This document shows positions 1-64,000 of a stretch of DNA of 64,000 bases, in pieces (position 1 is the first letter of the stretch; each line of letters begins with the position of its first letter). The notes beneath the pieces were generated by a model. That model made no database searches, was not told the DNA's origin, and saw only the letters and a program-made list of their open reading frames with translations. The stretch comes from Rhodothermales bacterium (GTDB lineage Bacteria > Bacteroidota > Rhodothermia > Rhodothermales > JANQRZ01), in contig JBDUXZ010000005.1 of NCBI GenBank assembly GCA_039944855.1, positions 124,001 through 188,000 of the forward strand, written 5' to 3'. The position numbers and the translations under genes were made by a program.

Positions 1-828
1 CTCGGCGCGTTCGTCGGCGCAATCTGGTTCACGGTCGACGAAGTGCTCGAAGGGATTGGGCGCTACGAGCAGGAATTCGCCTCGCTCCGGGCCTCGGTCG
101 CGTCGTTCTTCGGCGCGATCGACGGTGGCTCGGGCGAGAGCGCGAGCCTGTCTTCGGACCGGATCGTCGGCTTCGCCGAGCGCCTCGCGTCGAACGTGTG
201 GAGCGTGCTCGGCTACCTCGTCCTCGTCATCGCCCTCTTCACCCTCGCCATCGTCGAGGTCGACCGCTGGAAGCAGAAGCTCCGCCGTCGCTTCGACGAC
301 CCGTTCTCTGCGGACGCCATCGGGACGGCCGCGAAGATCGCCGCGCAGGTCCAGCGCTTCCTCCTCGTCCAATCGTTCACGGCCCTCTTGACGGGCGTAT
401 TGACCGGCCTGCTGTGCTGGGCGATGGGCATCGACTTCGCCCTCCTGTGGGGGCTCCTCGCGTTTGTGCTCAACTTTATCCCCACGCTCGGCTCGCTCGT
501 GGCCGTCGTCCCGCCGGTGCTCTTCGCCCTCCTGCAATACGGGATCGGGTGGCAGGCGCCCGCGCTCCTCGCCGGGCTCGGACTCATCGAGATCGTCCTC
601 GGCGCGTACGTGGACCCGAAGCTGCAGGGCCGCTACCTCGAACTCTCCGCGCTCGTCGTGCTCGTCGCCATCACGTTCTGGGGCTGGCTGTGGGGCATCC
701 CCGGCGCGTTCATCGCCGTGCCCATTACGGCGGCGGCCGTCCTCGTGTTCAAACACATCCCGCAGACCGAGTGGGTGGCGCGCCTGCTGACGCGGGCCGA
801 GGAGGACGAACACTCGCTTACGACGTGA
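1..828 (+). CDS. AI-2E family transporter / permease, 3' part
   Basis: The reading frame is open from base 1, so the true start lies before the window. A GTG at 43 is internal and not the likely start. The protein has several hydrophobic stretches. Its C-terminal half carries family hallmarks: FVLNFIPTLGSL, then GAYVDPKLQGR, then WGIPGAFIAVPI close to the end. This family (PF01594) is a polytopic inner-membrane transporter group whose members have been linked to autoinducer-2 export or Na+/H+ exchange. The substrate cannot be read from sequence. The next gene begins only 10 bases downstream on the same strand, so the two are probably co-transcribed. Confidence 0.88.
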   Translation, partial: LGAFVGAIWFTVDEVLEGIGRYEQEFASLRASVASFFGAIDGGSGESASLSSDRIVGFAERLASNVWSVLGYLVLVIALFTLAIVEVDRWKQKLRRRFDDPFSADAIGTAAKIAAQVQRFLLVQSFTALLTGVLTGLLCWAMGIDFALLWGLLAFVLNFIPTLGSLVAVVPPVLFALLQYGIGWQAPALLAGLGLIEIVLGAYVDPKLQGRYLELSALVVLVAITFWGWLWGIPGAFIAVPITAAAVLVFKHIPQTEWVARLLTRAEEDEHSLTT

Positions 829-838
829 GGACGCCCTT

Positions 839-1264
839 TTGATCGAATCACTGGCGGAGGCGGGGCCGCTCGGGCTCTTCCTCGTCTCCTTCCTCGCGGC
901 GACGCTCGTGCCTTTCTCGTCGGAGGTCGCGCTCGTGGCGGGGCTCGCGGCGGGCGTGCCGCCGGCCGAAGCCGTGACGGCGTGCTCCCTCGGCAACTGC
1001 CTCGCCTGCACGGTGAACTACGGGCTGGGCTGGTTCTTCCGCGAGAAGACCGAAGCGCGCATGACGGCGTCGCGCGGCGGGCGGAAGGCGCTGGGATGGA
1101 TGGACCGCTACGGCTGGGCGAGCCTGCTCCTCTCGTGGGCCCCCGTCGTCGGCGACCCGCTGACGGTCGTGGCGGGGATCGCGCGGGTGTCGTTCGGGCT
1201 CTTCGCCCTCGTCGTGTTCTCGCTCCGCGTCGGCCGCTACCTCCTCATTGCGGGTCTGTTCTGA
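839..1264 (+). CDS. YqaA-like small membrane protein (DedA/SNARE-associated relative)
   Basis: The product is 141 residues, starting at a TTG just after the upstream permease. Hydrophobic stretches are seen near residues 10-40, 50-62 and 93-140. The pattern LVSFLAATLVPFSSEVAL, followed by GNCLACTVNYGLGW and later SWAPVVGDPLTVVAGI, matches the YqaA family of small DedA/VTT-domain-like membrane proteins. DedA relatives act in membrane homeostasis and lipid scrambling, but YqaA proteins themselves have no firm function. The protein ends soon after its last membrane segment, which is usual for the family. Confidence 0.75.
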   Translation: MIESLAEAGPLGLFLVSFLAATLVPFSSEVALVAGLAAGVPPAEAVTACSLGNCLACTVNYGLGWFFREKTEARMTASRGGRKALGWMDRYGWASLLLSWAPVVGDPLTVVAGIARVSFGLFALVVFSLRVGRYLLIAGLF

Positions 1265-1362
1265 TGCGGCTCCGCCGGGGGAAATTCACGCCCGTTTGCC
1301 TATCCTCGCAGAACCGCGCACGGCCTCGGCGGATAGTACGTGGCTGACCAACCGCTCCCGTT

Positions 1363-2439
1363 TTGGAACTCTCCCCCTCCGCCCGCCGCGCCGACCTCAA
1401 GGCGATGGACCGCGCCGAGCTCGAAGCGTTCGCCGCCTCGCTCGGGCAGCCGGCGTTCCGCGGGCGGCAGCTCTTCAAGTGGCTCTACGGCAAAGGCGCC
1501 GCCGACTTCACGTCGATGACGGACCTCCCGCAGGCGTTCCGCGACCGGCTCGAAGCCGTCGCCGCGATCTCCGGGCTCGACGAGGTGCAGCGGCAGACGG
1601 CGACGGATCAGACCGTGAAGTCCCTCTTTCGTCTCCCCTCCGGCCGCGAAGTCGAGAGCGTGCTGATCCCCGACTTCGACGCCGAGGGAAAGCCGAAGCG
1701 GCTGACGGTCTGCGTCTCCAGCCAGGTCGGCTGCGCGATGGGGTGCCACTTCTGCGCGACGGGGCTGATGGGCTTCCACCAGAACCTCACGGCGGGCGAG
1801 ATCTTCGACCAGGTCCGCCGGATGAACGAGGTCGCCGAGGAGCGCTTCGGGCGCGGCATCACGAACGTGGTCTACATGGGGATGGGCGAGCCGCTGCAGA
1901 ACTACGCCGCCGTGCTCAAGAGCGCCGCCCTCCTCTCCGACCCCGACGGGCTCGGCCTGAGCCCGAAGCGCGTCACCGTCTCCACCGTCGGCCTCGCCCG
2001 CCGCATCCGCGCCCTCGCCGACGACGGCGCACCGTTCAACCTCGCGATCTCGCTCCACGCCCCGACGGACGCGCAGCGGAGCGCGATCATGCCCGTCAAC
2101 CGCTCGGAGAAGACCGACCTCGGAGCGCTCAAAGACGCCGTCCAGCATTACCACACCCGGACCGCCAAGCGCGTCACCTACGAGTACTGTATGTTCTCGG
2201 GCGTCAACGACAGCGAGGCCGACGCGCGCCACCTCGCCGCGGTTGCGCGGTGGGCGCCGAGCAAGGTCAACCTCATCATGTACAACCCCGTCGCCGGCAC
2301 CGACTTCGCCCCGACCGACGAGGCACAGCTCAACCGGTTCATCGGCGTGCTCGTGGATGAAGGTGTGCGCGTAACCGTTCGCCGCAGCCGGGGACAGGAC
2401 ATCGACGCGGCCTGCGGACAGCTTGCTAGCAAAGGGTGA
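1363..2439 (+). CDS. rlmN: 23S rRNA (adenine2503-C2)/tRNA methyltransferase RlmN
   Basis: The product is 358 residues and a radical-SAM methyltransferase. The CxxxCxxC iron-sulfur motif is at C124, C128 and C131 (VGCAMGCHFCATG). C117 in TVCVSSQ and C351 near the C terminus (AACGQL) fit the extra conserved cysteines of RlmN/Cfr, one of which carries the methyl group. GMGEPLQNY and SLHAPTD motifs are present. RlmN methylates C2 of A2503 in 23S rRNA and of A37 in some tRNAs, using two SAM molecules. The start chosen is a TTG at 1363; an ATG at 1405 is possible and would remove 14 non-conserved residues. Confidence 0.96.
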   Translation: MELSPSARRADLKAMDRAELEAFAASLGQPAFRGRQLFKWLYGKGAADFTSMTDLPQAFRDRLEAVAAISGLDEVQRQTATDQTVKSLFRLPSGREVESVLIPDFDAEGKPKRLTVCVSSQVGCAMGCHFCATGLMGFHQNLTAGEIFDQVRRMNEVAEERFGRGITNVVYMGMGEPLQNYAAVLKSAALLSDPDGLGLSPKRVTVSTVGLARRIRALADDGAPFNLAISLHAPTDAQRSAIMPVNRSEKTDLGALKDAVQHYHTRTAKRVTYEYCMFSGVNDSEADARHLAAVARWAPSKVNLIMYNPVAGTDFAPTDEAQLNRFIGVLVDEGVRVTVRRSRGQDIDAACGQLASKG

Positions 2440-2569
2440 GGATCGGAGGGAACGAGATGCTCCGCCTTCACCTTTCTCCCTTTATCCCACGCCCTTTCGA
2501 TGGAACCGCGCGGGCGGGTTCACCGGTATACGACCCCCACCTCCCCTCACCCACTTCGCTTCGCATCTC

Positions 2570-2839
2570 ATGGCCTCCTCCCGACCCGGCATCGGTAACG
2601 CTACGTTCGAAACCGTCGTCGCTTTCCTCGCCGCGCTGCTCGTCTTTCCCCTCTTGATCAAGATCGTGATCGGCACGGTGAAGACCGTCTTCCGGCTCGG
2701 CGTCGTCCGCCGCCTCCTCGTCGAATCGGCCCTCATCGGGCTCACGACGCTGCTTACGAAGGAGGGCGTGCTCGACAAGCTCTTCGGCGAGAAAGGCCGC
2801 CGCGGGGACGGCGTGCTCAAGCCCGACGTGGACCGCTAG
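2570..2839 (+). CDS. small membrane protein of unknown function
   Basis: The product is 89 residues from the ATG at 2570 (MASSRPGIGN). The frame extends upstream to 2423, but that stretch is Pro/Arg-rich and looks non-coding. A hydrophobic segment spans roughly residues 15-35 (VVAFLAALLVFPLLIKIVIG), with a second, weaker one around 46-58. The tail is charged (GEKGRRGDGVLKPDVDR). No family is recognised. It sits between rlmN and the HerA-like ATPase on the same strand, with about 130 bases before it and 64 after it, so it could have its own promoter. Confidence 0.6.
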   Translation: MASSRPGIGNATFETVVAFLAALLVFPLLIKIVIGTVKTVFRLGVVRRLLVESALIGLTTLLTKEGVLDKLFGEKGRRGDGVLKPDVDR

Positions 2840-2903
2840 GGTTCCGTCCGGGCGCGGGGTGTCGTAGGTTCGGGGGGTCCCCCACTCACCTACCTCGCCC
2901 CCT

Positions 2904-4565
2904 GTGGAATCGCCCATCCGACCCGACGAAAAACGGCGCCGCCTCGGCGTGCTCACGCACGGCTCGCTCAACGGCGGCGTCGAGATGAAACACGATCCCG
3001 GCCGGTCGGTGGAAACCGTCCGCGCCGGGAAGTTTTGTGTCGTCGAGGGCGAGACGTACGACTTCTTCTCGATGATCACGGACGTGCGCATCGAGGCGGC
3101 GAACGAGGGCATCCTTCTCCACCCGCCCGGCCCCGAGGACGAACTGCTCCGGCGCGTGATGCAGGGCTCCGGTACGTACGCCACCGTTAGCCTCAAGCCG
3201 ATGCTGATGATGGAGCAAGGGCTGGGCGACGACACCCCGCTCCCGGTCAAGACCGTCCCCGCCCACTTCTCGATCGTCGGCGAGGCGAACGAGGACGATG
3301 TCGCCCGCGTCTTCGGCAGCGAAGCCCTCGACGGCGGCGACCGCTACTTCCAGGTCGGCACGCCGCTCGACATGGACACGCCGGTCTGCCTCGACCTCGC
3401 GCGCCTCGTCGAGCGCTCGAACGCCGTCTTCGGTAAGACGGGTACGGGCAAGAGCTTCCTCACGCGGCTCCTCCTCTGCGGGACGATCAAGACCGGCCGC
3501 GCCGTCAACCTCGTCTTCGACATGCACAACGAGTACGGGTTCACGGCACGGACCGAGACGGGCGGCGAAGGCTCGGGCCGCGTCCCCGGCCTCAAGCAGC
3601 TCTTTCCCGGCCGCGTCCACGTCTTCTCGCTCGACCCCGCTTCGACACGGCGGCGCGGCCAGAGCCCCGACGTCGAGGTCCACCTCTACGCGAATCAGGT
3701 CGAGCCCGAGGACATCCTCCCGCTCCGCGACACGCTCAACCTCAACCCGACCGCCGCCGAGAGCACGTACGGCTTGAAAAAAGTCTACGGCGACGGCTGG
3801 CTCGCCGCCCTCCTCCGCGCCGACGGCGCCGAGATCGAAGAGATGGCCGAGCGGACGGGCGCGCACCCCGGCTCGCTCTCCGCGCTCAAGCGGAAGCTCG
3901 ACCGGCTCGACGGCCTCCCGTTCTTCCACCTCGACCGGACGGAGCGCCACCGCGACGTGCTCGACGAACTCCTCGAAAGCATCGAAGCGGGGAAGTCGGT
4001 CGTGCTGGAGTTCGGGCAACACAACTCCCTCCTCGTCTACCTCCTCGTCGCGAACGTCATCACACGACGGCTCCGCGCCCGCTACGAACAGAAGTACGAG
4101 CGGTTCGAGGCCACGCAGGACCCCGCCGACGAACCGCGCCAACTCATGATCACGATCGAGGAGGCGCACAAATTCCTCGGTCCTCAGACGGCGAAGGAGA
4201 CGCCGTTCGGGAAGATCGCGCGCGAGATGCGGAAGTTCTCCGTCAGCCTCCTCATCGTGGACCAGCGCCCGAGCGGGATCGACGAGGAGGTGCTGAGCCA
4301 GATCGGGACGAAGATCGTCGCCCAGCTCAACGACGAGAAGGACATCAACGCCGCGCTCGTCGGCACGAGCGGGGCGAGCGCGCTGCGGCAGGTCCTCGCC
4401 TCGCTCGACTCGAAGCAGCAGGCCCTCCTCCTCGGCCACGCTGTCCCGATGCCGGTCGTGATCCAGAGCCGGCTCTACGATGAGGCGTTCTTCGCCGCCC
4501 TCGCCGACGGCCGCCCGACCGGCACGGCGTCGGAGATGCAAGCCCAGCTCGGCGACCTCTTTTGA
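2904..4565 (+). CDS. HerA-like ATP-binding protein (DUF87 family)
   Basis: The product is 553 residues from a GTG start. The N-terminal 130 residues resemble a HAS-barrel-like beta domain. Walker A (GKTGTGKS) is at 177-184. Walker B is at about 414-420 (LMITIEE) and is followed by AHKFLGP. A further conserved block, FSVSLLIVDQRPSGID, precedes IGTKIVAQLND. These are hallmarks of FtsK/HerA-superfamily hexameric ATPases. In archaea HerA works with the NurA nuclease in DNA end resection. Bacterial relatives also appear in defence operons, but no NurA, Sir2 or nuclease gene lies beside this one, so a housekeeping DNA role is as likely. Confidence 0.85.
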   Translation: MESPIRPDEKRRRLGVLTHGSLNGGVEMKHDPGRSVETVRAGKFCVVEGETYDFFSMITDVRIEAANEGILLHPPGPEDELLRRVMQGSGTYATVSLKPMLMMEQGLGDDTPLPVKTVPAHFSIVGEANEDDVARVFGSEALDGGDRYFQVGTPLDMDTPVCLDLARLVERSNAVFGKTGTGKSFLTRLLLCGTIKTGRAVNLVFDMHNEYGFTARTETGGEGSGRVPGLKQLFPGRVHVFSLDPASTRRRGQSPDVEVHLYANQVEPEDILPLRDTLNLNPTAAESTYGLKKVYGDGWLAALLRADGAEIEEMAERTGAHPGSLSALKRKLDRLDGLPFFHLDRTERHRDVLDELLESIEAGKSVVLEFGQHNSLLVYLLVANVITRRLRARYEQKYERFEATQDPADEPRQLMITIEEAHKFLGPQTAKETPFGKIAREMRKFSVSLLIVDQRPSGIDEEVLSQIGTKIVAQLNDEKDINAALVGTSGASALRQVLASLDSKQQALLLGHAVPMPVVIQSRLYDEAFFAALADGRPTGTASEMQAQLGDLF

Positions 4566-4586
4566 CGACGCCATGCGGCAGGGCCC

Positions 4587-4615
4587 TTGCGTCAGGCCTT
4601 CGCTTCTACTATCCT
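4587..4615 (+). promoter_or_regulatory. sigma70-like promoter of the 4646 lipoprotein gene
   Basis: TTGCGT at 4587-4592 and TATCCT at 4610-4615 are separated by 17 bases. The -10 element lies 31 bases before the ATG. The same TATCCT hexamer with an upstream TTG recurs before genes at 37481 and 60110, which strengthens the call. No start-site data exist. Confidence 0.5.
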
Positions 4616-4645
4616 TAACAATCACGTCCACCCTTCGAGATTGCC

Positions 4646-5041
4646 ATGACCGCTCGCCGTGCTCCTCTGCTGTTGCTCCTCGGGTTGTTCGCCTTCGCCG
4701 GCTGCCGCGACGCGCTCGTCGACGAGCAATTCCAACCGGACGTCCCGCCTCTGGCCCCGGCCCCGGTGGAGAACTCGATCTACGTCAAAGGGCCGGGTGC
4801 GCTCGCTATCGGCGCGACGGGAGATTACCGCGCGGAGCCCGTGCCGGGCGTCGTCCGATACGACTGGTCCCAGGATTCCATCGACCGGGGTCAAGTGAGC
4901 GGCGAGCCCAGCGACCCGACCCTCCGCCTCTTCGCGTTGACCGGCGTCCGCTCGGGAACCGTGCGCATCACCGTGCAGGCCCTCGACGCGAACAACGCCG
5001 TGCTGGGCATCGGATCACGAACCATCTCTGTCGGACAGTAG
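4646..5041 (+). CDS. small lipoprotein with Ig-like fold character
   Basis: The product is 131 residues. A signal peptide ends in a lipobox (FAFAGC, Cys at residue 18), so it is predicted to be a lipoprotein of the cell envelope. After a Pro-rich linker, residues 46-130 alternate short hydrophobic strands (YVKGPGALAIGATGDYRAE, VRITVQALDANNAVL). This looks like a single Ig/PKD-like beta domain. No family is recognised by name. A promoter-like sequence stands directly upstream and a strong terminator directly downstream, so this is a single-gene transcription unit. Confidence 0.7.
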   Translation: MTARRAPLLLLLGLFAFAGCRDALVDEQFQPDVPPLAPAPVENSIYVKGPGALAIGATGDYRAEPVPGVVRYDWSQDSIDRGQVSGEPSDPTLRLFALTGVRSGTVRITVQALDANNAVLGIGSRTISVGQ

Positions 5042-5059
5042 CCCTGCGTATTAGCATCT

Positions 5060-5094
5060 GGGCCCTCGCTTCACACGAAGCGGGGGCCCTTTTT
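5060..5094 (+). terminator. rho-independent terminator
   Basis: A 13-bp stem (5060-5072 with 5077-5089, one G-T pair) encloses the loop ACAC and is followed directly by five T residues. It lies 19 bases after the lipoprotein stop codon. Confidence 0.88.
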
Positions 5095-5227
5095 CTTGAT
5101 CCATCGCCCCGCCCGGTTGCCGGTCGGATCTTCCATAAGGGAACGCATCGCTGATCGCGAGGCTGGAACCCTGGCAGCCGGGCTCCGGTACACCGGCGCG
5201 GTTTTATCCTCCCCGATCCGATTTACT

Positions 5228-5575
5228 ATGCCCACGTACGTCTATCGCCGCCCCGACGGCACCACGTTCGAAGTGACCCAACGCATCTCCGACGACGCGC
5301 TCACCGTCGACCCCGAGACGGGAGAGCCCATCGAGCGCGTGATCGGCGGCGGGGCCGGGCTGATCTTCAAAGGCACCGGCTTCTACCTGACCGACTACGC
5401 GCGCAAGGGGCAGAGCGGGGCTTCCAGCGAAGGCTCCTCCGAAGGCTCCTCCGAAGGCTCGTCGGCCAAGTCCGAGTCGAAGGCCGAGTCTGCCTCTGAA
5501 ACGGCCGCCGCGCCGAAGTCCGATGCGAAAAGCAGCGCAACGTCCGAGAGTTCACCGAAGTCGAAAAGCGACTGA
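5228..5575 (+). CDS. FmdB-like protein lacking the zinc-ribbon cysteines
   Basis: The product is 115 residues from the ATG at 5228; the frame continues upstream without homology. It opens with MPTYVYRRPDGTTFEVTQRI and later has GTGFYLTDY. These are the two ends of the FmdB/putative regulatory domain (PF09723), normally MPTYEYxCxxCG...GxGFYxTDY. The two CxxC pairs that bind zinc in that family are absent and no Cys is present at all. The C-terminal 45 residues are a low-complexity Ser/Glu/Lys/Ala tail with three tandem EGSS units. FmdB proteins are poorly understood. A strong terminator follows. Confidence 0.75.
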   Translation: MPTYVYRRPDGTTFEVTQRISDDALTVDPETGEPIERVIGGGAGLIFKGTGFYLTDYARKGQSGASSEGSSEGSSEGSSAKSESKAESASETAAAPKSDAKSSATSESSPKSKSD

Positions 5576-5596
5576 GCGCCGGCTGCAGCGAGCTTT

Positions 5597-5633
5597 AGCG
5601 TGGGCGTGCCGAGCGGTGCGCCCACGCTTTTTT
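5597..5633 (+). terminator. rho-independent terminator
   Basis: A 14-bp GC-rich stem (5597-5610 with 5615-5628, two G-T pairs) has the loop GAGC and is followed by a run of six T (5628-5633). It lies between the FmdB-like gene and the convergent GWxTD gene, four bases from the latter's stop codon. Confidence 0.9.
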
Positions 5634-5636
5634 ACG

Positions 5637-7046
5637 TCAGAGTGCTTCCCCTCTCCGCCAGCGGTCGATGGCCCGCGTCCACGCCTGCTCGTAGAGCGGC
5701 TGGCGCACGAGGACGTAGTGACCGAACCCGTCGCCCGCCTCGTCGACCCGCTCGAAAATGAACGACGTCGCGGGGTTTTCCGGGTCGTAGCCGTAGTGCC
5801 ACACCTCGCCCTCGAACGTCACCTCGACGTAGTCGGGCGCGCCGTAGATGACGTAGAGCATCCCACGGTCAGTCTTCCAGCCCAGCTTGTACGAGGTAAA
5901 CAGGAGGTTCGCTTCCTCAACGCGCTCGTAATACTGCCGGAGCAGGTTCGATGCGACGCGGCGGTCGGAGACGAGCCCGCCCCAGAACGCATCGAAGCGG
6001 CGGCGACGCTCGCTCGGCGTGGTGCCGGAGGCGATGAGTTCCATCTCGCGTGGGTATGCGATGTAGTCGAGGGCGTCCACCAGTTCCGCGAGCGTGGCGA
6101 GTTGGGGGAAGGCCGCCCCCTTCACGGATAGCGCGCGGCGTTGGCGAGCGAGCGTCGTCCCGTCGGGCGCGAGAAGTTGGAAGTCGAGCCGGTAGAGGCC
6201 CATCGGGAGGGCCGGGAGATCGAACGTCACCGACTCCATCCCAGCGAGCCGCACGCGCTCGGTCGCGACGGTGTCGGCCGCCTCGTCATCGACGCCGCGA
6301 TACGTGAGTGAGCCGCGCGGAGGCGCGAGCCAGAATGGGGGCAGCGCGACGGTGGTGTCGGCCCGGAGCCGGAGGATGCGCAGCGCCAGCGCGGACCCGG
6401 CCGGCGCGTCGTAGACCTCGACCTGCGTCTGTAGCGAATCGCGCCGCGCGGGCGTATGCAGCGCGACGACCGGAGCCGCGGGCTCGCCCCACACCGCATC
6501 GGCGAGCACGAGCGGGCGGCTCAGCCGGGGCACGCCGTCGCGTGCAAAGACCTCGACGCGCTGACGACGCACGGCCTCCTCGCCACTCTCCCCGTCTTCG
6601 AGCACACCTTCGACGACATACGTGCCGGGCGCGAGCGGGATGCGCTCCGCCTGCCAGACCCGGTCGAACGACCGCGCCGCCTCGGCCGTGGGGGCAGAGA
6701 GGGTGTCGCGGAACGACGAGAACCACTCCGTCTCGCGCCCCTGCTCGTCGCGGATGCGCAGGGCGAGGTCGTAGCGCGCGACGAATGTCGAGTCCGTCGT
6801 CGTGAAGACGAGCGAGGCGCGGGGAATGCTGGTGTACACGTCGACCCCCGGTTGCCCGTCGCGCACGGTCGGGATTGCCTCCAGGTCGAAGCTCGGAACG
6901 CCGGGCTCGTACGAGACGGAACGACCAGCGTTCGGGCCGTCGAGCGCGGAGGGGCCGGAGCAGGCCGACCAGAGCGCGAGGCATAGCAGCCCGAGCACCG
7001 GGCCGCCGATGCGCCTCGCCTTCGCCCCCCTCGCTCCGTCTCGCAT
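5637..7046 (-). CDS. GWxTD domain-containing lipoprotein
   Basis: The product is 469 residues from the ATG at 7046. A hydrophobic segment ends in LWSAC (Cys 29), so a lipoprotein is predicted. The middle of the protein is rich in beta-strands. The GWxTD motif appears at 389-393 (GWKTDRGMLYVIYGAPD), near the C terminus as is usual. The GWxTD domain defines a family common in Bacteroidota, Acidobacteria and related phyla; its biochemical function is not established. It lies 14 bases downstream of tpiA and is probably the last gene of that operon. Confidence 0.88.
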   Translation of the reverse strand: MRDGARGAKARRIGGPVLGLLCLALWSACSGPSALDGPNAGRSVSYEPGVPSFDLEAIPTVRDGQPGVDVYTSIPRASLVFTTTDSTFVARYDLALRIRDEQGRETEWFSSFRDTLSAPTAEAARSFDRVWQAERIPLAPGTYVVEGVLEDGESGEEAVRRQRVEVFARDGVPRLSRPLVLADAVWGEPAAPVVALHTPARRDSLQTQVEVYDAPAGSALALRILRLRADTTVALPPFWLAPPRGSLTYRGVDDEAADTVATERVRLAGMESVTFDLPALPMGLYRLDFQLLAPDGTTLARQRRALSVKGAAFPQLATLAELVDALDYIAYPREMELIASGTTPSERRRRFDAFWGGLVSDRRVASNLLRQYYERVEEANLLFTSYKLGWKTDRGMLYVIYGAPDYVEVTFEGEVWHYGYDPENPATSFIFERVDEAGDGFGHYVLVRQPLYEQAWTRAIDRWRRGEAL

Positions 7047-7060
7047 CGAATTCGTCGACC

Positions 7061-7816
7061 TTAGCCTTGCTGGCGGGCGGCGTTCACAATCGCCGCAAAG
7101 CTCGTCGCGTCGAGGCTCGCCCCGCCGATCAGACCGCCGTCGATGTCGGGCTGCGCGAAGAGCTCGGCCGCGTTGTCCGGCTTGACGCTGCCGCCGTAGA
7201 GGAGCTCGACCGCGCGGCCGGTCTCGCCGAGCGCGTCGGCGAGGCGCTCGCGGACGAAGCGGTGCATCGCCTGCGCCTGCTCGGGCGAGGCCGTCTTCCC
7301 CGTCCCGATCGCCCACACCGGCTCGTACGCCACGACGAGGTCCGACGCCTCGTCGATCCGCACGCCGTCGAGCGCAGCGCGAAGCTGTTCGCCGACGACC
7401 CGCTCCTCGTCCCCCGCCTCGCGCTGCTCCAGCGTTTCGCCGACGCAGAGGATCGGGACGAGGCCGTGCTGGAGCGCGGCGTTCAGCTTGCGGTTCACGC
7501 CTTTGTCGGTCTCGCCGAAGAGCTGCCGCCGCTCGGAGTGGCCGAGGATGACGTAGTCGCAGCCGACCGACGCCAGCATCGGCGCGGAGATTTCGCCCGT
7601 GAACGCGCCGCTCTCGGCCTCGTGCATGTTCTGTGCCCCGAGCCGGACGGGCGTATCGCGGGTGATCTCGGCAGCTGCTTCGAGCGAGACGAAGGGCGGG
7701 CAAATCGCCACGGTGACGGCGTCTCCGCCTCCGTCGACGGCGCGCGCCACGTCCGAGGCGAGCCGGACGGCTTCGGCGAGGTCGGTGTTCATCTTCCAAT
7801 TTCCGGCGATCAGCAT
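7061..7816 (-). CDS. tpiA: triosephosphate isomerase
   Basis: The product is 251 residues, the normal family length. The ATG at 7816 was chosen because it places MLIAGNWKMN at the N terminus, although the frame extends a little upstream. Catalytic residues are visible: K8 (NWKMN), H93 (ILGHSERR) and E165 (AYEPVWAIGTG, with loop 6 following). It interconverts dihydroxyacetone phosphate and glyceraldehyde-3-phosphate in glycolysis and gluconeogenesis, in the cytoplasm. It follows gatB at 50 bases and precedes the GWxTD gene at 14 bases on the minus strand. Confidence 0.98.
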   Translation of the reverse strand: MLIAGNWKMNTDLAEAVRLASDVARAVDGGGDAVTVAICPPFVSLEAAAEITRDTPVRLGAQNMHEAESGAFTGEISAPMLASVGCDYVILGHSERRQLFGETDKGVNRKLNAALQHGLVPILCVGETLEQREAGDEERVVGEQLRAALDGVRIDEASDLVVAYEPVWAIGTGKTASPEQAQAMHRFVRERLADALGETGRAVELLYGGSVKPDNAAELFAQPDIDGGLIGGASLDATSFAAIVNAARQQG

Positions 7817-7866
7817 CGTTCGAGGGGTTGAAATGTGAGGATGGAATGCGTAGCGTCGAGCGCCGA

Positions 7867-9336
<1,470 letters not shown>

Positions 9337-9420
9337 GGGGCAGAACGTCGGCGAGGTGGGACGGGAGAAAACGGGCAACCGTGCGGTCGGCGACAAGATA
9401 ACGGCGGGCACCGCCGGGTG

Positions 9421-9906
9421 TCAGCCGCCCATCAGTTCGTCGCGCTTCGCTCGCACCTCTTCGGCGTGCTCGCCCGTCTTCGGCCGCTTGAAGACGTGGC
9501 GGACGATGCCGTCGCCGTCGATCAGAAACGTCGTGCGCTTTGTCCCGATGGTCTTTTTGCCGTAGAAGTTTTTCTCGCCCCAGACGCCGTAGCGCTCCAT
9601 GAGCTCGTGCTCCGGATCGGCGAGGAGCGGGAACGGGAGGTCGTACTTCTCGGCGAACCGCTCGTGCGAGGCCTCGTCGTCGCCGGAGACGCCGAGGACG
9701 GCGATGCCGTCGCGTTCGAGCGAGGCCATGTTATCGCGGAGGTTGCAGGCCTGCTTCGTACAGCCGGGCGTGTCGTCCTTGGGATAGAAATAGAGGAGGA
9801 CCCACCGGCCGCGGTAGTCGGCGAGGCGAACGGTGTCGCCCGAGCCGGTGGTGGCGGTAAAATCGGGGGCCGGATCGCCGGCGGCGGGCATCGTTGTGGT
9901 GCTCAT
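9421..9906 (-). CDS. bcp: thioredoxin-dependent peroxiredoxin (Bcp/PrxQ)
   Basis: The product is 161 residues. The peroxidatic Cys is C49 in TPGCTKQAC and the likely resolving Cys is C54, the 1-CysXXXXCys arrangement of PrxQ/Bcp. GKKTIGTKRTTFLID is the conserved C-terminal part. It reduces hydrogen peroxide and organic hydroperoxides using thioredoxin in the cytoplasm. Its ATG overlaps the TGA of the upstream DUF547 gene (ATGA, bases 9903-9906), so translation of the two is probably coupled. Confidence 0.95.
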   Translation of the reverse strand: MSTTTMPAAGDPAPDFTATTGSGDTVRLADYRGRWVLLYFYPKDDTPGCTKQACNLRDNMASLERDGIAVLGVSGDDEASHERFAEKYDLPFPLLADPEHELMERYGVWGEKNFYGKKTIGTKRTTFLIDGDGIVRHVFKRPKTGEHAEEVRAKRDELMGG

Positions 9907-10721
9907 GGGTCGTCGTTCGTGTCGTTGAGGGACCAGTCGTAGCTGAGGAACTCGATGTCGTAGGCGCCGCGCGCGAGGCGGTCGCGCACGTCGCCGTCGA
10001 AGTAGGGGGCGATGAACGCTTGCAGCGCCGCGTCGTCATCGCCGAAGTCGCCACCGAACCAGTCGAAGATCTTGGAGAGGCGGATCGTCTCCGCATCCGC
10101 CGGCACACGGTTCTTCGCAGGGTTCGATAGGAAGATGCGGCCCTGTTCCTCGAGCTGCGTGTCGAGGCGGTCGCCGACGTAGGCTTCGGCGCGGAGAGGC
10201 GGGCAGCTGATCGCTGCGCAGACGAGCGCGAAGTGGATCCGCGGCTCGTCGAACTCCTCGCGGATCGTGCCGTGCTCGACGCCGTCCAGCGTCATCACAT
10301 CCCCGCCGACCGTGACGAACTCGACCTTGAACGGCGTGTTGACGAGCGGGATGAACGCCCCGCTGACGACGTCGTGGATGCTGTCGATTGGGTAGTTATC
10401 GACGACGAGCTTGAGGGTGTACGCGTTGTACACGTTGAGCCAGAACGCGAGCCGGTCGTCGTCGGAGAGCGCCGACGGATCGGTGGCGGCGAGGCGACCG
10501 AGGTAGCCGTCGAGCGGCGCGGGGTCGGCCGCGAGCGCGGCGTAATCGACGAACCCGCGCTCGTCCACAACATCGGCGAGGAGGGCGCTGAACGCGCTGT
10601 GGTCGAAGGACGTCGGTGCAGAAACGGGCCGATCCGGCTCGATGGACTGCACCGATGCGTTCGAAAGGCAAGCTGCGAGGAGCAGAGCGGGTGCGAGAAG
10701 GAGCAGGCGAAACACAGGCAT
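9903..10721 (-). CDS. DUF547 domain-containing lipoprotein
   Basis: The product is 272 residues from the ATG at 10721. This start gives a good lipoprotein signal (LLLLAPALLLAACLS, Cys 18), whereas the longer upstream frame does not look coding. DUF547 hallmarks are visible: LAFWLNVYNAYTLKLV and HFALVCAAISCPPLRAEAY. The function of DUF547 proteins is not known in bacteria. The gene overlaps bcp by four bases, which suggests a shared transcript and perhaps a link to oxidative conditions, but that is inference. Confidence 0.88.
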   Translation of the reverse strand: MPVFRLLLLAPALLLAACLSNASVQSIEPDRPVSAPTSFDHSAFSALLADVVDERGFVDYAALAADPAPLDGYLGRLAATDPSALSDDDRLAFWLNVYNAYTLKLVVDNYPIDSIHDVVSGAFIPLVNTPFKVEFVTVGGDVMTLDGVEHGTIREEFDEPRIHFALVCAAISCPPLRAEAYVGDRLDTQLEEQGRIFLSNPAKNRVPADAETIRLSKIFDWFGGDFGDDDAALQAFIAPYFDGDVRDRLARGAYDIEFLSYDWSLNDTNDDP

Positions 10722-10797
10722 GAGGGTTTCAGATGGAGAGTGGGCATCCAACGTCCTGCTCCCCCGCGCAGGTCCGGTCAAGGGCATCACATTCCGC

Positions 10798-11628
10798 TCA
10801 CTCCTCGCCCGACGCGCGGCCATTCCGTGACCACCCGGCAAGCGCGTCGAGTTGGTCGTAAGCCGTCATGTCGTGGTGAAGCGGCGTCACCGACACGTAG
10901 CCTGCTTTGATCGCAGCGAGGTCCGTGTCGTGGCCTTCGTCGAGGTCGATGAACTCGCCGCCGAGCCAGTAGTAGGGCCGGTCGAACGGATCGCGGCGTT
11001 CGTGGAACTCCTCCTCCCACCGCGCCCGCGCCTGCCTGGTGATCTCGATGCCGCGAATCGCGTCGTAGTCGCCGGGCGGGACGTTCACGTTGAGGAGCGT
11101 GCCGGGCGCGAGGCCCTCGGCGAGTACGCGCTCGGCGAGGTGGCGGGCAAAACGGCCGGCGGCCTCGAAGTCGGCCTCGGGGTCCCACGAGCAGAGCGAG
11201 ACGGCGACGGCGGGGATGCCGAGGATCGTCGCCTCGGTGGCGGCGCTGACGGTGCCGGAGTAGATCACGTTGACGGCCGTGTTCGGCCCGTGGTTGATCC
11301 CGCTCACGACGAGGTCGGGGCGGCGCGGCAGCAATTTCTGGCAGGCGAGCTTGACGCAGTCGGCGGGCGTACCGGTGACGGCGCGGGCCCACGCCTCGCC
11401 CGACGGGACCTCGAACGGCCACCCGTGCGCGCGGACGGGGTCGCGGACAGTGATGGCGTGGCCGACGGCGCTCTGCTCCCGCGCGGGCGCGACGACGGCG
11501 AGGTCGCCGAGCCCGTCGAGCGCGGCGGCGAGCGCGGCGAGCCCGTTCGCGTCGATCCCGTCGTCGTTCGTGAGCAGGATGAGCGGGCGGTCGGGCGAGG
11601 TGTGGAGCGGCGGGGTCGAGCGGGGCAT
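10798..11628 (-). CDS. surE: 5'/3'-nucleotidase SurE
   Basis: The product is 276 residues. The metal-binding Asp pair is at 22-23 within [15 protein letters not shown]. Further motifs are [10 protein letters not shown] and [23 protein letters not shown], all characteristic of SurE. The enzyme dephosphorylates nucleoside 5'- and 3'-monophosphates (and short polyphosphate in some species) with a divalent metal. The first ten residues before the core are a short non-conserved extension. It lies between panB and the DUF547 gene on the minus strand. Confidence 0.96.
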
Positions 11629-11718
11629 GGGCGGGTGGTGCGTGGATCGTGGTGCGTGAGTTTGGGAGGTACCGCGCGCTCGCCCTAGAGTTCACGCATC
11701 ACGCAATCCGCATCCCGG

Positions 11719-12558
11719 TCAGTAGCTCTCGTCGGTCGTCGGGAAGGCGCGGCTCCGCACGTCTTCGATGTACGCCTCGACGGCCCCGTGGGCGACGTCG
11801 GCGAGGTCGGCGTAGCGGCGGACGAAGCGGGGGTGGAAGTCCTTCGTCAGCCCGAGCATGTCGTGCGTGACGAGGACCTGCCCGCTGCACCCCGCCCCCG
11901 CGCCGATCCCGATCGTGGGGACCGAAATCGACTCGGTGACGTCGGCGGCGAGCGCGGCGGGAATCTTTTCGAGCACGATCGCGAAGCAGCCGGCCTCTTC
12001 GAGCAGCTTCGCATCCTGCCGGACCTGCTCGGCCTCGTCCTCTTCGCGGGCGCGGACGCGGTACGTCCCGAACTTGTAGATGCTCTGCGGGGTGAGCCCG
12101 AGGTGGCCCATCACCGGGATCCCCGCCGAGAGGATGCGCTCGACGGCTTCGAGCGCGACGGCGCCGCCCTCGAGCTTGACGGCGTGCGCCCCCGTCTCCT
12201 TCATCACGCGGATCGCCGAGACAAGCGCCTCTTTCGAGTTGCCCTGGTACGTCCCAAACGGGAGGTCCACGACGACGAGCGCCCGCGCCACGCCGCGCAC
12301 GACGCACTGCGCGTGGTAGATCATGTGCTCTAGCGTGATCGGCAGCGTCGTCTCGTTCCCCGCCATCACGTTCGAGGCGGAGTCGCCGACGAGGAGCACG
12401 TCGATCCCGGCGCCGTCGAGGATGCGGGCGCTCGTGAAGTCGTACGCCGTGAGCATAGCGATGGGCGTACCGGCGCGGCGCATCTCCTGCAGCGTCTGCG
12501 TGGTGACGCGCTTCGTGCGGTCTTCGAGCGTGGTGACGGAGGCGAGTTGGGTGCTCAT
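11719..12558 (-). CDS. panB: 3-methyl-2-oxobutanoate hydroxymethyltransferase
   Basis: The product is 279 residues. The family core begins at about residue 18: [10 protein letters not shown], then [19 protein letters not shown] and [13 protein letters not shown], which contains the metal-binding Asp. [14 protein letters not shown] and the catalytic-Glu region FAIVLEKIP follow. PanB transfers a hydroxymethyl group from methylene-tetrahydrofolate to ketoisovalerate, making ketopantoate for CoA synthesis. panC and panD are not in this window. The 90-base gap to surE is ordinary. Confidence 0.97.
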
Positions 12559-12640
12559 CGGCGGCGCGGAAGGTGACAGAAAGTCGGAAGGTTAACGACG
12601 GCATCCTCTGCTATCAACCGGCCCGGGCACGGAGAACACT

Positions 12641-12673
12641 CGAAGGCCCCCGCCGAACCGACGGAGGCCTTCG
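12641..12673 (-). terminator. hairpin, probable transcription terminator of the skp genes
   Basis: An imperfect inverted repeat has perfect 8-bp outer arms (CGAAGGCC and its complement) and lies 24 bases after the stop codon of the minus-strand Skp-like gene. There is no clear T run, so termination may be weak or rho-aided. Confidence 0.45.
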
Positions 12674-12696
12674 AAATCGTGCGGAGCAGGTCCGGC

Positions 12697-13281
12697 CTAG
12701 TTGGCGCCGGTGGGCGCGGCGCCCTCGCTCTGCGTCATGCTGATGCCGAGCTTGCTCATCACCTCGGCCGTCACGTCGACCGTGTTGGCCCCGGCGAAGA
12801 GGATCACGGGCTCGGTCGAGACGCGGCTGGAGAGGACGAGCTGGAGCCCGCGCGCCGTGGCGACCTCGTCGATCGCGACCTGCAGCTTCTCGAGGAGCGG
12901 CTGGAGCAGTTCGTTCTGCTGCCGGTCGAGGCCCTGGAGGCGGCGCTGCTGGTCCTGCTGGAGGTCGGTCTGCATCTGGACGATCTCCTGCTCGCGCGTC
13001 TGCCGGGCCTCGGGCGAGAGCACGCCGCTCTGGTCCTGGTACTCGGCGAACTTCTGCTGGATCGCCTGCTCCTGCGCGGCGAGTTCCTGCTGGTCCTTCT
13101 GTGCCTGCGCCTGCAGCGTCTGCTGGAGCGTGCGGTACTCCGGCATCTGCACGATGATCAGCTCGTAATCGGTGTAGCCGATCGTCGGGGTGGACTGGGC
13201 CTGGGCGGCGGGAGCCGCGAAGGCGGAAGCGAAGAGCACGGCGAGCGCCGCGGTGAAAACGAGTCGGTTAAACACGGTCAT
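12697..13281 (-). CDS. Skp/OmpH family periplasmic chaperone (copy 1)
   Basis: The product is 194 residues with a classical signal peptide cut near AAQAQ (about residue 29). The mature part starts with IGYTDYELIIVQMPEYRTLQ, the usual opening of Bacteroidota OmpH proteins. A long Gln/Glu-rich coiled coil follows (about residues 50-130), then a conserved beta-forming end (GLQLVLSS...VDVTAEVMSKLGI). Skp/OmpH trimers hold unfolded outer-membrane proteins in the periplasm and deliver them to the BAM complex. The gene follows a second skp-like gene and bamA, so the three form an outer-membrane assembly operon. Confidence 0.9.
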   Translation of the reverse strand: MTVFNRLVFTAALAVLFASAFAAPAAQAQSTPTIGYTDYELIIVQMPEYRTLQQTLQAQAQKDQQELAAQEQAIQQKFAEYQDQSGVLSPEARQTREQEIVQMQTDLQQDQQRRLQGLDRQQNELLQPLLEKLQVAIDEVATARGLQLVLSSRVSTEPVILFAGANTVDVTAEVMSKLGISMTQSEGAAPTGAN

Positions 13282-13363
13282 GGAATCGTTGTGATGGTGG
13301 TGGTCGAATTCAGGGTAGAGACGCCCCGCCGGGGCGTCTGTGCGAGGTATTGCCAATGGGGCG

Positions 13364-13894
13364 TCAGCTGCCGCCGCGGCCCGCTTCGATCCCGAGCTCT
13401 TCGAGCACGAGGTCGGAGATGTTGAGGTCGGGCTTGGCGAAGAGGAAGAGGAAGTCACCGCTCTTGTCGAAGACGTAGTCGTAGTCTTCCGCCTCGGCCA
13501 CCTCTTCGATGGCGGCGAGGACGCGCTCCTGCACGGGCCGCATCTGGCGCTGCTGCTCGCGGAAGAGCTCGCCCTCGGGTCCGAAGCGCTGCGTCCGCTT
13601 GGAGTCGAGCTCTTGCTCCTTCGCCGTGATCTCGGCGCGCTTGCGATCGCGCTCCGCTTCGGTGAAGAGCAATTCCCGCGCCTCGAAGTCACGCACGAGC
13701 GCGTCTACTTGCTGCTGGATCTGGTTGAGCTCGGCCTGCCACTGCTGTGCGAGGCGGTCCAGATTGGCCTGCACGGTGCGGTATTCCGTGATCTGGTCGA
13801 GCACGGCCTCCGAGTCGATGTAGGCGATGCGCTGCTGCGCCGCCGCCGGGGCGACGGCGAGGAGCGTCAGCAACGAGAGCAGAAGGGGGCGCAT
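13364..13894 (-). CDS. Skp/OmpH family periplasmic chaperone (copy 2)
   Basis: The product is 176 residues with a signal peptide (LLSLLTLLAVAPAAAQQ). It opens with RIAYIDSEAVLDQITEYRTV, runs through a coiled coil rich in Gln, Glu and Arg, and ends with DKSGDFLFLFAKPDLNISDL. It is a paralogue of the next gene at 12697 but clearly diverged, mainly in the coiled coil. Paired skp-like genes next to bamA are common in Bacteroidota. It starts 47 bases after the bamA stop, which supports co-transcription. Confidence 0.9.
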   Translation of the reverse strand: MRPLLLSLLTLLAVAPAAAQQRIAYIDSEAVLDQITEYRTVQANLDRLAQQWQAELNQIQQQVDALVRDFEARELLFTEAERDRKRAEITAKEQELDSKRTQRFGPEGELFREQQRQMRPVQERVLAAIEEVAEAEDYDYVFDKSGDFLFLFAKPDLNISDLVLEELGIEAGRGGS

Positions 13895-13941
13895 GGCGTC
13901 TTGTTTGGTGGACAAGCGAGAAGGTAGATCGCGGGGCCGGC

Positions 13942-16464
13942 TCACCCGCCGCCGAGCGAGAACTGGAAGCGCCACTGCGGCTTCACCTCGAGGGGCGCCC
14001 CGTTGCGGAAGTCCGAGAACGAGTCGATCTGGTAGCCGTAGTTGAGGTCGATCAGGCCGAGGAACGGGAGGAACAGCTTGGCGCCGAAGCCGGCCGAGCG
14101 GTAGAGCTTGAACGGGTTGTAGTCGTCGAAGCTGTTCCACGTATTGGCCGCGTCGATGAACGCGTACGGCGCGGCGGTGAACTGCGGCGTCTGGATCGCC
14201 ACGATGCGCGCCTCCATCGAGTACTTGTTGAGGATCCGACCGCCGACACGCTGCCCATTCTGCAGGGGCGTGATCGCGAGCGTCGGGTAGCCGCGCATGA
14301 AGATGATGTCCTTCCCGTAGCCCTGGAACGTGCTCTGCGCCTCGAGCGGCGAGCCGCCGACGAGGTAGCGTTGGAACTCCACGTCGTCGCCGTTGAGCGA
14401 GCCGATGTAGCCGAAGTCCCCGCTGAAGTCGAGCGCGAGGCGGCCGGCGATCGGCGTGACCCACCGCGTCTTGAACTCCTCCTTGTGGTACTGGATAAAG
14501 CCCGGCAGCGGCGCCGCGACCTCGGCCGAGAGCAGGAGGCTGGAGCCGACCGTCGGGAATTGCGGCGAGTCGAACGAGTTCCGCGTCAGGCTCTGCTTGA
14601 CGGTGAGCTCCTGGCTCCGCCCCTCGGGCAGCCGGTAGCTCCGGCTCAGCGACTCGCCGTTGATGCTGTAGAGCCGGTAGCTGAGGTCGGTGCCGGTCTG
14701 GAAGAAGTCGTCCGGCCACTTCAGCCCCTGGCGATAGAACAGCCGGGCGCCGAAGGTCGAGAAGCTGAGGTCGTCGCTGTTGCTCGTCGGGTCGTCGAGC
14801 CCGATGACACTCGTGTTGTTCGTGAAGTCGCGGTAGGTGTACGAGAGCGAGCCGCCGATGGGCGTGTTGCGCCCGCGGAACCACGGCTCGGTGAACGTCA
14901 CGGAGTAGCTCTGGTAGCGGAGCCCGCTCGTCTGCACGGAGAGCGCGAGCTGCTGTCCGTCGCCCGACGGCACCGGCTGCCAGGCCGAGCCGTTGAAGAG
15001 GTTCTGGATCGAGAAGTTGTTGAACGCGACACGGGCTTGGAGGATGAGCCCGTAGCCGCCGCCGCCCCAGCCGCCCGAGAGCTCGAGCTGGTCGCCCCCG
15101 GTCTCGACGAGGTTGTACGTGAGGTTGACCACCTTCGCCTCCTCATCGATCGACACGCGCGGGCCCTCGGCGAGCTTGGCCTGGTCGAAATAGCCGAGCT
15201 GAATCAGCTCGCGAATCGAGCGCTCGATGGCCTGTCGGCTGTAGGTCTGGCCGGGGATCGTGCGGATCTGGCGGCGAATGACGTGCTCCTTCGTCCGCGT
15301 ATTCCCCTTCACCGTGACCTCGCCGAACTCGTACACGTCGCCCTCGTCGATCTCGAACGTGATGTCGAGCGAGTCGCCGGCGACTTCGGTGATCTGCGGC
15401 TGGATGTTGAAGCGGAGGTAGCCGCGGTCCGAGTAGAGCGAGGTGATGTCGGTGTGCTGCGGGTTGTAGTAGAGCGAGCTTTCGAGCCGGCTGCGGCTGT
15501 AGACCTCGCCGCGCGCGAGGGCGAGCGCCTGCCGGAGCTGCTCGTCGGTGTACTCGACGTTGCCCTCGAACGCTACGTCGCGGACGTGGTACTGCGGCCC
15601 CTCCTCCACCTCGATGGCGACGACGACTTCCGGCTCCCCGCCGCTGGTGTCGAGGTAGACGGAGTCCTGGAGGATGCGAGCGCTGTAGTAGCCGCGGTCG
15701 TTGTAGTAGGCGATGAGGTTCTGCTTGTCCTCTTCGAACCCTTGCTTGTCGAAGGTCGACGCACCCCAGAAGCGCCACCACCGGTCCTCGGGCGTGTTAT
15801 CCAACTGCTTCCGCAGCTTCTTGTCGCTGAACGCCTGGTTGCCCTCGAAGTCCACGTCGCCGATCTCCACTTTCTGGCCACGGCTGACGTCGAACGTCAC
15901 CGTCACATTCCCGTCCGGCATCGCCTCCTGCTGCGTGTCGATCGTGACGAGGCGGAAGCCCTTGTCGGAGAAGTACTCGTGGATGACCTGCTCGGCGCGC
16001 TCGATGTCGGCGGGGCGGAGCGCCCGGCCGCGCAGGAGCGGGATCTGCTTGCGGAGCTCGTCGCGGTCGCCGCCTTTGACGCCCTCGAACTTGATCTCGC
16101 TGAGGCGGGGCACCTCCTCCACCTTGATGGTGAGGAACACCCCGTTGCCGACGAACCGGTCGGCCATCACGTCGATGTCGGTGAAGTTGCCGAGTTCGTA
16201 GAGCCGGCGGATGGCGTCGGAGATGGCCTGGTCGCCGGGGAGCGTGACCGACTGCCCGACGCGGAGGCCGCTGGACTGGAGCACGAACTGCCGCGCCGTT
16301 TCGTCCGTGACGCCCTCGACGGACACGCCGAGCACCTCGTACGAGGTGGGGCCGGCCTGCGCCAGCGGCTGCCCGATCCCCTGCGCGTGGGCGGATGGGA
16401 CCGCGACGACGGCGAGGAGGGCGCAGAGAAATAGGAACGGTCGAGTCAACGGCGGGAAGGTCAT
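13942..16464 (-). CDS. bamA: outer membrane protein assembly factor BamA
   Basis: The product is 840 residues from the ATG at 16464, which opens a signal peptide (FLFLCALLAVVAVPSAHAQ). The N-terminal half shows repeated POTRA units with phrases such as YEVLGVSVEGV, LSEIKFEGVKGG, VEIGDVDFEGN, YHVRDVAFEGN and YEFGEVTVKGN, so five POTRA domains are likely. The C-terminal half is the 16-strand barrel, with a region like the lid-lock motif at about VGGSPL and a final residue pattern fitting a beta signal. BamA folds and inserts outer-membrane proteins. The two skp genes follow it. Confidence 0.96.
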   Translation of the reverse strand: MTFPPLTRPFLFLCALLAVVAVPSAHAQGIGQPLAQAGPTSYEVLGVSVEGVTDETARQFVLQSSGLRVGQSVTLPGDQAISDAIRRLYELGNFTDIDVMADRFVGNGVFLTIKVEEVPRLSEIKFEGVKGGDRDELRKQIPLLRGRALRPADIERAEQVIHEYFSDKGFRLVTIDTQQEAMPDGNVTVTFDVSRGQKVEIGDVDFEGNQAFSDKKLRKQLDNTPEDRWWRFWGASTFDKQGFEEDKQNLIAYYNDRGYYSARILQDSVYLDTSGGEPEVVVAIEVEEGPQYHVRDVAFEGNVEYTDEQLRQALALARGEVYSRSRLESSLYYNPQHTDITSLYSDRGYLRFNIQPQITEVAGDSLDITFEIDEGDVYEFGEVTVKGNTRTKEHVIRRQIRTIPGQTYSRQAIERSIRELIQLGYFDQAKLAEGPRVSIDEEAKVVNLTYNLVETGGDQLELSGGWGGGGYGLILQARVAFNNFSIQNLFNGSAWQPVPSGDGQQLALSVQTSGLRYQSYSVTFTEPWFRGRNTPIGGSLSYTYRDFTNNTSVIGLDDPTSNSDDLSFSTFGARLFYRQGLKWPDDFFQTGTDLSYRLYSINGESLSRSYRLPEGRSQELTVKQSLTRNSFDSPQFPTVGSSLLLSAEVAAPLPGFIQYHKEEFKTRWVTPIAGRLALDFSGDFGYIGSLNGDDVEFQRYLVGGSPLEAQSTFQGYGKDIIFMRGYPTLAITPLQNGQRVGGRILNKYSMEARIVAIQTPQFTAAPYAFIDAANTWNSFDDYNPFKLYRSAGFGAKLFLPFLGLIDLNYGYQIDSFSDFRNGAPLEVKPQWRFQFSLGGG

Positions 16465-16595
16465 ATCGGGAGGGTGGGCGCGGGTCGGCGGGCGCTGGCG
16501 ACGCGGGGAACGGCGGGGCAGGCGCTCCGCAGAGGGCATCGGTTCGGCTTACGAACGCTGGCTGCGGCGGGGTTATTGCGCGGCTGCGGTGCCTG

Positions 16596-17411
16596 TCAGT
16601 GTGCCGGCGCAACGTCCGGCTGCACGCGGCCGAACCGGCGCTCGCGGTTCTGGAAGTCTTCGATGGCGGTGTAGAGCTGCTCGCGGCGGAAGGCCGGCCA
16701 GAAGCGCTCGGTGACGTGGATCTCGGTGTAGGCGAGCTGCCAGAGCAGGAAGTTCGACACGCGGACGTCGCCGCCCGTGCGGATGAGGAGGTCGGGGTCG
16801 GGCATCCCGGCGGTCGTCAGGCGCGACGCGACGGCCTCTTCGTCGACCTCGGCGGGATCGAGCCGGCCAGCGGCCACCTCTGCGGCGATGAGCCGGGCGG
16901 CGCGGGCGAGCTCCCACCGCCCGCTGTACGACAGGGCGAGGTTGAGCGTCATCCGCGTGTTGTGCTTCGTCAACTCCTCGGCCTCGCGCATCTCGGCGGC
17001 GGCCCGCTTCGGCAGCCGGTCGAGCTCGCCGAGGGTCTGCACGCGGATGTTGTTGTCCTGCAGCCGGCTCACCTCGCGGCGGATCGTGCGGACGAGGAGT
17101 TCCATCAGCGCGACGACCTCGGTCGGCGGGCGCTGCCAGTTCTCGGTCGAGAACGTGTAGAGCGTGAGGTGTTGCACGCCGATCTGCGCGCACGCCTCGG
17201 TGATGTCGCGGACGGACTCGACGCCCTCGCGGTGCCCGGCGACGCGGCTCTGCCCCTGCTGCTTCGCCCACCGCCCGTTACCGTCCATGATGGCGGCGAT
17301 GTGGACGGGGATCTCGCCGCGCGCCTGCAACGCCCGCTGACGGGCGGCGTCGGCGTCGGTCTGCGGCTCTTTGGTGAGGGAGACGATGGGCACGGGGCGG
17401 GATGGGGTCAT
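16596..17411 (-). CDS. uppS: isoprenyl (undecaprenyl) diphosphate synthase
   Basis: The product is 271 residues. The catalytic Asp is D43 in IMDGNGRWAK. The NW in FSTENWQRP, the SYSGRWEL block and the C-terminal DLLIRTGGDVRVSNFLLWQ are all diagnostic of cis-prenyltransferases. It condenses isopentenyl diphosphate onto farnesyl diphosphate to build undecaprenyl diphosphate, the carrier lipid for peptidoglycan. The N-terminal 35 residues before the core are a variable extension. dxr, which makes the isoprenoid precursor, lies in the same minus-strand block. Confidence 0.97.
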   Translation of the reverse strand: MTPSRPVPIVSLTKEPQTDADAARQRALQARGEIPVHIAAIMDGNGRWAKQQGQSRVAGHREGVESVRDITEACAQIGVQHLTLYTFSTENWQRPPTEVVALMELLVRTIRREVSRLQDNNIRVQTLGELDRLPKRAAAEMREAEELTKHNTRMTLNLALSYSGRWELARAARLIAAEVAAGRLDPAEVDEEAVASRLTTAGMPDPDLLIRTGGDVRVSNFLLWQLAYTEIHVTERFWPAFRREQLYTAIEDFQNRERRFGRVQPDVAPAH

Positions 17412-17667
17412 GCTTCAGCATGGAAAGGTACGGAGCGCCCCTTCCTGCCCTCGTGTGCCGCGCGTGAAAAGTCTACCGAAACGCGGGCTACGATGTTTGT
17501 GCTCCAGGTCCCGTACTGACCGAAGCCAGTCAGCCAAAGTCGAGGCAGGCAGCACGCCGACCTACTGTACCTTCCATCCTTCCGCCCACGCTGCCACGTC
17601 GGAATTATAGGGTGGCATTTCCACCCAACCAATGGTTCTGCCGCCGCCTCCAGCCCCGATCAATTTC

Positions 17668-18147
17668 ATGAAGCATCTCCTGCTCCTCGTCTTCCTCCTT
17701 CTCGCGGCGTGCTCAGCCCCGCATCGCGGGTTCGAATGGCCGAGGGAGCCTCTTACGCTTGCGGAGTACAACGCACTCTTCGCCGAGGTAGAGGTCGCGC
17801 AGAGTGAGACCTACGGCCGCACGCCCGAGGACGCTATCCGGATCGGACGCTACGGCCCCTTCAAGGGAATACAGGCCTCATCGGAGATGATCGCGCGCCT
17901 AAGGAAGGACGGGAAGCCACTGCAAGTGGTGACGCGAACATCGATGTACACCGTTGCCCCGGACTCCGCCTCGGCACAGCCTGCACCTCACGGTCCCCCG
18001 AGGCCGGAAGGCGTCGTCATCGTGGATTCGTACCTCCTCACGCCTGTTGGGACGAGTGACACCCTTCGGCTCTATTTCGACCCTTATCACGTAGCCCCGA
18101 TACGTGCCCCCCGAGGGATGGAGTGGGTATTCCCTGTGCAGGGGTGA
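17668..18147 (+). CDS. lipoprotein of unknown function
   Basis: The product is 159 residues from the ATG at 17668. A short signal ends in FLLLAACSAP (Cys about residue 14), so a lipoprotein is predicted. An upstream in-frame start at 17632 only adds a Pro-rich stretch before the signal. No family is recognised. It is the only plus-strand gene in the long minus-strand block between uppS and rseP. Its codons use more A/T than its neighbours, so it may be an insertion. An 18-base tandem duplication lies directly behind its stop. Confidence 0.65.
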   Translation: MKHLLLLVFLLLAACSAPHRGFEWPREPLTLAEYNALFAEVEVAQSETYGRTPEDAIRIGRYGPFKGIQASSEMIARLRKDGKPLQVVTRTSMYTVAPDSASAQPAPHGPPRPEGVVIVDSYLLTPVGTSDTLRLYFDPYHVAPIRAPRGMEWVFPVQG

Positions 18148-18150
18148 AGC

Positions 18151-18186
18151 GCGGCAGAACACTGTTTTGCGGCAGAACACTGTTTT
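18151..18186. repeat. 18-bp tandem duplication
   Basis: Two exact head-to-tail copies of an 18-base unit (gcggcagaacactgtttt) at 18151-18168 and 18169-18186, in the short gap between the convergent lipoprotein and rseP genes. Confidence 0.9.
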
Positions 18187-18203
18187 ACCGTCTTCCACTC
18201 ATC

Positions 18204-19625
18204 TCAGAGCCGGGTGAAGTCGTTGAAGATGACGAAGGCCATGAAGGCGAGGAGCAGCACGAAGCCGACCTGCTGCACGACGACGCGGACCCGCACCGAG
18301 GGCTCGCGCCGCGTGATCCCCTCGTAGAGCAGGAACACGAGGTGGCCGCCGTCGAGGACCGGGATCGGGAGGATGTTGAACACGGCGAGGGCGATCGAGA
18401 GCATCGCCACCATGAACCAGAACTGCTGCATCCCGGCGTCGGCCGCTTGCTTCGTCGCCTGCGCGATCATCACGGGGCCGCCGACGCTCTCGCGCACGTC
18501 GTCCTTCCCGGTGAAGAGCCGGCCGATGAGCTGGCCGTAGAGCCCGATCCAGCCCACGGTCTCGGCGCTCCCGGCCACGACGGCTTCTCCGAGCCCGTAC
18601 TCCCGTCGCTCGACGCCAAACTCCTGCTTCAGCATCTCCGCCGACGGCGCGTTGATCCCGAGCATAAAGCGCGGCTCCTCATCGTCGCCGACCGTCCCGC
18701 TCTTCGGCGTCACGGCCGCTTCGAACACGGCGTAGTCGGCCGTGCGCTCGACGGGTTCGAGCGTCGCGTCCTCGGTCAGGAGTGAGTCGGCGCGGGTCCA
18801 GCGCACGGTGATGGGCCGGCCCTCCGACTCCTGAATCGCTTCCGACATCTGGATCCAGAACGTGACGGGCTCGCCGTCGACGGCGACGATCCGGTCCCCC
18901 GGACGGATGCCTGCCTCGGCGGCGGGGTCGCCGCCGATCACGTTCCCCACGAGCGCCGGCCAGGGGTCGACGCCGAACTCGCCTTTCGCGCGGTTCAGCT
19001 GGGAGGCGAAGTCCTCGGGTGCGGTGAGCGTAACCTCCTCCCCACCGCGCTCGACGGTGTAGGTCGCGCGGTCGGCCGAGAGCGCGGCGATGCCGCCGGT
19101 CGGGTCGAACTCGCGGAGCGGCTCGCCGTTGACGGCGAGGAGGCGGTCGCCGGTGCGGAAGCCGATGTCGGAGGCAAGCGAGCCGTCGGCGACGTAGACC
19201 GCGCGGACGTTCTCGGCGGGGATGTACGTATCGCCGTAGCCCCACTTCAGCCCGATGAAGATGGCGAAGGCGAGGATGAAGTTGAAGATCACCCCGGCCG
19301 TGATCACGACGATCCGCTGCCACACCGGCTTCGCGCGGAACTCGTAGGGCTGCGGCTCCTGGTCGAGGTGCTCGGTGTCGAGGGACTCGTCGATCATCCC
19401 CGTGATTTTGACGTAGCCGCCGAGCGGGATCGCCCCGATCCGGTACTCCGTCTCGCCGACGGTCTTGCTCACGATGCGCGGCGGGAAGCCGATCGAGAAC
19501 TGCTCGACGCGCATCTTGAACAGCTTCGCCGCGAGGAAGTGGCCGAGCTCGTGGATGAACACGAGGATGCCGAGCGCGAGGCCGACCCAGAAAATGTAGG
19601 AGAGAATCGTGAGGACGAGGTCCAT
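18204..19625 (-). CDS. rseP: site-2 intramembrane protease RseP
   Basis: The product is 473 residues. The zinc-binding HExxH is at 25-29 (HELGH) in the first membrane segment. The third ligand region LDGG is at 424-427 (PIPVLDGGH). Two PDZ-like domains lie between, around VRAVYVADGSLASDIGFRTGD and GNVIGGDPAAEAGIRPGD. RseP cuts anti-sigma factors or remnant signal peptides within the inner membrane. It sits 106 bases downstream of dxr, the usual neighbour in many bacteria, and probably shares its transcript. Confidence 0.95.
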   Translation of the reverse strand: MDLVLTILSYIFWVGLALGILVFIHELGHFLAAKLFKMRVEQFSIGFPPRIVSKTVGETEYRIGAIPLGGYVKITGMIDESLDTEHLDQEPQPYEFRAKPVWQRIVVITAGVIFNFILAFAIFIGLKWGYGDTYIPAENVRAVYVADGSLASDIGFRTGDRLLAVNGEPLREFDPTGGIAALSADRATYTVERGGEEVTLTAPEDFASQLNRAKGEFGVDPWPALVGNVIGGDPAAEAGIRPGDRIVAVDGEPVTFWIQMSEAIQESEGRPITVRWTRADSLLTEDATLEPVERTADYAVFEAAVTPKSGTVGDDEEPRFMLGINAPSAEMLKQEFGVERREYGLGEAVVAGSAETVGWIGLYGQLIGRLFTGKDDVRESVGGPVMIAQATKQAADAGMQQFWFMVAMLSIALAVFNILPIPVLDGGHLVFLLYEGITRREPSVRVRVVVQQVGFVLLLAFMAFVIFNDFTRL

Positions 19626-19731
19626 CGGTGGGGGTCTTTGGTCAGTGGTCCGTAGGCGGAGGTCCAGAAGCGGGGGTCCGTCGCTTGGCGTCTAACGGAT
19701 GGCAAACCCCCGAGCGTGCCCGAGGCTCCGG

Positions 19732-20937
19732 CTAAAAGGTGAGGCTTCCGTGGAGTTCGCGCACGCGTGCCCGCGCCTCGGCGTCGACGGCTTCGAGCGC
19801 GTCGAGCGAGTGCGGCACGCCGGAGTCGGCGCGTTCGAGCGCGGCTTCGACGAGGCGGGGGATGTCGGCGAACCCGATCTGCTCGTCGAGAAAGAGGGCG
19901 ACGGCGGCCTCGTTCGCGGCATTCAAAACGGCCGGCGCCGTCCCCCCCGCTGCCAGCGCGTCGAAGGCGAGGCGGAGGCAGGGGAAGCGGTCGAGGTCCG
20001 GCTCCTCGAAGTCGAGACACGCGATCTGCGACCAGTCGAGGCGGGGGTGCGGGGCGGGCCAGCGCTCAGGGAATGAGAGGGCGTACTGGATCGGCACGCG
20101 CATGTCGGGCACGCCGAGCTGCGCCTTCACCGAGCCGTCGCGGAAGTGGACGAGCGAGTGGATCACCGACTGCGGGTGGACGAGCACGTCGATCTGCTCC
20201 GGCGCGAGGTCGAACATCCACCGCGCCTCGATCACCTCCAGCCCCTTGTTCATCATCGTCGCCGAGTCGATCGTGATCTTCGCGCCCATCTCCCAGTTCG
20301 GATGCGCGAGGGCTTCGGCCCGCGTGATCTGCCCGAACGTCGCGGCCGGCCGTGTGCGGAACGGGCCGCCCGACGCCGTCAGCGTGATCGACTCGATGCT
20401 GTCCGGCGGCTCGCCGACGAGGCACTGGAAGAGCGCCGAGTGCTCGCTGTCGACGGGCAGCACGGCCGTTTCGTGGGCCTCGACGAGCCGCTGCACGAGT
20501 TCGCCTGCGACGACGAGCGTCTCTTTGTTGGCGAGCGCGATCTCCTTCCCCGCCCGGATCGCCGCGACCGTCGGCCGCAGCCCGGCGAACCCGACGACGG
20601 CCGCCACGACGGTCTCGACGCCTTCCGCCGTCGCCGCCGCTTCGAGCCCCTCGGGGCCGACGAGCACGAGGACGCCGAGCCCGTCGAGCGCATCGCGGAG
20701 CGTCGCCGCCCGTGCCTCGTCCCCGATCACGACGAAATCGGGGCGGAAGGCCCGCGCCTGCTTGGCCAGCAGGTCCGCGTTCGCGTGCGCCGTGAGCGCG
20801 ACGATGCGGAAGCGCTCGGGAAAGAGCCGGACGATCTCCAGCGTCTGCGTGCCGATCGAGCCCGTCGAGCCGAGGATGGCGAGCCCGCGCGGGGCGTCGG
20901 CGTGGAGGCGGGTCGGTCGGTCGAGGCGGGGGAGCAT
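19732..20937 (-). CDS. dxr: 1-deoxy-D-xylulose-5-phosphate reductoisomerase
   Basis: The product is 401 residues from the ATG at 20937; a longer frame to 20976 has no family support. The NADPH-binding GSTGSIGTQTLEI starts near residue 23. The metal and substrate region VDSEHSALFQCL and the block MGAKITIDSATMMNKGLEV are intact. Dxr makes methylerythritol phosphate, the committed step of the MEP route to isoprenoids. rseP follows, and uppS, which uses the product further on, is in the same minus-strand block. An HMG-CoA reductase at 60110 is therefore unexpected. Confidence 0.97.
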   Translation of the reverse strand: MLPRLDRPTRLHADAPRGLAILGSTGSIGTQTLEIVRLFPERFRIVALTAHANADLLAKQARAFRPDFVVIGDEARAATLRDALDGLGVLVLVGPEGLEAAATAEGVETVVAAVVGFAGLRPTVAAIRAGKEIALANKETLVVAGELVQRLVEAHETAVLPVDSEHSALFQCLVGEPPDSIESITLTASGGPFRTRPAATFGQITRAEALAHPNWEMGAKITIDSATMMNKGLEVIEARWMFDLAPEQIDVLVHPQSVIHSLVHFRDGSVKAQLGVPDMRVPIQYALSFPERWPAPHPRLDWSQIACLDFEEPDLDRFPCLRLAFDALAAGGTAPAVLNAANEAAVALFLDEQIGFADIPRLVEAALERADSGVPHSLDALEAVDAEARARVRELHGSLTF

Positions 20938-21043
20938 AGAAAAAGGGAAGGCGGGAGGCCGGAGCGGTCGTACCATCGGGCGCTCGGTCCTCGCCTCCGA
21001 TACAACAACCCGCGAAACTTACGCGTTGGGGTTCCATACCACA

Positions 21044-22951
21044 ATGCCGCTGCTCGCCCGGCCGCTCATGCCCGTCCGTCGCCTCGTCTCCGTCGTCCTC
21101 CTGCTCCTCCCCTTCGCGGCGAGCCCCGCGTGGGCGCAGCGCCCCGTGCGCCCCGTGCCGGACACGCCCGTCAACCCCGAGACGGCCAAGTTCCGCCTCG
21201 CCGACGCCTACCTCCGCGCGGGCCAGTCCGACCGCGCGCTCGCAATCCTCGAGGACCTCCACGCCGCCGACCCGACCTCGTTCGCCGTCTACGACAAGCT
21301 GAAAGAGGCCTACGTCACCGTCAAGCGCTACGACGACGCGCTCGCCCTCATCGACGCCCGGATCGAGCAGACGGCAGCGACGCCGAACCTGCTGGCCGAG
21401 GCGGGCCGGCTCCATTTCCTCAACGGCGATCTCGACACGGCCGAGCAGACGTGGCAGGCAGCGCTCGACGCCGCGCCCGACAACCCCTCGACGTATCGGC
21501 TCGTCTACGCCGCCGAAGTCGAAGCCCGGCTTTTCGAGCAGGCCATTGCCGTGCTGTTGCAGGGCCGCGAGCGGCTCGGCGAGCCCGCCCTCTTCCGCGC
21601 CGAGCTCGCCGAGCTCTACGGCCGCACCGCGCAGCATGAAGAGTCGATGGGCGAGTACGCCGCCCTGCTGAGCGACGAGCCGGGCCAGCTCGGGCTCGTG
21701 CAGAGCCGGATCGGGCGGATGCTCGACAGCGGCGGAACGGCTGAGGCGTTTACGACGGCCGTCGAGCGGCTCATCCGGCGCGAGCCGCTCGTGATGGCCT
21801 ACCGCGAGCTCGCCGCGTGGCTCTACGCCGAGACCGGGGACTTCCCCGCCGCACTCGACGCGACGCGCGCGCTCGACCGGCTCCGCGACGAGCAGGGCCA
21901 AAGCCTCTACGCCTTCGCCGACGCCGCCCTCACCGCCGACGCCTTCGACGAGGCGCTGCAGGCCTACGAGATCATCCTCGACCGCCACACCGACGGGCCG
22001 ATGGCTCCGCTCGCGCTCCTTAGCACGGGCCTGCTCTACGAGCTGCGCGGCCAGCGAAGGGGCGAGCGCGCCTTCGACGCCGACGGCAACCGGATTCCGG
22101 CGGCGGATTACGACCTCGCCCGCGACCGCTTCGAGGCGTTCCTCCGCCAGCACCCGACGCACCCGAACTACCCCGTCGCCCTCCGCCAGCTCGCCGGCCT
22201 GCAGAAAGACGTGTTCCGCGACTACGGCCAGGCGGAGGCGCTGCTGCGCGAGGTGCTGACGCGCTTCCCAAACGGCCCCGTCGCCGCCCGCGCCCGGCTC
22301 GACCTCGGCGAAGTAGCCCTTCTCCGCGACGACCTCGGCGCCGCCCGCGCCGCGTTCACCCAAGTTGAAGAGAGCGAGCGGATCGGCGAAGCAGCAGAAC
22401 TCGCACGGCTCGAACTCGCGCGGCTCGCGTTTTACGAGGGCCAGTTCGAGATGGCCGAGACGCGGGCGCAGGCGATGAACCGGAACACCGCCACCGATGT
22501 CGCAAATGACGCGATCGCCCTCAAGCTGCTCCTCTCCGAAAACACCGGCCCGGACTCGACGAATGCCGCGCTGCGGACGTTCGCCCGCGCCCAGCTCTTG
22601 CAGCGCCAGCAGCGCCCCGCCCTCGCCCTCGCGTCCATCGACAGCCTGCTCGCCGCGTTCCCCCAGCACGCCCTCGCCGACGACGCCCACGTCCTCCGCG
22701 CCGACGTGCTCCGCGCCCTCGGCCGCTTCGACGACGCCCTCGCCGTCCTCGCCGCGTTCCCCGAGCAGTTCCCCGACAGCCACCTCGCCGACTACAGCCT
22801 GTTCACCGTCGGCGAGACGTGGGAGCGCGACCTCGCCGACCCGCAGGCGGCCCAGGCGGCCTACGCCGACCTCCTCGCCCGCTACCCCGGCTCGCTCCTA
22901 GCCCCCGAAGCCCGCGCCCGCATCCGCCGCTTGCGTGGGGATGGGGTCTGA
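21044..22951 (+). CDS. secreted tetratricopeptide-repeat protein
   Basis: The product is 635 residues from the ATG at 21044. A signal peptide (VVLLLLPFAASPAWAQ) ends near residue 31, so the protein is probably periplasmic. From about residue 45 on, TPR-like helices repeat (AKFRLADAYLRAGQSDRALAI, LLAEAGRLHFLNGDLDTAEQ, then RARLDLGEVALLRDDLGAAR and LADDAHVLRADVLRALGRFD). The last units resemble the YbgF/BamD-type TPR. It is divergent from dxr. No enzymatic domain is seen, so a scaffold or protein-protein role is the best guess. The frame stays open far upstream but without coding character. Confidence 0.85.
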   Translation: MPLLARPLMPVRRLVSVVLLLLPFAASPAWAQRPVRPVPDTPVNPETAKFRLADAYLRAGQSDRALAILEDLHAADPTSFAVYDKLKEAYVTVKRYDDALALIDARIEQTAATPNLLAEAGRLHFLNGDLDTAEQTWQAALDAAPDNPSTYRLVYAAEVEARLFEQAIAVLLQGRERLGEPALFRAELAELYGRTAQHEESMGEYAALLSDEPGQLGLVQSRIGRMLDSGGTAEAFTTAVERLIRREPLVMAYRELAAWLYAETGDFPAALDATRALDRLRDEQGQSLYAFADAALTADAFDEALQAYEIILDRHTDGPMAPLALLSTGLLYELRGQRRGERAFDADGNRIPAADYDLARDRFEAFLRQHPTHPNYPVALRQLAGLQKDVFRDYGQAEALLREVLTRFPNGPVAARARLDLGEVALLRDDLGAARAAFTQVEESERIGEAAELARLELARLAFYEGQFEMAETRAQAMNRNTATDVANDAIALKLLLSENTGPDSTNAALRTFARAQLLQRQQRPALALASIDSLLAAFPQHALADDAHVLRADVLRALGRFDDALAVLAAFPEQFPDSHLADYSLFTVGETWERDLADPQAAQAAYADLLARYPGSLLAPEARARIRRLRGDGV

Positions 22952-22996
22952 CACGCGCGGCACCACGACAGACCCGCCTCTCTCGACCTCTGCGCC

Positions 22997-24256
22997 ATGA
23001 ATCGGTTCGCTCCCCTCCTCTTATTCGTACTCACCGTCTTACCGGTGTCGGCGCAGGACCTGCTGATCCCGATGGGCGAGCGGCAGAGCGACCACCTCAA
23101 AGCGTACGGCGCGGTCTACTGGGCGCTCGAACGGAGCATGGACGTCGAGTGGTTGCTGAATTACCGGGGCGGGTCGTTCCTCGCCGCCGCGACGCCGGAG
23201 CTGGAGCAAGAGCTGCGGATTCGCGGCGTGAGCTTCGAGCCGCTCGGCGGCGGGGGCGCGGCGCAGATCATCGCCGAAGTCGAGAGCCCCGGCTCGAATT
23301 CGAGCGTGGTCCGGCTGGAGAAAGCGCCGAAGATCGCCGTCTACGCGCCGAAGCAGAGCCTGCCGTGGGACGACGCCGTGACGCTCGCGCTCACCTACGC
23401 CGAGGTGCCCTACGACCTCGTCTACGACGGCGACGTGCTCGACGACAAGCTCGGCGAGTACGACTGGCTCCACCTCCACCACGAGGACTTCAGCGGGCAG
23501 TACGGCAAGTTTTACGCGGCCTACCGCACCGCCGCGTGGTACCAGGAGCAGCAGCGTGAGGCCGAGGCCGAGGCCCGGCGACGCGGCTTCGCCAAAGTGA
23601 GCCACCTCAAGCTCGCCGTCACCGAGGCGATCCGCAGCTACGTCGCGAATGGCGGCTTCCTCTTCGCGATGTGCTCCGGCACCGACACGTTCGACCTCGC
23701 CCTCGCCGCCGCCGGGACGGACATCGTGCCCGCCGAGTTCGACGGCGACGCCGTGGACCCTGGCGCCATCGACGCGCTCGACTTCTCGCGGACCCTCGCC
23801 TTCTACAATTTCCGCCCGAGCTTCAACCCGATGGAGTACGAGCACGCCGACATCGACGTGACGCCGCCGCCCCAGCTCCGCAACCCCGCCGTCGACTACT
23901 TCACCCTCTTCGACTTCTCCGCGAAGTGGGACCCCGTCCCGACCATGCTGACGCAGAACCACGTAGCCACGGTGAAGGGCTTCATGGGGCAGACGACGAA
24001 CTTCCGCAAGGACCTCGTCAAACCTGGCGTCGTCATCCTCGCCGAAGCGCCGGGGCGCGACGAGGTCCGCTACCTCTACGGCCCGCTCGGGCAGGGATTC
24101 TTCGCCTTCTACGGCGGCCACGACCCCGAGGACTACCAGCACTACGTCGGCGACCCGCCGACCGACCTCGCGCTCCACAAGCACTCGCCGGGGTACCGGC
24201 TAATCCTCAACAACGTGCTCTTCCCTGCCGCGAAGAAGCAGAAGCAGAAGACGTGA
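22997..24256 (+). CDS. secreted conserved protein (named asparagine synthetase B in some databases)
   Basis: The product is 419 residues with a signal peptide (LLLFVLTVLPVSAQD). The mature protein begins LLIPMGERQSDHLKAYGAVYWAL, followed by WLLNYRGGSF. I recall this opening from a Bacteroidota group often labelled asparagine synthetase B. No N-terminal catalytic Cys of a glutamine amidotransferase and no ATP-pyrophosphatase motif is visible, so that name is doubtful. A stretch around YVANGGFLFAMCSGTDTFD and FFAFYGGHDPED resembles the class-I amidotransferase-like fold seen in ThuA/DUF4159-type proteins. It lies 45 bases after the TPR gene, so the two may form an operon. The function is unknown. 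Confidence 0.7.
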   Translation: MNRFAPLLLFVLTVLPVSAQDLLIPMGERQSDHLKAYGAVYWALERSMDVEWLLNYRGGSFLAAATPELEQELRIRGVSFEPLGGGGAAQIIAEVESPGSNSSVVRLEKAPKIAVYAPKQSLPWDDAVTLALTYAEVPYDLVYDGDVLDDKLGEYDWLHLHHEDFSGQYGKFYAAYRTAAWYQEQQREAEAEARRRGFAKVSHLKLAVTEAIRSYVANGGFLFAMCSGTDTFDLALAAAGTDIVPAEFDGDAVDPGAIDALDFSRTLAFYNFRPSFNPMEYEHADIDVTPPPQLRNPAVDYFTLFDFSAKWDPVPTMLTQNHVATVKGFMGQTTNFRKDLVKPGVVILAEAPGRDEVRYLYGPLGQGFFAFYGGHDPEDYQHYVGDPPTDLALHKHSPGYRLILNNVLFPAAKKQKQKT

Positions 24257-24284
24257 GCGAGCGCTCCGGTCCGTTCCGACGCCC

Positions 24285-24779
24285 TCAGCGGTCGGTCACG
24301 GTGAAGGTGACGGTTTGCGACCCGCCCTGCTCCGAGGACGAACGAGCATCGTCCGTCGGTGAGACGGAGTAATTGACGCCGAGTCCGCTCTGGGTGACGC
24401 GGGAGATGCCCGTCACGAGGTCCACAGCATTCGCGCTGTCGAGGGTGCGGGAGCCCGTGCTCGATCCGCTCGCCGTCGGCGCTGCGAGCGCGACGTCGAG
24501 GGCGAGGTCGGCTGTGAATCCCGCGCCGAGTTGGCCGGTGATCTTCTTGCCGTACCCGTTCGTGCTAAAGGCGTAGGTCGCGGTCGCTACGGCGTCAGCC
24601 TCGGGAGCCGGATGCTCGGGGGCCGAAGACAGCGCCATCGACACGTCCGCCGCGACGGAAAGGTTGTTGACCTCCTCGACGATGATCGTGACGCCCTGGG
24701 TGGCGTGCTGTGCGGTCGCCGCCACGCTGACGGCCCCGAGCAGCACGCCGAGTACGATCCACCGACAGGTTTGCCTCAT
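24285..24779 (-). CDS. secreted protein of unknown function
   Basis: The product is 164 residues from the ATG at 24779, with a signal peptide (WIVLGVLLGAVSVAATAQ). The mature part is poor in charged residues and rich in Ala, Ser, Thr and Val, with alternating strands (GVTIIVEEVNNLSVAADVSM, later SQTVTFTVTDR at the end). This suggests a small all-beta secreted protein, perhaps a fimbrial or surface-subunit-like fold. No family is recognised with confidence. It is convergent with the gene ending at 24256, 28 bases away. Confidence 0.6.
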   Translation of the reverse strand: MRQTCRWIVLGVLLGAVSVAATAQHATQGVTIIVEEVNNLSVAADVSMALSSAPEHPAPEADAVATATYAFSTNGYGKKITGQLGAGFTADLALDVALAAPTASGSSTGSRTLDSANAVDLVTGISRVTQSGLGVNYSVSPTDDARSSSEQGGSQTVTFTVTDR

Positions 24780-25125
24780 GGGTCCACGGGTTGAATTGGG
24801 ACAAGAACGAGACAGGGGGCATGTGTACCCGCACACCTCGGGCGCACGTGCTCGTGCGCCCCGGGCTCTTTCCGCCGCCGGCTTCGGCGCGATCACAGGT
24901 GCAGCCCCCATCGTCTCGCTCGTTATCGTCGGCGATCACACCGTGCGAACCCCTCCTCGGAGCGAATTGCGAAGCGACCCGTGTGGCGCGTTCCGACCCG
25001 TAGCCCGAGCGCTTCGTGGCACGATGCGTACTTTTTTGCCGACGCTTGGCACGGCGTCGCGGGCCGTGCCTCGGGGCCGTGCGTAGGTTCTCCGTCCCAC
25101 CACCTCCCACCCACGCCTCTCACCC
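24780..25125. other. gap between divergent genes with a hairpin
   Basis: This 346-base gap separates two divergent genes and holds no convincing gene. A perfect 9-bp stem with the loop TGCT lies at 24840-24861; it would be in the 5' leader or promoter region of the minus-strand gene. A smaller inverted repeat, GGCACGG/CCGTGCC, is at 25048-25070. A T6 tract is at 25032-25037. No promoter hexamers were found that I would defend. Confidence 0.4.
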
Positions 25126-25581
25126 ATGCCCTTCCGTCTCCTCTTCCTCCTCCTCGCCGTCGGACTCGCCGCACCCAATGCGCACGCCCAGCGCGGCACG
25201 TTCGGCATCGGCGGCCAGATCGGCGACCCCACGGGCCTCGCGCTCAAGTTCAACTCCGGCCGCAACGCCTTCGACCTCGCCACCGGGTGGGACCTCGACG
25301 ACTACCTCTTCGTGCAGGGCCACCTCCTGCTCCGCGAAGCCCGTCTGCAGGGGTCGTCCTCCGACTTCCGTTACTTTTATGGCCCCGGCCTCTTCCTCGG
25401 CGTCCGCGACGGCAACGGCAACCGCGACGGCAGCACGGCCTTCGGCATCAGCTTTAACGCCGGGCTCGCGTACTATACGGGGCAGATCGAGATCTTCGGT
25501 CAGCTCACGCCCCGCCTCCGCCTCATCGACGATACCGACTTCGACGTCGGCGGCGGGCTCGGCATCCGTTTTTACCCCTAA
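25126..25581 (+). CDS. small outer-membrane beta-barrel-like protein
   Basis: The product is 151 residues with a signal peptide ending near AAPNAHAQ (residue 22). The mature part starts [18 protein letters not shown] and runs as alternating amphipathic strands with Gly turns, ending [13 protein letters not shown] with a terminal aromatic pattern fitting a beta signal. The [10 protein letters not shown] phrase resembles small barrel families such as the BAPKO_0422-type barrel, but the match is by eye. An 8-strand outer-membrane barrel is the best guess. The B12-binding-domain gene starts 13 bases later. Confidence 0.65.
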
Positions 25582-25594
25582 ACCTCCTCCCCCG

Positions 25595-26002
25595 ATGGAC
25601 CGTCCCATTCGCGTGCTGATGGCGAAGATCGGCCTCGACGGGCACGACCGCGGCGCGAAAGTCGTCGCCGCCGCGCTCCGCGATGCCGGCATGGAAGTGA
25701 TCTACACCGGCCTCCGCAAGACGGCCGAGCAGGTCGTCGCGGCCGCGCTGCAAGAGGATGTCGACGTGATCGGCGTGTCGATCCTCTCCGGCGCGCACCT
25801 CACCGTGTTCAAAAAGCTCCGCGACGGACTCGCCGCTGAGGGCATGCACGACGTGATCATCCTCGGCGGCGGGGTGATTCCGAACGAGGATATTGCGCCA
25901 TTGGAGCAACTCGGAGTCGACAAGGTGTTCACGCCGGGCACGTCGCTGGCCGAGATCGTTGCGTACCTTCGGGAGACCGTATCCGCCCTCGACCGAAGCT
26001 AG
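25595..26002 (+). CDS. stand-alone cobalamin-binding domain (methylmalonyl-CoA mutase C-terminal type)
   Basis: The product is 135 residues from the ATG at 25595. It begins [21 protein letters not shown], which contains the DxHxxG base-off cobalamin motif. [14 protein letters not shown] and [14 protein letters not shown] complete the Rossmann-like B12 domain. In two-subunit mutases (methylmalonyl-CoA or isobutyryl-CoA type) this domain is a separate small subunit that pairs with a large catalytic subunit. The large subunit is not in this window. The RmlD-like gene starts 7 bases downstream. Confidence 0.92.
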
Positions 26003-26009
26003 CTCGCCC

Positions 26010-26942
26010 GTGCCTCCCCTCTACCAGCGCATCCTCCTCACCGGCGCAAATGGCCTCGTCGGACAGGCGCTCGTGGAGCGGCTGAGCGCCGACGCGAGCG
26101 TGGACCTCCTCGCGACGGGCCGCGACGACCGCCCCCGCTTCACCGAGGGCTCGTGCGGCTACACCCCGCTCGACATCACCGACACCGAAGCCGTCCGCCG
26201 CCTCTTCGTCGACTTCGCGCCGAGCGTGGTCATCAACTGCGCGGCGATCACGAAGGTGGAGCAGGGCGAGGAAAACAAAGAGGCGTGCTGGGCCGTGAAC
26301 GTCGACGCCGTCGCCGCGCTCGGCCGGCTCTGCAAGGCGCAGGGCGTCCGCCTCGTCCAGCTCTCGACGGACTTCGTGTTCGATGGCTCGGCCGGGCCCT
26401 ACGACGAGCGCGACCGGCCCGACCCGATCAACTTCTACGGCCGCTCGAAGTGGGCGAGCGAGAACGCCGTACGCGCCGCCCGGCTGCGACGGTGGACGAT
26501 CGTCCGCACGGCCCTCGGCTACGGCACCGGCCATGCCCTCACGCGCTCCAACTTCGGGCTCTGGCTCGTCGAGCGGCTCCAGCGCGGCGAGCCGACGGCC
26601 GTCGCCACCGACCAGATCCGCACGCCGACGTACATCCCCGATTTTGCCGACGGCATCGCGCGCGCCGTCCGGCTGAACAAGAACGGGCTCTACCACCTCG
26701 CCGGCCGCGAACTCCTCTCGGTCTACGACTTCGCCCGACGCCTCGCGCAGCGCCTCGATCTCGACGCCTCGCTCATCACGCCGACGACGACCGACGTGCT
26801 GCACCCGGACGCACCGCGCCCGCTCCGCACGGGCCTGCTCATCCTCAAGGCCGAAACCGAGCTAGGCTACAAGCCGCGCCCGCTCGACGACGCGCTCGAC
26901 CACTTCGGCCAGCGCCTCGGCCTCCCCGTCCCCACGCGCTGA
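26010..26942 (+). CDS. RmlD-like NAD(P)-dependent sugar-nucleotide reductase
   Basis: The product is 310 residues from a GTG at 26010. The nucleotide-binding motif GANGLVGQ lies near residues 11-18. The SDR catalytic elements are STDFVFDG and YGRSKW (YxxxK). NCAAITKVEQGE is the typical dTDP-4-dehydrorhamnose reductase phrase. Such enzymes reduce dTDP-4-keto-rhamnose, or in relatives act on other 4-keto sugars or as MAT2B-like regulators. No rmlA, B or C gene is near, so the exact substrate is open. Confidence 0.88.
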   Translation: MPPLYQRILLTGANGLVGQALVERLSADASVDLLATGRDDRPRFTEGSCGYTPLDITDTEAVRRLFVDFAPSVVINCAAITKVEQGEENKEACWAVNVDAVAALGRLCKAQGVRLVQLSTDFVFDGSAGPYDERDRPDPINFYGRSKWASENAVRAARLRRWTIVRTALGYGTGHALTRSNFGLWLVERLQRGEPTAVATDQIRTPTYIPDFADGIARAVRLNKNGLYHLAGRELLSVYDFARRLAQRLDLDASLITPTTTDVLHPDAPRPLRTGLLILKAETELGYKPRPLDDALDHFGQRLGLPVPTR

Positions 26943-27006
26943 CCCCCCGCCGCGCTCGCGGTCGCTCGCACGCTCACTCCCGACAAGTCGGGGCAGGGGG
27001 TCCGCC

Positions 27007-27441
27007 TCAGCCGTCGCCGTCGGGGCCGCCGCTCTCGGCGACGAAGGTGAACGTGCTGAGCAGGCCGTCGCGCTCGGCGACGAGGATCAGCCCGTCGTCG
27101 GAGAGGGAGTAGACGACGCGGTCGGCGTCAGCGAGGCGGGGGCCGAGGTCGAGCCGGATGCCGCAGCCGATCTCGGTGCAGCCGAGGCCGGTGAAGGCGA
27201 GGACGTTGCCGTCACTCCGATAGCCGCCGCTGCACTGGTTGCACGAGTTGATGGCGACCTCGGTCTCGCTCGCGAATCGGAGCGTCGTCGGCGTGGACTC
27301 CGTCGAATCGCCCGGCGGGAATGCGGTGTGATCGAGCACCCACGTCGTCCCGATCAGGTCGTTTTCGAGGTTCGCGTCGCACCCCGACCCGAGGCCGAGC
27401 GCGAGGAGGAAGAAGAGAACGGGGCCAGACAGACGAATCAT
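27007..27441 (-). CDS. META-domain-like lipoprotein
   Basis: The product is 144 residues. A signal peptide ends in LGLGSGCDA (Cys 21). The mature domain shows the META/HslJ pattern: LIGTTWVLDH at the start, EVAINSCNQCSGGYRSDGNVLAF in the middle, then CTEIGCG. Beta-rich META domains occur in lipoproteins and HslJ-type heat-inducible proteins of unknown activity. Four Cys in the mature part could make two disulphides, which fits an envelope location. It is convergent with the RmlD-like gene. Confidence 0.75.
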   Translation of the reverse strand: MIRLSGPVLFFLLALGLGSGCDANLENDLIGTTWVLDHTAFPPGDSTESTPTTLRFASETEVAINSCNQCSGGYRSDGNVLAFTGLGCTEIGCGIRLDLGPRLADADRVVYSLSDDGLILVAERDGLLSTFTFVAESGGPDGDG

Positions 27442-27745
27442 CGGGGGAGCGGTAACTGAGGGAGGGTTGCTCTGTTGGGAAGCTCTCTACGTTGTCATCC
27501 CGAGCGGAACAGCGTGGAGTCGAGGGATCTTTTCGGGCACGGGTTCAACAGTCCGCTGCGTGCTTCCCCGGAGAGATCCTTCGTCTATGGCCTGCGGCCT
27601 CCGCTCAGGATGACATCCAGTTGGGCTTCTCAACAAAGCAGAGGCAAAGGTAGCGTGAACATCGCCGCCGCCGCGCCGTTTCGCTGCCGCCGCGATGCGC
27701 GCCGCGATATTTTGCACGCTCCCCTCCTCGACTCCCCCGACTCCG
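27442..27745. other. divergent gap carrying a family A palindrome
   Basis: This gap of 304 bases between the META gene and serS is mostly occupied by a 123-base inverted-repeat element (listed separately). The rest is the leader of serS. A TATTTT stretch at about 27711 may be part of a promoter, but no -35 element is clear. Confidence 0.5.
27493..27615. repeat. intergenic palindromic repeat, family A, copy 1
   Basis: The 15-base outer arm TGTCATCCCGAGCGG matches the reverse complement of the right arm CCGCTCAGGATGACA at 14 of 15 positions. A second, inner inverted pair (AGGGATCT / AGATCCTT) lies inside. The same two-layer layout is seen at 59364-59452. Confidence 0.85.
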
Positions 27746-29023
27746 ATGCTCGACCTCCAGACGCTCCGCGACGATCCCGACCGTGTCCGCCAGGCCATGC
27801 GCGACAAAGGCGATTACGACCCGTCGCTCGTCGACCGCGTGCTCGAAGTCGACGAGCAGCGGCGCGCCGCAGTCTCGGAGTTGCAGGAGGCACAGACCGA
27901 GCTGAATGCGTCGTCCAAGCAGATCGGGCAGTTGATGGGACAGGGCAAGCGCGACGAGGCGCAGGTGCTCATCCAGCGCACGGCCGACCTCAAGCAGCGC
28001 GTGAAGGAGCTGGAGGACGAGCCGAAGCGGCTTGAGGAAGAGCAGCGCCGCCTGCTACTGGAGATCCCGAACCTCGCTCATCCGAGTGTCCCCGTCGGCC
28101 GCACCGAGGCCGACAACGAGGTCGCGTTCACGTGGGGCGACACGCCGACATTCGATTTCGAGCCGCTGCCGCACTGGGAGCTCATCGAACGGCACGAGCT
28201 CGTCGACTTCGAGCGCGGCGCGAAGGTGGCGGGCGCAGGCTTCCCGTTCTACATCGGGAAAGGCGCGCGGCTGCAACGCGCCCTCGTCCAGTTCTTCCTC
28301 GACCTCGCGGGTGAGGCCGGCTACACCGAGATGCAACCGCCGCTCGTCGTGAACGAGGCATCGGGGATCGGGACCGGGCAGATCCCGGACAAGGAGGCGA
28401 TGATGTACGAGGCCGAGCGCGACGAGCTCTTCCTCATCCCCACGGCCGAGGTCCCCGTCACCAACTTCTTCCGCGACGAGATCCTCGCCGCCGACGCCCT
28501 CCCGACGAAGTTCGCCGCGCACACGCCGTGCTTCCGCCGCGAGGCCGGCTCGTACGGCAAAGACGTGCGCGGGCTCAACCGGCTCCACCAGTTCGACAAG
28601 GTCGAGCTCGTCCAGTTCGTCCACCCCGACGCGAGCTACGACGCGCTCGAATCGCTGCGCGAGAACGCCGAGCGGGCCGTGCAAGCCCTCGGCCTCCCGT
28701 ACCGCCGCCTGCTGATGTGCACGGGCGACATGGGCTTCACGCAGAGCATGAAGTACGACCTCGAAGTGTGGAGCGCCGGGCAGGATCGCTGGCTCGAAGT
28801 CTCGTCCATCTCCAACTTCGAGGCCTACCAGGCGCGGCGGGCGAACATCCGCTTCCGGCCCGCCGACGGCGGCAAGCCGCAGTTCGTCCACACCCTCAAC
28901 GGCAGCGGGCTCGCGCTCCCGCGGATCGTCGCCGCCCTGCTCGAAAACAACCAGCAGGCCGACGGCAGCATCTCGATTCCCGAGCCGCTCCGGCGCTACA
29001 CCGGGTTCGACACCATCGGCTGA
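27746..29023 (+). CDS. serS: seryl-tRNA synthetase
   Basis: The product is 425 residues from the ATG at 27746 (MLDLQTLRDD). The N-terminal helical hairpin that grips tRNA(Ser) spans about residues 28-105 and is rich in Gln, Glu and Lys. The class II catalytic domain follows, with PPLVVNEASGIGTGQ, FRREAGSYGKDVRGLNRLHQF (motif 2) and NGSGLALPRIVAALLENNQ (motif 3). It charges tRNA(Ser) and tRNA(Sec) with serine. Its last 28 bases overlap the 3' end of the convergent CDP-alcohol phosphatidyltransferase gene. Confidence 0.97.
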   Translation: MLDLQTLRDDPDRVRQAMRDKGDYDPSLVDRVLEVDEQRRAAVSELQEAQTELNASSKQIGQLMGQGKRDEAQVLIQRTADLKQRVKELEDEPKRLEEEQRRLLLEIPNLAHPSVPVGRTEADNEVAFTWGDTPTFDFEPLPHWELIERHELVDFERGAKVAGAGFPFYIGKGARLQRALVQFFLDLAGEAGYTEMQPPLVVNEASGIGTGQIPDKEAMMYEAERDELFLIPTAEVPVTNFFRDEILAADALPTKFAAHTPCFRREAGSYGKDVRGLNRLHQFDKVELVQFVHPDASYDALESLRENAERAVQALGLPYRRLLMCTGDMGFTQSMKYDLEVWSAGQDRWLEVSSISNFEAYQARRANIRFRPADGGKPQFVHTLNGSGLALPRIVAALLENNQQADGSISIPEPLRRYTGFDTIG

Positions 29024-29949
29024 GCGAGGGGGGGCGCGTGTTCGGACTCACCGAGCCAGTCGCGGAACACCGCGTTGCGTCTCGCCTGCATCACGCTGAG
29101 CCCGGCGAACGCCGCGTTCAATCCGACGATCTCGAAGAGGAAGAAGTACAGCGGACTGCCGAGCAGGGCCGCGACGAAGATCGCGATCGTCCGGTAATTC
29201 GAGCAGAGGATCGACCAGCGGCGGACGGCGTCGAGGTTCGTCGCCCGGTACGCCGCGCGGACCTCGGCCTCTCGCTCTCCGCCCTCGCCGAGCGCGTGCT
29301 CCATCTCGCCGATGAGGGCGGCGTCGATCCCCGCGAGGCGGTACTGGATGCGGAGGTACGCGAGGTACAGCTTGCCGAAGAGCAGCGACGCGCCCTGCTT
29401 GCCGTCGAGGCTGCGGTGGAACGCCTCGGGCCGCTCGATCCGCGCCGAATGCTTCGCGTGGACCCAGTAGTCGTAGGCCTGCCGCTTGAACTCGTACGCG
29501 CTCGCCTGCACGAGATGACTCAGCCCTGCTGCCACGGCGACGAGCCACACCCACGCGCCGAGCACCGACGCCGCCGCAACCGTGAGGCTGACGTAGACGA
29601 GCGCAAAGGCAACGTGGTCGCACAGCCCATCGAGCACCTTCCCGATCTCCGACGTCTGCCCCGTGAGCCGCGCGAGTTGGCCGTCGGCGCCGTCCATCAC
29701 GTGCCAGCCGATCATGAAGAGGAAGCCGGCGAGGGCGTACGGCCACAGGAAATACTGGTAGTAGGCCACGGCCGCGAGCCCGCCGAAGACCATCCCCATC
29801 ACCGAGACCGCGTTCGGGCGCACGCCCCACCGGGCGAAGAGCGGCACGAGGGCCGCGCTCATCGGGTGGACGACGTAGACGTTCGTCGTCTCCTCGATCT
29901 CGCTCGTCCTTTTGACCTGCGGCCGTTCCAGCATGTTCGAAAACGTCAA
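28996..29949 (-). CDS. CDP-alcohol phosphatidyltransferase family protein
   Basis: The product is 317 residues with several membrane segments. The signature DxxDGxxARx8Gx3Dx3D is intact: D86, D89, G90, A93, R94, G103, D107 and D111. These enzymes join a CDP-linked lipid to an alcohol headgroup, or vice versa, in the inner membrane. The headgroup (inositol phosphate, glycerol phosphate or other) cannot be told from the motif. The neighbouring UPF0104 gene lies 33 bases upstream, so the pair probably works in membrane-lipid metabolism. The C-terminal codons overlap the end of serS by 28 bases tail to tail. Confidence 0.9.
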   Translation of the reverse strand: MTFSNMLERPQVKRTSEIEETTNVYVVHPMSAALVPLFARWGVRPNAVSVMGMVFGGLAAVAYYQYFLWPYALAGFLFMIGWHVMDGADGQLARLTGQTSEIGKVLDGLCDHVAFALVYVSLTVAAASVLGAWVWLVAVAAGLSHLVQASAYEFKRQAYDYWVHAKHSARIERPEAFHRSLDGKQGASLLFGKLYLAYLRIQYRLAGIDAALIGEMEHALGEGGEREAEVRAAYRATNLDAVRRWSILCSNYRTIAIFVAALLGSPLYFFLFEIVGLNAAFAGLSVMQARRNAVFRDWLGESEHAPPLAQPMVSNPV

Positions 29950-29982
29950 GCGTGTGCGTGCGTCGAAAGCCGCGATTACGCG

Positions 29983-31071
29983 CTACGTGACGCGCTGTTG
30001 CACGTGGCGCATCGTGATAAAAAGGCCGGCGAAGATAAAAACGTAGTAGCTCAGCAGCCGCCACACCAGCAAGGTCGGGGCCACGAGCGACGGCGGCAGG
30101 AGGTCGGGGCCGAAGAACAGCACGTAGAGCCCTTCGACGCCGCCCGCGCCGCCCGGCGTCGGCATCGCGAGCGCCCCCAGTTGCAGCGCCGCCGAGCGGA
30201 GGAATATCAGCAGTTCGTCCGTCGCCGAATATACGCTTCGGATCACGAAGACCGCGAGGAGGTAGCGGCTGATCCACGGCACGAGCGTGAGCCCGAAGCC
30301 CTTGGCGTAAAAGGACAACGGCTGCGCGCGCAACACGGCCGAGCGCGTTTGCAGATCGCTGAGGACGCGGAGCCCGCGCGTTCGGAACCGCCGCAGCCAC
30401 CGGATCCGCAGCACGCCGCCGACGAGTCCCGTCAGGAGTTGGGGCCGCACGAGCGTGCCGTACGCGAAGACAAGCACCCACGCCATGTACCCGAGGAAGA
30501 CGAGCGCCAGCGACCACGCCCCGACCGTCCCGAGCGACGCCGGGAAGACGTCGACGTACGCCGCGCACACGACGAGCACCGGGATTGTCAGCGCGAGGCA
30601 GAGCTGGTCGATGAGCATGGCGAAGAGGATGATCGACGTGGCCTCGCCGAGCGGGAGGCCCCGGTCCCGCGCCATGAACACCGACACGAACGGCCCGCCG
30701 CCGACCGTCGACGGCGTGACGTAGGCGAAGAAGTCCCACGCGATCTGGCTCCGCACGCTCGCCCGCATGTCCAGCCGGCCCCGTGAGAAATAGCTCAGCC
30801 GCCACCCGCCGAAATACACCCGCACCACGACGGTCCCGACTGCCCCTGCGAGGAACCACGGGTTGAACCCGCGCGCGATCGCAGCGAACGAGTCGAGGTC
30901 GAACGTGAAGTAGCCGACGGCGCCGAGCGTGGCGAGGCTGAGGAGCAGCGGCCACGCAATACTGCGGGCACTGATGCGGCCCCGCCCGGCAGACTCGGTC
31001 GCGACGGCAGGAACCGAGGGGTCTTCCCCGCTCTCAGGACGGGACGCGTTGGGATCAGGTGCTGGAACCAC
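29983..31071 (-). CDS. flippase-like membrane protein (UPF0104 / LPG synthase transmembrane family)
   Basis: The product is 362 residues with about eight membrane segments after a hydrophilic N-terminal stretch of some 35 residues. The family marks are VTPSTVGGGPF and MPTPGGAGGVEGLY, the two Pro/Gly-rich loops typical of the membrane domain of lysylphosphatidylglycerol synthase (PF03706). No aminoacyl-transferase domain is attached, so it may be a lipid flippase rather than MprF-type. It is probably co-transcribed with the CDP-alcohol phosphatidyltransferase downstream. Confidence 0.88.
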   Translation of the reverse strand: MVPAPDPNASRPESGEDPSVPAVATESAGRGRISARSIAWPLLLSLATLGAVGYFTFDLDSFAAIARGFNPWFLAGAVGTVVVRVYFGGWRLSYFSRGRLDMRASVRSQIAWDFFAYVTPSTVGGGPFVSVFMARDRGLPLGEATSIILFAMLIDQLCLALTIPVLVVCAAYVDVFPASLGTVGAWSLALVFLGYMAWVLVFAYGTLVRPQLLTGLVGGVLRIRWLRRFRTRGLRVLSDLQTRSAVLRAQPLSFYAKGFGLTLVPWISRYLLAVFVIRSVYSATDELLIFLRSAALQLGALAMPTPGGAGGVEGLYVLFFGPDLLPPSLVAPTLLVWRLLSYYVFIFAGLFITMRHVQQRVT

Positions 31072-31152
31072 GAGACGCGCTCGGCAGGATGTGGGGACGG
31101 GACGGGCGCCGGAATAATACCGCTCGCCCGCCTCGTCCCCGTGCTCCAGCGA

Positions 31153-31599
31153 TCACACGGCGCGCGATTGCTTCAGGAGGTCGCGGATCTCGGTGAGCAG
31201 CTGCTGATCGGCGGACAGCTCGGGGGCGGAGGGCTCCTCGGCGACCTCGGCCTCGGCTTCCTTCTTCAGCCCGTTGATCCACTTCACGAAGATGAACACG
31301 GCGAAGGCGACGATGAGGAACGAGATGACGGTGTTGAGGAATGCGCCCCACGCCATCACCACGGCACCCGCTTCCTGCGCAGCGGCGAGCGAGGCATACG
31401 GCCCGACGGGGTCGCCCTGCTGCAGCACCGAATAGATGTCGCTGAAATCGACATCGCCGATGAGGAGGCCGAGCGGGGGCATGAGGATGCCGTTGACGAA
31501 CGCCGTGACGATCGTCCCGAAGGCCGCGCCAATGATGATGCCGACGGCCATGTCGACCACGTTGCCTTTGACGGCGAACTCCTTGAACTCATTCCACAT
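31153..31599 (-). CDS. mscL: large-conductance mechanosensitive channel MscL
   Basis: The product is 148 residues. It opens with [25 protein letters not shown], the amphipathic S1 helix and TM1, which contains the Gly/Ala-rich pore constriction. [11 protein letters not shown] follows. TM2 is [21 protein letters not shown]. The acidic cytoplasmic bundle ends in [12 protein letters not shown] pentameric channel opens under membrane tension to release osmolytes during hypo-osmotic shock. A promoter-like sequence is visible upstream. Confidence 0.97.
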
Positions 31600-31908
31600 G
31601 GATGGAGGGGCGCTTAGGGGTGATGGGGGAAACCACTAGTCACGGAGACGCCCCAAAGTATTACCCCTCTCCGACTTATCCAACCGGGCGAGCGCCATGC
31701 CCGGGGGTCGGTCCTCCCCACGCCCTTTCCGTTTCGAAGGGCCCTCGACCCATCGCGTAACCCGAGCCTCCTTTCAGTCCTGCCATGCGTCACGAATCCA
31801 GGGATTTCCTGTCGCCTGAAGCGTCCTCGCGGCAAATGCACGGAATTTGCTTCGCATCGGGACTCAGAGCGGGTCTCGATCCTGGACGTTCACGGTTTCT
31901 CCAACGGC
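31600..31908. other. gap between mscL and the first DUF1800 gene
   Basis: These 309 bases separate divergent genes. A candidate mscL promoter lies at 31655-31683 on the minus strand. Nothing convincing is seen for the plus-strand DUF1800 gene. There is no coding potential or long repeat that I can support. Confidence 0.4.
31655..31683 (-). promoter_or_regulatory. candidate mscL promoter
   Basis: On the minus strand TTGGAT (31683-31678) is followed after 17 bases by TACTTT (31660-31655), itself part of TACTTTG, close to the Bacteroidota -7 element. The start codon is 55 bases further on. Confidence 0.4.
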
Positions 31909-33405
31909 ATGTCGCTTATGAATCGTCGTCGCTTCCTCACCCTCAGCCCCACGGCCGCGCCGAGTTCGCCCGCGCCTCCGCAACCCATCGCCTCCCCCCC
32001 GGCGGTGCGCGGCGGCCTCGAACCGTACACCCCCTCCGAGAGCGCGCCGTGGGACGAGCGCCGGGCGGCCCACCTCGTCCGCCGCCTCGCCTTCGGCGCC
32101 TCCGTGCCGGACCTCACCGAGGCCCTCTTCCGCACCCCGTCGCAGGCCGTCGACTACTTCGTCGACCAGGCCCTCGCGCGCCCGCTGCCCGATACGCCGA
32201 CGTGGTACAACTCCACCCCGAACGGCGGCCAGCAGAACATCGACTGGCTCTATGCCTGGCAGGAAGGCTGGTATGCCGAGATGCGCGCCGGCGGCCTTCG
32301 CGAGAAGATGACGCTCTTCTGGCACGACCACTTCGCCACCGAGGTAAACGTCTACGGCCTCGCGCCCTACGCCTACCAGTACCTCACGCACCTCCGCACG
32401 CACGCGCTCGGCAACTTCCGCACCCTCCTGAGCGGCGTCGGCACGCTCCCGGCGATGCTGATCTACCTCGACGGCAACTCGAACACGGCCGGCGACCCGA
32501 ACGAGAACTACGCCCGCGAGCTGTACGAGCTGTTCACGATGGGGATCGGCAACTACGAGCAGGAGGACGTCTCGGAGACAGCCCGCGCGCTCACCGGCTG
32601 GCGCGTCAACGCCGGCACGCTCTCGTCCTCCTTCGACCCCGCCCGCCACGATGGCGGCCAGAAGACGATTTTCGGCCAGACCGGAGCCTGGGGCTACGCC
32701 GACGTCCTCGACCTCGTCTTCGCGCAGCGCGGGGCGATCACGGCGCAACGCCTCTGCCGCAAGCTCTACGAGTGGTTCGTCTACGGCGTCCCGAACGACT
32801 CCGTCGTGCAGGGCATGGCGGCGACCCTCGTGGCGAACGACTGGAACGTCGCGCCCGTACTGCGCCAGCTCTTCAAGAGCGCGCACTTCTTCGACGACGC
32901 GTTCATCGGCGCCCAGCTCAAGGACCCGTCCGACTTCCTCATCGGGCTCGTGCGCGAGCTCGGACTCACGCCCTCGGCCGAGATGTGGTCGACGTACCGC
33001 GAGCTCGGCTTCACGCTCGGGCAGGAGCTGCTGAACCCGCCGAACGTGGCGGGATGGGACGGCTACCGGACGTGGATCACGACGGGCTCCGTGCCCGAGC
33101 GGCAGATCGTCACCGCCTCCGCCCTCTTCGGCGGCGGGCCGTTCGACGCTTACGACCCGCTCCCGCTCATCGAGCAGATCACCGACCCGACGAACGTCTA
33201 CTCCGTCGCCGGCGACCTCGCCGACTTCCTCCTCACGGCCACCTTCGACGAAGAGGAGCGGGCCTTCCACGTCGAAATCCTCCTCGCCGGCGCGCCCTAC
33301 TACGAGTGGCCCCTCCTCGTGCAGACGAGCCCGGAGACGGCGAAGGAACGGCTTCGCAACCTGCTGAACCACCTCGTCACGCTCCCCGAGTTCCAGCTTA
33401 CGTGA
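31909..33405 (+). CDS. DUF1800 domain-containing protein (copy 1)
   Basis: The product is 498 residues; the ATG at 31909 or the one at 31918 could be used. The N terminus has a twin-arginine-like motif (NRRRFLTLS) but only a weak hydrophobic stretch after it. DUF1800 hallmarks are PWDERRAAHLVRRLAFG, LFWHDHFATE, GDPNENYARELYELFTMG, the KTIFGQTGAWGY block and NPPNVAGWDGYRTWI. DUF1800 function is unknown, but its genes are nearly always followed by a DUF1501 gene, as here after 50 bases. The pair is duplicated at 37481-40753. Confidence 0.92.
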   Translation: MSLMNRRRFLTLSPTAAPSSPAPPQPIASPPAVRGGLEPYTPSESAPWDERRAAHLVRRLAFGASVPDLTEALFRTPSQAVDYFVDQALARPLPDTPTWYNSTPNGGQQNIDWLYAWQEGWYAEMRAGGLREKMTLFWHDHFATEVNVYGLAPYAYQYLTHLRTHALGNFRTLLSGVGTLPAMLIYLDGNSNTAGDPNENYARELYELFTMGIGNYEQEDVSETARALTGWRVNAGTLSSSFDPARHDGGQKTIFGQTGAWGYADVLDLVFAQRGAITAQRLCRKLYEWFVYGVPNDSVVQGMAATLVANDWNVAPVLRQLFKSAHFFDDAFIGAQLKDPSDFLIGLVRELGLTPSAEMWSTYRELGFTLGQELLNPPNVAGWDGYRTWITTGSVPERQIVTASALFGGGPFDAYDPLPLIEQITDPTNVYSVAGDLADFLLTATFDEEERAFHVEILLAGAPYYEWPLLVQTSPETAKERLRNLLNHLVTLPEFQLT

Positions 33406-33455
33406 TGCGATAGCGACGCCCTCACTCCGTCTGCGCCCCCTAGCCCCCGAGCCCT

Positions 33456-35111
33456 ATGTGTGATCACCACGACCACCACGCGCCTGCCGCCGCCGAACCC
33501 GAGGTCACCGCCGCTGAAGGCCGCGCGATCGCCCTCGAGCACGGCGCCGACCACGACCGCGACCACGCCCTCTGGAGCCGCCGCGACTTCATCACGCGCT
33601 CCAGTGTCGCCGCCGGCGCGGCGTCGTTCCTCCTCGGCACCCGGCAGGTCAGCGCGCTCGGCCACGCGCCCCTCCTCCAGCGCCTCGCCCAGCTCGACGG
33701 CAACCGCTCGCTCGTGATCGTGCAGATGGCCGGCGGCAACGACGGGCTCAACACGATCATCCCGATCACGAACGACCGCTACTACCAGGTCCGCCCGACG
33801 ATCGCGATCCCCGGCAGCCAGGCCGTCGCGCTCGACGCCGACACCGGCATGCACCCGGCGATGAACGCGCTCGAACCGATGTGGGGCGACGGGCAGATGG
33901 CCGTGCTCCAGACCGTCGGCTACCCGTCGCACAACCTCTCGCACTTCCGCTCGACCGACATCTGGGCCTCGGGCAGCCCGGCCGACGACTACGTCCGCAG
34001 CGGGTGGACCGGCCGCTACTTCGACAACCAGTTCCCCGACTACGGCCAGGCGCCGCCCGACTTCCCCGTCGCGATCCGCATCGGCGGCGCGACGTCGACG
34101 CTGCTCCGCGGCGGCGATCTCACGATGGGGATGAGCCTTTCCAGCCCGCGGCAGCTGCAAGACCTCGCCGAAGACGGGACGATCTACGACGAGGCCGACG
34201 TGCCGCCGACGGCCCACGGCGACGAGGTCGCGTTCGTCCGCTCGATCTTCAACGCCTCGTTCCGCTACCGCGACTCCGTCGTCGACGCCGCCGCTGCGGC
34301 CGAGAACAGCGTCGAGTACCCCGCTGACGGCTTTGCCGAGACGCTCGCCGTCATCGCCCGGATGATCAAAGGCGGGCTCGGCGCCCGGCTCTACGTCCTC
34401 CAGATTGGCGGGTTCGACACGCACTCGAACCAGGCGAGCCGGCACCAGCAGATCCTCGGCCGCCTCGCGAACGGGATGAGCGCGTTCTTCGCCGACCTCG
34501 CCGCGGGCGGCGCCCAAGACGACGTGCTCGCGATGACGTTCTCCGAGTTCGGCCGCCGCGTCGAGGAAAACGGCTCGAACGGGACCGACCACGGCACGGC
34601 CGCGCCGATGATGCTCTTCGGCGGCGGGATCAACGGCGGGCTTTACGGCGACGCGCCCGACCTCCTCGACCTCGACAACGCGGGCAACCTCCGCCACTCG
34701 ATCGACTTCCGGCAGGCCTACGCCACCGTCCTCACGCAATGGTTTGGCCTGCCCACGGCCGACGTGGAGAACATTCTCTATGACAGCTTCGAGCCGCTCG
34801 GCTTCATCGCCGACCCCGTCGCCGCCGACGGCGGCCCCTCCGCCCCGCTCGATTTCGCCGTCGAGGGCAACTACCCCAACCCCTTCACGAGCCGAACCAC
34901 GATCCGCTTCCGCCTCGGCGACGCCGGCCCGGTGCAGGTCCGCGTGTTCGACCTGCAAGGCCGCGAGGTGCGCACGCTCGTAGACGGCCCGCTCGCCGCC
35001 GGCACGCACAGCCTGTCGTTCGAGGCGCTCGACCTCCCGAGCGGCACGTACCTCTACCAGATCGAGACGCGGCGCGGCGCCCAGAGCCGCCCGATGACGC
35101 TCGTCCGATAA
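33456..35111 (+). CDS. DUF1501 protein with twin-arginine-like signal and T9SS sorting domain (copy 1)
   Basis: The product is 551 residues. It opens MCDHHDHHAPAAAE, with Cys 2 and a His cluster, then HGADHDRDHALWSRRDFI, a twin-arginine-like motif before a short hydrophobic stretch. The body is DUF1501 (related to the sulfatase/alkaline phosphatase fold), with VQMAGGNDGLNTIIP, SHFRSTDIWASG, IGGFDTHSNQ and FSEFGRRVEENGSNGTDHG. The last 80 residues form a type A T9SS sorting domain starting NYPNPFTSRTTIRF and ending RPMTLVR. It is thus predicted to be exported and then handed to T9SS. Its role is unknown. Confidence 0.92.
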   Translation: MCDHHDHHAPAAAEPEVTAAEGRAIALEHGADHDRDHALWSRRDFITRSSVAAGAASFLLGTRQVSALGHAPLLQRLAQLDGNRSLVIVQMAGGNDGLNTIIPITNDRYYQVRPTIAIPGSQAVALDADTGMHPAMNALEPMWGDGQMAVLQTVGYPSHNLSHFRSTDIWASGSPADDYVRSGWTGRYFDNQFPDYGQAPPDFPVAIRIGGATSTLLRGGDLTMGMSLSSPRQLQDLAEDGTIYDEADVPPTAHGDEVAFVRSIFNASFRYRDSVVDAAAAAENSVEYPADGFAETLAVIARMIKGGLGARLYVLQIGGFDTHSNQASRHQQILGRLANGMSAFFADLAAGGAQDDVLAMTFSEFGRRVEENGSNGTDHGTAAPMMLFGGGINGGLYGDAPDLLDLDNAGNLRHSIDFRQAYATVLTQWFGLPTADVENILYDSFEPLGFIADPVAADGGPSAPLDFAVEGNYPNPFTSRTTIRFRLGDAGPVQVRVFDLQGREVRTLVDGPLAAGTHSLSFEALDLPSGTYLYQIETRRGAQSRPMTLVR

Positions 35112-35149
35112 CGCCCTCCCCCCGCTCCACCCCACCACGCCGACGACCC

Positions 35150-36145
35150 ATGAAACCCACGCTGTTCTTCCTCTTCTTCCTCGCCCTCGCCGTCACCGGC
35201 TGCGACGCCACGGGCGACGAGCCCGGCTCCGGCCCGAACGGGAGCGCCCCCGGCTACCCCGTCGTCGTCGACGAGCAGTGGGGCTTCGCCGACGCGCGCG
35301 GCTCCCTCCGCATCGCCCCCCGCTTCACGTTCGCCGATGACTATGCCGACGGCCGCGCCGCCGTGCAGATGGGCCCGTTCTGGGGCTTCGTCGACGAAGC
35401 CGGCAACGAGGTGATCGCGCCGCAGTTCGACTTCGCCGGACGCTTCGGCGACGGCCTCGCCCCAATCCGCACGATCGAGGGCTGGGGCTACATCGACGCC
35501 GCCGGGACGGTCGTCGTGGCGCCCGCCTACGACAACGCCCGCTCGCTCTCTGACAACCGGGGCGCGGTGAAAGACGGCCTTCGCTGGGGCTACGTCGACG
35601 GCAGCGGCGCGGTCGCGATCGAGCCGCAGTTCGCCTTCGCCAGCGACTTCTCCGAGGGGCTCGCCGCCGTCGAGACCGTCGAGGGCTGGGGCTACATCGA
35701 GGCCAGCGGCGCCCTCGCGATCCCGGCGAGCTACGGCGACGCGAAGGCGTTCAACGACGGCCGCGCCCCCGTCCGCATCGGCGACCGTTGGGGCTACATC
35801 GACCGGAGCGGCAGCCTCGTCGTGAACCCGCGCTACGGCAACGCCGGGCTGTTCTCCGAGGGCACCGCGCCCGTGCAGATCGACGGCCGCTGGGGCTTCA
35901 TCGACGCCTCCGGCGAGGTCGTCATCCGCCCGCAGTTCGACGAGGCGAAGGCGTGCTCCGAGAACCGCGCACCCGTCCGCCTCGGCTCGCGCTGGAGCTA
36001 CATCGACTGCGACGACGGCCTCGTCATCACGACGCCGCGCTTCACCGCCGCCTACCCCTTCAACGGCATCGCCAAAGTCGAGCTCGACAGCCGCGTCGGT
36101 TACATCGACCGCGCCGGCGAGTACGTCTGGGTCCCCACCGACTGA
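35150..36145 (+). CDS. WG-repeat lipoprotein (copy 1)
   Basis: The product is 331 residues. The signal ends in ALAVTGCDA (Cys 18), so it is a lipoprotein. The rest is a chain of about nine WG repeats of roughly 33 residues, each with W-G-[FY]-[IVF]-D followed by a G and [IV]-x-P-x-[FY], for example WGFVDEAGNEVIAPQF and WGYIDRSGSLVVNPRY. Two later units are degenerate (WSYIDCDDG, VGYIDRAGEYVW). WG repeats (PF14903) are beta-rich and of unknown function. It lies 38 bases after the DUF1501 gene and is very likely in the same operon. Confidence 0.92.
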   Translation: MKPTLFFLFFLALAVTGCDATGDEPGSGPNGSAPGYPVVVDEQWGFADARGSLRIAPRFTFADDYADGRAAVQMGPFWGFVDEAGNEVIAPQFDFAGRFGDGLAPIRTIEGWGYIDAAGTVVVAPAYDNARSLSDNRGAVKDGLRWGYVDGSGAVAIEPQFAFASDFSEGLAAVETVEGWGYIEASGALAIPASYGDAKAFNDGRAPVRIGDRWGYIDRSGSLVVNPRYGNAGLFSEGTAPVQIDGRWGFIDASGEVVIRPQFDEAKACSENRAPVRLGSRWSYIDCDDGLVITTPRFTAAYPFNGIAKVELDSRVGYIDRAGEYVWVPTD

Positions 36146-36172
36146 TCCCACCCGAGCGCTACCTCCGTCCTC

Positions 36173-36200
36173 GTACAGACGCAGCATGCTGCGTCTCTAC
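36173..36200. repeat. palindromic repeat, family C, copy 1
   Basis: A perfect 20-bp palindrome (AGACGCAGCATGCTGCGTCT, 36177-36196) is extended to 28 bp by GTA/TAC ends with one mismatch. It lies in the gap before the second WG gene. Confidence 0.85.
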
Positions 36201-36227
36201 TACCCCGCTTTCATCTGCATCGAACCC

Positions 36228-37247
36228 ATGCGCTACGCCTTCCTCCTCCTCTTCCTCGTCCCGTTCTGGGCCGCGTGCGACACGGCCTCCGACGACGGCA
36301 CGGGCCCCGGCTCCTCCGGTGACGAGCGCCCGACGCTCTTCCCCGTCGAGCGCAACGACCTCTGGGGCTACATCGACAACGCCGGCGGGATCGTGATCCA
36401 GCCCGAGTACTACAGCGCCCGCCCGTTCTACGGCGACTTCGGCCCCGTGCGCGGCCGGCGCAACAACCAGAACTTCTGGGGCTACATCACCCGCGACGGT
36501 GAGATCGCGTTCGACCTCCCCGTCGACGAAGCCTTCCCCTTCTCCGGCGGCGTCGCGCGCGTTCGTGCCGGTGGGCGGTATGGCTACGTCAACACCGAGG
36601 GCCGCTACGTCATCAACCCCGTCTTCGGGCAGGCGGGCGACTTCAAAGGGGGCGTGGCGCGCGTGCAGATGAACGGGCACTACGGCTTCATCGACCGGAG
36701 CGGTGCGTTCGTGATCGAGCCCGACTACGACGAGGTCGAGAATTTCGCCGACGGCCGCGCGCTCTTCCGCGACGACGACGACGACAAGTACGGCTACCTC
36801 GACCGCGACGGGGCGGTGGCGATCGAGCCGCAGTTCGATCAGGCCCGCTCGTTCGCCGACGGCCGCGCCGCCGTCAAAGTCGGCGACCGCTGGGGCTACA
36901 TCGACACCGACGGCCGCTTCGCCATCGACCCCCGCTTCATCAGCGCCGGCGACTTCGGCGACGGCCGCGCGCCGGTCCGCACCGAGAACCTCTGGGAGTA
37001 CGTGAACGAGCGCGGCGAGCGTGTGATCGCCCCGGCTTTCGACGACGCCCGCGCGTTCAGCGAGGGCCGCGCCGCCGTCCGCACCGAAGGCCGCTGGGGC
37101 TTCATCGACGAGGCGGGCAACGTCCTCCGCGGGCCCGACTTCGACGAGGTGGACGCGTTCGAAGGCGGCGTCGCCCGCGTGTGGGTCGGCGAGCTGATGG
37201 GCTACATCGGCACGGGCGGGCAGTACGTCTGGATCCCCGCGCAGTAA
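36228..37247 (+). CDS. WG-repeat lipoprotein (copy 2)
   Basis: The product is 339 residues from the ATG at 36228; an upstream ATG at 36186 lies inside a palindrome and would precede the signal peptide. The lipobox is LVPFWAACDT (Cys 15). About nine WG units follow (WGYIDNAGGIVIQPEY, YGFIDRSGAFVIEPDY, WGYIDTDGRFAIDPRF and so on). A DDDDDKYGY insert is in the middle. Like copy 1 it ends with a GYIGTGGQYVW unit, so the two are paralogues that share their terminal repeat. It sits between the two DUF1800-DUF1501 pairs. Confidence 0.92.
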   Translation: MRYAFLLLFLVPFWAACDTASDDGTGPGSSGDERPTLFPVERNDLWGYIDNAGGIVIQPEYYSARPFYGDFGPVRGRRNNQNFWGYITRDGEIAFDLPVDEAFPFSGGVARVRAGGRYGYVNTEGRYVINPVFGQAGDFKGGVARVQMNGHYGFIDRSGAFVIEPDYDEVENFADGRALFRDDDDDKYGYLDRDGAVAIEPQFDQARSFADGRAAVKVGDRWGYIDTDGRFAIDPRFISAGDFGDGRAPVRTENLWEYVNERGERVIAPAFDDARAFSEGRAAVRTEGRWGFIDEAGNVLRGPDFDEVDAFEGGVARVWVGELMGYIGTGGQYVWIPAQ

Positions 37248-37415
37248 CCCCCGCGCCTCCCGTTTGCCGCCCCGGCCCGGTCCGAGCGTCGCCCCCGCGA
37301 CGCCTGCCGAGCCGGGGCGCTGTCGTATTCCGGTGCCGGATCGCGCCTGCGCGTGTGACTTCGATCACGGCACTCGCGGCTCCCCCTTCGACCCAACGCC
37401 AGCGCGCACTGCACT

Positions 37416-37443
37416 TTGCGCCGGCCGATCGACTCGCTATCCT
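37416..37443 (+). promoter_or_regulatory. sigma70-like promoter of the second DUF1800 gene
   Basis: TTGCGC at 37416-37421 and TATCCT at 37438-37443 are 16 bases apart. The distance to the ATG at 37481 is 37 bases. A GTG at 37451 would be only 7 bases past the -10, which argues for the ATG. Confidence 0.5.
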
Positions 37444-37480
37444 GTAGCTCGTGTCCCGCCCCTCCCGACCCCGGCGCCTC

Positions 37481-39115
37481 ATGGACCGTCGCTCTTTCCT
37501 CCGCTCTGCCACGCCGTTGCTGCCTGAAGCCCTCGCCACGGCAGCCCTGCCTGCAGACCCGCCGTTCGAGTACCTGCCCGGCCGCTTCAGCGACCCGCGC
37601 CTGCCGATCCGCTGGACGTCGAGCGAAGCCGAGCGCCCCGCACCGGCGCCGCCCTCGGGCGAGCCGCTCCGCACGCAGACCGGGCTCGAACCCTTCGTCC
37701 CCTCCGCCGACGCGCCGTGGGACCGCCGCCGGGCGTTGCACCTCCTCCGCCGCACCGGCTTCGGCGCCCGCCCCGAGGACGCCGACGTCGTGCTCGCCCT
37801 CACTCCCGCCGCCGCCGTCGATGCCCTCGTGGACGCCACGCTCGAGGCCTCGCTGCCGCCGGTGCCGCCGTGGATCGACGAGCCGCCGCCGCCGCCCGAC
37901 GCGCCGCCCGGCGAGCTCGACTCCTACATCCAGCAGACGATCCAGTGGATCTACGACACGGAGCACGAGGTCTACCGCGAGGCGCTCGTGCTCCGCGCCG
38001 CCGGAACCGCCTTCCGCGAGCGGCTCGCCCTGATGTGGCACAACCACTTCGTGACAGGCCTCGAGGACTACTTCCTCGCTCCGTGGCTCTACCGCTACTG
38101 GACCCTCCTCCGCACGCACGCCCTCGGCGACTTCCGACAGTTCGTCTACGAGATCGGGTTAACGCCGGCGATGCTGATCTACCTCAACGGCATCCAGAAC
38201 CGCGTCGGCGAGCCGAACGAGAACTACGCCCGCGAACTCCTGGAGCTGTTCACGATGGGGATCACCGGGCCGGACGGCACGCCGAACTACACGCAGGACG
38301 ACATCGAGGAGTTGGCGCGCGCGCTCACCGGCTGGACCGTCGACCTCTATGGCACGCTCGAGTCCGTCTTCATTCCGCCGTGGCACGATGCGGGGACGAA
38401 GACGATCTTCGGCCAGACGGGGACGTGGGGCTACGACGACGTGGTGCCGCTCCTCTTCGCACAGCGCGCGCCCCAGATCGCGTATCACATCGCGGATGTG
38501 CTCTACCGCGAGTTCGTCTACGAAGTCCCCGACCCCGACGTCGTCGCCGACCTCGCTGCTGAATTGGAGGCGAACGACTTCCAGCTTGAACCGACCGTCC
38601 GCACCCTCCTCCGGAGCGCGCACTTCTTCGATGCCGCTACGATCGGTGCCCGCGTTAAGAGCCCGGCGGGGCTCACGCTCGGGCTCTATCACGAGATCGG
38701 GCTCGCCGAGGACATCGAACTCTTCGAGATCACCCGCTTCGTGATGGCGCTCACGAACCAGCGGTTGTTCCAGCCGCCGAACGTCGCCGGGTGGCCGGGC
38801 TATCGCGCCTGGCTCGACGCGAACACGCTCCCGCTCCGGTGGCTCTACGGCGACGCCATGCTGCCGCAGCAACAGACGTTGCAGGCCCTCGCGCTCGAAC
38901 TCCCGAACCCGTTCGACCCGTACGCCTTGACGGCGGACTTCGCGGCGCACTTCTTCGCCGTCCCCGTCGGCCCCGACACCCTCGCATCCTACGTCGAGAT
39001 CCTCCTCAACGGGATCCCGGACTACGAGTGGAACCCGAACGACCCCGGGGCCGAGGCCCGGTTGCTCGGCCTCGCCGCCCACCTGCTCCGCCTCCCCGAG
39101 TACCAGCTGACGTGA
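37481..39115 (+). CDS. DUF1800 domain-containing protein (copy 2)
   Basis: The product is 544 residues from the ATG at 37481, chosen because a promoter -10 element ends at 37443 and DRRSFLRS forms a twin-arginine-like motif just after it. DUF1800 marks are PWDRRRALHLLRRTGFGARPED, LMWHNHFVTG, GEPNENYARELLELFTMG and PPNVAGWPGYRAWLDANTLP. It is longer than copy 1, mainly by a Pro-rich linker (PAPAPPS region and PPPPPDAPPG). The partner DUF1501 gene follows after 24 bases. Confidence 0.92.
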   Translation: MDRRSFLRSATPLLPEALATAALPADPPFEYLPGRFSDPRLPIRWTSSEAERPAPAPPSGEPLRTQTGLEPFVPSADAPWDRRRALHLLRRTGFGARPEDADVVLALTPAAAVDALVDATLEASLPPVPPWIDEPPPPPDAPPGELDSYIQQTIQWIYDTEHEVYREALVLRAAGTAFRERLALMWHNHFVTGLEDYFLAPWLYRYWTLLRTHALGDFRQFVYEIGLTPAMLIYLNGIQNRVGEPNENYARELLELFTMGITGPDGTPNYTQDDIEELARALTGWTVDLYGTLESVFIPPWHDAGTKTIFGQTGTWGYDDVVPLLFAQRAPQIAYHIADVLYREFVYEVPDPDVVADLAAELEANDFQLEPTVRTLLRSAHFFDAATIGARVKSPAGLTLGLYHEIGLAEDIELFEITRFVMALTNQRLFQPPNVAGWPGYRAWLDANTLPLRWLYGDAMLPQQQTLQALALELPNPFDPYALTADFAAHFFAVPVGPDTLASYVEILLNGIPDYEWNPNDPGAEARLLGLAAHLLRLPEYQLT

Positions 39116-39139
39116 TCGCGTCACCGATCCCCTGAGCCC

Positions 39140-40753
39140 ATGTGTGACCACGCCCACTCCGGCCCTCGCGCGATCTCGCTCGACCACGGCCGGGACCACG
39201 ACCGCGATCACGCCGCCTGGACCCGCCGCGACTTCCTCCTGCGGTCCAGCGCCGCCGTGGCCGGGGGCTCCGTCCTCATCGGCAGTACGCCCGTCCGCGC
39301 GCTCGGCCACGCCCCCCTCCTCGACCACCTCGCCCGGCTCGAAACGGACCGCGTGCTCGTCCTCCTTCAACTCGGCGGCGGCAACGACGGGCTCAACACC
39401 ATCGTTCCGGTCACGAACGACCTCTACTACCAGCAGCGCCCGACGATCGCGATTCCCGGCTCTCAGACCGTGCCGCTGGGCGACGACTACGGGCTCCACC
39501 CCGCCCTCGGCCCGCTCGAAGCGACGTGGGGCGAGGGGCAGATGGCCGTCGTCCACTCCGTCGGCTACCCCGACCCGAACCTCTCCCACTTCCGCTCGAC
39601 CGACATCTGGCTCACGGCTTCCGACTCCGAAGAGACGCTGCTGACGGGCTGGGGCGGGCGCTACCTCGACGGCAAATTCCCCGACTTCGAAGCCGATCCG
39701 CCGACGTTTCCACCCGCCGTGCAGATCGGCACGTCGGCGCCCCTCCTGTTCCAGGGATCGGGCGTGAACCTGGGAATGTCGCTCGTCGACATCAACCTCT
39801 TCCTCCAGATTGCGCAGGGCGGCACGCCCTACGACCCCGCCGACGTCCCGCCCCTCCCCTATGGCGACGAACTCGCCTTCGTCCGCACCGTCGCGAACGA
39901 CTCGTTTCGCTACCTCGACGCGATCCAGGCCGCCACCGACGCCGCCGACAATGAAGTTGAATACCCCGGCGGCCCGCTCGCGCAGTCCCTGGCCGCCTGT
40001 GCCCGCCTCATCAAAGGCCGTCTCGGCGCGAGGATCTACCACGTCACGCTCGGCGGGTTCGACACGCACGCCGACCAGCCCGGCCAGCACGCGAACCTCC
40101 TCGGCACGCTCGCCACTTCCGTCCGCGCTTTTTACGACGACCTCGCCGCCTCCGACGACGACGCCCGCGTGCTCACGACGACGTTCTCCGAGTTCGGCCG
40201 TCGTATCGCCCAGAACGGCTCGAACGGGACGGACCACGGCACCGCCGCCCCGCTCTTCACCTTTGGCCCCCCCGTCGCCGGCGGGCTCTACGGCGACGGC
40301 CCCGACCTCGCCGCCACCGACGCCGACGGCAACCTCGTCCACACGACGGACTTCCGCTCGGTCTACGCCACGCTCCTCACCGACTGGTTCGGGCTCGCGC
40401 CCGGCACGGTCGAGGGGATTCTCGGCGGCCCGTTCGGGACGGTCCCGTTCGTAGCGAGCCCCGTTGCCTCGGGCGATGGCGCGGCGCCTCTCGCGTTTGG
40501 CCTCGACGCCGCGTACCCCAATCCCTTCCGGGATGCCGCGACCGTGACCTTCCACCTCAGCCGCCCCGGCGACGTGCGGCTCCGCGTCTACGACACCGCC
40601 GGCCGCCTCGTCGCCACGCTCGCGGAGGGATCGTTCCCCGCCGGATCGCATGCCGTGCGCTTCGACGCCGGGCGGCTCCCGAGTGGGAGTTACCACGGCG
40701 TGCTCGACAGCGCCGAGGGCCGCCGCTCGCGGACGATGACGCTCATCCGTTAG
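39140..40753 (+). CDS. DUF1501 protein with twin-arginine-like signal and T9SS sorting domain (copy 2)
   Basis: The product is 537 residues and a paralogue of the 33456 protein. It starts MCDHAHSGPRAISLDHGRD, again Cys 2 and His-rich, then HDRDHAAWTRRDFLLRSS (twin-arginine-like). DUF1501 motifs are LQLGGGNDGLNTIVP, SHFRSTDIWLTA, LGGFDTHADQ and FSEFGRRIAQNGSNGTDHG. The C-terminal T9SS domain begins AAYPNPFRDAATVTF and ends SRTMTLIR. The N-terminal Cys/His block and the tail are kept between copies although the middle has drifted, so both are probably used. Confidence 0.92.
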   Translation: MCDHAHSGPRAISLDHGRDHDRDHAAWTRRDFLLRSSAAVAGGSVLIGSTPVRALGHAPLLDHLARLETDRVLVLLQLGGGNDGLNTIVPVTNDLYYQQRPTIAIPGSQTVPLGDDYGLHPALGPLEATWGEGQMAVVHSVGYPDPNLSHFRSTDIWLTASDSEETLLTGWGGRYLDGKFPDFEADPPTFPPAVQIGTSAPLLFQGSGVNLGMSLVDINLFLQIAQGGTPYDPADVPPLPYGDELAFVRTVANDSFRYLDAIQAATDAADNEVEYPGGPLAQSLAACARLIKGRLGARIYHVTLGGFDTHADQPGQHANLLGTLATSVRAFYDDLAASDDDARVLTTTFSEFGRRIAQNGSNGTDHGTAAPLFTFGPPVAGGLYGDGPDLAATDADGNLVHTTDFRSVYATLLTDWFGLAPGTVEGILGGPFGTVPFVASPVASGDGAAPLAFGLDAAYPNPFRDAATVTFHLSRPGDVRLRVYDTAGRLVATLAEGSFPAGSHAVRFDAGRLPSGSYHGVLDSAEGRRSRTMTLIR

Positions 40754-40761
40754 TCCTTCGT

Positions 40762-41124
40762 ATGACCGTGCGCTTTCTCATCTTGATTGGGACCTTACTG
40801 TTCACCCCGGGATGCGCCGGAGTTGAAGTCATTCCCGGTGTCACGTCAGAGGAAGACGTTGTAATGAATGTTGCATATGAACACCTACTAGAGGCCGGGG
40901 CCATTAATGGGACGTACCAAGTCCGGGGTTCAGTACTGCCTGTCAGGCAGGATAGTTTTCCGATCTATCCCCCCCCGCCGCCGCCTCAGAAACCACCATG
41001 GACCGAGCAGTGGCGGGTCTCGTTCGACGTGTTCGACAGCTTCGGCAATCCCGTCGGCGAACTCTCCGTCCTAGTCTGGCGCTTCGACGAAGCCGGCGAG
41101 ACTCGGTACGAGGTGGGAACGTAG
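40762..41124 (+). CDS. small lipoprotein, atypical codon use
   Basis: The product is 120 residues, starting 8 bases after the DUF1501 stop. The signal ends in LLFTPGCAG (Cys 18). A Pro run (PPPPPPQKPPW) precedes a short strand-rich C terminus. Many codons end in A or T (for example gtt, gaa, att, gca), unlike the neighbours, where third positions are almost always G or C. A perfect 7-bp inverted repeat, CTGCCTG/CAGGCAG, lies inside the reading frame at 40936-40950. No family is recognised. A strong hairpin follows. Confidence 0.6.
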   Translation: MTVRFLILIGTLLFTPGCAGVEVIPGVTSEEDVVMNVAYEHLLEAGAINGTYQVRGSVLPVRQDSFPIYPPPPPPQKPPWTEQWRVSFDVFDSFGNPVGELSVLVWRFDEAGETRYEVGT

Positions 41125-41138
41125 TCAGTATTATGAAG

Positions 41139-41170
41139 AGAGGGGCGACGCCGGATGGCGTCGCCCCTCT
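41139..41170. terminator. bidirectional hairpin between convergent genes
   Basis: A perfect 14-bp stem (41139-41152 with 41157-41170) with the loop GGAT stands between convergent genes ending at 41124 and 41193. There is no clear T tract on either side, so termination efficiency is uncertain. Confidence 0.65.
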
Positions 41171-41192
41171 CGCATTCATCGAACCCTGCGGC

Positions 41193-43256
41193 TTACGACT
41201 TCTTCGCGGGCTTCTTCACTTCGGGCGCGCCGTCGCCGGCGTTCGCGGGCTCCGTCGCCGGAGCGCCGTCGCCGAGGCTGCCACCCTCCTGGATGTAGGC
41301 GTCGCCGGGGAACTGCTTGACGAACTGCGTCTGGATCGGCTTGCCCGTGCCCTTGTCCGTCGGCGAGGACTCGTGGATGTAGAACTCGTCGTTCGCCTGC
41401 GTATCGGTGAGGGCGTACTGCGCCTGCGCGGCCTCGACCATCGACTGGTCGGCGTTGCGTGTGAGGCCGCGGTTGTTCTCGCGGATCTGGAGATCGGCGA
41501 GGCGGAGGAAGTGGAGCGCCGCCGCCTTGTCGCGCTCGAAGGCCGCGCCACGCTCGCCCTTGCGGAGCTGCATGTCGAGCTTCGAGAGGACGCACGACCA
41601 CGCGTACATCAGGATCGCGTTGTCGGCGATCCGCGCCTGCATCACCTGCCGCGTCACGATCGTCTCTTCGAGCCGCTTCGAGGCCAGCTTAAACTCGCGC
41701 GAGTGGGTCTGGACATGCTTGGCGAGGAGGTCGGCCTGGCCCTGGAGCGCGGGGTGGAGCCGCTGCACGTCCGCCTTCCGCTGCTTCTTGCCGAGGAAGA
41801 TCTCGGCGGCGAGCGGCGTCCCCTTCTTTACGATCTCGGGGTTGACGGCGCTGAGCGCGATCCGCTTGAGGTTGTCGAGCGTGCCCGTCTCCTCGTCCCA
41901 CTCGACGGCGTTGAGCACGCCGAGCATGTACTCGGCGAGCTGCTTCCCGCCGTAGGCGAAGACGAACGACTGCATCACCTCGTTCGAGCCCTCGACGATC
42001 CGGTGGATGCGGTTGTCGCGCCAGATCCGGTCGTACTCGTTTTCGGTGACGTAGCCCTCGCCACCCATGATCTGCATGCCGTCGTCGATGACTTTCCAGC
42101 CGTAGTCGGAGCAGAACACCTTGCAGGCAGCGGTCTCGACCATGATGTCCTTGTCGTGCCGGTCGAGGAAGCCGCACGTCATGTAGAGCATAGCGTCCAT
42201 CGCGTAGCAGTAGGCCGCCATCCGGGCAACGTGCTGCTGGACGAGCTCGAAATCGGCGAGGGGGCGGTTGAACTGGTGCCGGGTGCGGACCCACTTCGTG
42301 GCCTGGTCGCGCGCCTGCTTCGCCGCGCCCGTGACGCCGGCCGAGAGCGTGCAGCGACCGTAGTTGAGGCACGTCAGCGCCACCTTCAGCCCCTGCCCCT
42401 CTTTGTGGAGGAGCTGCTTCGCGGGCACCTTGACATCGGTGAAGCGGACGCGGGCCTGCCACGTCCCGCGGATGCCCGTCTTCGAGCGGTTCTTCTGGAA
42501 GATGTCGACGCCTTCCATGTCCGGCGTGACGATGAGCGCGGTGACGCCCTCCTTCGTCTTCCCCGTCTTCGGGTCGGTGATCTTGTGCTTTGCCATCACC
42601 GTGAAGAGCCCGGCGAGCGCGCCAGACGTGGACCACTTCTTCTCGCCGTTGAGGATGTAGTGCGTGCCGTCGTCGGAGAGCCGGCACGTCGTCTCCTGCC
42701 CGGCGGCGTCGGAGCCGACCTGAGGCTCGGAGAGGCAGAACGCCGAGAGATACTCGCGCGCGACTTTGGGGAGGTACTCGTTCTTCTGCTCCTCCGTCCC
42801 GAACAGCATCAGCGCCTTGCAGCCGATCGACTGGTGCGCCGAGACCACGACGGCCGTCGAGCCGCACGTCCGCCCGATCCGTTCGAGGACGCGGTTGTAG
42901 CTCGCCACGCCGAGACCGAGCCCGCCGTACTGCTCGGGGATCGTCATGCCGAGCACGCCGATCTCAAAGAGCCGGTCGATGGCCCATTCGGGGATGAATT
43001 CTTCCTGGTCGATCTGGATCGCGGGGTGCTCGTTCTTGAGGTAGTCGTCGAGCCGCTGGAGGAGCGCGTCGGCCTTGGCCTTCTCGGCGGCGGAAACCTC
43101 GGGGTACGGGAAGACGAGATCCTCGCGGATGCGGCCCCACGTCATGTTCTTGATGAAGCCCATCTCTTCGGGCTCCGGCCCCATCATCGTCTCGGCCTCG
43201 CGGATCATCTGCTGATCTTTGGCGGCGACGCCTTTCATGTTGGAGAGGATCGACAT
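41193..43256 (-). CDS. acyl-CoA dehydrogenase
   Basis: The product is 687 residues from the ATG at 43256. After a 95-residue N-terminal stretch comes the acyl-CoA dehydrogenase core: GMTIPEQYGGLGL, FCLSEPQVGSDAAGQ and YILNGEKKWSTSG (FAD and substrate contacts), then VKVPAKQLLHKEGQGLK, GGEGYVTENEYDRIWRDNRI and HRIVEGSNEVM, which contains the catalytic-Glu region. A C-terminal extension of about 200 residues is Ala/Lys/Glu-rich. That makes it longer than plain 380-residue members and like the long-chain ACAD/ACAD9-type group. It oxidises acyl-CoA to enoyl-CoA in beta-oxidation. Confidence 0.9.
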   Translation of the reverse strand: MSILSNMKGVAAKDQQMIREAETMMGPEPEEMGFIKNMTWGRIREDLVFPYPEVSAAEKAKADALLQRLDDYLKNEHPAIQIDQEEFIPEWAIDRLFEIGVLGMTIPEQYGGLGLGVASYNRVLERIGRTCGSTAVVVSAHQSIGCKALMLFGTEEQKNEYLPKVAREYLSAFCLSEPQVGSDAAGQETTCRLSDDGTHYILNGEKKWSTSGALAGLFTVMAKHKITDPKTGKTKEGVTALIVTPDMEGVDIFQKNRSKTGIRGTWQARVRFTDVKVPAKQLLHKEGQGLKVALTCLNYGRCTLSAGVTGAAKQARDQATKWVRTRHQFNRPLADFELVQQHVARMAAYCYAMDAMLYMTCGFLDRHDKDIMVETAACKVFCSDYGWKVIDDGMQIMGGEGYVTENEYDRIWRDNRIHRIVEGSNEVMQSFVFAYGGKQLAEYMLGVLNAVEWDEETGTLDNLKRIALSAVNPEIVKKGTPLAAEIFLGKKQRKADVQRLHPALQGQADLLAKHVQTHSREFKLASKRLEETIVTRQVMQARIADNAILMYAWSCVLSKLDMQLRKGERGAAFERDKAAALHFLRLADLQIRENNRGLTRNADQSMVEAAQAQYALTDTQANDEFYIHESSPTDKGTGKPIQTQFVKQFPGDAYIQEGGSLGDGAPATEPANAGDGAPEVKKPAKKS

Positions 43257-43613
43257 AGCAAGTTGGGTAAGTGGCAGAGTCAGAGGAGCGGTCGGGCGTG
43301 CGAATCGTCGACGTGCAACGCCGGGTAGCGAAAGCGCTTCCGTTCGAACGGGAACGCGGGCGTCAGGTTCAATCCGAACGTAGAAATATACGGGAGCAGC
43401 GCCCCTTTTCACCCGATGTTACCCGAAGGCCGCGGGTGCCGCCGACCCACACCATAGCGACGCAACGTGCTGCGTCTCCGCCAACGATTCGGCGACGTGC
43501 CATGCCCGGAGACGCAACGTGTTGCGTCGCTACGGCGGCCTCGGTCGGCCTGCCATTCCCGATCGGGGCGACCGTAATTTCGGCGACTTCGTCCCACCGT
43601 CCCATCCTCACCC
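43257..43613. other. divergent gap with a family C repeat pair
   Basis: These 357 bases separate the acyl-CoA dehydrogenase and pyrF genes. Apart from the palindrome pair at 43455-43535 and an AT-rich patch near 43381-43393 (minus-strand TATATTTC, possibly the -10 of the dehydrogenase gene), I see nothing coding. Confidence 0.45.
43455..43535. repeat. inverted pair of family C palindromes
   Basis: Two near-palindromes with GACGCAAC cores are at 43459-43476 and 43511-43528. The second has perfect 8-bp arms. Their flanks (TAGC on one side, TCTCCG on the other) show that the two units lie in opposite orientation, so the whole can fold as a larger inverted repeat. The core is that of the palindrome at 36177. 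Confidence 0.8.
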
Positions 43614-44426
43614 TTGACGTTCACCGACAAACTCCGCGCAGCCCAGGCCGCCACCCGCTCCCGCGTGTGCGTTGGCCTCGACCCCGATCCGGCGCGGCTG
43701 CCGCGCTCGCTCCGCGATCTGCCCCCCGCCGACGCCGTCCTCGCTTTCAACCGCGCCATCATCGACGCGACGGCCGACATCGCCTGCGCGTTCAAGCCGA
43801 ACCTCGCGTTCTACGAGGCCCTCGGCGCGGACGGTTGGCACGTGTTCGCCGAGACCGTCGCCATGATACCGGACGGCCGCCTCGTCATCGCCGACGCCAA
43901 GAGGGGCGACATCGGCAACACGGCGCGGATGTATGCCCGGGCGTTTTTCGAAGGCGTGGATGCTGATGCCGTCACCGTCTCACCGTATATGGGCTCGGAC
44001 GCGATCACCCCGTTCCTCGAAACAGAAGGCCGGTGCGCGTTCGTCCTCGTTGCCACCTCAAACCCGAGCGGGCCGGAGCTGCAAGCCCTCGTCGCTGACG
44101 GCGAGCCGGTCTATCGGCGCACGGCGCGGCTCGCCGTCGAAGCGGCAGCGGAGCGGCCGGGCGAGGCAGGCTTCGTCGTCGGCGCGACGCGGCCGGAATT
44201 GCTGGCCGAGATTCGCGCAGCCCATCCCGATGTGCCCTTCCTCGTGCCCGGCGTCGGCGCGCAGGGCGGCGACGCGGCGGCCGTCGTCGCGGCGGCGGGG
44301 TCCGGGCCGCTCCTCGTCAACAGCAGCCGCGGCATCCTCTACGCTTCCGACGGCGACGACTTCGCGGCGGCGGCGCGGCGCGCGACGGAGTCGCTTCGGG
44401 AGGCACTCGGCGATCCGAATCGGTAG
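43614..44426 (+). CDS. pyrF: orotidine-5'-phosphate decarboxylase (type 2)
   Basis: The product is 270 residues from a TTG at 43614. CVGLDPDPARLP and FKPNLAFYEALG are followed by the catalytic VIADAKRGDIGNTARMYA, which contains the Asp-Lys-Asp charge network. VTVSPYMGSDAI and FLVPGVGAQGGD (phosphate binding) complete the barrel. The length and motifs fit the longer type 2 group found in Bacteroidota, Actinobacteria and mycobacteria. It makes UMP from OMP in pyrimidine synthesis. Confidence 0.96.
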   Translation: MTFTDKLRAAQAATRSRVCVGLDPDPARLPRSLRDLPPADAVLAFNRAIIDATADIACAFKPNLAFYEALGADGWHVFAETVAMIPDGRLVIADAKRGDIGNTARMYARAFFEGVDADAVTVSPYMGSDAITPFLETEGRCAFVLVATSNPSGPELQALVADGEPVYRRTARLAVEAAAERPGEAGFVVGATRPELLAEIRAAHPDVPFLVPGVGAQGGDAAAVVAAAGSGPLLVNSSRGILYASDGDDFAAAARRATESLREALGDPNR

Positions 44427-44495
44427 CGGGAGTTACGCGGCGCAGGGGTGTGTGTCTATAGGTGTCGCGCCTCATGGACTTACCCCGCCTCCTGT

Positions 44496-45944
44496 ATGCC
44501 CACTCGCCCGCCCCTGCGTTACCGCGACGTCCGCGAAGACCACGACCTCCTCATCGCTCTCCACGAACCCGACGCCCGCGTCCAGCACGTCCCCGAGGCC
44601 GTCATTCAGGACATCTGGCGCTGCCTCCGCTTCAACCACGCCGCCCTCACCACGGCGACCGGCGAGGCCGTCGAGGTCTGGCACCCCGGTGCGCTGAACA
44701 CCGACGCCGGCCCCGACTTCGCCGACGCCCGCATCTGCATCGACGGGCTCTTCTGGTCCGGCGACGTGGAGATCCACCGGACCTCGGGCGAGTGGATCGA
44801 GCACCGCCACGACGAAGACCCGCGCTATGACCGCGTCGTGCTCCACGTCACGCTCGTCGCCGACCGCCACACGGGCGAACTCCGCCGCAGCGACGGCACC
44901 GTGCTGCCGGAGATCGTGCTCTACCCTCACCTGCACGATGGGCTCCGGACGCTGCTCCACCGGTTTTACGCGACGCCGAAGCCGGATTTCTTCTGCGCGG
45001 CGCACTGGGCCGAGGTGCCCGACACCCTCCGCCGCGCCCTGATCCAATCGCTCGGGCGTGAGCGGATCGGTCAGCGGAGAGACGCCCTCGCCGCCGCGTT
45101 CCTCACCGCGCCCGACCTCGACACGCTGCTCTTCGAACGTGTGCTCCGCGCCCTCGGCTACGCCAAAAATGCCGAGCCGATGGAAGCCCTCGCCCGCGCC
45201 GTCGGGCTCGACCGCCTCCGGCGCCTCACCGACCGGCGCGACGTCGAAGCCCTGTTGCTCGGCGCGGCCGGACTCCTCGCGACGCCACGCGACCTCCTCG
45301 GCGCCGACCGCGCTACCGCCGACTACGCCGTCGATCTCCGCGACCGGTTCGACCGACTGAACGCGATTGAGCCCATCCGCACGCTGAGTCCGACGATGTG
45401 GAAACGGGCACGGCTCCGCGCAAGCAGCTTACCCGTTCGCCGCATCGCGCAGGCCGCCGCACTCGTCGCTGGGGGCGGGGTTCTCCACCACGACGCCGTG
45501 TTGACCCTCGTGCAGGCGACGATGTCGGAGCAGCCGTTGGCAGCGCTGCGGGCCCTGTTCACTGAAGCCGAGCCGTCGCCATTCTGGGAGACGCACCTCC
45601 GGCTCGACCGCCCGTGCAAGCCGGGCTCGGCCCGCATCGGCCGGAGCCACGCCGATGGCATCCTCCTCAACGCCGTGCTGCCCGGCCTCCTCCTGCACGC
45701 AGAGCAAACGGCCGACACGCCACTAGAAACGCGCGTGCTCGACCTCTTCGAGCAGCTACCAGCCGCGACCGACACGGTTACGCGCCGCTTCGAACGCCAC
45801 GGCACCGTGCCTGCGAACGGGCTCGAAGCGCAGGGCCTCCACCAACTCTACCGGACGCGGTGCATCGAGGGCCGATGTCTGGCGTGTCCCGCCGGCCAGC
45901 ACGTTCTCGGCGGCCGCCGGCCGCCGGAGATCGGCGTCGCGTGA
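44496..45944 (+). CDS. DUF2851 family protein
   Basis: The product is 482 residues from the ATG at 44496. DUF2851 features are visible: EAVIQDIWRCLRFNH, VEVWHPGALNTDAGPDFADARI, SGDVEIHRTSGEWIEHRH and YDRVVLHVTLVAD. A C-terminal CIEGRCLACPAG cluster, with three Cys, is also typical. The acidic-histidine pattern (GPDF, EIH, W..H.H) recalls a nuclease-like active site, but no activity is established. The family is mainly from Bacteroidota. It follows pyrF by 69 bases. Confidence 0.85.
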   Translation: MPTRPPLRYRDVREDHDLLIALHEPDARVQHVPEAVIQDIWRCLRFNHAALTTATGEAVEVWHPGALNTDAGPDFADARICIDGLFWSGDVEIHRTSGEWIEHRHDEDPRYDRVVLHVTLVADRHTGELRRSDGTVLPEIVLYPHLHDGLRTLLHRFYATPKPDFFCAAHWAEVPDTLRRALIQSLGRERIGQRRDALAAAFLTAPDLDTLLFERVLRALGYAKNAEPMEALARAVGLDRLRRLTDRRDVEALLLGAAGLLATPRDLLGADRATADYAVDLRDRFDRLNAIEPIRTLSPTMWKRARLRASSLPVRRIAQAAALVAGGGVLHHDAVLTLVQATMSEQPLAALRALFTEAEPSPFWETHLRLDRPCKPGSARIGRSHADGILLNAVLPGLLLHAEQTADTPLETRVLDLFEQLPAATDTVTRRFERHGTVPANGLEAQGLHQLYRTRCIEGRCLACPAGQHVLGGRRPPEIGVA

Positions 45945-46003
45945 GGACGGGACAGGCGCTACCTTCTGCGTTCCTGTCCCGAACCGTCCGACTCCGCCCC
46001 GCC

Positions 46004-46300
46004 GTGCTGATCCGCACCGTCCGCATGACCTTCCGCCCCGACGCCCTCGCTGACTTCCTTGCGATGTTCGAGGCCGTCTCGCCCACGATCCGCAACTTCG
46101 ACGGCTGTCGGCATCTGGAGCTGTGGGAGGATGCGCGCTACCCGAACATCCTCACCACGTACAGCCACTGGGACAGCGACGCCGCGCTCGACGCCTACCG
46201 CCACAGCGAGTTCTTCCGCACGACGTGGGCGCAGACGAAGCGGTGGTTCGCCGCCCCGACCGTCGCCCACAGCCAGAGCGTCCGCATCGGACCGGTTTAA
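46004..46300 (+). CDS. ABM-domain (antibiotic biosynthesis monooxygenase-like) protein
   Basis: The product is 98 residues from a GTG at 46004 (an ATG at 46025 is the alternative). LIRTVRMTFRPDALADFLAMF, then GCRHLELWED, then TTYSHWDSDAALDAYRHSEFF follows the dimeric alpha-beta barrel (ABM) pattern. Small ABM proteins include heme-degrading and quinone-modifying enzymes, but also many with unknown roles. No specific catalytic residue can be assigned. It follows the DUF2851 gene after 59 bases. A palindromic repeat lies downstream. Confidence 0.82.
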   Translation: MLIRTVRMTFRPDALADFLAMFEAVSPTIRNFDGCRHLELWEDARYPNILTTYSHWDSDAALDAYRHSEFFRTTWAQTKRWFAAPTVAHSQSVRIGPV

Positions 46301-46328
46301 GTACCTCTTTCAACTCCCCCACCATGTG

Positions 46329-46397
46329 ATTGCGAGGAGCGCAGCGACGTGGCAATCTCCTCCATCCTGTGGAGATTGCTTCGCTCCGCTCGCAATG
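46329..46397. repeat. intergenic palindromic repeat, family B, copy 1
   Basis: Outer arms ATTGCGAG...CTCGCAAT and perfect inner 9-bp arms GCAATCTCC (46352-46360) / GGAGATTGC (46371-46379). It lies between two convergent genes, where the hairpin could stop transcription from both sides. Confidence 0.85.
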
Positions 46398-46422
46398 ACA
46401 AATCAGGGTTTCGTGGAGCATT

Positions 46423-48438
46423 CTAAAGCGCCAGCTTGACGCCTGCCTGCACCTCGCGGCCCGGCCCGGGCAGCCCGAGTTGGGGGAGCACGACCGAGTC
46501 GGCGACGTTGTTGACGCGGGCGAAGAGTTCGGCCGACACGGCGTGCACGGCGAAGCGATAGCCGGCCCGGAGGTGGAGCACGAGCGCCGGGTCGAGGCGG
46601 GCGAACGAGCCGGGGGCGTCGGGCGAAAAGGCGACGCCGGTGTACACAGCTTCGGCCGTCGCGTTCGGGCCGAGGCCGGGGTTGTACGTCGCGGCGAGAC
46701 GACCTATGACGTCAGGCTTCTCGGAGAGGCGGACCGCGTTCCCGTCGCCGTCGAGCCCACGGAGGCGGAGCAGCGTGAGGTGTCCGTCGAGGCGAACGCG
46801 CGGGAACGGGCGCACGGCCCCGGCCAGTTCGAGGCCGTAGATGCGGCTCCCACTGAGGTTGACGCGCTGCCGCCGCCCGTCGTTCAGCCGCCGCTGATCG
46901 ATCGTATCGTCGGTGCGGTTCAGGAAAAGGGTCGCTTCGCCGGAGAGCGCATCACCGCTCCGCCGCACGCCGACTTCGGCAAGCAGGGACGATTCGGGCT
47001 TCAGGTCGGGGTTGACGAGGAACCGGTCGAGCGCTTCGCCGAAGAGTTCGCGCAGCGTCGGAAATCGCGTTTTGCGGCCGGCGGCTACGTTGAGCGCCCA
47101 CGTCGCATCGAGCCGATAGACGCCACCGGCCGTGACGCCGTAGTCGACGAACGGGTCACGGGCCGGCTTATCGCCCGTCTCCGGTGCCGTGAGCGCGTCG
47201 AGGCTGAGCCCGGCTGTGAACGTGAGCGGGGCGACGGGCGACGCCTCGGCTTCGAGCCCGATGCTGTAGAGTCCCTGTCGATAGGTCAACGGCGGGTCTG
47301 CGCTCCGCTGCCCGTCCTCCACTGCCGTTTCCCGCAGCCGATGCGTCGATGCGAGGGCATTGAGCCCGAGCCGGAGCGTGACCGGCGAGAACCGGTGTTC
47401 GACGATGGCGCGACCCCCGAGGGTCCGGTCCTCGTCGTCCTGCTCGCCTTCGAGCCGGTCGTAGGCGACGCCATCGTACTCGGCGATCGTCTGTGCGAAC
47501 CGGCTGCCCCAGAGCGCGCCCCGCAGCGTCGTCGCCTCGCCGAGCCCGGCCTCGCCGCTGAGGATGAGCATCGACAACCGCCACAGCGGGTAGCGCCAGA
47601 AACGGACGGGCTCCACGGCCGGATCGAGGTGCCCCTCGGGCGCGACCCCTTGCTCACCGTCGACGTGGAGTGCGGAGAGCCCGACGCGAGAGCGGACGCC
47701 GAGATCGACGGCGACGCGGCCGAAGCCGTGCAGAAGGCGCCGGTCCGTGTTCGTGCGGAGGCGATCGGAGGATTGGTTGAACGAGAGCCCGGCTTCAGCG
47801 AAATCGCCGGGGACGGAGAGCCCGTCGCGCTGTGCGTAGCCCGCCGAGCCCACGTACGACACCGTGCCGCGGCGCCCGAGGTGCGTCACCACGCTCTGGG
47901 CGAACGCCGACGTCCCACCCTGCGCCGTCGCCTCGGTGAACGCGCCGTCGCCGTCGAGCCCGCGCGACGTGAGGTTGACGGCGCCGCCTAGCACGTTCGC
48001 GCCCCACAGCACGGACGGCACGCCCTTCGCCACCGTCACGCCGCCGACGACGCTGCTCGGCACGAGCCCGAGGTCGATCCGGTTGTCCCATGGGATGTTG
48101 AGGAGGGCGCCGTCGAAGAAGAGCGCGACCTGCCGCTCGCCGGCGCCGCGGAGATAGACGAGGGATTCGCCGCGCGAGTTCGTCTGCACGTGGGCGGCTG
48201 GGATGAGTCGCGCCGCCTGCGCCACGCCCACGGCGTCGAGCCGGTCCACGGCCGCGAGCGGGATGCGCTGGAGCGTCGACGGCGCCACGCGCTCGCCCGA
48301 CCCCGTGCCGACCACGACTTCGCCGAGGTCGTACTCCCGCAGCGAATCTGCCGGGGCCTGCGCCGCACAGACTCCCGCGCCGCCGAGCATCGCCCATGCC
48401 ATAGCCATCAGCCGCCAGAAACGTGAAATGTGCAGCAT
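46423..48438 (-). CDS. TonB-dependent outer-membrane receptor
   Basis: The product is 671 residues from the ATG at 48438, giving a signal peptide (LMAMAWAMLGGAGVCAAQA). The plug domain follows: EYDLGEVVVGTGSGERVAPSTL near the N terminus, then VYLRGAGERQVALFFDGALL, DLGLVPSSVVGGVTVAKG and WGANVLGGAVNLTSRG. The rest alternates as barrel strands and ends in LGLPGPGREVQAGVKLAL, a terminal strand. The substrate cannot be read directly. A cobalamin or siderophore role is possible because an ABC ATPase and a cobalamin adenosyltransferase lie 5 kb away, but they are not in its operon. Confidence 0.92.
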   Translation of the reverse strand: MLHISRFWRLMAMAWAMLGGAGVCAAQAPADSLREYDLGEVVVGTGSGERVAPSTLQRIPLAAVDRLDAVGVAQAARLIPAAHVQTNSRGESLVYLRGAGERQVALFFDGALLNIPWDNRIDLGLVPSSVVGGVTVAKGVPSVLWGANVLGGAVNLTSRGLDGDGAFTEATAQGGTSAFAQSVVTHLGRRGTVSYVGSAGYAQRDGLSVPGDFAEAGLSFNQSSDRLRTNTDRRLLHGFGRVAVDLGVRSRVGLSALHVDGEQGVAPEGHLDPAVEPVRFWRYPLWRLSMLILSGEAGLGEATTLRGALWGSRFAQTIAEYDGVAYDRLEGEQDDEDRTLGGRAIVEHRFSPVTLRLGLNALASTHRLRETAVEDGQRSADPPLTYRQGLYSIGLEAEASPVAPLTFTAGLSLDALTAPETGDKPARDPFVDYGVTAGGVYRLDATWALNVAAGRKTRFPTLRELFGEALDRFLVNPDLKPESSLLAEVGVRRSGDALSGEATLFLNRTDDTIDQRRLNDGRRQRVNLSGSRIYGLELAGAVRPFPRVRLDGHLTLLRLRGLDGDGNAVRLSEKPDVIGRLAATYNPGLGPNATAEAVYTGVAFSPDAPGSFARLDPALVLHLRAGYRFAVHAVSAELFARVNNVADSVVLPQLGLPGPGREVQAGVKLAL

Positions 48439-48491
48439 CAAAAGCGAGAAGGCACGTGAACCGAATCCAGCGAGAGGAGCGGGATCGCGTC

Positions 48492-48538
48492 CCTCCCCCT
48501 CGGAGGGGGAGGACAGGTGGGGGTCCGCCACCGGCGGA
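48492..48538. repeat. two short hairpins (C/G-tract type)
   Basis: A 9-bp stem (CCTCCCCCT/AGGGGGAGG, loop CGG) at 48492-48512 is followed by a 6-bp stem TCCGCC/GGCGGA at 48524-48538. They lie in the 5' leader region of the TonB receptor gene. Confidence 0.65.
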
Positions 48539-48692
48539 GGCAGCGGCGGAAGCAGCGGAGCGGGCTCCCCCATGCGTCGCAACCCTCTGCTCGCCTCGCA
48601 AGCGAGAGCCGAAAAGGTACGCCCGGCCCTTCGCGGGTTGAAATTGAAGACGGCCGGCTCCCCAAGGCGAGGGCACACTACGATCCGACGTC

Positions 48693-48802
48693 GCCCGGCG
48701 GTGAACCATCGGGCTTACAGGTAAAGGACGCTGAAGCGCCCTACCGTCTCGTCGCCAGCCCCAGCGGGGCTTCGGCTGTGAGCCGGGGATGCGCGCCCCG
48801 GC
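48693..48802. repeat. array of four consecutive hairpins
   Basis: Four stem-loops in 110 bases: GCCCG/CGGGC (48693-48714), GGACGCT/AGCGCCC with one mismatch (48726-48741), AGCCCC/GGGGCT (48757-48771) and GCCGGGG/CCCCGGC (48782-48802). The sequence looks like a composite dispersed repeat and not like coding DNA. Confidence 0.65.
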
Positions 48803-48940
48803 GTGGTCATGGGCGCGTGGCGGGCGATCGCTCTGACTAGCTCCCGTTCAGAACAATTCTGCCGCCGGTGATCGCGTTCTGCTTGCATCCCAGGCCTCGT
48901 CTCTGTTGTATGTTCGAGCCCGCCCTTCGCCCGGTCCGCC

Positions 48941-51900
48941 ATGAGTGAGCACAGCCGACAACTTCTCGACGCCCTTCGCCTCCGTCTGCACCGCGCCCGC
49001 CAGCGCGTGCTCTCCGCGGAGCTGCTGTTCGGGCTCGTGCTCACGCTCGGCGTGCTCGCCGCGGCGCTCGGACTCGGCGCCGCACTCGAAGCCGGGCTGT
49101 GGATGGGGACGGCGGCGCGCCTGCTGTTCTTCGTCGCGTTCCTCCTCGCCGCCGCCGGGCTCGTCGGCTACCTCGTCGTCCGCCCCGTGCTCCGGTATTT
49201 CGGCGTGCTGCCGGGGCTCGACGACCAATCGCTCGCCGCGACGATCGGGCGGCGCTTCCCCGCCGTGTCGGACCGGCTAGTGAACCTCCTCGACCTCGCC
49301 GACGGCCGCGCCTCCGACTCGCCGAGCGCACTCCTCGACGGGGCCGTGCAGATGCTCGGGCGCGAGATCGAGCCCGTCCCGTTCGAGCGCGTCGAGGATC
49401 TCCGGCCCGCGAAGCAGACCGCTCCGTTCGCGGCCGTGCCGCTGATGGGCCTCCTCCTCTTCGGCGTCTTCGCCCCCGCAGCATTCACGGGGGCCGTCCA
49501 CCGCCTGTTCTCCCCGACCGAGACGTTCGCGCCGCCCGCACCGTTCAGCCTCGTCGTCACGCCCGGCGATGTCGAACTCGTGCGCGGCGAAGACCTCGCC
49601 ATCGAGATCGCCTTGCGCGGGCGGGCGCTGCCGCGTCAGGCCACGCTCCTCCTCGGCCGCGCCGACGAAGAGCGTACCGACCCCGTCCGCCTCATCGCCG
49701 ACTCGACGGGGGGCTTCCGTCACGTCGTCACGAACGTCCGCGAGACGCTCCGCTACCGCATCGAGGCCGAGGGCGTGCGGACCGATTGGTTCACGGCGTC
49801 GGTCGTCGCGCGGCCGACGGTGCAGCGGTTCCAGGTCGCCGTCCGGCCCCCGACGTACACCCGCCTCCCGCCGCAGCAGCTCGACCCGAACGTGGGCGAC
49901 GTGACCGGCCTCCCCGGCACCGTCGTGACCGTCCTCGCCGAGATCGGCGGCGTCGCTGTGGACTCGGCGCGCGTCGTGTTCGACGACGGGACGAGCACGC
50001 GGCTCGACGTATCGGGCGAGCGAGCACGGGGCGAGTTCACGCTCCGCCGCGAGGGGACGTACCGCCTCGTCCTCCACGGCGAGAACGGCTTCGAGAACGC
50101 CGACCCCATCGTCTACACGCTCCAGACGCTGAGCGACGCCGCGCCGCAGATCCGCCTCACCGCGCCCGGCGCCGACGACGCCCTCACCGACGCCCTCCGC
50201 ACGACCGTCGCCGTCCGCATCACCGACGACTTCGGCTTCGCCCGCCTCCGCCTCTTCTGGCGCCTCGCAGACAGCGACGACGCCGCGTTCGCCCCCATCG
50301 ACCTCCCGCTCTCGAACCCGCGCCTGCTCGATCAGGATGTCGCCCACGACTGGCTCCTCCGCTCGACCGGCCGCGCCCTCACGCCCGGCGACGTCGTCGA
50401 GTACTACGTGCAGGTGTGGGACAACGACGCCGTCGCCGGCTACAAATCGGCCCGCACACCGACGTACACCCTCCGCTTCCCCTCCCTCACCGAGCAGTAC
50501 GAGCAGCTCGACGAGGCCGGCGACGAGGCCGAGCGCGGACTCGAAGAGATGCTGCAAGACGAGGACGAGACGCGCGAGCAGTTCGAGCAGCTCCGCGACG
50601 AGCTCCGCCGCAAGCAGGACACCGACTGGGAGGACCGCCGCCAGCTCGAAAACCTCATGGAGCGGCAGCAGGCCCTCGAACAGCAGGTCGAGCAGGGCGC
50701 GCAACAGATGGAAGAGATGCTGGAGCAGATGCGCGAGAACGACCTCGTCTCTGAGGAGACGATGCGGCAGTACGAAGAGCTCCAGCGTGTGATGGAGGAG
50801 ATCGCCACGCCCGAGCTGATGGAGGCGCTGCAAAAGCTGCAGGAGGCGATGGAGAACCTCGACCTCCCGCAGATGATGGAGGCGATGGAGGAGTTCGAGT
50901 TCAACGAGGAGCAGTTCCGCGAGCGGATGGAGCGCGCGCTCGAGCTGTTCGAAAAGATGAAGGCCGCGCAGAAGCTCGACGAGGCGGCGAAGCGCGCCGA
51001 GTCGCTCGCCGAGCAGGAGCAGGCGTTGCAGGAGCAGACCGAAGAGCTAGAGGAGCAGCAGGAGTCCGGCGAGCTCAGCGACGAGGAAGCGCAGGCCGAG
51101 CAGGACCGGCTCGCCGAGGAGCAGCAACGGGCGAAGGAGGAAGCCGAGGCGCTGGAGCAACTCATGAAAGAGCTGCAGGAGCAGATGGAAGGGATGCAGG
51201 GCGCGCCGCAGGACCAGATGCAGCAGATGCAGGAGCAGATGGAGTCGATGCCCGAGCAGATGCAGGAGAACAGCGAGCAGCTCCAGCAGAACCAGTTGCA
51301 GGACGCGCAGCAGGGCCAGCAGGAGATGCAGCAGCAGCTCAAGCAGATGTCGCAGCAGATGATGCAGATGGGCCAGCAGATGCAGCAGCAGAAGAAGAGC
51401 GCGAACCTCTCCGGCCTCCGCCGCGCCCTCGACGACGTGCTGACGCTCTCGTACGAGCAGGAAACCCTCCGCAGCACGACGACCCAGCAGTCGCAGGACA
51501 GCCCCGCGCTCCGGCCGACCGCCGCGCAACAGGTCGAGCTCTCGGCCGGGCTCGCCACCGTCAGCGACTCGCTCCGCAGCCTCGCCCGCGAGGTCCCGCA
51601 GATGGACATCGAGATCCAGCGGCGCACCGGCGAGGCCCTCCGCGAGATGGGCCAGTCCGTCTCCGAGCTCGCCGAGCGCCGCGTGCCGCAGGCCGCCGGC
51701 CACCAGAAGGCGTCGATGACGCACCTCAACGACCTCGCCCTGCTGCTCTCGGACCTCATGGACCAGATGCAGAACCCCTCCTCCGGCTCGGGCCAGGGCA
51801 CGCCGTCGATGCAGCAGATGATGCAGCAGCTCCAGCAGATGAGCGGCCAGCAGCAGCAGCTCAACCAGCAGCTCCAGCAGATGCTCAACGACATGCAGGG

Positions 51901-52354
51901 CCAGCGGCTCTCGCAGGACCAGCAGGGCCGGATGCAGCAGATGCGCCAGCAACAGGAGGCGCTCCGTCAGCAACTCGAAGAGATGGCGCGCAGCGGAGAG
52001 CTCGACGCCGGAACGAAGAGCCAGCTCCGCCGGATCGCCGAGGAGATGGAAGAAGTCGCGCGGCAGCTCGACGGCGGGCGGATCTCGCGGGAGACGCGCG
52101 AGCGCCAGCAGAACATTCTCACCCGCCTCCTCGAAGCCCGCGAGTCGATCAACCAGCGCGGCAAGAAGCCCGAACGCGAGAGCCAGACCGGCGACGACCG
52201 CCCGCAGTCCGCCCCCGGCGAGCTACCGCCGACGGACGAAGTCGACCGCCTCCGCCGCGACCTCATCCGCGCGCTCGAAAGCGGCTACGCACCCGACTAC
52301 CAGGAGCTCATCAAGCGCTACTTCGAACTCCTGCAGCAGCGGAACGGCTCGTGA
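48941..52354 (+). CDS. DUF4175-like membrane protein with long Gln/Met-rich coiled coil
   Basis: The product is 1137 residues. Three hydrophobic segments lie near residues 25-48, 56-82 and 160-176. A beta-rich, probably periplasmic region (about 190-510) contains phrases such as RPPTYTRLPPQQLDPNVGDV. From about 515 to the end it is charged coiled coil, with Gln/Met-rich tracts at roughly 740-820 and 950-1010 (for example QQMMQMGQQMQQQKKS). This layout matches the DUF4175 family of Bacteroidota and Alphaproteobacteria, whose function is unknown. A membrane-anchored scaffold is the likeliest role. Confidence 0.82.
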   Translation: MSEHSRQLLDALRLRLHRARQRVLSAELLFGLVLTLGVLAAALGLGAALEAGLWMGTAARLLFFVAFLLAAAGLVGYLVVRPVLRYFGVLPGLDDQSLAATIGRRFPAVSDRLVNLLDLADGRASDSPSALLDGAVQMLGREIEPVPFERVEDLRPAKQTAPFAAVPLMGLLLFGVFAPAAFTGAVHRLFSPTETFAPPAPFSLVVTPGDVELVRGEDLAIEIALRGRALPRQATLLLGRADEERTDPVRLIADSTGGFRHVVTNVRETLRYRIEAEGVRTDWFTASVVARPTVQRFQVAVRPPTYTRLPPQQLDPNVGDVTGLPGTVVTVLAEIGGVAVDSARVVFDDGTSTRLDVSGERARGEFTLRREGTYRLVLHGENGFENADPIVYTLQTLSDAAPQIRLTAPGADDALTDALRTTVAVRITDDFGFARLRLFWRLADSDDAAFAPIDLPLSNPRLLDQDVAHDWLLRSTGRALTPGDVVEYYVQVWDNDAVAGYKSARTPTYTLRFPSLTEQYEQLDEAGDEAERGLEEMLQDEDETREQFEQLRDELRRKQDTDWEDRRQLENLMERQQALEQQVEQGAQQMEEMLEQMRENDLVSEETMRQYEELQRVMEEIATPELMEALQKLQEAMENLDLPQMMEAMEEFEFNEEQFRERMERALELFEKMKAAQKLDEAAKRAESLAEQEQALQEQTEELEEQQESGELSDEEAQAEQDRLAEEQQRAKEEAEALEQLMKELQEQMEGMQGAPQDQMQQMQEQMESMPEQMQENSEQLQQNQLQDAQQGQQEMQQQLKQMSQQMMQMGQQMQQQKKSANLSGLRRALDDVLTLSYEQETLRSTTTQQSQDSPALRPTAAQQVELSAGLATVSDSLRSLAREVPQMDIEIQRRTGEALREMGQSVSELAERRVPQAAGHQKASMTHLNDLALLLSDLMDQMQNPSSGSGQGTPSMQQMMQQLQQMSGQQQQLNQQLQQMLNDMQGQRLSQDQQGRMQQMRQQQEALRQQLEEMARSGELDAGTKSQLRRIAEEMEEVARQLDGGRISRETRERQQNILTRLLEARESINQRGKKPERESQTGDDRPQSAPGELPPTDEVDRLRRDLIRALESGYAPDYQELIKRYFELLQQRNGS

Positions 52355-52381
52355 CGGAATCACGCCGCCGCGCTTGCGGCT

Positions 52382-52478
52382 GCCACGTCATGACGTGGCG
52401 AGGTGGGCAGACACGTGGGTCTGCCCCTACGTTCGTGGAAAACCGACGCGCCGTAGGGGCGACCCCATGGGGTCGCCC
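52382..52478. repeat. palindrome cluster, family D
   Basis: Three palindromes lie in 97 bases between convergent genes: a perfect 18-bp one (GCCACGTCATGACGTGGC, 52382-52399), an 8-bp stem GGGCAGAC/GTCTGCCC (52405-52426) and a perfect 22-bp palindrome at 52457-52478 centred on CCCATGGG. The arms GCCCCTACG (52423-52431) and CGTAGGGGC (52452-52460) also pair, joining the last two units into one larger inverted repeat. Confidence 0.85.
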
Positions 52479-52532
52479 TGTCAGGATCGGCCCTTACGTA
52501 CCCGCTGACCTGCCGCGCTCCTCCCCTCTCGC

Positions 52533-53027
52533 TTACCGCACCTCAATGTCGCCGTACGACACGATCCGGCTGTCCGTCGTAAAGATGCGGATGCGGAAGA
52601 GCCGGGCGGCATCGCCCCCGGTTTGCCTCAGGAGCGTCGGGCTGAACGTGAGCGTGTAAAACGGACCGTTCCCGTCGTCGCGGTCGAGTTCGACGAATTG
52701 GCGGGGGTTCGTGTCGGTGAACCCCGTCGCCCGCACGCCGCCGGTGAGCGCGTCGTCAAACGTGTCCTGCACGACGATCGTGACGAGACCGTTGCGGTCG
52801 ACCGGGTTCGGTGAGGCCGGGACGACCTCGACGCTGCCCTGAAAGGCGGGCGCGACACGCCAATCGTCGGGGTCGGACTCGCCGAGGATCTCGCCGGAAG
52901 CGCTCGTCCGCGTAATCCCCGACGGCGAGAGCTGCGATTCGAGGAAGAACTCGTCCTGCCCGGCGTTCGTGTCGCAGGCGGGCAGGAGGCAGAGGCAAAC
53001 GGAGGCGAGGAGCAGCGTTCGTATCAT
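52533..53027 (-). CDS. lipoprotein with a single beta domain
   Basis: The product is 164 residues from the ATG at 53027. The lipobox is CLCLLPACDT (Cys 18). The mature part contains VEVVPASPNPVDRNGLVTIVV, reminiscent of the start of a T9SS-like or FlgD-like beta-sandwich, and ends RIVSYGDIEVR. The domain is not at the C terminus of a long cargo protein, so T9SS sorting is not claimed. No family is recognised. It is convergent with the DUF4175-like gene and divergent from the ABC ATPase gene. Confidence 0.65.
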   Translation of the reverse strand: MIRTLLLASVCLCLLPACDTNAGQDEFFLESQLSPSGITRTSASGEILGESDPDDWRVAPAFQGSVEVVPASPNPVDRNGLVTIVVQDTFDDALTGGVRATGFTDTNPRQFVELDRDDGNGPFYTLTFSPTLLRQTGGDAARLFRIRIFTTDSRIVSYGDIEVR

Positions 53028-53108
53028 GGAGCGAATCCAGTTCTGATCTGTGCAGCGGAGTCCACAAGGGCGCCCCTCGCCGGGTTCCCTCCGCCCCGAT
53101 CCCGCCTC

Positions 53109-53879
53109 ATGCCGGTCTTTTCCGCCGACGCGCTCCACGTCTCCCTCGACGGCCGACCCATCCTGCACGAGCTCACCTTCACGGTCGAGCCAGAGACGTG
53201 GACGGCGCTCGTCGGGCCGAACGGGAGCGGGAAGACGACGCTGCTGCGGACGCTCGGCGCGCTCCTCCCCTATTCGGGCACGCTCACGCTCGACGGGCAG
53301 CCGGTCCGCTCGTGGAAGCCGCGCGACCTCGCGCAACGGCTCGCGTTCGTCCGCCAGAGCCCGTCGCTCGCGTTCGACTTCACCGTCGAGGAGTTCGTCC
53401 TCCTCGGCCGGGCCCCGCACCACGGCTGGCTCGAAGGCTTCTCGGCCGGGGACCGCCAGCGCGTCCGCGCCGCCCTCGCCGAACTCGACCTCCTCGGCTT
53501 CGCCGACCGCGCGCTCGACACCCTCTCCGGCGGCGAGCAGCAGCGCGTCCAGCTCGCCCAGGCGATCGCGCAGGAAGCCGGCGTCCTCCTCCTCGACGAG
53601 CCCACGGCCCACCTCGACGTCCACCACCAGTTCGACGGGATGGACCGCGTCGCCGCGCTCACGCCGCGTCGCACCGTCGTCGCCGCCTTCCACGACCTCG
53701 CCTTCGCCGCTCGCTACGCCGACCGTCTCCTCGTGCTCGACGGCGGCCGGATCGTGGCCGACGGCCCACCCGCCGCCGTGCTCACCCCGGACCTCATCCG
53801 CTCCGTCTTCCGTATGAAGGCCGACGTGGTCGCCGCCCCGGACCGCCCGCTCGACATCCGCTACCTAGCGCCTGTGTGA
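53109..53879 (+). CDS. ABC transporter ATP-binding protein (BtuD/FecE type)
   Basis: The product is 256 residues. Walker A is GPNGSGKTT at 36-44. The signature LSGGEQQRVQLAQ starts at about 139. Walker B is VLLLDEPTAHLD. AFVRQSPSLAFDFTVEEFVLLGR is the Q-loop region typical of ATPases for cobalamin, heme and iron-siderophore uptake. The matching permease and binding protein are not in this window; the upstream gene is on the other strand. A cobalamin role is favoured by the adenosyltransferase gene directly downstream. Confidence 0.9.
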   Translation: MPVFSADALHVSLDGRPILHELTFTVEPETWTALVGPNGSGKTTLLRTLGALLPYSGTLTLDGQPVRSWKPRDLAQRLAFVRQSPSLAFDFTVEEFVLLGRAPHHGWLEGFSAGDRQRVRAALAELDLLGFADRALDTLSGGEQQRVQLAQAIAQEAGVLLLDEPTAHLDVHHQFDGMDRVAALTPRRTVVAAFHDLAFAARYADRLLVLDGGRIVADGPPAAVLTPDLIRSVFRMKADVVAAPDRPLDIRYLAPV

Positions 53880-53880
53880 G

Positions 53881-53967
53881 TTTTGAGGTTGAGGTTGGAA
53901 GTTCGAGGTTCTGCGAGGACGATCGAGCGTACCCGACTTCGAACCTCGTACCCCAAACCCCGAACCC
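53881..53967. repeat. GAGGTT-type direct and inverted repeat tract
   Basis: A run of direct TTGAGGTT/GAGGTT words (about 53881-53912) is followed by the inverted word AACCTCG at 53941-53948 and several CCCCGAACCC-like words up to the start codon of the PduO gene. Together they can pair as TTCGAGGTT with AACCTCG. Confidence 0.5.
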
Positions 53968-54558
53968 GTGAAAGTCTATACCCGCACCGGCGACGACGGC
54001 ACAACCGCCCTCTTCGGCGGCGACCGCGTCGCAAAGACGCACCCGCGCATCGCCGCCTACGGCACCGTCGACGAAGCCAATGCTGCGCTCGGCCTCGCCC
54101 GCGCCCTCCTCAGCGACGCCCCCGGCGCCGACCGCGCCGATGCCATCCTCGACCGCATCCAGCAAGAACTGTTCGTGCTCGGCGGCGACCTCGCCTCGCC
54201 CCACGCGACCAAGTATCCGGTCCCCCGCGTCGAAGCCAGTCACGTCGAGCAATTGGAGCGCGACATCGACGCGCTCGAAGAGGACCTGCCCGCGCTGAAG
54301 CACTTCATCCTGCCAGGCGGGTCGCCGGGCGGGGCCGCGCTCCACGTCGCCCGCACCGTCGCCCGCCGCGCCGAACGCCACACCGTCGACCTCGGGAAGA
54401 TGGAGGAGGTGAACGACCACGCGGCACGCTACCTCAACCGGCTGTCGGACTTCCTCTTCGTCCTCTCGCGCTGGGTCAACCACCGCGCGGGCGTGCCCGA
54501 AGCGAAGTGGGTGCCTGTGGACAGGAAGACGCCGAAGCTCGACGGCGAGGACGCTTGA
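53968..54558 (+). CDS. pduO: ATP:cob(I)alamin adenosyltransferase (PduO type)
   Basis: The product is 196 residues from a GTG at 53968. KVYTRTGDDGTTALFGGDRV, the ATP-binding N terminus, and HPRIAAYGTVDEANAALG are diagnostic of PduO. NRLSDFLFVLSRW near the end is the helix that completes the trimer interface. It transfers an adenosyl group from ATP to cob(I)alamin to make coenzyme B12. It lies 88 bases after the BtuD-like ATPase, so salvage of B12 after uptake is plausible. The B12-binding mutase subunit at 25595 would need the product. Confidence 0.95.
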   Translation: MKVYTRTGDDGTTALFGGDRVAKTHPRIAAYGTVDEANAALGLARALLSDAPGADRADAILDRIQQELFVLGGDLASPHATKYPVPRVEASHVEQLERDIDALEEDLPALKHFILPGGSPGGAALHVARTVARRAERHTVDLGKMEEVNDHAARYLNRLSDFLFVLSRWVNHRAGVPEAKWVPVDRKTPKLDGEDA

Positions 54559-54566
54559 GCTAGCCT

Positions 54567-54660
54567 GTCCTTGCGAGGAGCGCAGCGACGCGGCAATCTC
54601 CTTCGGCCAGCTAGTCGTACGGAGATTGCCGCGTCGGCCTGTCGGCCTCCTCGCAATGAC
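54567..54660. repeat. intergenic palindromic repeat, family B, copy 2
   Basis: Outer arms GTCCTTGCGAGGAG / CTCCTCGCAATGAC (one mismatch) and perfect inner 15-bp arms at 54587-54601 and 54621-54635. It fills the gap between two convergent genes, as copy 1 does at 46329. Confidence 0.88.
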
Positions 54661-54662
54661 AG

Positions 54663-57623
54663 TCAGGGCGTTTTCTTCCGGCCGCGCGCCGGTTTCTCCG
54701 GCCCCGCCTCCACCGTCAGCGTCTCCGTCACGGTCTCCTCGCCGAGGGTGAGCGTCACGGTGTAGCTGCCGGGCGTGAGGTAGACGCGGCCGTCGTCGGC
54801 CTCCTCCTGCTCATCGCGGACTTCGTCGGGATCGACGGTCAGGTTGTACGTCGCCGTGTTCAGGCCGCGCTCGGCGTCGTCGAACGTGGCACTGAGGAGG
54901 GTGCCGGTCGAGTCGGTGACGGTGAGGGTGGCCTGGCCGGCGGCGGGCGCGAAGTACGTGATCGCGACCTCGGGCCGGCTCGGCTCGTTCCACGCCCAGC
55001 CCCGGTCGCCCCAGCCCTCGCTGTGGCGGACCGACTCGATCTCGAACAGCTGTAGCCCATCCGCCACAGCCTCCGCCGTCAGCGCGCGGACGTGTTCGAG
55101 ATCGGCGATCCAGATCGACCGGCCGTGCGTGCCGACGACGAGATCGGCGGCGCCCGCGTGAATCACGGCGTCGTGGACGGGCGCGTTCGGGAGCCCGCTC
55201 GCCGCGCCGGAGCCCATCATCGTCATGAACGTGGCGCCGCCGTCGAGGCTCGCGTAGAGCCCGTGATCCGTTCCGACGAAGAGCAGGTCGGCGTTCTCCG
55301 GGTCCTCGACGATCACGTTCACGGGCTCGGCCGGGAGGTCGGTGCCGATCCGCTGCCACGTCGCGCCGAGGTCGTCGGAGCGGTAGACGTAGGCGTCGAA
55401 GTGGTCCCAGCGATAGCCGTTGAGCGCGGCGTAGAGCCGCTCGGTGTCGTGCGCCGACGTGACGACACGGCTGACCCACAAGTCCGGGGGCAGGCCGGCG
55501 GAGACGTTCGTCCAGCGGTGCCCGCCGTCTTCGGTGACGTGCACGAGCCCGTCGTCGCTGCCAACCGCGATCAGCCCGAAGCGTCGGGGCGACTCGGCGA
55601 TGCTCGTGAGCGTGCCGTAGGGCACGTCGCCCGCGATCCCGCCGCGCGTGAGGTCGGCGGAGATCGCCTCCCACGTATCGCCCCGGTCGAGCGAGCGGTG
55701 GAGCTTCTGCGAGCCGAGGTAGAGGATGTCCTGGTTGTGGCGCGAGAGGTGGATCGGCGTCTGCCAGTTGAACCGGAGCGGGCGCTCGCCGAGGTCGTGC
55801 TCGGGCGTGATCCGGGTGCTTTCGTACTCCGCCCCCGGCGCGGGCCGGTCGAGGCGGAAGTAGTTGCCGAACTGGAATCCGGTGTAGACGGTGTTGTTCG
55901 TCCGCGTGTCGATCTCGACCTGCATCCCGTCGCCGCCCATGATCCAGTCGAAGGCGTAGTCGCCCGAGGCGCGCCAGCCGGCATCTGACGGGTCGTGCGT
56001 GTGCGGGCCGGCCCAGACGCCGTTGTCCTGCAGCCCGCCGTAGACGTGGTACGGCTCCTGCGTATCCACGGCGACGGTATAGAACTGCCCGACGGCCGGA
56101 CTGTTGGCCTTGAACCACGAGTCGCCGCCGTCATACGAAATGTTGATCCCGCCATCGTTGCCGTTGACGAGGTGGCCGGGCTTGTTCGGGTTGACGTAGA
56201 GCGCGTGGTGGTCGGCGTGGACGTGGTCGCCGTCCACCGCCTTCCACGTCACGCCGCCATCGGTGGAGACGACGAGCGGGACGCCGAGGAGCCAGAGCCG
56301 GTCGGGGTCGTCGGGCGCGACGCGGATTTCGCCGAAGTAGTAGCCGTAGGAGAAGAACAGGTCGTCGATGTAGTCGTCGTGCGTGCGCGCCCACGTCGCG
56401 CCGCCGTCGTCGGATCGGTAGACCTCGGCCCCGACGACCGGCGTGTCGAAGAGCTGGGCGTTCGCGTCTTCGAGGTAGTCGACGAGCGCGACGGGCTCCA
56501 GCCTCCCGTCCTCCACCATCTCGATGAGCGACTGCGCGGTGTACGAGAGCGGGAAGCCGTTGCGATCGAGGTACTCGTTCAGCTCCTCCTCAGCGAGAGC
56601 GAGGAACGTGGCGCGGCTCATCGTGCGGAGCGCGTCCTTCGTCAGCGTCGGCGCGTCCTCGTCCTCCTCGTCGGGCCGCCGGGCCTGGTTGTCGAGCGAG
56701 GCGAAGAGCACTTGGGGAATGCCCGGATAGACCGTGAGGCCGATCCGCCCGACCGTCTCGCCCGTCGGGAAGCCGCTCGCCGGGGTCGTCACGAGCGTCC
56801 ACGTGTCGCCGCCGTCCGTCGATTTGTAGATGCCCGAGCCCGCGCCGGCCTCGGTGAAGTCCCACGCCCGCCGCGTCCGCTCCCACGCCGAGGCGTAGAG
56901 CACGTCGGGGTCGGCCGGGTCGATGACGAGGTCGACGATGCCGGCGTCGTCGTTCACGAAGAGCGTCTGCGTCCACGTCGCGCCGCCGTCGGTCGTCTTG
57001 TAGAGGCCGCGGTCGGGGCTCGGCGAATAGAGCGGACCGAGCGCGGCAACGTAGGCCGTCTCCGGGTCGTCGGGGTGGATGATGATGCGGCCGGTGTGCT
57101 CGGTGTCGGCGAGGCCGAGGTGCTGCCACGTGGCCCCGCCATCCGTGCTCTTGTAGATGCCGGCCCCGGCATACGAGGAGCGGCTCGAATTATTCTCGCC
57201 GGTCCCGAGCCAGATCGTCTCGCCGTCGCCCTCGGCGTCGCGCCAGTCCACGGCGATGTCGCCGAGCGTCATCACGGCCTGATCGTCGAAGAGCGGCTCG
57301 AAGGAAGCGCCGCCGCTCGTCGTCCGCCACAGCCCGCCCGAGGCGTAGGCGACGTAGAACGTCGTCGGGTCGAAGGGCGAGACGTCGACGTCGGTGACGC
57401 GCCCGCTCATCACCGTCGGGCCAACGCTACGGAAGGGGACGTTGTTGACGAGCGAGCGGTCGCGCAGTGCCCGGCGGGCAGCGAACCCGGCGAGGCGGGC
57501 GTCGGCCGGGGTCGGGGCGACGGCGTTCGGTCGTTCGAGCGCATCCGCAGCTTCGGACGGCTGCGCAGCGGAGGCCGGGGTGAGGAGGGCGAGGCAAAGC
57601 GCGAGCGGGGCGAGGCGGAGCAT
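54663..57623 (-). CDS. secreted sortilin/BNR-repeat beta-propeller protein
   Basis: The product is 986 residues from the ATG at 57623. A signal peptide (LAPLALCLALLTPASAAQ) ends near residue 20. The body has many BNR/Asp-box repeats such as YKSTDGGATW, YKTTDGGATW, YRSDDGGATW and TEDGGHRW, as in the VPS10/sortilin-type propellers commonly labelled glycosyl hydrolase in Bacteroidota. No glycosidase catalytic set is apparent. The last 120 residues form a separate beta domain (TLTVTDSTGTLLSATF). It is probably a periplasmic or extracellular binding or processing protein. It is convergent with the PduO gene. Confidence 0.88.
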   Translation of the reverse strand: MLRLAPLALCLALLTPASAAQPSEAADALERPNAVAPTPADARLAGFAARRALRDRSLVNNVPFRSVGPTVMSGRVTDVDVSPFDPTTFYVAYASGGLWRTTSGGASFEPLFDDQAVMTLGDIAVDWRDAEGDGETIWLGTGENNSSRSSYAGAGIYKSTDGGATWQHLGLADTEHTGRIIIHPDDPETAYVAALGPLYSPSPDRGLYKTTDGGATWTQTLFVNDDAGIVDLVIDPADPDVLYASAWERTRRAWDFTEAGAGSGIYKSTDGGDTWTLVTTPASGFPTGETVGRIGLTVYPGIPQVLFASLDNQARRPDEEDEDAPTLTKDALRTMSRATFLALAEEELNEYLDRNGFPLSYTAQSLIEMVEDGRLEPVALVDYLEDANAQLFDTPVVGAEVYRSDDGGATWARTHDDYIDDLFFSYGYYFGEIRVAPDDPDRLWLLGVPLVVSTDGGVTWKAVDGDHVHADHHALYVNPNKPGHLVNGNDGGINISYDGGDSWFKANSPAVGQFYTVAVDTQEPYHVYGGLQDNGVWAGPHTHDPSDAGWRASGDYAFDWIMGGDGMQVEIDTRTNNTVYTGFQFGNYFRLDRPAPGAEYESTRITPEHDLGERPLRFNWQTPIHLSRHNQDILYLGSQKLHRSLDRGDTWEAISADLTRGGIAGDVPYGTLTSIAESPRRFGLIAVGSDDGLVHVTEDGGHRWTNVSAGLPPDLWVSRVVTSAHDTERLYAALNGYRWDHFDAYVYRSDDLGATWQRIGTDLPAEPVNVIVEDPENADLLFVGTDHGLYASLDGGATFMTMMGSGAASGLPNAPVHDAVIHAGAADLVVGTHGRSIWIADLEHVRALTAEAVADGLQLFEIESVRHSEGWGDRGWAWNEPSRPEVAITYFAPAAGQATLTVTDSTGTLLSATFDDAERGLNTATYNLTVDPDEVRDEQEEADDGRVYLTPGSYTVTLTLGEETVTETLTVEAGPEKPARGRKKTP

Positions 57624-57714
57624 GGGCAGCGGGCGAAGGGGAGGTCGTCTCGTATCTTGGCGGGGCGCCGCCGAATGATAGGCACAACCCCTCTTTCTTG
57701 CCCTTCCCGACCCC

Positions 57715-58131
57715 ATGCTTCTCAAGCGATTCTCCTCCTCCGGCCGCCCCAAAGGATTCTCCCGCTTCGAGGACGAAGCCGAAGACGTCACGCGCGACCC
57801 CGAGCGCGTTCGCGGCGTCGTCCGCGACGCCTTCCACAAGATCTCCGAGCACCGGAAGGACATCGGCCGCATCGGTGCCGACCTCCCCGTACTGCTCCGC
57901 CTCGCGCGGGCGTGGGCCTCGGGCGACTACCGCCGCGTCCCGCTCAAGTCGATCGTCCTCGTCGTCGCGGCCGTGCTCTACTTCCTCAACCCGCTCGACC
58001 TCATCCCCGACTTCCTCCCCGTCATCGGCTACCTCGACGACGCGGCCGTCGTGGGCTACGTGCTGCGGACGCTCCAGCAGGAGCTAGAGATTTTCCGCGC
58101 GTGGGAAGTCGAACGCTTCCTAACTTCGTAG
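57715..58131 (+). CDS. YkvA/DUF1232 family small membrane protein
   Basis: The product is 138 residues. The conserved part is ARAWASGDYRRVPLKSIVLVVAAVLYFLNPLDLIPDFLP, then GYLDDAAVVGYVL, the DUF1232 signature with one or two hydrophobic helices. The first 60 residues are polar and helical. DUF1232 proteins are widespread and uncharacterised. The gene is divergent from the sortilin-like gene, with 91 bases between the two starts. A TATCTT sequence near 57653 could be a -10 element. Confidence 0.85.
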   Translation: MLLKRFSSSGRPKGFSRFEDEAEDVTRDPERVRGVVRDAFHKISEHRKDIGRIGADLPVLLRLARAWASGDYRRVPLKSIVLVVAAVLYFLNPLDLIPDFLPVIGYLDDAAVVGYVLRTLQQELEIFRAWEVERFLTS

Positions 58132-58187
58132 CCGTACGCCCGGAGCCGAAGCCTCTGGGGACCTGCCACGCCGAGCGTCTTACCCCG

Positions 58188-58532
58188 ATGCCCCGCTCCC
58201 TCTCGCGCGCCCGCGCGCTGTGCGTCGCATTTCTCGTGCTCCCGGCCGGCTGCGCCACCGAGCGCACCGTCCTCCCCGCCACCTCGCCCGACCTCCCCGA
58301 CCACTTCGTCGTCGGTGCCTTCGACAGCGCGGAGACGACGGAGCCCGCGCCGGGCAGCGCGTGCCGCAGCCCGCTCGTGGACCCGCGCGACGGGACGCGG
58401 CTGATCCTCTTCGAGTCTACACCGGGCCGCGGCCTCTACGAAGTCCCCGACGGCCGCTACGGCCTCGACGACGACTATCTCTTGCAGGTAGACTGCGGGA
58501 CCGGCCGCGCCCTCGGCATCGTCCGGCGTTGA
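58188..58532 (+). CDS. small lipoprotein of unknown function
   Basis: The product is 114 residues from the ATG at 58188. The signal ends in VLPAGCATE (Cys 22), a clear lipobox. The mature part contains two further Cys (GSACRSPLVD and LQVDCGTG) that could form a disulphide. DGTRLILFESTPGRGLYEVPDGRYGL suggests a small beta domain. No family is recognised. It is 56 bases after the DUF1232 gene on the same strand and converges with nth, whose stop is 16 bases away. Confidence 0.65.
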   Translation: MPRSLSRARALCVAFLVLPAGCATERTVLPATSPDLPDHFVVGAFDSAETTEPAPGSACRSPLVDPRDGTRLILFESTPGRGLYEVPDGRYGLDDDYLLQVDCGTGRALGIVRR

Positions 58533-58548
58533 GTTCACGATACTGAGG

Positions 58549-59253
58549 TCACGACGCCGTCCGCGCCTGCCCCGTCGGGCAGAGGTCGAGGACGGGGCAG
58601 CGCGGGCACGCGGGGTTCTTCCAGAAGCAGCACCGCTGCCCGTGGAGCATGAACACTTCGTGGTGGTCGTACACCGTGCGGGCGTCCCACTCGGCGGGCA
58701 TGAGCGCCGCGAGGGCGTCGTGCGCCGGGCCGACGGGCATGGATTCCGGGATGAGCCCGAGCCGCTGCGCGACGCGGTGATGATGGCTGTCCACCGGCAG
58801 CGCCGGGCGGCGCAATTCGCTGAAGAGGAGTGTCGCCGCGCTCGTTTTCGGTCCGACGCCCTTCAGCCGTTCGAGCCACGCCCGCGCCTCGGACACGGGG
58901 AGGTCAGCGAGGAAACCCAGCGAGAGCTCGCCGCACTCGTCGGTGATGGCGCGGAGGACGGATTGGACGCGTGGCGCTTTCTGCTCGGGCCACGTGCACG
59001 CCGACACGGCCGCTTCGACCTCGGCGGTGGGCGCGTCGCGGACGGCCTCCCACGTCGGGAAGCGCTCGCGGAGGCAGGCGTAGGCGCGACCGGAATCGCG
59101 GTTTTTAGTGCGGTGCGAGAGGAGTGCGGAGACGAGTTCGCTGAGCGGGTCCTTGTCCGAGAAGAACGGGACCGGGCATTCATAGGCCGCGCACAGCCGG
59201 TCGTGGACGGCGAGCGCCTTCGCGCGGAGCGCGGGATCGGGAGAGGATGACAT
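58549..59253 (-). CDS. nth: endonuclease III-like DNA glycosylase/AP lyase
   Basis: The product is 234 residues. The helix-hairpin-helix is LKGVGPKTSAATLLF, with the catalytic Lys in GVGPKT. The catalytic Asp is in PVDSHHHRVAQRLGL. The C-terminal [4Fe-4S] loop has C-x6-C-x2-C-x5-C (CFWKNPACPRCPVLDLC). All three features support an active enzyme that removes oxidised pyrimidines and nicks the abasic site. VSALLSHRTKNRD at the start differs from the usual LSAQATD (Q replaced by H), typical of a distinct Nth subgroup. Confidence 0.93.
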   Translation of the reverse strand: MSSSPDPALRAKALAVHDRLCAAYECPVPFFSDKDPLSELVSALLSHRTKNRDSGRAYACLRERFPTWEAVRDAPTAEVEAAVSACTWPEQKAPRVQSVLRAITDECGELSLGFLADLPVSEARAWLERLKGVGPKTSAATLLFSELRRPALPVDSHHHRVAQRLGLIPESMPVGPAHDALAALMPAEWDARTVYDHHEVFMLHGQRCCFWKNPACPRCPVLDLCPTGQARTAS

Positions 59254-59363
59254 GGTTGATCACACGCTCGCGCTCCGAGCGGGTTGCCCATCCGCCGGGT
59301 GAGCCCGCTTCCGTAGTTTCGTTTCTCAGCCCGAGTTGTGCGGAATAGCACCGCCCCACTTCT

Positions 59364-59452
59364 CCTGTCATCCTGAGCGACGCGAAGGATCTCCCTCGCC
59401 ACGAAACGCCTCGCAGGACAGATCCTTCCCTGCGTTCAGGATGACAACAGGA
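59364..59452. repeat. intergenic palindromic repeat, family A, copy 2
   Basis: Outer arms TGTCATCCTGAGCG (59367-59380) / CGTTCAGGATGACA (59433-59446), 13 of 14 paired, with perfect inner arms GAAGGATCT (59384-59392) / AGATCCTTC (59420-59428). It lies between two divergent genes, as copy 1 does. Confidence 0.88.
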
Positions 59453-59482
59453 TAGGGCGCACCTCGGGTTTCTTGCTCGCCC

Positions 59483-59974
59483 ATGACGTACTCGCCGATG
59501 ACCGTCCGTCCGATCTCCCCCGCCGAAACACGCCCGCTGCGCAGCGAAATCCTCCGCCCCGGCCAGCCCCCCGACTCCCTCGTCTACCCCGGCGACGACG
59601 CGCCCAGCAGCTTCCACGCCGGCGCCTTCGTGGACGGCGAGATCGTCGGGATCGCCACCGTCTACCCCGAGCCGATGCCGCCCGAATCGGCCGCGTTGCT
59701 TTCCGACGTGGACTTCGATCCGGGCAACGCCTTCCGTCTGCGCGGCATGGCGACGCGCGCGACGCTGCAAGGGTCGGGCCTCGGGCGCGCCGTGCTCACG
59801 CGGTGCATCGAACACGTCCGCGGCGCCGGGGCCGAGGTGCTGTGGTGCAACGCCCGCCTCGGCGCGCTGGGCTTCTACGAACGCCTCGGCTTCGCAGCGG
59901 TCGGCGACGAGTTCGACATCGCGGGCATCGGGCCGCACTTCGTCATGTGGAAAGACGTGCGCCGCGCCGGCTAA
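59483..59974 (+). CDS. GNAT family N-acetyltransferase
   Basis: The product is 163 residues. Motif A is FRLRGMATRATLQGSGLGRAVLTRCIEHV, with the acetyl-CoA-binding QGSGLG. GAEVLWCNARLGALGFYERLGF is motif B, where the Tyr is often the general acid. It transfers an acetyl group to an amine; the acceptor cannot be read. The gene is divergent from nth across the family A repeat. Its start could also be a few codons later (an ATG at 59498). Confidence 0.87.
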   Translation: MTYSPMTVRPISPAETRPLRSEILRPGQPPDSLVYPGDDAPSSFHAGAFVDGEIVGIATVYPEPMPPESAALLSDVDFDPGNAFRLRGMATRATLQGSGLGRAVLTRCIEHVRGAGAEVLWCNARLGALGFYERLGFAAVGDEFDIAGIGPHFVMWKDVRRAG

Positions 59975-60021
59975 CCGGAAGGTGACGCTCCGCAGCATTC
60001 CGCTCCGTACGTGCCATCCGA

Positions 60022-60051
60022 TTGACAATCCGGCAAGCCTGCTGTTATCCT
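60022..60051 (+). promoter_or_regulatory. sigma70-like promoter of the HMG-CoA reductase gene
   Basis: A consensus TTGACA at 60022-60027 and TATCCT at 60046-60051 are 18 bases apart. The -10 lies 58 bases before the ATG. Confidence 0.6.
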
Positions 60052-60109
60052 GCTTCCCCCCGTGCGGTTACCCCGTGCTCGTCCTCCTCCCCCGCCTGAC
60101 CTCGTCGCC

Positions 60110-61654
60110 ATGAAAATCCCTTCGCTCGTCCTCCGCCAGCTCTACACGTTCGGCAGTCTCGCTCGCGAGAACGGCGGGGTCCGCTTCAGCCTCAAGAACC
60201 GGCTCTCCGACGTCACGCTCCTCCGGCTCACCGAGGTCAGCATCGACGGCACGACGATCCCGGCGGACCGCCTCTCGCTGGAGCTCTCCGACGGCACCAC
60301 GCGGCCCGCGTCCGCCCTCTCGCCGGATCGGCCGATCCCGCTCCCGCTCCGCGAGGTGATCCACCTCAAAGCCCGCGACACGGACCTCGGCGACGGCGTC
60401 CACCACATCCAGATCGGCTTCGACACGGACGGCTTCGGGAAGCTCTCGTTCAAGGTGAAAGACGCCGTGACCGAGCGCGACGAGAACCGCGTCCGTATCC
60501 CGCGCGACACCGAGGACGACTACTCCGAGGACGCCATCGCCGAGCGGCAGCAGTTCGTCGAGGAGTTCACGGGGACGAAGCTGGAGCACGTCCCGCACTA
60601 CTCGTTCGACCCGCACGCCTTGCAGGGGAATGTCGAGAGCTTCATCGGCGTGGCGCAGATCCCGCTCGGCATCGCGGGACCGATCACGGTCCACGGCGAG
60701 CACGCCCAGGGCGACTTCCTCATCCCGCTCGCCACGACCGAGGGCACCCTCGTCGCCTCGTACAACCGGGGGATGAAGGTGCTCAACATGTCCGGCGGCG
60801 TGAAGTGCACCGTCTCTGAGGACTGCATGCAGCGCGCGCCCGTGTTCATCTTCGAGTCCGCCCGCGAGGCCCGCGACTTCAAGGAGTGGTTGAACCACAA
60901 CATGGGCCCCATCCGCGAAGCCGCCGAAGGGACGACGAGCGTCGGCAAACTCGTGTTCATCGACACGTACCTCTCCAACAACTTCGCCTTTTGCCGCTTC
61001 AACTTCACGACGGGCGACGCCGCCGGGCAGAACATGGTCGGCCGCGCCACCTTCGCCGCGTGCTCGTGGATCCTCGACAACAACGACACAATCCGCCGCT
61101 TCTTCCTCGAGAGCAACTTCGCCACCGACAAGAAGGCGAGCCAGGTGAACATCATGCGGACGCGCGGCAAGCGCGTCACGGCCGAGTGCACGATCAAGGC
61201 CGAAGTCCTGCGCCAGCACATGCGCGTCGAGCCGAAGGGGCTCTACTACCACTGGGGCATTGCCGGCGCGATCGGGTCGATCCTCTCCGGGGCCAACAAC
61301 AACGGGCTCCACTCGCCGAATGGCATCACGGCCATGTTCATGGCGACGGGGCAGGACGTGGCGAACGTCTCGGAGTCCTCAGCCGCCCTGCTCTACTGCG
61401 ACCTCACGCCCGACGAAGACCTCTACATGTCGATCACGATCCCGTCGCTCATCATCGCGACGCATGGCGGCGGGACGGGCGGGGCGACGCAGCAGGAGTG
61501 CCTGAAGATGCTCGGCTGCGTGGGCCGGGGGAAAGCGAAGAAGCTGGCCGAGATCATCGCCGGCGTCGTGCTCGCGGGCGAGATCTCGCTCGCCTCCGCC
61601 ATCTCGTCGAACGACTGGGTATCGAGCCACGAGCAGTACGGCCGCAACCGCTAG
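60110..61654 (+). CDS. hydroxymethylglutaryl-CoA reductase with extra N-terminal domain
   Basis: The product is 514 residues from the ATG at 60110. Catalytic residues are in place: E211 (ATTEG), K341 (TDKKAS), D416 (GQDVANV) and H507 (SSHEQYGRNR). The NAD(P)H loop is GDAAGQNM at 302-309, a variant of the usual GDAMGMNM. The first 130 residues (SLKNRLSDVTLLRLTEVSID and onward) are strand-rich and not part of the reductase fold I know. HMG-CoA reductase makes mevalonate. No other mevalonate-pathway gene is nearby, and dxr at 19732 shows the MEP route is present. Confidence 0.93.
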   Translation: MKIPSLVLRQLYTFGSLARENGGVRFSLKNRLSDVTLLRLTEVSIDGTTIPADRLSLELSDGTTRPASALSPDRPIPLPLREVIHLKARDTDLGDGVHHIQIGFDTDGFGKLSFKVKDAVTERDENRVRIPRDTEDDYSEDAIAERQQFVEEFTGTKLEHVPHYSFDPHALQGNVESFIGVAQIPLGIAGPITVHGEHAQGDFLIPLATTEGTLVASYNRGMKVLNMSGGVKCTVSEDCMQRAPVFIFESAREARDFKEWLNHNMGPIREAAEGTTSVGKLVFIDTYLSNNFAFCRFNFTTGDAAGQNMVGRATFAACSWILDNNDTIRRFFLESNFATDKKASQVNIMRTRGKRVTAECTIKAEVLRQHMRVEPKGLYYHWGIAGAIGSILSGANNNGLHSPNGITAMFMATGQDVANVSESSAALLYCDLTPDEDLYMSITIPSLIIATHGGGTGGATQQECLKMLGCVGRGKAKKLAEIIAGVVLAGEISLASAISSNDWVSSHEQYGRNR

Positions 61655-61689
61655 CGTACCGGCTCTGGATTTAGCCCGATTCTTTGCAC

Positions 61690-61719
61690 CGGAGGGGCGG
61701 CTGGCTGGCCGCCCCTCCG
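61690..61719 (+). terminator. hairpin after the HMG-CoA reductase gene
   Basis: A perfect 12-bp stem (61690-61701 with 61708-61719), with loop TGGCTG, lies 36 bases after the stop codon. A T tract is missing, so it may be a weak terminator or a leader hairpin of the antiporter gene. Confidence 0.5.
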
Positions 61720-61759
61720 CGTATGTTGCAGTCCATTCTTCTCCTCGCCTGTCCTGCCT

Positions 61760-63787
61760 GTGCTCGCCGTCACGATCCCCTTCCTCAACGAACTCGTCGC
61801 GCTCTTCGCCGCGAGCGTGGCGATCGCGTACCTCTGCTACCGGCTCAAGCTCGTCCCCATCGCGGGGTTCCTGATCGCGGGCGTGCTCATCGGGCCCCAC
61901 GCGCTCGGGCTGGTGTCCGAGCAAGAGTTGGTGGACGTCCTCGCCGAAGTCGGCGTGATCCTGCTGCTGTTCACGATCGGCGTCGAGTTCAGCCTGACGA
62001 AGCTGGCGAAGCTGGGCAGCGCGATCTTCGTCGGCGGCGGGCTCCAGGTCGGGATCACGATCGCGCTCATCACGGCGGCGCTCGTGGCATTCGGCGGGAC
62101 GTGGCAGAGCGGGGTGTACACGGGCTGCCTCGTCGCGCTGAGCAGCACGGCGATCGTGCTCGGACTCCTCGCCGAGCGGGCGGAGTCGGACACGCCGTCG
62201 GGCCAGCTCTCGCTCGCGCTCCTCATCTTCCAGGACCTCGCCATCGTCGTGATGGTGCTGCTCGTGCCGCTCCTCGCCGGGCAGGGCGGGACGACGGGCG
62301 AGTTCCTGTGGGTCCTCGCGAAAGCGGCCCTCCTCATCGCCGCCGTGCTCGTGCTCGCGCGCCGCGGCGTGCCGTGGCTCCTCGACAAGATCGCGCGGAC
62401 GCGGCGGCAGGAGCTGTTCCTCCTCACCGTCGTCGCCGTGTGCTTCGGGACGGCGGCGGTGTCGAGCCTCGCCGGGGTCAGCCTCGCGCTCGGGGCGTTC
62501 CTCGCCGGGCTCGTCGTGAGCGAGAGCGAGTACAGCGAGCAGGCGCTCAGCGAAGTCCTTCCGCTGCGGACGATCTTCAACGCCGTGTTCTTCGTGTCGG
62601 TGGGGATGCTGCTCGACCTCTCGTTCTTCCTCTCAAACCTGGGCCTCGTCCTCGCCGTCGCCGCCGTCGTCGTCGTCGTCAAGCTCGTGACGGCGTCGGC
62701 GGGCGTGCTCGCCCTGGGCTACCCCGTGCGGATCGCGGCGGCGACGGGGCTGACGCTCGCGCAGATCGGGGAGTTCTCGTTCGTGCTGGAGCGGGCGGGC
62801 CGCGCGGCGGGCCTCTCCCCCGCCGGGCTCGGCGATACGGGCGAGCAGGTGTTCATCGCGTCGACGGTCCTGCTAATGCTGCTGACGCCGCTCCTCATCC
62901 AGACCGGCCCCCGTCTCGGCACCGCCCTCGCGCGGACGCCGCTCCGCCGCCTCGGGGCCTCCGTCGATCCCGTGGAGGAGGCCGCCGACGAGCCGGAGCT
63001 CGAAGACCACGTGATCGTCGTCGGCTACGGCCCGGCCGGCCGCCGCCTCGTCCAGGTGCTCCGCGACACAGGCATCCCGTTCGTCGTGCTCGAGATGAAC
63101 CCGGAGTCGGTGAAGACGATGAACGACGCGGGCGTCCGCGCCATCTACGGCGACGCGACGCGGCAGCACATCCTCGAACTCGCGGGCGTCGAGACAGCCA
63201 AGCTCGCCGTCGTCGTCATCAACGATCCGGCGGCGTCGCCGCGCATCATCCAGCTCGCGCGCTTCCTCAACCCCACGCTCCAGATCGTCGCCCGGACGCG
63301 GTTCCTCGCCGACATTGAGCGGCTCCACGAGGTCGGCGCGGACATCGTCGTGCCCGAGGAGATGGAGACGACGGTGCGGATCTTCTCGCACGTCCTCGGA
63401 TCGTACATGGTGCCGCCCGAGGAAATCGAGCGGAAGGCGCGCGCCCTCCGCGCCGAGGACTACGGCGTGCTGCGCGGGAGCATCCAGGAGGCGCACCTCA
63501 TGGTGTTGCAGGGCCTCGACGAGGAGGGGATGCACACGCGCGCCGTCGCCGTGCGGGCGGGGGCACCCGCCGCGGGCGAGACGCTCGAAGCCCTCGCCCT
63601 GCGCCGCGACCACAGCATCACCGTGCTCGCCGTTCGCCGGGGCGATCAGACGATCGCGAGCCCCGCCGGCAACTTCCGCGTCGAGGCCGGCGACCGCCTC
63701 ATCCTCGTCGGCCTCGCCGAGCACTTCGCCGCCTGCGCCGACCTCTTCCGCCCCCCCGTCGCCCGCCCCGCCGACGCCGAGACGTAA
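61760..63787 (+). CDS. CPA2-type cation:proton antiporter with TrkA domains
   Basis: The product is 675 residues from a GTG at 61760. About 12 membrane segments fill residues 1-385, with LIAGVLIGPHALGLV, FTIGVEFSLTKL and LAQIGEFSFVLERAG typical of KefB/GerN-type exchangers. A TrkA-N domain follows (DHVIVVGYGPAGRRLVQVL at about 414, a Rossmann NAD site). A TrkA-C domain ends the protein (GNFRVEAGDRLILVGL). It probably exchanges K+ or Na+ for protons across the inner membrane under nucleotide control. No KefF-type partner is next to it. Confidence 0.93.
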   Translation: MLAVTIPFLNELVALFAASVAIAYLCYRLKLVPIAGFLIAGVLIGPHALGLVSEQELVDVLAEVGVILLLFTIGVEFSLTKLAKLGSAIFVGGGLQVGITIALITAALVAFGGTWQSGVYTGCLVALSSTAIVLGLLAERAESDTPSGQLSLALLIFQDLAIVVMVLLVPLLAGQGGTTGEFLWVLAKAALLIAAVLVLARRGVPWLLDKIARTRRQELFLLTVVAVCFGTAAVSSLAGVSLALGAFLAGLVVSESEYSEQALSEVLPLRTIFNAVFFVSVGMLLDLSFFLSNLGLVLAVAAVVVVVKLVTASAGVLALGYPVRIAAATGLTLAQIGEFSFVLERAGRAAGLSPAGLGDTGEQVFIASTVLLMLLTPLLIQTGPRLGTALARTPLRRLGASVDPVEEAADEPELEDHVIVVGYGPAGRRLVQVLRDTGIPFVVLEMNPESVKTMNDAGVRAIYGDATRQHILELAGVETAKLAVVVINDPAASPRIIQLARFLNPTLQIVARTRFLADIERLHEVGADIVVPEEMETTVRIFSHVLGSYMVPPEEIERKARALRAEDYGVLRGSIQEAHLMVLQGLDEEGMHTRAVAVRAGAPAAGETLEALALRRDHSITVLAVRRGDQTIASPAGNFRVEAGDRLILVGLAEHFAACADLFRPPVARPADAET

Positions 63788-63844
63788 TCCCCCATCCCGT
63801 GACTCTGCCCCGCTCCTCTTCCTCCACCATCGCCTCACGGAAGT

Positions 63845-64000
63845 ATGAACTCTGACGAGTCCCGAGCGACCCCGTTCGCCCAGACGTACTTCCACGGAAC
63901 GAAGGCTGACCTCCGGGTTGGGGATCTGATTGAGGTCGGCTTCGCGTCGAACTTCGGCCAGAGGAACAACGCAGGGTACATCTTCTTGACCGCGACCCTC
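63845..64000 (+). CDS. arr: NAD+:rifampin ADP-ribosyltransferase (Arr), 5' part
   Basis: The frame runs from the ATG at 63845 to the window end, giving 52 residues. FAQTYFHGTKADLRVGDLIE followed by FASNFGQRNNAGYIFLTATL matches the start of Arr enzymes, with the NAD-contacting His in YFHGTK. Arr transfers ADP-ribose to a hydroxyl of rifamycins and inactivates them. About 85 percent of third codon positions are G or C, which looks slightly lower than in its neighbours. The rest of the gene is outside the window. Confidence 0.88.
   Translation, partial: MNSDESRATPFAQTYFHGTKADLRVGDLIEVGFASNFGQRNNAGYIFLTATL

Follow-up and report, generated by a model that had tools for sequence, protein, structure and literature searches.

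A class-wide DUF1800-DUF1501-WG-WG gene unit, followed by an apparently lineage-specific second DUF1800-DUF1501 pair in a Rhodothermales bacterium

In Proteobacteria, genes encoding DUF1800 and DUF1501 proteins co-localise with those for a sugar epimerase and a chitin synthase, and tandem double DUF1800-DUF1501 pairs have already been published for Agrobacterium vitis (PMC5122149). DUF1800-DUF1501 pairs without WG-repeat genes occur in most of Bacteroidota, so WG proteins are not essential to the pair. Both are widespread export-linked families in Bacteroidota, and we know of no function for either. We found that four genes, DUF1800-DUF1501-WGa-WGb, form a class-wide, operon-like unit, behind which the present genome carries a second DUF1800-DUF1501 pair.

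The window, meaning the whole 64,000-nucleotide stretch of Rhodothermales DNA that was analysed, contains the unit on the + strand. It begins with DUF1800 gene 1 (31909..33405; PF08811, 325 bits, full length) and DUF1501 gene 1 (33456..35111; PF07394, 107 bits), followed by the WGa lipoprotein gene (35150..36145; PF14903, 245 bits, 7 repeats; lipobox AVTGC, then D) and the WGb lipoprotein gene (36186..37247; PF14903, 249 bits, 8 repeats; Cys31 invariant), whose start is likely at 36228. The second pair consists of DUF1800 gene 2 (37451..39115, +; PF08811, 324 bits) and DUF1501 gene 2 (39140..40753, +; PF07394, 80 bits). These scores are well over the gathering cut-offs (26.1 bits for PF08811 and 27 bits for PF07394), and both DUF1800 proteins match PF08811 over positions 1-419 of 419. 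The first-pass annotation was thus correct in placing six genes in this order on one strand, with gaps of 24-50 bases inside the pairs: the gaps are 50 bases in the first pair and 24 bases in the second. WGb is separated from the second pair by 203 bases, the other gaps being far narrower. These two DUF1800 and two DUF1501 genes are the only copies found in the genome, and a further WG gene is present elsewhere in it. A predicted lipoprotein of 120 aa, encoded by an ORF 8 bases past the second pair (40762..41124, +), is of uncertain membership, with no Pfam or NCBIfam family and no relative in any fetched locus. No convincing promoters or terminators were detected at the locus. Recent horizontal import of the block was considered, and composition gives no sign of it: the window as a whole has a G+C content of 0.69, and each part of the block one of 0.70-0.71.

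Outside the unit, mscL upstream (31153..31599, -; PF01741, 152 bits) and an acyl-CoA dehydrogenase gene downstream (41193..43412, -; PF00441 and related domains) served as synteny markers. The flanking genes tested also included serS and those for a CDP-alcohol transferase, an LPG-synthase-like protein, an OMP-decarboxylase-like protein and DUF2851. By analogy with the chitin-synthase-linked co-localisation in Proteobacteria (PMC5122149), the module might be an accessory to glycan synthesis; however, the tested window genes around the unit include no glycosyltransferase, and a distant pair type (G023, G032, G039 and G053) forms a deep branch apart from the window genes, which makes this reading very improbable. 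A PADLOC search for known anti-phage defence systems gave no real match: the WG proteins produced just two weak hits of 28 residues (E 0.003), to models of a candidate system.

Across the class (Rhodothermales and Balneolales), 35 genomes carry the full order DUF1800-DUF1501-WG-WG; the remaining fetched loci, in which contig ends interrupt the unit, were not counted as complete. The same four-gene order in 35 complete loci places the linkage far beyond chance. There are always exactly two WG genes, on the same strand and immediately 3' of DUF1501, with median gaps along the unit of 14, 25 and 12 nt and a 4-base overlap between DUF1501 and WGa in four loci; the four genes would presumably be co-transcribed. 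The association of WG genes with DUF1800 and DUF1501, which the first-pass annotation had noticed at this locus, therefore recurs across the class; confinement to this genome, which would have counted against that annotation, is not what the loci show. By comparison, a WG gene was found beside the pair in 0/78 non-Balneolaceae loci, within the reach of the contigs and 8 kb flanks. Querying named genomes with just the WG protein returned no matches (the sampled peptides are not conserved), and the search was rerun with DUF1501.

In Rhodothermales, the unit usually sits between serS and the acyl-CoA dehydrogenase gene, and the latter follows WGb immediately in G001, G002 and G022 but comes after the second pair in G027 and in the present genome. 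Such a usual neighbourhood, together with the commonness of WG-free pairs elsewhere, would also be expected if the four genes had simply long lain side by side in a stable part of the chromosome without sharing a function, the DUF genes and the WG genes making up two separate units. We consider this improbable: the flanks differ between Rhodothermales and Balneolales, yet order, orientation, near-zero spacing and 4-base overlaps are kept, and the units of G032 and G039 are intact although serS, mscL and the dehydrogenase are absent from their fetched flanks. Moreover, among the complete loci WGa never occurs without WGb, nor do these two WG genes occur without the pair.

WGa and WGb are distinct, anciently diverged paralogues, each of which forms its own clade across 38/38 genomes; the two window proteins share 36% identity. 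Proteins of the WGb type scoring >370 bits were found in 39 genomes of the class, and none reached this score in the genomes sampled from elsewhere in the phylum. The lipobox cysteine is invariant in 22/22 aligned WG rows, and the lipobox pattern was detected in 66/76 WG proteins. A search of solved structures with the WG sequence gave nothing informative.

The six-gene arrangement was originally described as a duplicated module wrapped around the WG genes. Its two pairs are indeed diverged paralogues with the same motifs, sharing 46% (DUF1800) and 54% (DUF1501) identity and the same invariant residues, but the conserved entity is a single pair with two WG genes after it, and most unit-carrying members of the class have no second pair behind the unit. 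Recent tandem duplication in this genome is ruled out by the 46% and 54% identities, and a sister relationship of the two window DUF1501 copies was rejected (p-AU 4e-5). DUF1800 gene 1 falls among the unit-linked DUF1800 proteins of its own family (support 100). DUF1800 gene 2 is sister to that of an upstream pair in G059 (support 96) and then to that of a pair in G032 (support 100). These nearest relatives of the second pair adjoin serS and mscL; the G059 pair lies on the opposite side of the unit, with mscL between the two, and the G032 pair is detached. The second pair behind the unit thus appears, from these trees, to be a lineage-specific extra. Family f2 has the sandwich too, and f7 has half of it; the neighbourhood matches that seen here but the paralogue differs, and so the sandwich was probably assembled at least twice. 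Of the checks suggested at the outset, the search for recurring WG linkage bears out a class-wide association, and the family trees do not give a common history of the second pairs, for which a single clade or origin was rejected with both proteins (p-AU 1e-4 and 6e-5).

A contrary history, in which a second pair originally occupied the slot between WGb and the dehydrogenase in all families and recombination (concerted evolution) in the f1/f12 lineage misled the trees, was also considered. The pair occupies this same slot in G000 (the present genome) and G027, and G021 and G030 show a serS-pair-dehydrogenase arrangement without WG genes. Moreover, the trees unite the first and second pairs of f1/f12 (DUF1501, 85%; DUF1800, support 95 for a set of 16 rows), as conversion would give. 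On the other hand, the G059 and G032 relatives adjoin serS/mscL, across from the unit or away from it, and the single clade of second pairs is rejected for DUF1800 as well as DUF1501. We therefore regard an original occupant as rather unlikely, and prefer the lineage-specific extra.

The DUF1501 gene 1 protein has a Tat-type signal at residues 40-67, a modelled alkaline-phosphatase-superfamily domain at about residues 80-456 and a type A sorting tail of the type IX secretion system (T9SS) at residues 473-543. The model, at a moderate pLDDT of 71, aligned with 7cba over 249 residues (Z 16.4, rmsd 4.0). It matched 383 chains at Z >=8, and the leading matches all belonged to the alkaline phosphatase superfamily, with phosphodiesterases at Z 16.4. 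DUF1501 is thus modelled as an alkaline-phosphatase-superfamily enzyme. In alignment A1, D96, S162, H163, T322, H323, D378 and H379 are invariant and D321 is nearly so; the invariant aspartates and histidines could be metal ligands, which the superfamily is expected to conserve along with a Ser/Thr nucleophile. A sequence search of solved structures with the catalytic domain gave nothing informative.

As for export, the first and second DUF1501 proteins scored 21.1 and 17.0 bits against the Tat model TIGR01409 (cut-off 16.7), a model that matched only 8/21 members at E 0.01. A Tat-type motif with a hydrophobic segment was present in 57/61 DUF1501 proteins, a conserved stretch, HG..H..DH..W[ST]RRDF, lies just ahead of the twin arginines, and TatC is encoded in this genome (211 bits). 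The T9SS tail of the first DUF1501 exceeds both cut-offs (TIGR04183, 36.1 vs 23; PF18962, 30.4 vs 27). That of the second falls just under them (21.9 vs 23 and 24.8 vs 27) and still aligns with the T9SS tails of relatives. Such a tail was found on DUF1501 in 21/21 order members and 25/27 other relatives. The SprA translocon is encoded in this genome (TIGR04189, 1581 bits, G000:C13) and in 60/60 relatives (one below cut-off), whether or not the unit is present, and hence does not discriminate between genomes with and without it. The surface assembly proposed by the first-pass annotation fits the Tat and T9SS signals of DUF1501 and the lipoprotein signals of the WG proteins, as read from sequence alone, except that the second DUF1501 has its sorting tail under the cut-offs.

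DUF1800 was modelled as all-helical (gene 1 protein, pLDDT 89). No solved structure exceeded Z 4.6 among the chains compared, which by itself does not prove a new fold, and a sequence search of solved structures was uninformative. A hydrophobic signal segment was sought in the window DUF1800 gene 1 protein and not found; such a segment is lacking in 63/66 and 74/77 DUF1800 proteins. TorD, DmsD and NarJ are all-helical proteins that serve their own Tat substrates. DUF1800 may, similarly, be a cytosolic chaperone of DUF1501 that is never exported and acts in Tat-signal proofreading or metal loading, with the rest of our model unchanged. This would suit an all-helical protein whose members almost all lack a hydrophobic signal segment and whose gene lies directly upstream of that of its would-be client, as well as the conserved stretch before the twin arginines of DUF1501, as expected of a chaperone-recognised signal. 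Nevertheless, at about 500 residues DUF1800 is large for a Tat chaperone, and no TorD-like protein appeared among its fold matches, though that fold may be unlisted. In addition, 2/4 DUF1800 proteins of distant, possibly chitin-synthase-type pairs (L084 and L033) start with lipoprotein-like signals, which point to a role outside the cytoplasm. We judge a chaperone role possible, but on the unlikely side.

The model that we tentatively put forward, with somewhat less than even confidence, is that the class-wide unit encodes a Tat-exported, T9SS-displayed, metal-dependent enzyme (DUF1501) with a helical partner (DUF1800) and two lipid-anchored WG partners. DUF1501 would be a metal-dependent alkaline-phosphatase-superfamily enzyme of phosphodiester, sulfate-ester or phospho-transfer chemistry, which would fold in the cytoplasm, cross the inner membrane by Tat and be directed to the cell surface via T9SS by its C-terminal sorting tail. 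The signal-less DUF1800 probably associates with DUF1501 while still in the cytoplasm and is carried along with it through Tat. As lipid-anchored repeat proteins, WGa and WGb may act at the outer membrane, holding or positioning the enzyme or its substrate, or recognising either, and the second pair would supply the enzyme in a further, diverged form. In E. coli, Asp after the lipoprotein cysteine causes inner-membrane retention, a rule that may not hold in this host; the residue after the lipid-anchored cysteine is mostly Asp in the WG proteins, which counts against outer-membrane placement if the E. coli rule holds. A more specific relay, in which the DUF1501 metalloenzyme is folded and loaded before leaving the cytoplasm, passes through Tat with DUF1800, continues still folded to T9SS and is received on the cell surface by the dedicated WG lipoprotein pair, is a doubtful extension of this model. 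The class-wide unit, with its two fixed WG lipoprotein lineages, provides a concrete, testable set of partners for DUF1800 and DUF1501, and a protein bearing both a Tat-type signal and a T9SS tail makes it testable whether T9SS accepts cytoplasm-folded cargo.

In the literature, we found no report of a WG-linked unit, nor a description of a single protein bearing a T9SS tail as well as a Tat-type signal; subscription papers lay mostly outside the search, and absence is weak evidence in both cases. The latter combination also occurs well outside the class. Compared with T9SS type A cargo, the first DUF1501 shares a sorting domain over the cut-off and SprA in the genome, whereas its N-terminal signal resembles Tat rather than Sec. 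The alkaline phosphatase superfamily, including nucleotide phosphodiesterases, sulfatases and phosphoethanolamine transferases, has its fold in common with the DUF1501 model (Z 13 to 16), although no solved member could be related to the catalytic domain by sequence. WG-free pairs of Bacteroidota (Flavobacteriaceae, Saprospiraceae, Chitinophagaceae, Ignavibacteria) keep the order of the two genes, carry the T9SS tail in most cases, and can also be tandem, for example three in a row in Aquimarina (L122). The chitin-synthase-linked pairs (PMC5122149) share with the window the two Pfam families, their adjacency and the Tat motif on DUF1501; in contrast, the window unit is without an adjacent chitin synthase or epimerase among the flank genes tested, and possesses WG lipoproteins and a T9SS tail.

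The first-pass annotation had described DUF1800, DUF1501, WG, WG, DUF1800 and DUF1501 genes following one another on one strand, and all six were found where it placed them, with strong family matches: a first DUF1800-DUF1501 pair (31909-33405 and 33456-35111), two WG-repeat lipoprotein genes, WGa (35150-36145) and WGb (36186-37247), and a second pair (37451-39115 and 39140-40753), the short gaps inside the pairs measuring 50 and 24 bases. The window (G000:C5:124001-188000) holds all of the DUF1800 and DUF1501 genes found in this 4.6-Mb genome, two of each. Eight bases behind the second DUF1501 gene lies a predicted lipoprotein of 120 aa with a proline-rich stretch (40762-41124), for which no family match and no relative among the fetched loci was found.

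The proposed linkage of WG genes to the pair recurs in relatives across the class (Rhodothermales plus Balneolales), but the conserved entity is four genes, DUF1800-DUF1501-WGa-WGb, and not a double module. DUF1800 loci from 60 same-order relatives were annotated with profiles built on the window genes, and WG genes beside a pair were always exactly two, on the same strand and in this order; at the seeming exceptions in the unit's pair lineage (L059, L063, and L086), the locus ends at a contig end. When 244 class genomes were searched with a second-WG profile, 39, including that of the window, matched at more than 370 bits, and the complete four-gene order was present in 35 of the 38 that were fetched, the remainder being cut by contig ends; a sample of 296 phylum genomes gave no extra match above 370 bits outside the class, the best there reaching 303 bits. 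Median spacings along the unit were 14, 25, and 12 nt, with DUF1501 and WGa overlapping by 4 bases in four loci (L197, L198, L199, and L212), and some strongly negative or large values in the spacing table are artefacts of the longest reading frame or the crude start rule. In genome G161 (L206:5381-7070 and 7099-7836), the reading frame of DUF1501 is broken in two, and that of the first WG gene codes for a short protein of 245 aa; this copy is possibly decaying or misassembled.

The WG tree covered 76 linked and 19 unlinked proteins. One of its branches (support 88) set apart all of the 38 WGa and another (support 89) all of the 38 WGb, values that are good but below the starred level; each grouping required one change, versus about 30 in shuffles. 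Because each occupies its own clade, the separation of WGa from WGb predates the split between Rhodothermales and Balneolales, and the order WGa then WGb has been maintained from that time on; the use of these two order names rests on the named loci L091-L098. DUF1501 relatives were compared at 80 loci from named genomes: as far as the contigs and the 8-kb flanks extend, WG genes stood beside the pair only in two Balneolaceae loci, in the four-gene order (one, L092, is seemingly the same locus as L193), and pairs without WG genes were found in Flavobacteriaceae, Saprospiraceae, Chitinophagaceae, Cytophagaceae, Ignavibacteria, and Marinimicrobia. In Rhodothermales, serS usually lies on one side of the unit and an acyl-CoA dehydrogenase gene on the other; Balneolales have different flanking genes, and the constancy of the four genes in two neighbourhoods argues for a functional unit. 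At L037 (G030) and L057 (G021), serS, a pair, and the acyl-CoA dehydrogenase gene are present and the WG genes absent; the unit seems to have been lost or replaced there while the pair remains in place.

The second pair of the window occupies the slot that separates WGb from the acyl-CoA dehydrogenase gene (41193-43412, reverse strand). This slot is empty in two genomes of the same family (G001 and G002), and no second pair was found anywhere in either. The closest relatives of the second pair come from two genomes: in G059 the related pair sits past mscL on the unit's other side, and in G032 it is detached and adjoins serS and mscL. Given these relatives, the two window pairs are paralogues predating the split of families f1 and f12. 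The DUF1501 tree joined first and second pair in the f1/f12 lineage at 85%, and a topology making the two DUF1501 copies of the window direct sisters was rejected (p-AU 4e-5). The positions of mscL, between the extra pair and the unit in G059 (L076:12378-13100) and beside the detached pair in G032, indicate that pairs moved around it. A second pair behind the unit also occurs in family f2 (G027 and G036, partly G043 and G050), where it belongs to another paralogue clade. Trees uniting every second pair in one clade were rejected for each of the two proteins (p-AU 1.2e-4 and 5.9e-5), so this arrangement probably arose two or more times, or else recombination overwrote one slot. In G008, a second DUF1800 gene stands alone behind WGb (L078:11652-13250) with no DUF1501 following, and may be what is left of a second pair.

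The DUF1501 model (mean pLDDT 71, core better) resembled solved structures of the alkaline phosphatase superfamily (Z 16.4 for the best match, with an rmsd of 4.0 across 249 residues), led by nucleotide phosphodiesterases, sulfatases, and phosphoethanolamine transferases. D96, S162, H163, H323, D378, and H379, invariant over 21 sequences, are candidate active-site residues. Judged by the fold, the enzyme would most likely hydrolyse or transfer phosphate or sulfate esters. At the N-terminus, 57 of 61 order members carry a twin-arginine motif with a hydrophobic stretch behind it, and both window copies passed a curated Tat model. Ahead of the twin arginines (33456-33600 at the start of the first gene), DUF1501 has a conserved His/Asp-rich stretch, HG..H..DH..W[ST]RRDF, unusual for a signal peptide. 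A type A tail of the type IX secretion system (T9SS) ends 21/21 order members (E 0.01) and 25/27 other relatives, the second window copy scoring slightly below the curated cut-off; TatC and the SprA translocon are encoded in the genome.

DUF1800 was confidently predicted as all-helical (pLDDT 89); the chains compared included no solved relative. A signal-like hydrophobic segment was missing from 63/66 and 74/77 members. A deeply separate pair type (L084, L087, L090, and L033, in G023, G032, G039, and G053), possibly the chitin-synthase-linked kind, differs from the main type by a lipoprotein-like start in two of four DUF1800 proteins. In WGa and WGb, the lipobox Cys is invariant, and the region behind it carries 3.6 acidic versus 0.3 basic residues in twelve. 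Asp after this Cys causes inner-membrane retention in E. coli lipoproteins; in those of Bacteroidota, acidic residues at this place are linked to export to the surface.

With the gene unit, the paralogue history, the predicted DUF1501 fold, and the signals established by sequence, a route may be proposed. DUF1501 would be folded with metal in the cytoplasm and exported by Tat, which fits its signal, and could then pass onward through T9SS, consistent with the tail and SprA. DUF1800 may bind DUF1501, being either co-exported or a cytosolic chaperone, as would suit its lack of a signal and the conserved stretch that precedes the twin arginines of DUF1501. WGa and WGb, by their linkage and lipid anchors, might receive or position DUF1501 at the outer membrane.

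In the literature searched, no account was found of this four-gene unit and its two fixed WG lineages. The DUF1800-DUF1501 pair, tandem pairs, and WG repeats are already known: two tandem pairs are reported in Agrobacterium vitis (PMC5122149), and we found three in tandem in Aquimarina (L122). The point of most interest is the combination of a Tat-type signal and a T9SS tail on a single protein, DUF1501.

Follow-up and report, generated by a model that had tools for sequence, protein, structure and literature searches.

DUF1501 proteins of a Rhodothermales bacterium with a conserved Cys/His-rich segment, a twin-arginine-type signal and a type IX sorting tail: a possible two-step export route for a protein pair

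How does a protein leave the cell when it carries a twin-arginine (Tat)-type signal at one end, a type IX secretion system (T9SS) sorting domain at the other and, ahead of the signal, a hydrophilic segment rich in Cys and His? Two such DUF1501 proteins are encoded in the window, by which we mean the whole analyzed stretch of 64,000 nucleotides, and each gene lies directly downstream of a DUF1800 gene, so that the window holds two DUF1800–DUF1501 gene pairs:

31909..33405, + strand: DUF1800 partner of copy 1, 498 aa, beginning MSLMNRRRFLTLSPTAAPSS; RR box lacking a hydrophobic core; T9SS tail absent
33456..35111, + strand: DUF1501 copy 1, 551 aa; n-region, Tat-type signal, predicted alkaline-phosphatase-superfamily domain (residues ~83-445), T9SS type A tail (473-551)
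37451..39115, + strand: DUF1800 partner of copy 2, 554 aa from GTG 37451; Pfam DUF1800 324 bits
39140..40753, + strand: DUF1501 copy 2, 537 aa, architecture as copy 1

The two DUF1501 copies are 53% identical end to end and score 107 bits (copy 1) and 80 bits (copy 2) against Pfam DUF1501 (PF07394; curated cut-off 27). A sequence-only reading had described in both a Cys/His-rich N terminus, an RRDF Tat-type signal and a T9SS type A tail, and this description is confirmed. Its figure of some 35 residues before RR is right as an average of the two actual lengths, 41 residues for copy 1 and 28 for copy 2. It had also argued that the start is not wrong, which the search for internal starts bears out: no in-frame ATG, GTG, TTG or CTG lies between start and RR in either copy, and an in-frame stop lies 4 codons (copy 1) or 8 codons (copy 2) upstream, so a wrong start is excluded for both. 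The opposite account, in which the start is misannotated and the protein really begins at RR or close to it, could draw on a sister clade that starts at M[K/N]RR; it is already refuted for both genes, and conservation of the segment at the protein level and in pN/pS also speaks against it. A promoter scan found no promoter; the terminator-like sites, two weak ones, were outnumbered by those in shuffled sequence.

That sister clade becomes clear when relatives are classed by n-region length, as long (at least 12 residues) or short (at most 9). From 115 DUF1501 frames, eight with no anchor or no RR were dropped (L016, L027, L055, L068, L075, L083, L086, L111); among the 107 left, two whose piece has no ATG ahead of RR (L010, L063) and three identical ones were removed, leaving 73 long and 29 short. 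The 73 distinct long-class relatives belong to Rhodothermota, Balneolota, Flavobacteriaceae and Saprospiraceae, and the short class, starting at M[K/N]RRxF, to Chitinophagaceae, Cytophagaceae and Ignavibacteriota. In a tree of the mature domain with the segment left out (73 long and 36 short rows, seven short rows left out of the counts having been added back), one branch with SH-aLRT 100 splits the two forms. Orthologues that start at RR, which the sequence-only reading had named as the danger to its start, thus do exist, but as a separate clade, which points to one gain or loss of the segment and leaves the wrong start excluded.

The segment itself was then compared across the long class.

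33456..33578, + strand: copy 1 Cys/His-rich n-region, residues 1-41 (MCDHHDHH...LEHGADHDRDHALWS); single in-frame start; conserved H33, H37, W40
39140..39223, + strand: copy 2 Cys/His-rich n-region, residues 1-28 (MCDHAHSG...LDHGRDHDRDHAAWT); single in-frame start; alignment

Both copies open with MCDH, as had been noticed, but the kept block is not the CDH...DHDRDH once proposed; the alignment of relatives shows G..H...H..W.RR.F. Its core, HxxxHxxWx-RRxF, is present in 65 of the 73 long-class relatives, and in the long-class alignment rows (n = 48) H33 is kept in 45, H37 in 48, W40 in 46, R42 in 48 and R43 in 47. An MC opening is common, not universal (48/73), and MCDH was rejected as a conserved element, the openings differing among MCDH, MCQS, MSEA, MSHR and MEHG. 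For the last 12 codons before RR, pN/pS is 0.03-0.41 in seven groups, within the range of the mature domain; the n-region is under purifying selection and conserved beyond chance. Its composition is equally distinct, with Cys at 3.8% and His at 16.2% in long-class relatives vs 0.33% and 2.3% in the rest of the protein, an 11-fold and a 7-fold enrichment. A motif search of 148 genomes gave 28 full-length matches, and all 22 examined are DUF1501, each with DUF1800 upstream; of the other six, one is copy 2 of the window and one lies in a frame scored as DUF1501 (G128:C7). Among the matches examined, the motif is found only on DUF1501. A universal motif of Tat proteins was considered and rejected, the eight weaker matches examined being other RR-signal proteins without it.

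Could the segment simply be a lineage-specific case of the long n-regions usual in Tat signals, aiding recognition by TatBC with no role for metal or a partner? The accessible part of one study describes Tat n-regions as usually longer than Sec ones (PMC3316669), and the best-kept residues, H37 and W40, adjoin RR. The Cys and His enrichment, a net charge of -1.19 with RR not counted, and the lack of the motif in those eight RR-signal proteins nevertheless speak against it, as does the finding that a different Cys is commoner where Cys2 is missing than where it is present (14/25 vs 8/48 rows, p 0.001, rows not independent); we regard this explanation as unlikely. The Cys/His enrichment and two near-invariant His residues suggest metal binding by the n-region, as a putative property. 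In the structure model of copy 1, residues 21-40 have a mean pLDDT of 69-77 vs 35-58 for residues 41-70, as might be seen if the n-region docked on the enzyme, but this is a level that isolated helices can also reach. A [VILT]-x-A motif lies 17-34 residues after RR in 64 of the 73 long-class relatives, so the n-region is expected to be lost together with the signal peptide, which would make it an element of the cytoplasmic phase that the surface protein no longer has.

The signal that follows is of the twin-arginine type.

33579..33656, + strand: copy 1 twin-arginine signal, RRDF and moderately hydrophobic core; probable cleavage after VSA (residue 67), judged by eye

The S/T-R-R-x-F pattern reads SRRDF and TRRDF in the two copies and leads into a moderately hydrophobic h-region with a hydropathy of ~1.6 (1.62 in copy 1). 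Against the Tat-signal model TIGR01409 (cut-off 16.7), copy 1 scores 21.1 bits over residues 40-67 in the protein scan, and the genome scan gives 24.9 bits for copy 1 and 20.3 bits for copy 2, both above the cut-off. RK replaces RR in rows L034, L164, L167 and L178, and a clean RR is absent in the short-class Cytophagaceae rows L068, L075, L083 and L086. The genome itself holds 139 frames with a T9SS tail and 16 with a Tat signal, and the two DUF1501 copies are the only overlap, a figure that may reflect low sensitivity of the model, since TIGR01409 matches 11/86 relatives at E 0.01. The genome encodes tatC (G000:C20:237409-238074); as TatC occurs in 246 of 247 genomes, its presence proves little and co-occurrence is uninformative. 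Export by Sec, with the RR motif incidental, would agree with the available portions of reviews, which give Sec as the step by which T9SS cargo cross the inner membrane (PMC9127263, PMC5449463), one of them having Tat feed the type II system only. This seems very unlikely for DUF1501, given RRxF in nearly all long-class rows, Tat-model scores above cut-off in both copies, modest hydrophobicity (1.6), and RR signals also on DUF1501 of distant plasmids.

At the other end, both copies close with a sorting domain.

34872..35111, + strand: copy 1 T9SS type A C-terminal sorting domain (YPNPF ... MTLVR); TIGR04183 36.1 bits, PF18962 30.4 bits
40511..40753, + strand: copy 2 T9SS type A sorting domain (YPNPF ... 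MTLIR); TIGR04183 25.9 bits in the genome scan, 21.9 in the protein scan

With the TIGR04183 cut-off at 23, copy 2 falls below it in the protein scan and above it in the genome scan. The tail is found in 77 of 86 relatives, and the own genome encodes the translocon protein SprA (1581 bits). SprA occurs in 113/115 genomes with DUF1501 vs 77/132 others (Fisher 8e-16), an association that takes in all DUF1501 subfamilies, many of ~490 aa; frames of ~390-400 aa, too short for a tail, are also present in T9SS genomes. Since the signal of the copies is of the twin-arginine type and not the Sec signal peptide that reviews give for T9SS cargo, we limit the claim to saying that DUF1501 carries a T9SS type A tail.

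Between the two addresses, the model of DUF1501 has a fold of the nucleotide pyrophosphatase/phosphodiesterase type (Z 18.5 and rmsd 3.4 over 249 aligned residues, at 12% identity), with a best Foldseek E of 9e-6. A sequence search for solved relatives returned only an Endonuclease I chain, on the tail region, at E 0.077. Five residues, D96, D321, H323, D378 and H379 (in GGND, FDTH and TDHG), are invariant in 86 rows and are candidate ligands of a two-metal site like that of the alkaline phosphatase superfamily. On this model DUF1501 is predicted to be a metal-dependent enzyme of that superfamily.

The DUF1800 partners present a different picture, on which the sequence-only reading was silent. 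The copy 1 partner scores 325 bits over residues 55-497, and its largest 12-residue hydropathy ahead of the domain is 0.58, so that in this pair the signal lies on one partner only. For the copy 2 partner the likelier start is ATG 37481, MDRRSFLRSATPLLPEALATAALPA, with an ambiguous, degenerate Tat-like signal that is borderline at a hydropathy of 1.25; the DUF1800 of L040 reaches 1.31. Among 48 rows, a hydrophobic stretch (at least 1.5) precedes the domain in two, which come from Chlorobiota and Fidelibacterota and not from Bacteroidota, and no row continues beyond the end of the domain. DUF1800 of Bacteroidota and their relatives thus lacks a T9SS tail and only very rarely has a signal peptide. 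DUF1800 N termini were readable in 17 of 20 stretches. An M[D/N]RRxFL box without hydrophobic core is kept on many partners. The model of the copy 1 partner is all-helical with pLDDT 91 (residues 1-16 under 50); neither a sequence search for solved relatives nor Foldseek against the PDB gave a relative, the latter with no match better than E 0.12. Several of 23 loci have, 108-153 bases downstream, a gene that resembles, by eye, methionyl-tRNA synthetase.

Instead of being cargo, a protein of this kind might serve DUF1501 as a dedicated cytoplasmic chaperone in the manner of TorD or DmsD, attaching to the long n-region, monitoring the fold and then passing DUF1501 on to Tat. DUF1800 does adjoin DUF1501 and lacks export signals, no third gene fit to be an export chaperone recurs near long-class loci, where only lineage synteny is seen, and confinement of the motif to DUF1501 is what a dedicated partner would lead one to expect. 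Yet short-class DUF1501 has no n-region and the same signal-less DUF1800, and the n-regions of TorA and DmsA confer no chaperone specificity, as far as the accessible part of PMC3316669 goes. In other phyla, moreover, DUF1800 itself bears Sec or lipoprotein signals, in L055 and, by eye, in seven of the 12 plasmid loci, of which ten are proteobacterial, one is acidobacterial and one is from Persicobacter, so the family likely works outside the cytoplasm. We judge a chaperone role rather improbable.

With both addresses on DUF1501 and none on its DUF1800 neighbor, the pair may leave the cell together in two steps. We infer use of Tat and T9SS, complex formation, co-export and a checkpoint role along the following lines. 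The N-terminal twin-arginine signal would send folded, metal-loaded DUF1501 through Tat, and the type IX system would use the C-terminal type A domain to take it across the outer membrane. DUF1800, with neither address, would bind DUF1501 in the cytoplasm and ride along as a hitchhiker, and the folded pair would arrive at the cell surface. The n-region of this one DUF1501 subfamily would act as a cytoplasmic checkpoint that binds metal, partner or the enzyme itself, and be removed along with the signal peptide, a removal that the sequence-only reading had not mentioned. We hold this scheme with roughly even confidence. The earlier proposal that a long hydrophilic segment kept ahead of a Tat-type signal, combined with a T9SS tail, would imply folded export and then a second step agrees with it, and that interpretation as a whole is partly supported. 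More tentatively, Bacteroidota could have a conserved Tat-to-T9SS relay by which an enzyme of two proteins, already folded, reaches the cell surface. A Cys/His n-region before the twin arginines, sensing metal or the partner, would be the gate of this relay, and the M[D/N]RRxFL box of DUF1800 perhaps a docking-only second contact with the Tat receptor.

Such a two-step route is not listed in the available portions of the reviews (PMC9127263, PMC5449463), and the titles and abstract openings found in literature searches, together with passages of PMC9251779, PMC9127263 and PMC5449463, report no cargo with a Tat signal and a T9SS tail, subscription papers possibly excepted. If the scheme is true, a widespread family bearing both addresses would show that T9SS can accept proteins folded already in the cytoplasm, and it would offer a natural route for displaying metalloenzymes on the surface. 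The scheme would also unite DUF1501 and DUF1800, domains without assigned function that often occur as neighbors, under one mechanism open to testing. A signal-peptide n-region carrying conserved information is unusual.

Hitchhiker export through Tat is an established mechanism (PMC10924467, in the part available). As the accessible parts of PMC10924467 and PMC4273604 describe them, the periplasmic [NiFe]-hydrogenases, the formate dehydrogenases and E. coli PaoABC likewise carry the signal on one subunit only, encode the signal-less partner alongside and are metal enzymes, as is predicted for DUF1501. Unlike in those pairs, the end station of DUF1501 would be the outer membrane or surface by way of its T9SS tail, its n-region is Cys/His-rich and net negative, and its complex with DUF1800 is putative. 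With T9SS type A cargo (TIGR04183, PF18962) DUF1501 shares the C-terminal domain and a genome with SprA, but its first address is of the Tat type and not Sec. It shares the fold of the nucleotide pyrophosphatase/phosphodiesterase branch of the alkaline phosphatase superfamily, to whose metal ligands its invariant Asp and His residues may correspond and from whose members it differs in its low identity (12%) and its fused T9SS tail. The gene order is shared with DUF1501–DUF1800 pairs of Proteobacteria and Acidobacteriota, which also have the RR signal on DUF1501 and some of which adjoin chitin synthase genes (PMC5122149, available part). In contrast to the window copies, plasmid DUF1501 (n = 11, mostly proteobacterial) has an n-region of at most 8 residues, by eye, and the plasmid loci, unlike the window pairs, include the seven with a signal on DUF1800.

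Two DUF1800-DUF1501 gene pairs lie in the window, each with the DUF1800 gene upstream:

31909-40753, + strand: the two DUF1800-DUF1501 gene pairs
33456-35111, + strand: DUF1501 copy 1
35150-36145 and 36186-37247: two WG-repeat proteins between the pairs, with lipoprotein-like starts by eye
39140-40753, + strand: DUF1501 copy 2

The two copies, the only DUF1501 genes found in the 4.6 Mb assembly, share 53% identity across their full length and start 50 bases (copy 1) and 24 bases (copy 2) after the DUF1800 stop. Since they do not pair in a mature-domain tree, where copy 1 clusters with same-family genomes (G001 and G002) and copy 2 is separate, they look like old paralogues rather than a recent duplication.

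The sequence-only reading had described both as carrying a Cys/His-rich N terminus, a twin-arginine-like (RR) motif, and a T9SS tail, and our analysis confirmed this. In a genome scan, the Tat-signal model (TIGR01409) scored above its cut-off for both copies (24.9 and 20.3 bits), while the T9SS type A tail (TIGR04183) was present in copy 1 (36.1 bits), in copy 2 (25.9 bits, genome scan), and in 77/86 relatives. TatC and the T9SS translocon SprA are both encoded in the genome. When its 139 T9SS-tail frames and 16 Tat-signal frames (E of 1 or better) were compared by eye from their coordinates, only the two DUF1501 proteins overlapped; the Tat-signal model is short and insensitive (11/86 relatives), and other Tat-type T9SS cargo was possibly missed. 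Among 247 genomes, DUF1501 was found in 115 and SprA in 190, with SprA in 113 of the 115 DUF1501 genomes compared with 77 of the remaining 132 (Fisher 8e-16); in the two DUF1501 genomes without SprA, the DUF1501 frame measures 400 aa in one and 462 aa in the other. According to two reviews, T9SS cargo is delivered by Sec (PMC9127263; PMC9251779), and in a third Tat is said to supply T2SS only (PMC5449463). Cargo with both Tat and T9SS signals was not reported in the titles and abstract openings listed by our literature searches on the combination.

A wrong start was excluded: reading in frame from the preceding stop codon to RR, the ATG of MCDH is the sole start codon in both copies. It is the correct start in each, placing 41 (copy 1) and 28 (copy 2) residues ahead of RR. 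Across 24 proteins, comprising the two copies and relatives from the same order, the invariant positions besides M1 are G30, H33, H37, and W40, then R42, R43, and F45. For the 73 distinct proteins with a long segment (12 or more residues), HxxxHxxWx stands immediately ahead of RR in 65 and HxxWx in 71, an MC opening occurs in 48, and any Cys in 62. Among the 48 long rows of one alignment (A2), 45 retain H33, all 48 retain H37, and 46 retain W40. Cys makes up 3.8% of the segment and 0.33% of the remainder of the protein, and His 16.2% and 2.3%, respectively; the mean net charge of the segment is -1.19 with RR excluded. A Cys other than Cys2 was seen in 14/25 rows without Cys2 versus 8/48 rows with it (p 0.001; rows not independent). 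In seven close-relative groups, pN/pS was 0.03-0.41 over the last 12 codons ahead of RR and 0.06-0.34 over the mature domain. At L060, L062, and L052, loci from Aquimarina and a second flavobacterium, a Cys positioned one residue earlier takes the place of the first His in HxxxH (CNNQEHKKW). Cys/His exchange is frequent among metal ligands.

We then ran a profile of the segment plus signal (A4) against 148 genomes of the phylum. Full-length matches reach down to E 2e-8, and all 22 of those checked were DUF1501 with an upstream DUF1800. At the eight weaker loci that were checked (E 7e-5 and above), all of them other proteins, the match was limited to RR and the hydrophobic part and the HxxxHxxW motif was absent. 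By these searches, the segment motif is restricted to DUF1501.

Orthologues that begin at RR had been named as a case that would count against the extended N terminus. Such proteins exist, other DUF1501 of Bacteroidota and neighbours beginning at M[K/N]RRxF, but they form a separate clade and do not indicate a wrong start. The length split is sharp (12-65 residues versus 9 or fewer), and an unrooted maximum-likelihood tree built from the mature domain alone, after segment and tail had been taken out, separated 73/73 long from 36/36 short proteins by a single branch (SH-aLRT 100; 0/500 shuffles as low). Long forms come from Rhodothermota, Balneolota, Flavobacteriaceae, and Saprospiraceae, and short forms from Chitinophagaceae, Sphingobacteriales, Cytophagaceae, Ignavibacteriota, and others. 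The tree has no root to give a direction, and gain of the segment is favoured over loss by DUF1501 from 12 plasmid loci (ten from Proteobacteria, one acidobacterial, and one from Persicobacter): the 11 intact copies, one locus having none, show by eye at most 8 residues ahead of RR. Cytophagaceae DUF1501 may have lost Tat use, because the twin arginine is degenerate there (SRAEF, SRQKF, NRHDF, KRSEF, and NRKSF at L068, L075, L083, L086, and L087). A second DUF1501 type occurs in class relatives: at locus L178 the n-region, MKRIKGSALKDGIHHDHHHCESINRKEF, is His/Cys-rich, lacks HxxxHxxW, and has RK replacing RR, and similar frames are perhaps present in genomes G095, G176, G128, G099, and G091.

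The structural model of copy 1 (mean pLDDT 85) matched nucleotide pyrophosphatases/phosphodiesterases (Z 18.5, rmsd 3.4, 249 residues aligned) and, by Foldseek, also sulfatases and lipoteichoic-acid synthases; on this modelling, DUF1501 belongs to the alkaline phosphatase superfamily. Its invariant Asp and His within GGND, FDTH, and TDHG would fit the two-metal site of that superfamily. Cytoplasmic loading of a cofactor or metal is a common reason for Tat export.

DUF1800 lies immediately upstream of DUF1501 at nearly every locus with sufficient sequence. Its model is confident and all-helical (pLDDT 91), and Foldseek found no solved relative (best E 0.12). A hydrophobic stretch (1.5 or more) precedes the domain in 2/48 aligned proteins, from Chlorobiota and Fidelibacterota, and hydropathy of 1.5 was reached by 0/17 further DUF1800 from the window's order. 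No residues follow the domain end in any of the 48, and therefore none has a T9SS tail. Seven of 12 plasmid-locus DUF1800 have a Sec or lipoprotein signal by eye, and the copy-2 DUF1800 has a borderline, degenerate Tat-like start that is ambiguous. The simplest reading is that DUF1800 acts outside the cytoplasm and that signal-less forms would travel with DUF1501.

Many DUF1800 proteins of Rhodothermales and Chitinophagales begin M[D/N/H]RRxFL with no hydrophobic core following, that is, a twin-arginine box without the remaining Tat signal (window positions 31909-31950 and 37481-37520; L192, L195, L201, L203, L059, L098, and L100); this box could be either decay or a docking motif. In long-class pairs of Flavobacteriaceae and Saprospiraceae (L044-L110), a Cys often stands just ahead of the DUF1800 domain (NCN, SCN, or TCD, as at L074:2452 and L060:2485), and this Cys, which the window's DUF1800 lack, might pair with that of the DUF1501 n-region.

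The earlier proposal of folded export followed by a second secretion step is supported in part and needs widening to the DUF1800-DUF1501 pair. Once the pair is translated, DUF1501 would fold, load metal, and bind DUF1800, all in the cytoplasm, and metal or partner status would decide whether the n-region is held or released. The pair would then be exported via Tat, the signal peptide would be cleaved near residue 67, taking the whole n-region along, and T9SS would recognise the tail for surface delivery. A [VILT]-x-A cleavage-type motif is found in 64/73 long-class proteins. The sequence features are observed; from them we infer the order of events and co-export.

In an earlier paper, a DUF1800-DUF1501 operon and the DUF1501 twin-arginine motif were described adjoining bacterial chitin synthase genes (PMC5122149). 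Hydrogenase subunits without their own signal are carried by a tagged partner (PMC10924467), and we propose that signal-less DUF1800 does likewise with DUF1501. In TorA and DmsA, by contrast, the n-region is described as variable and without a role in chaperone specificity (PMC3316669); its conservation in DUF1501 argues for a different use here.
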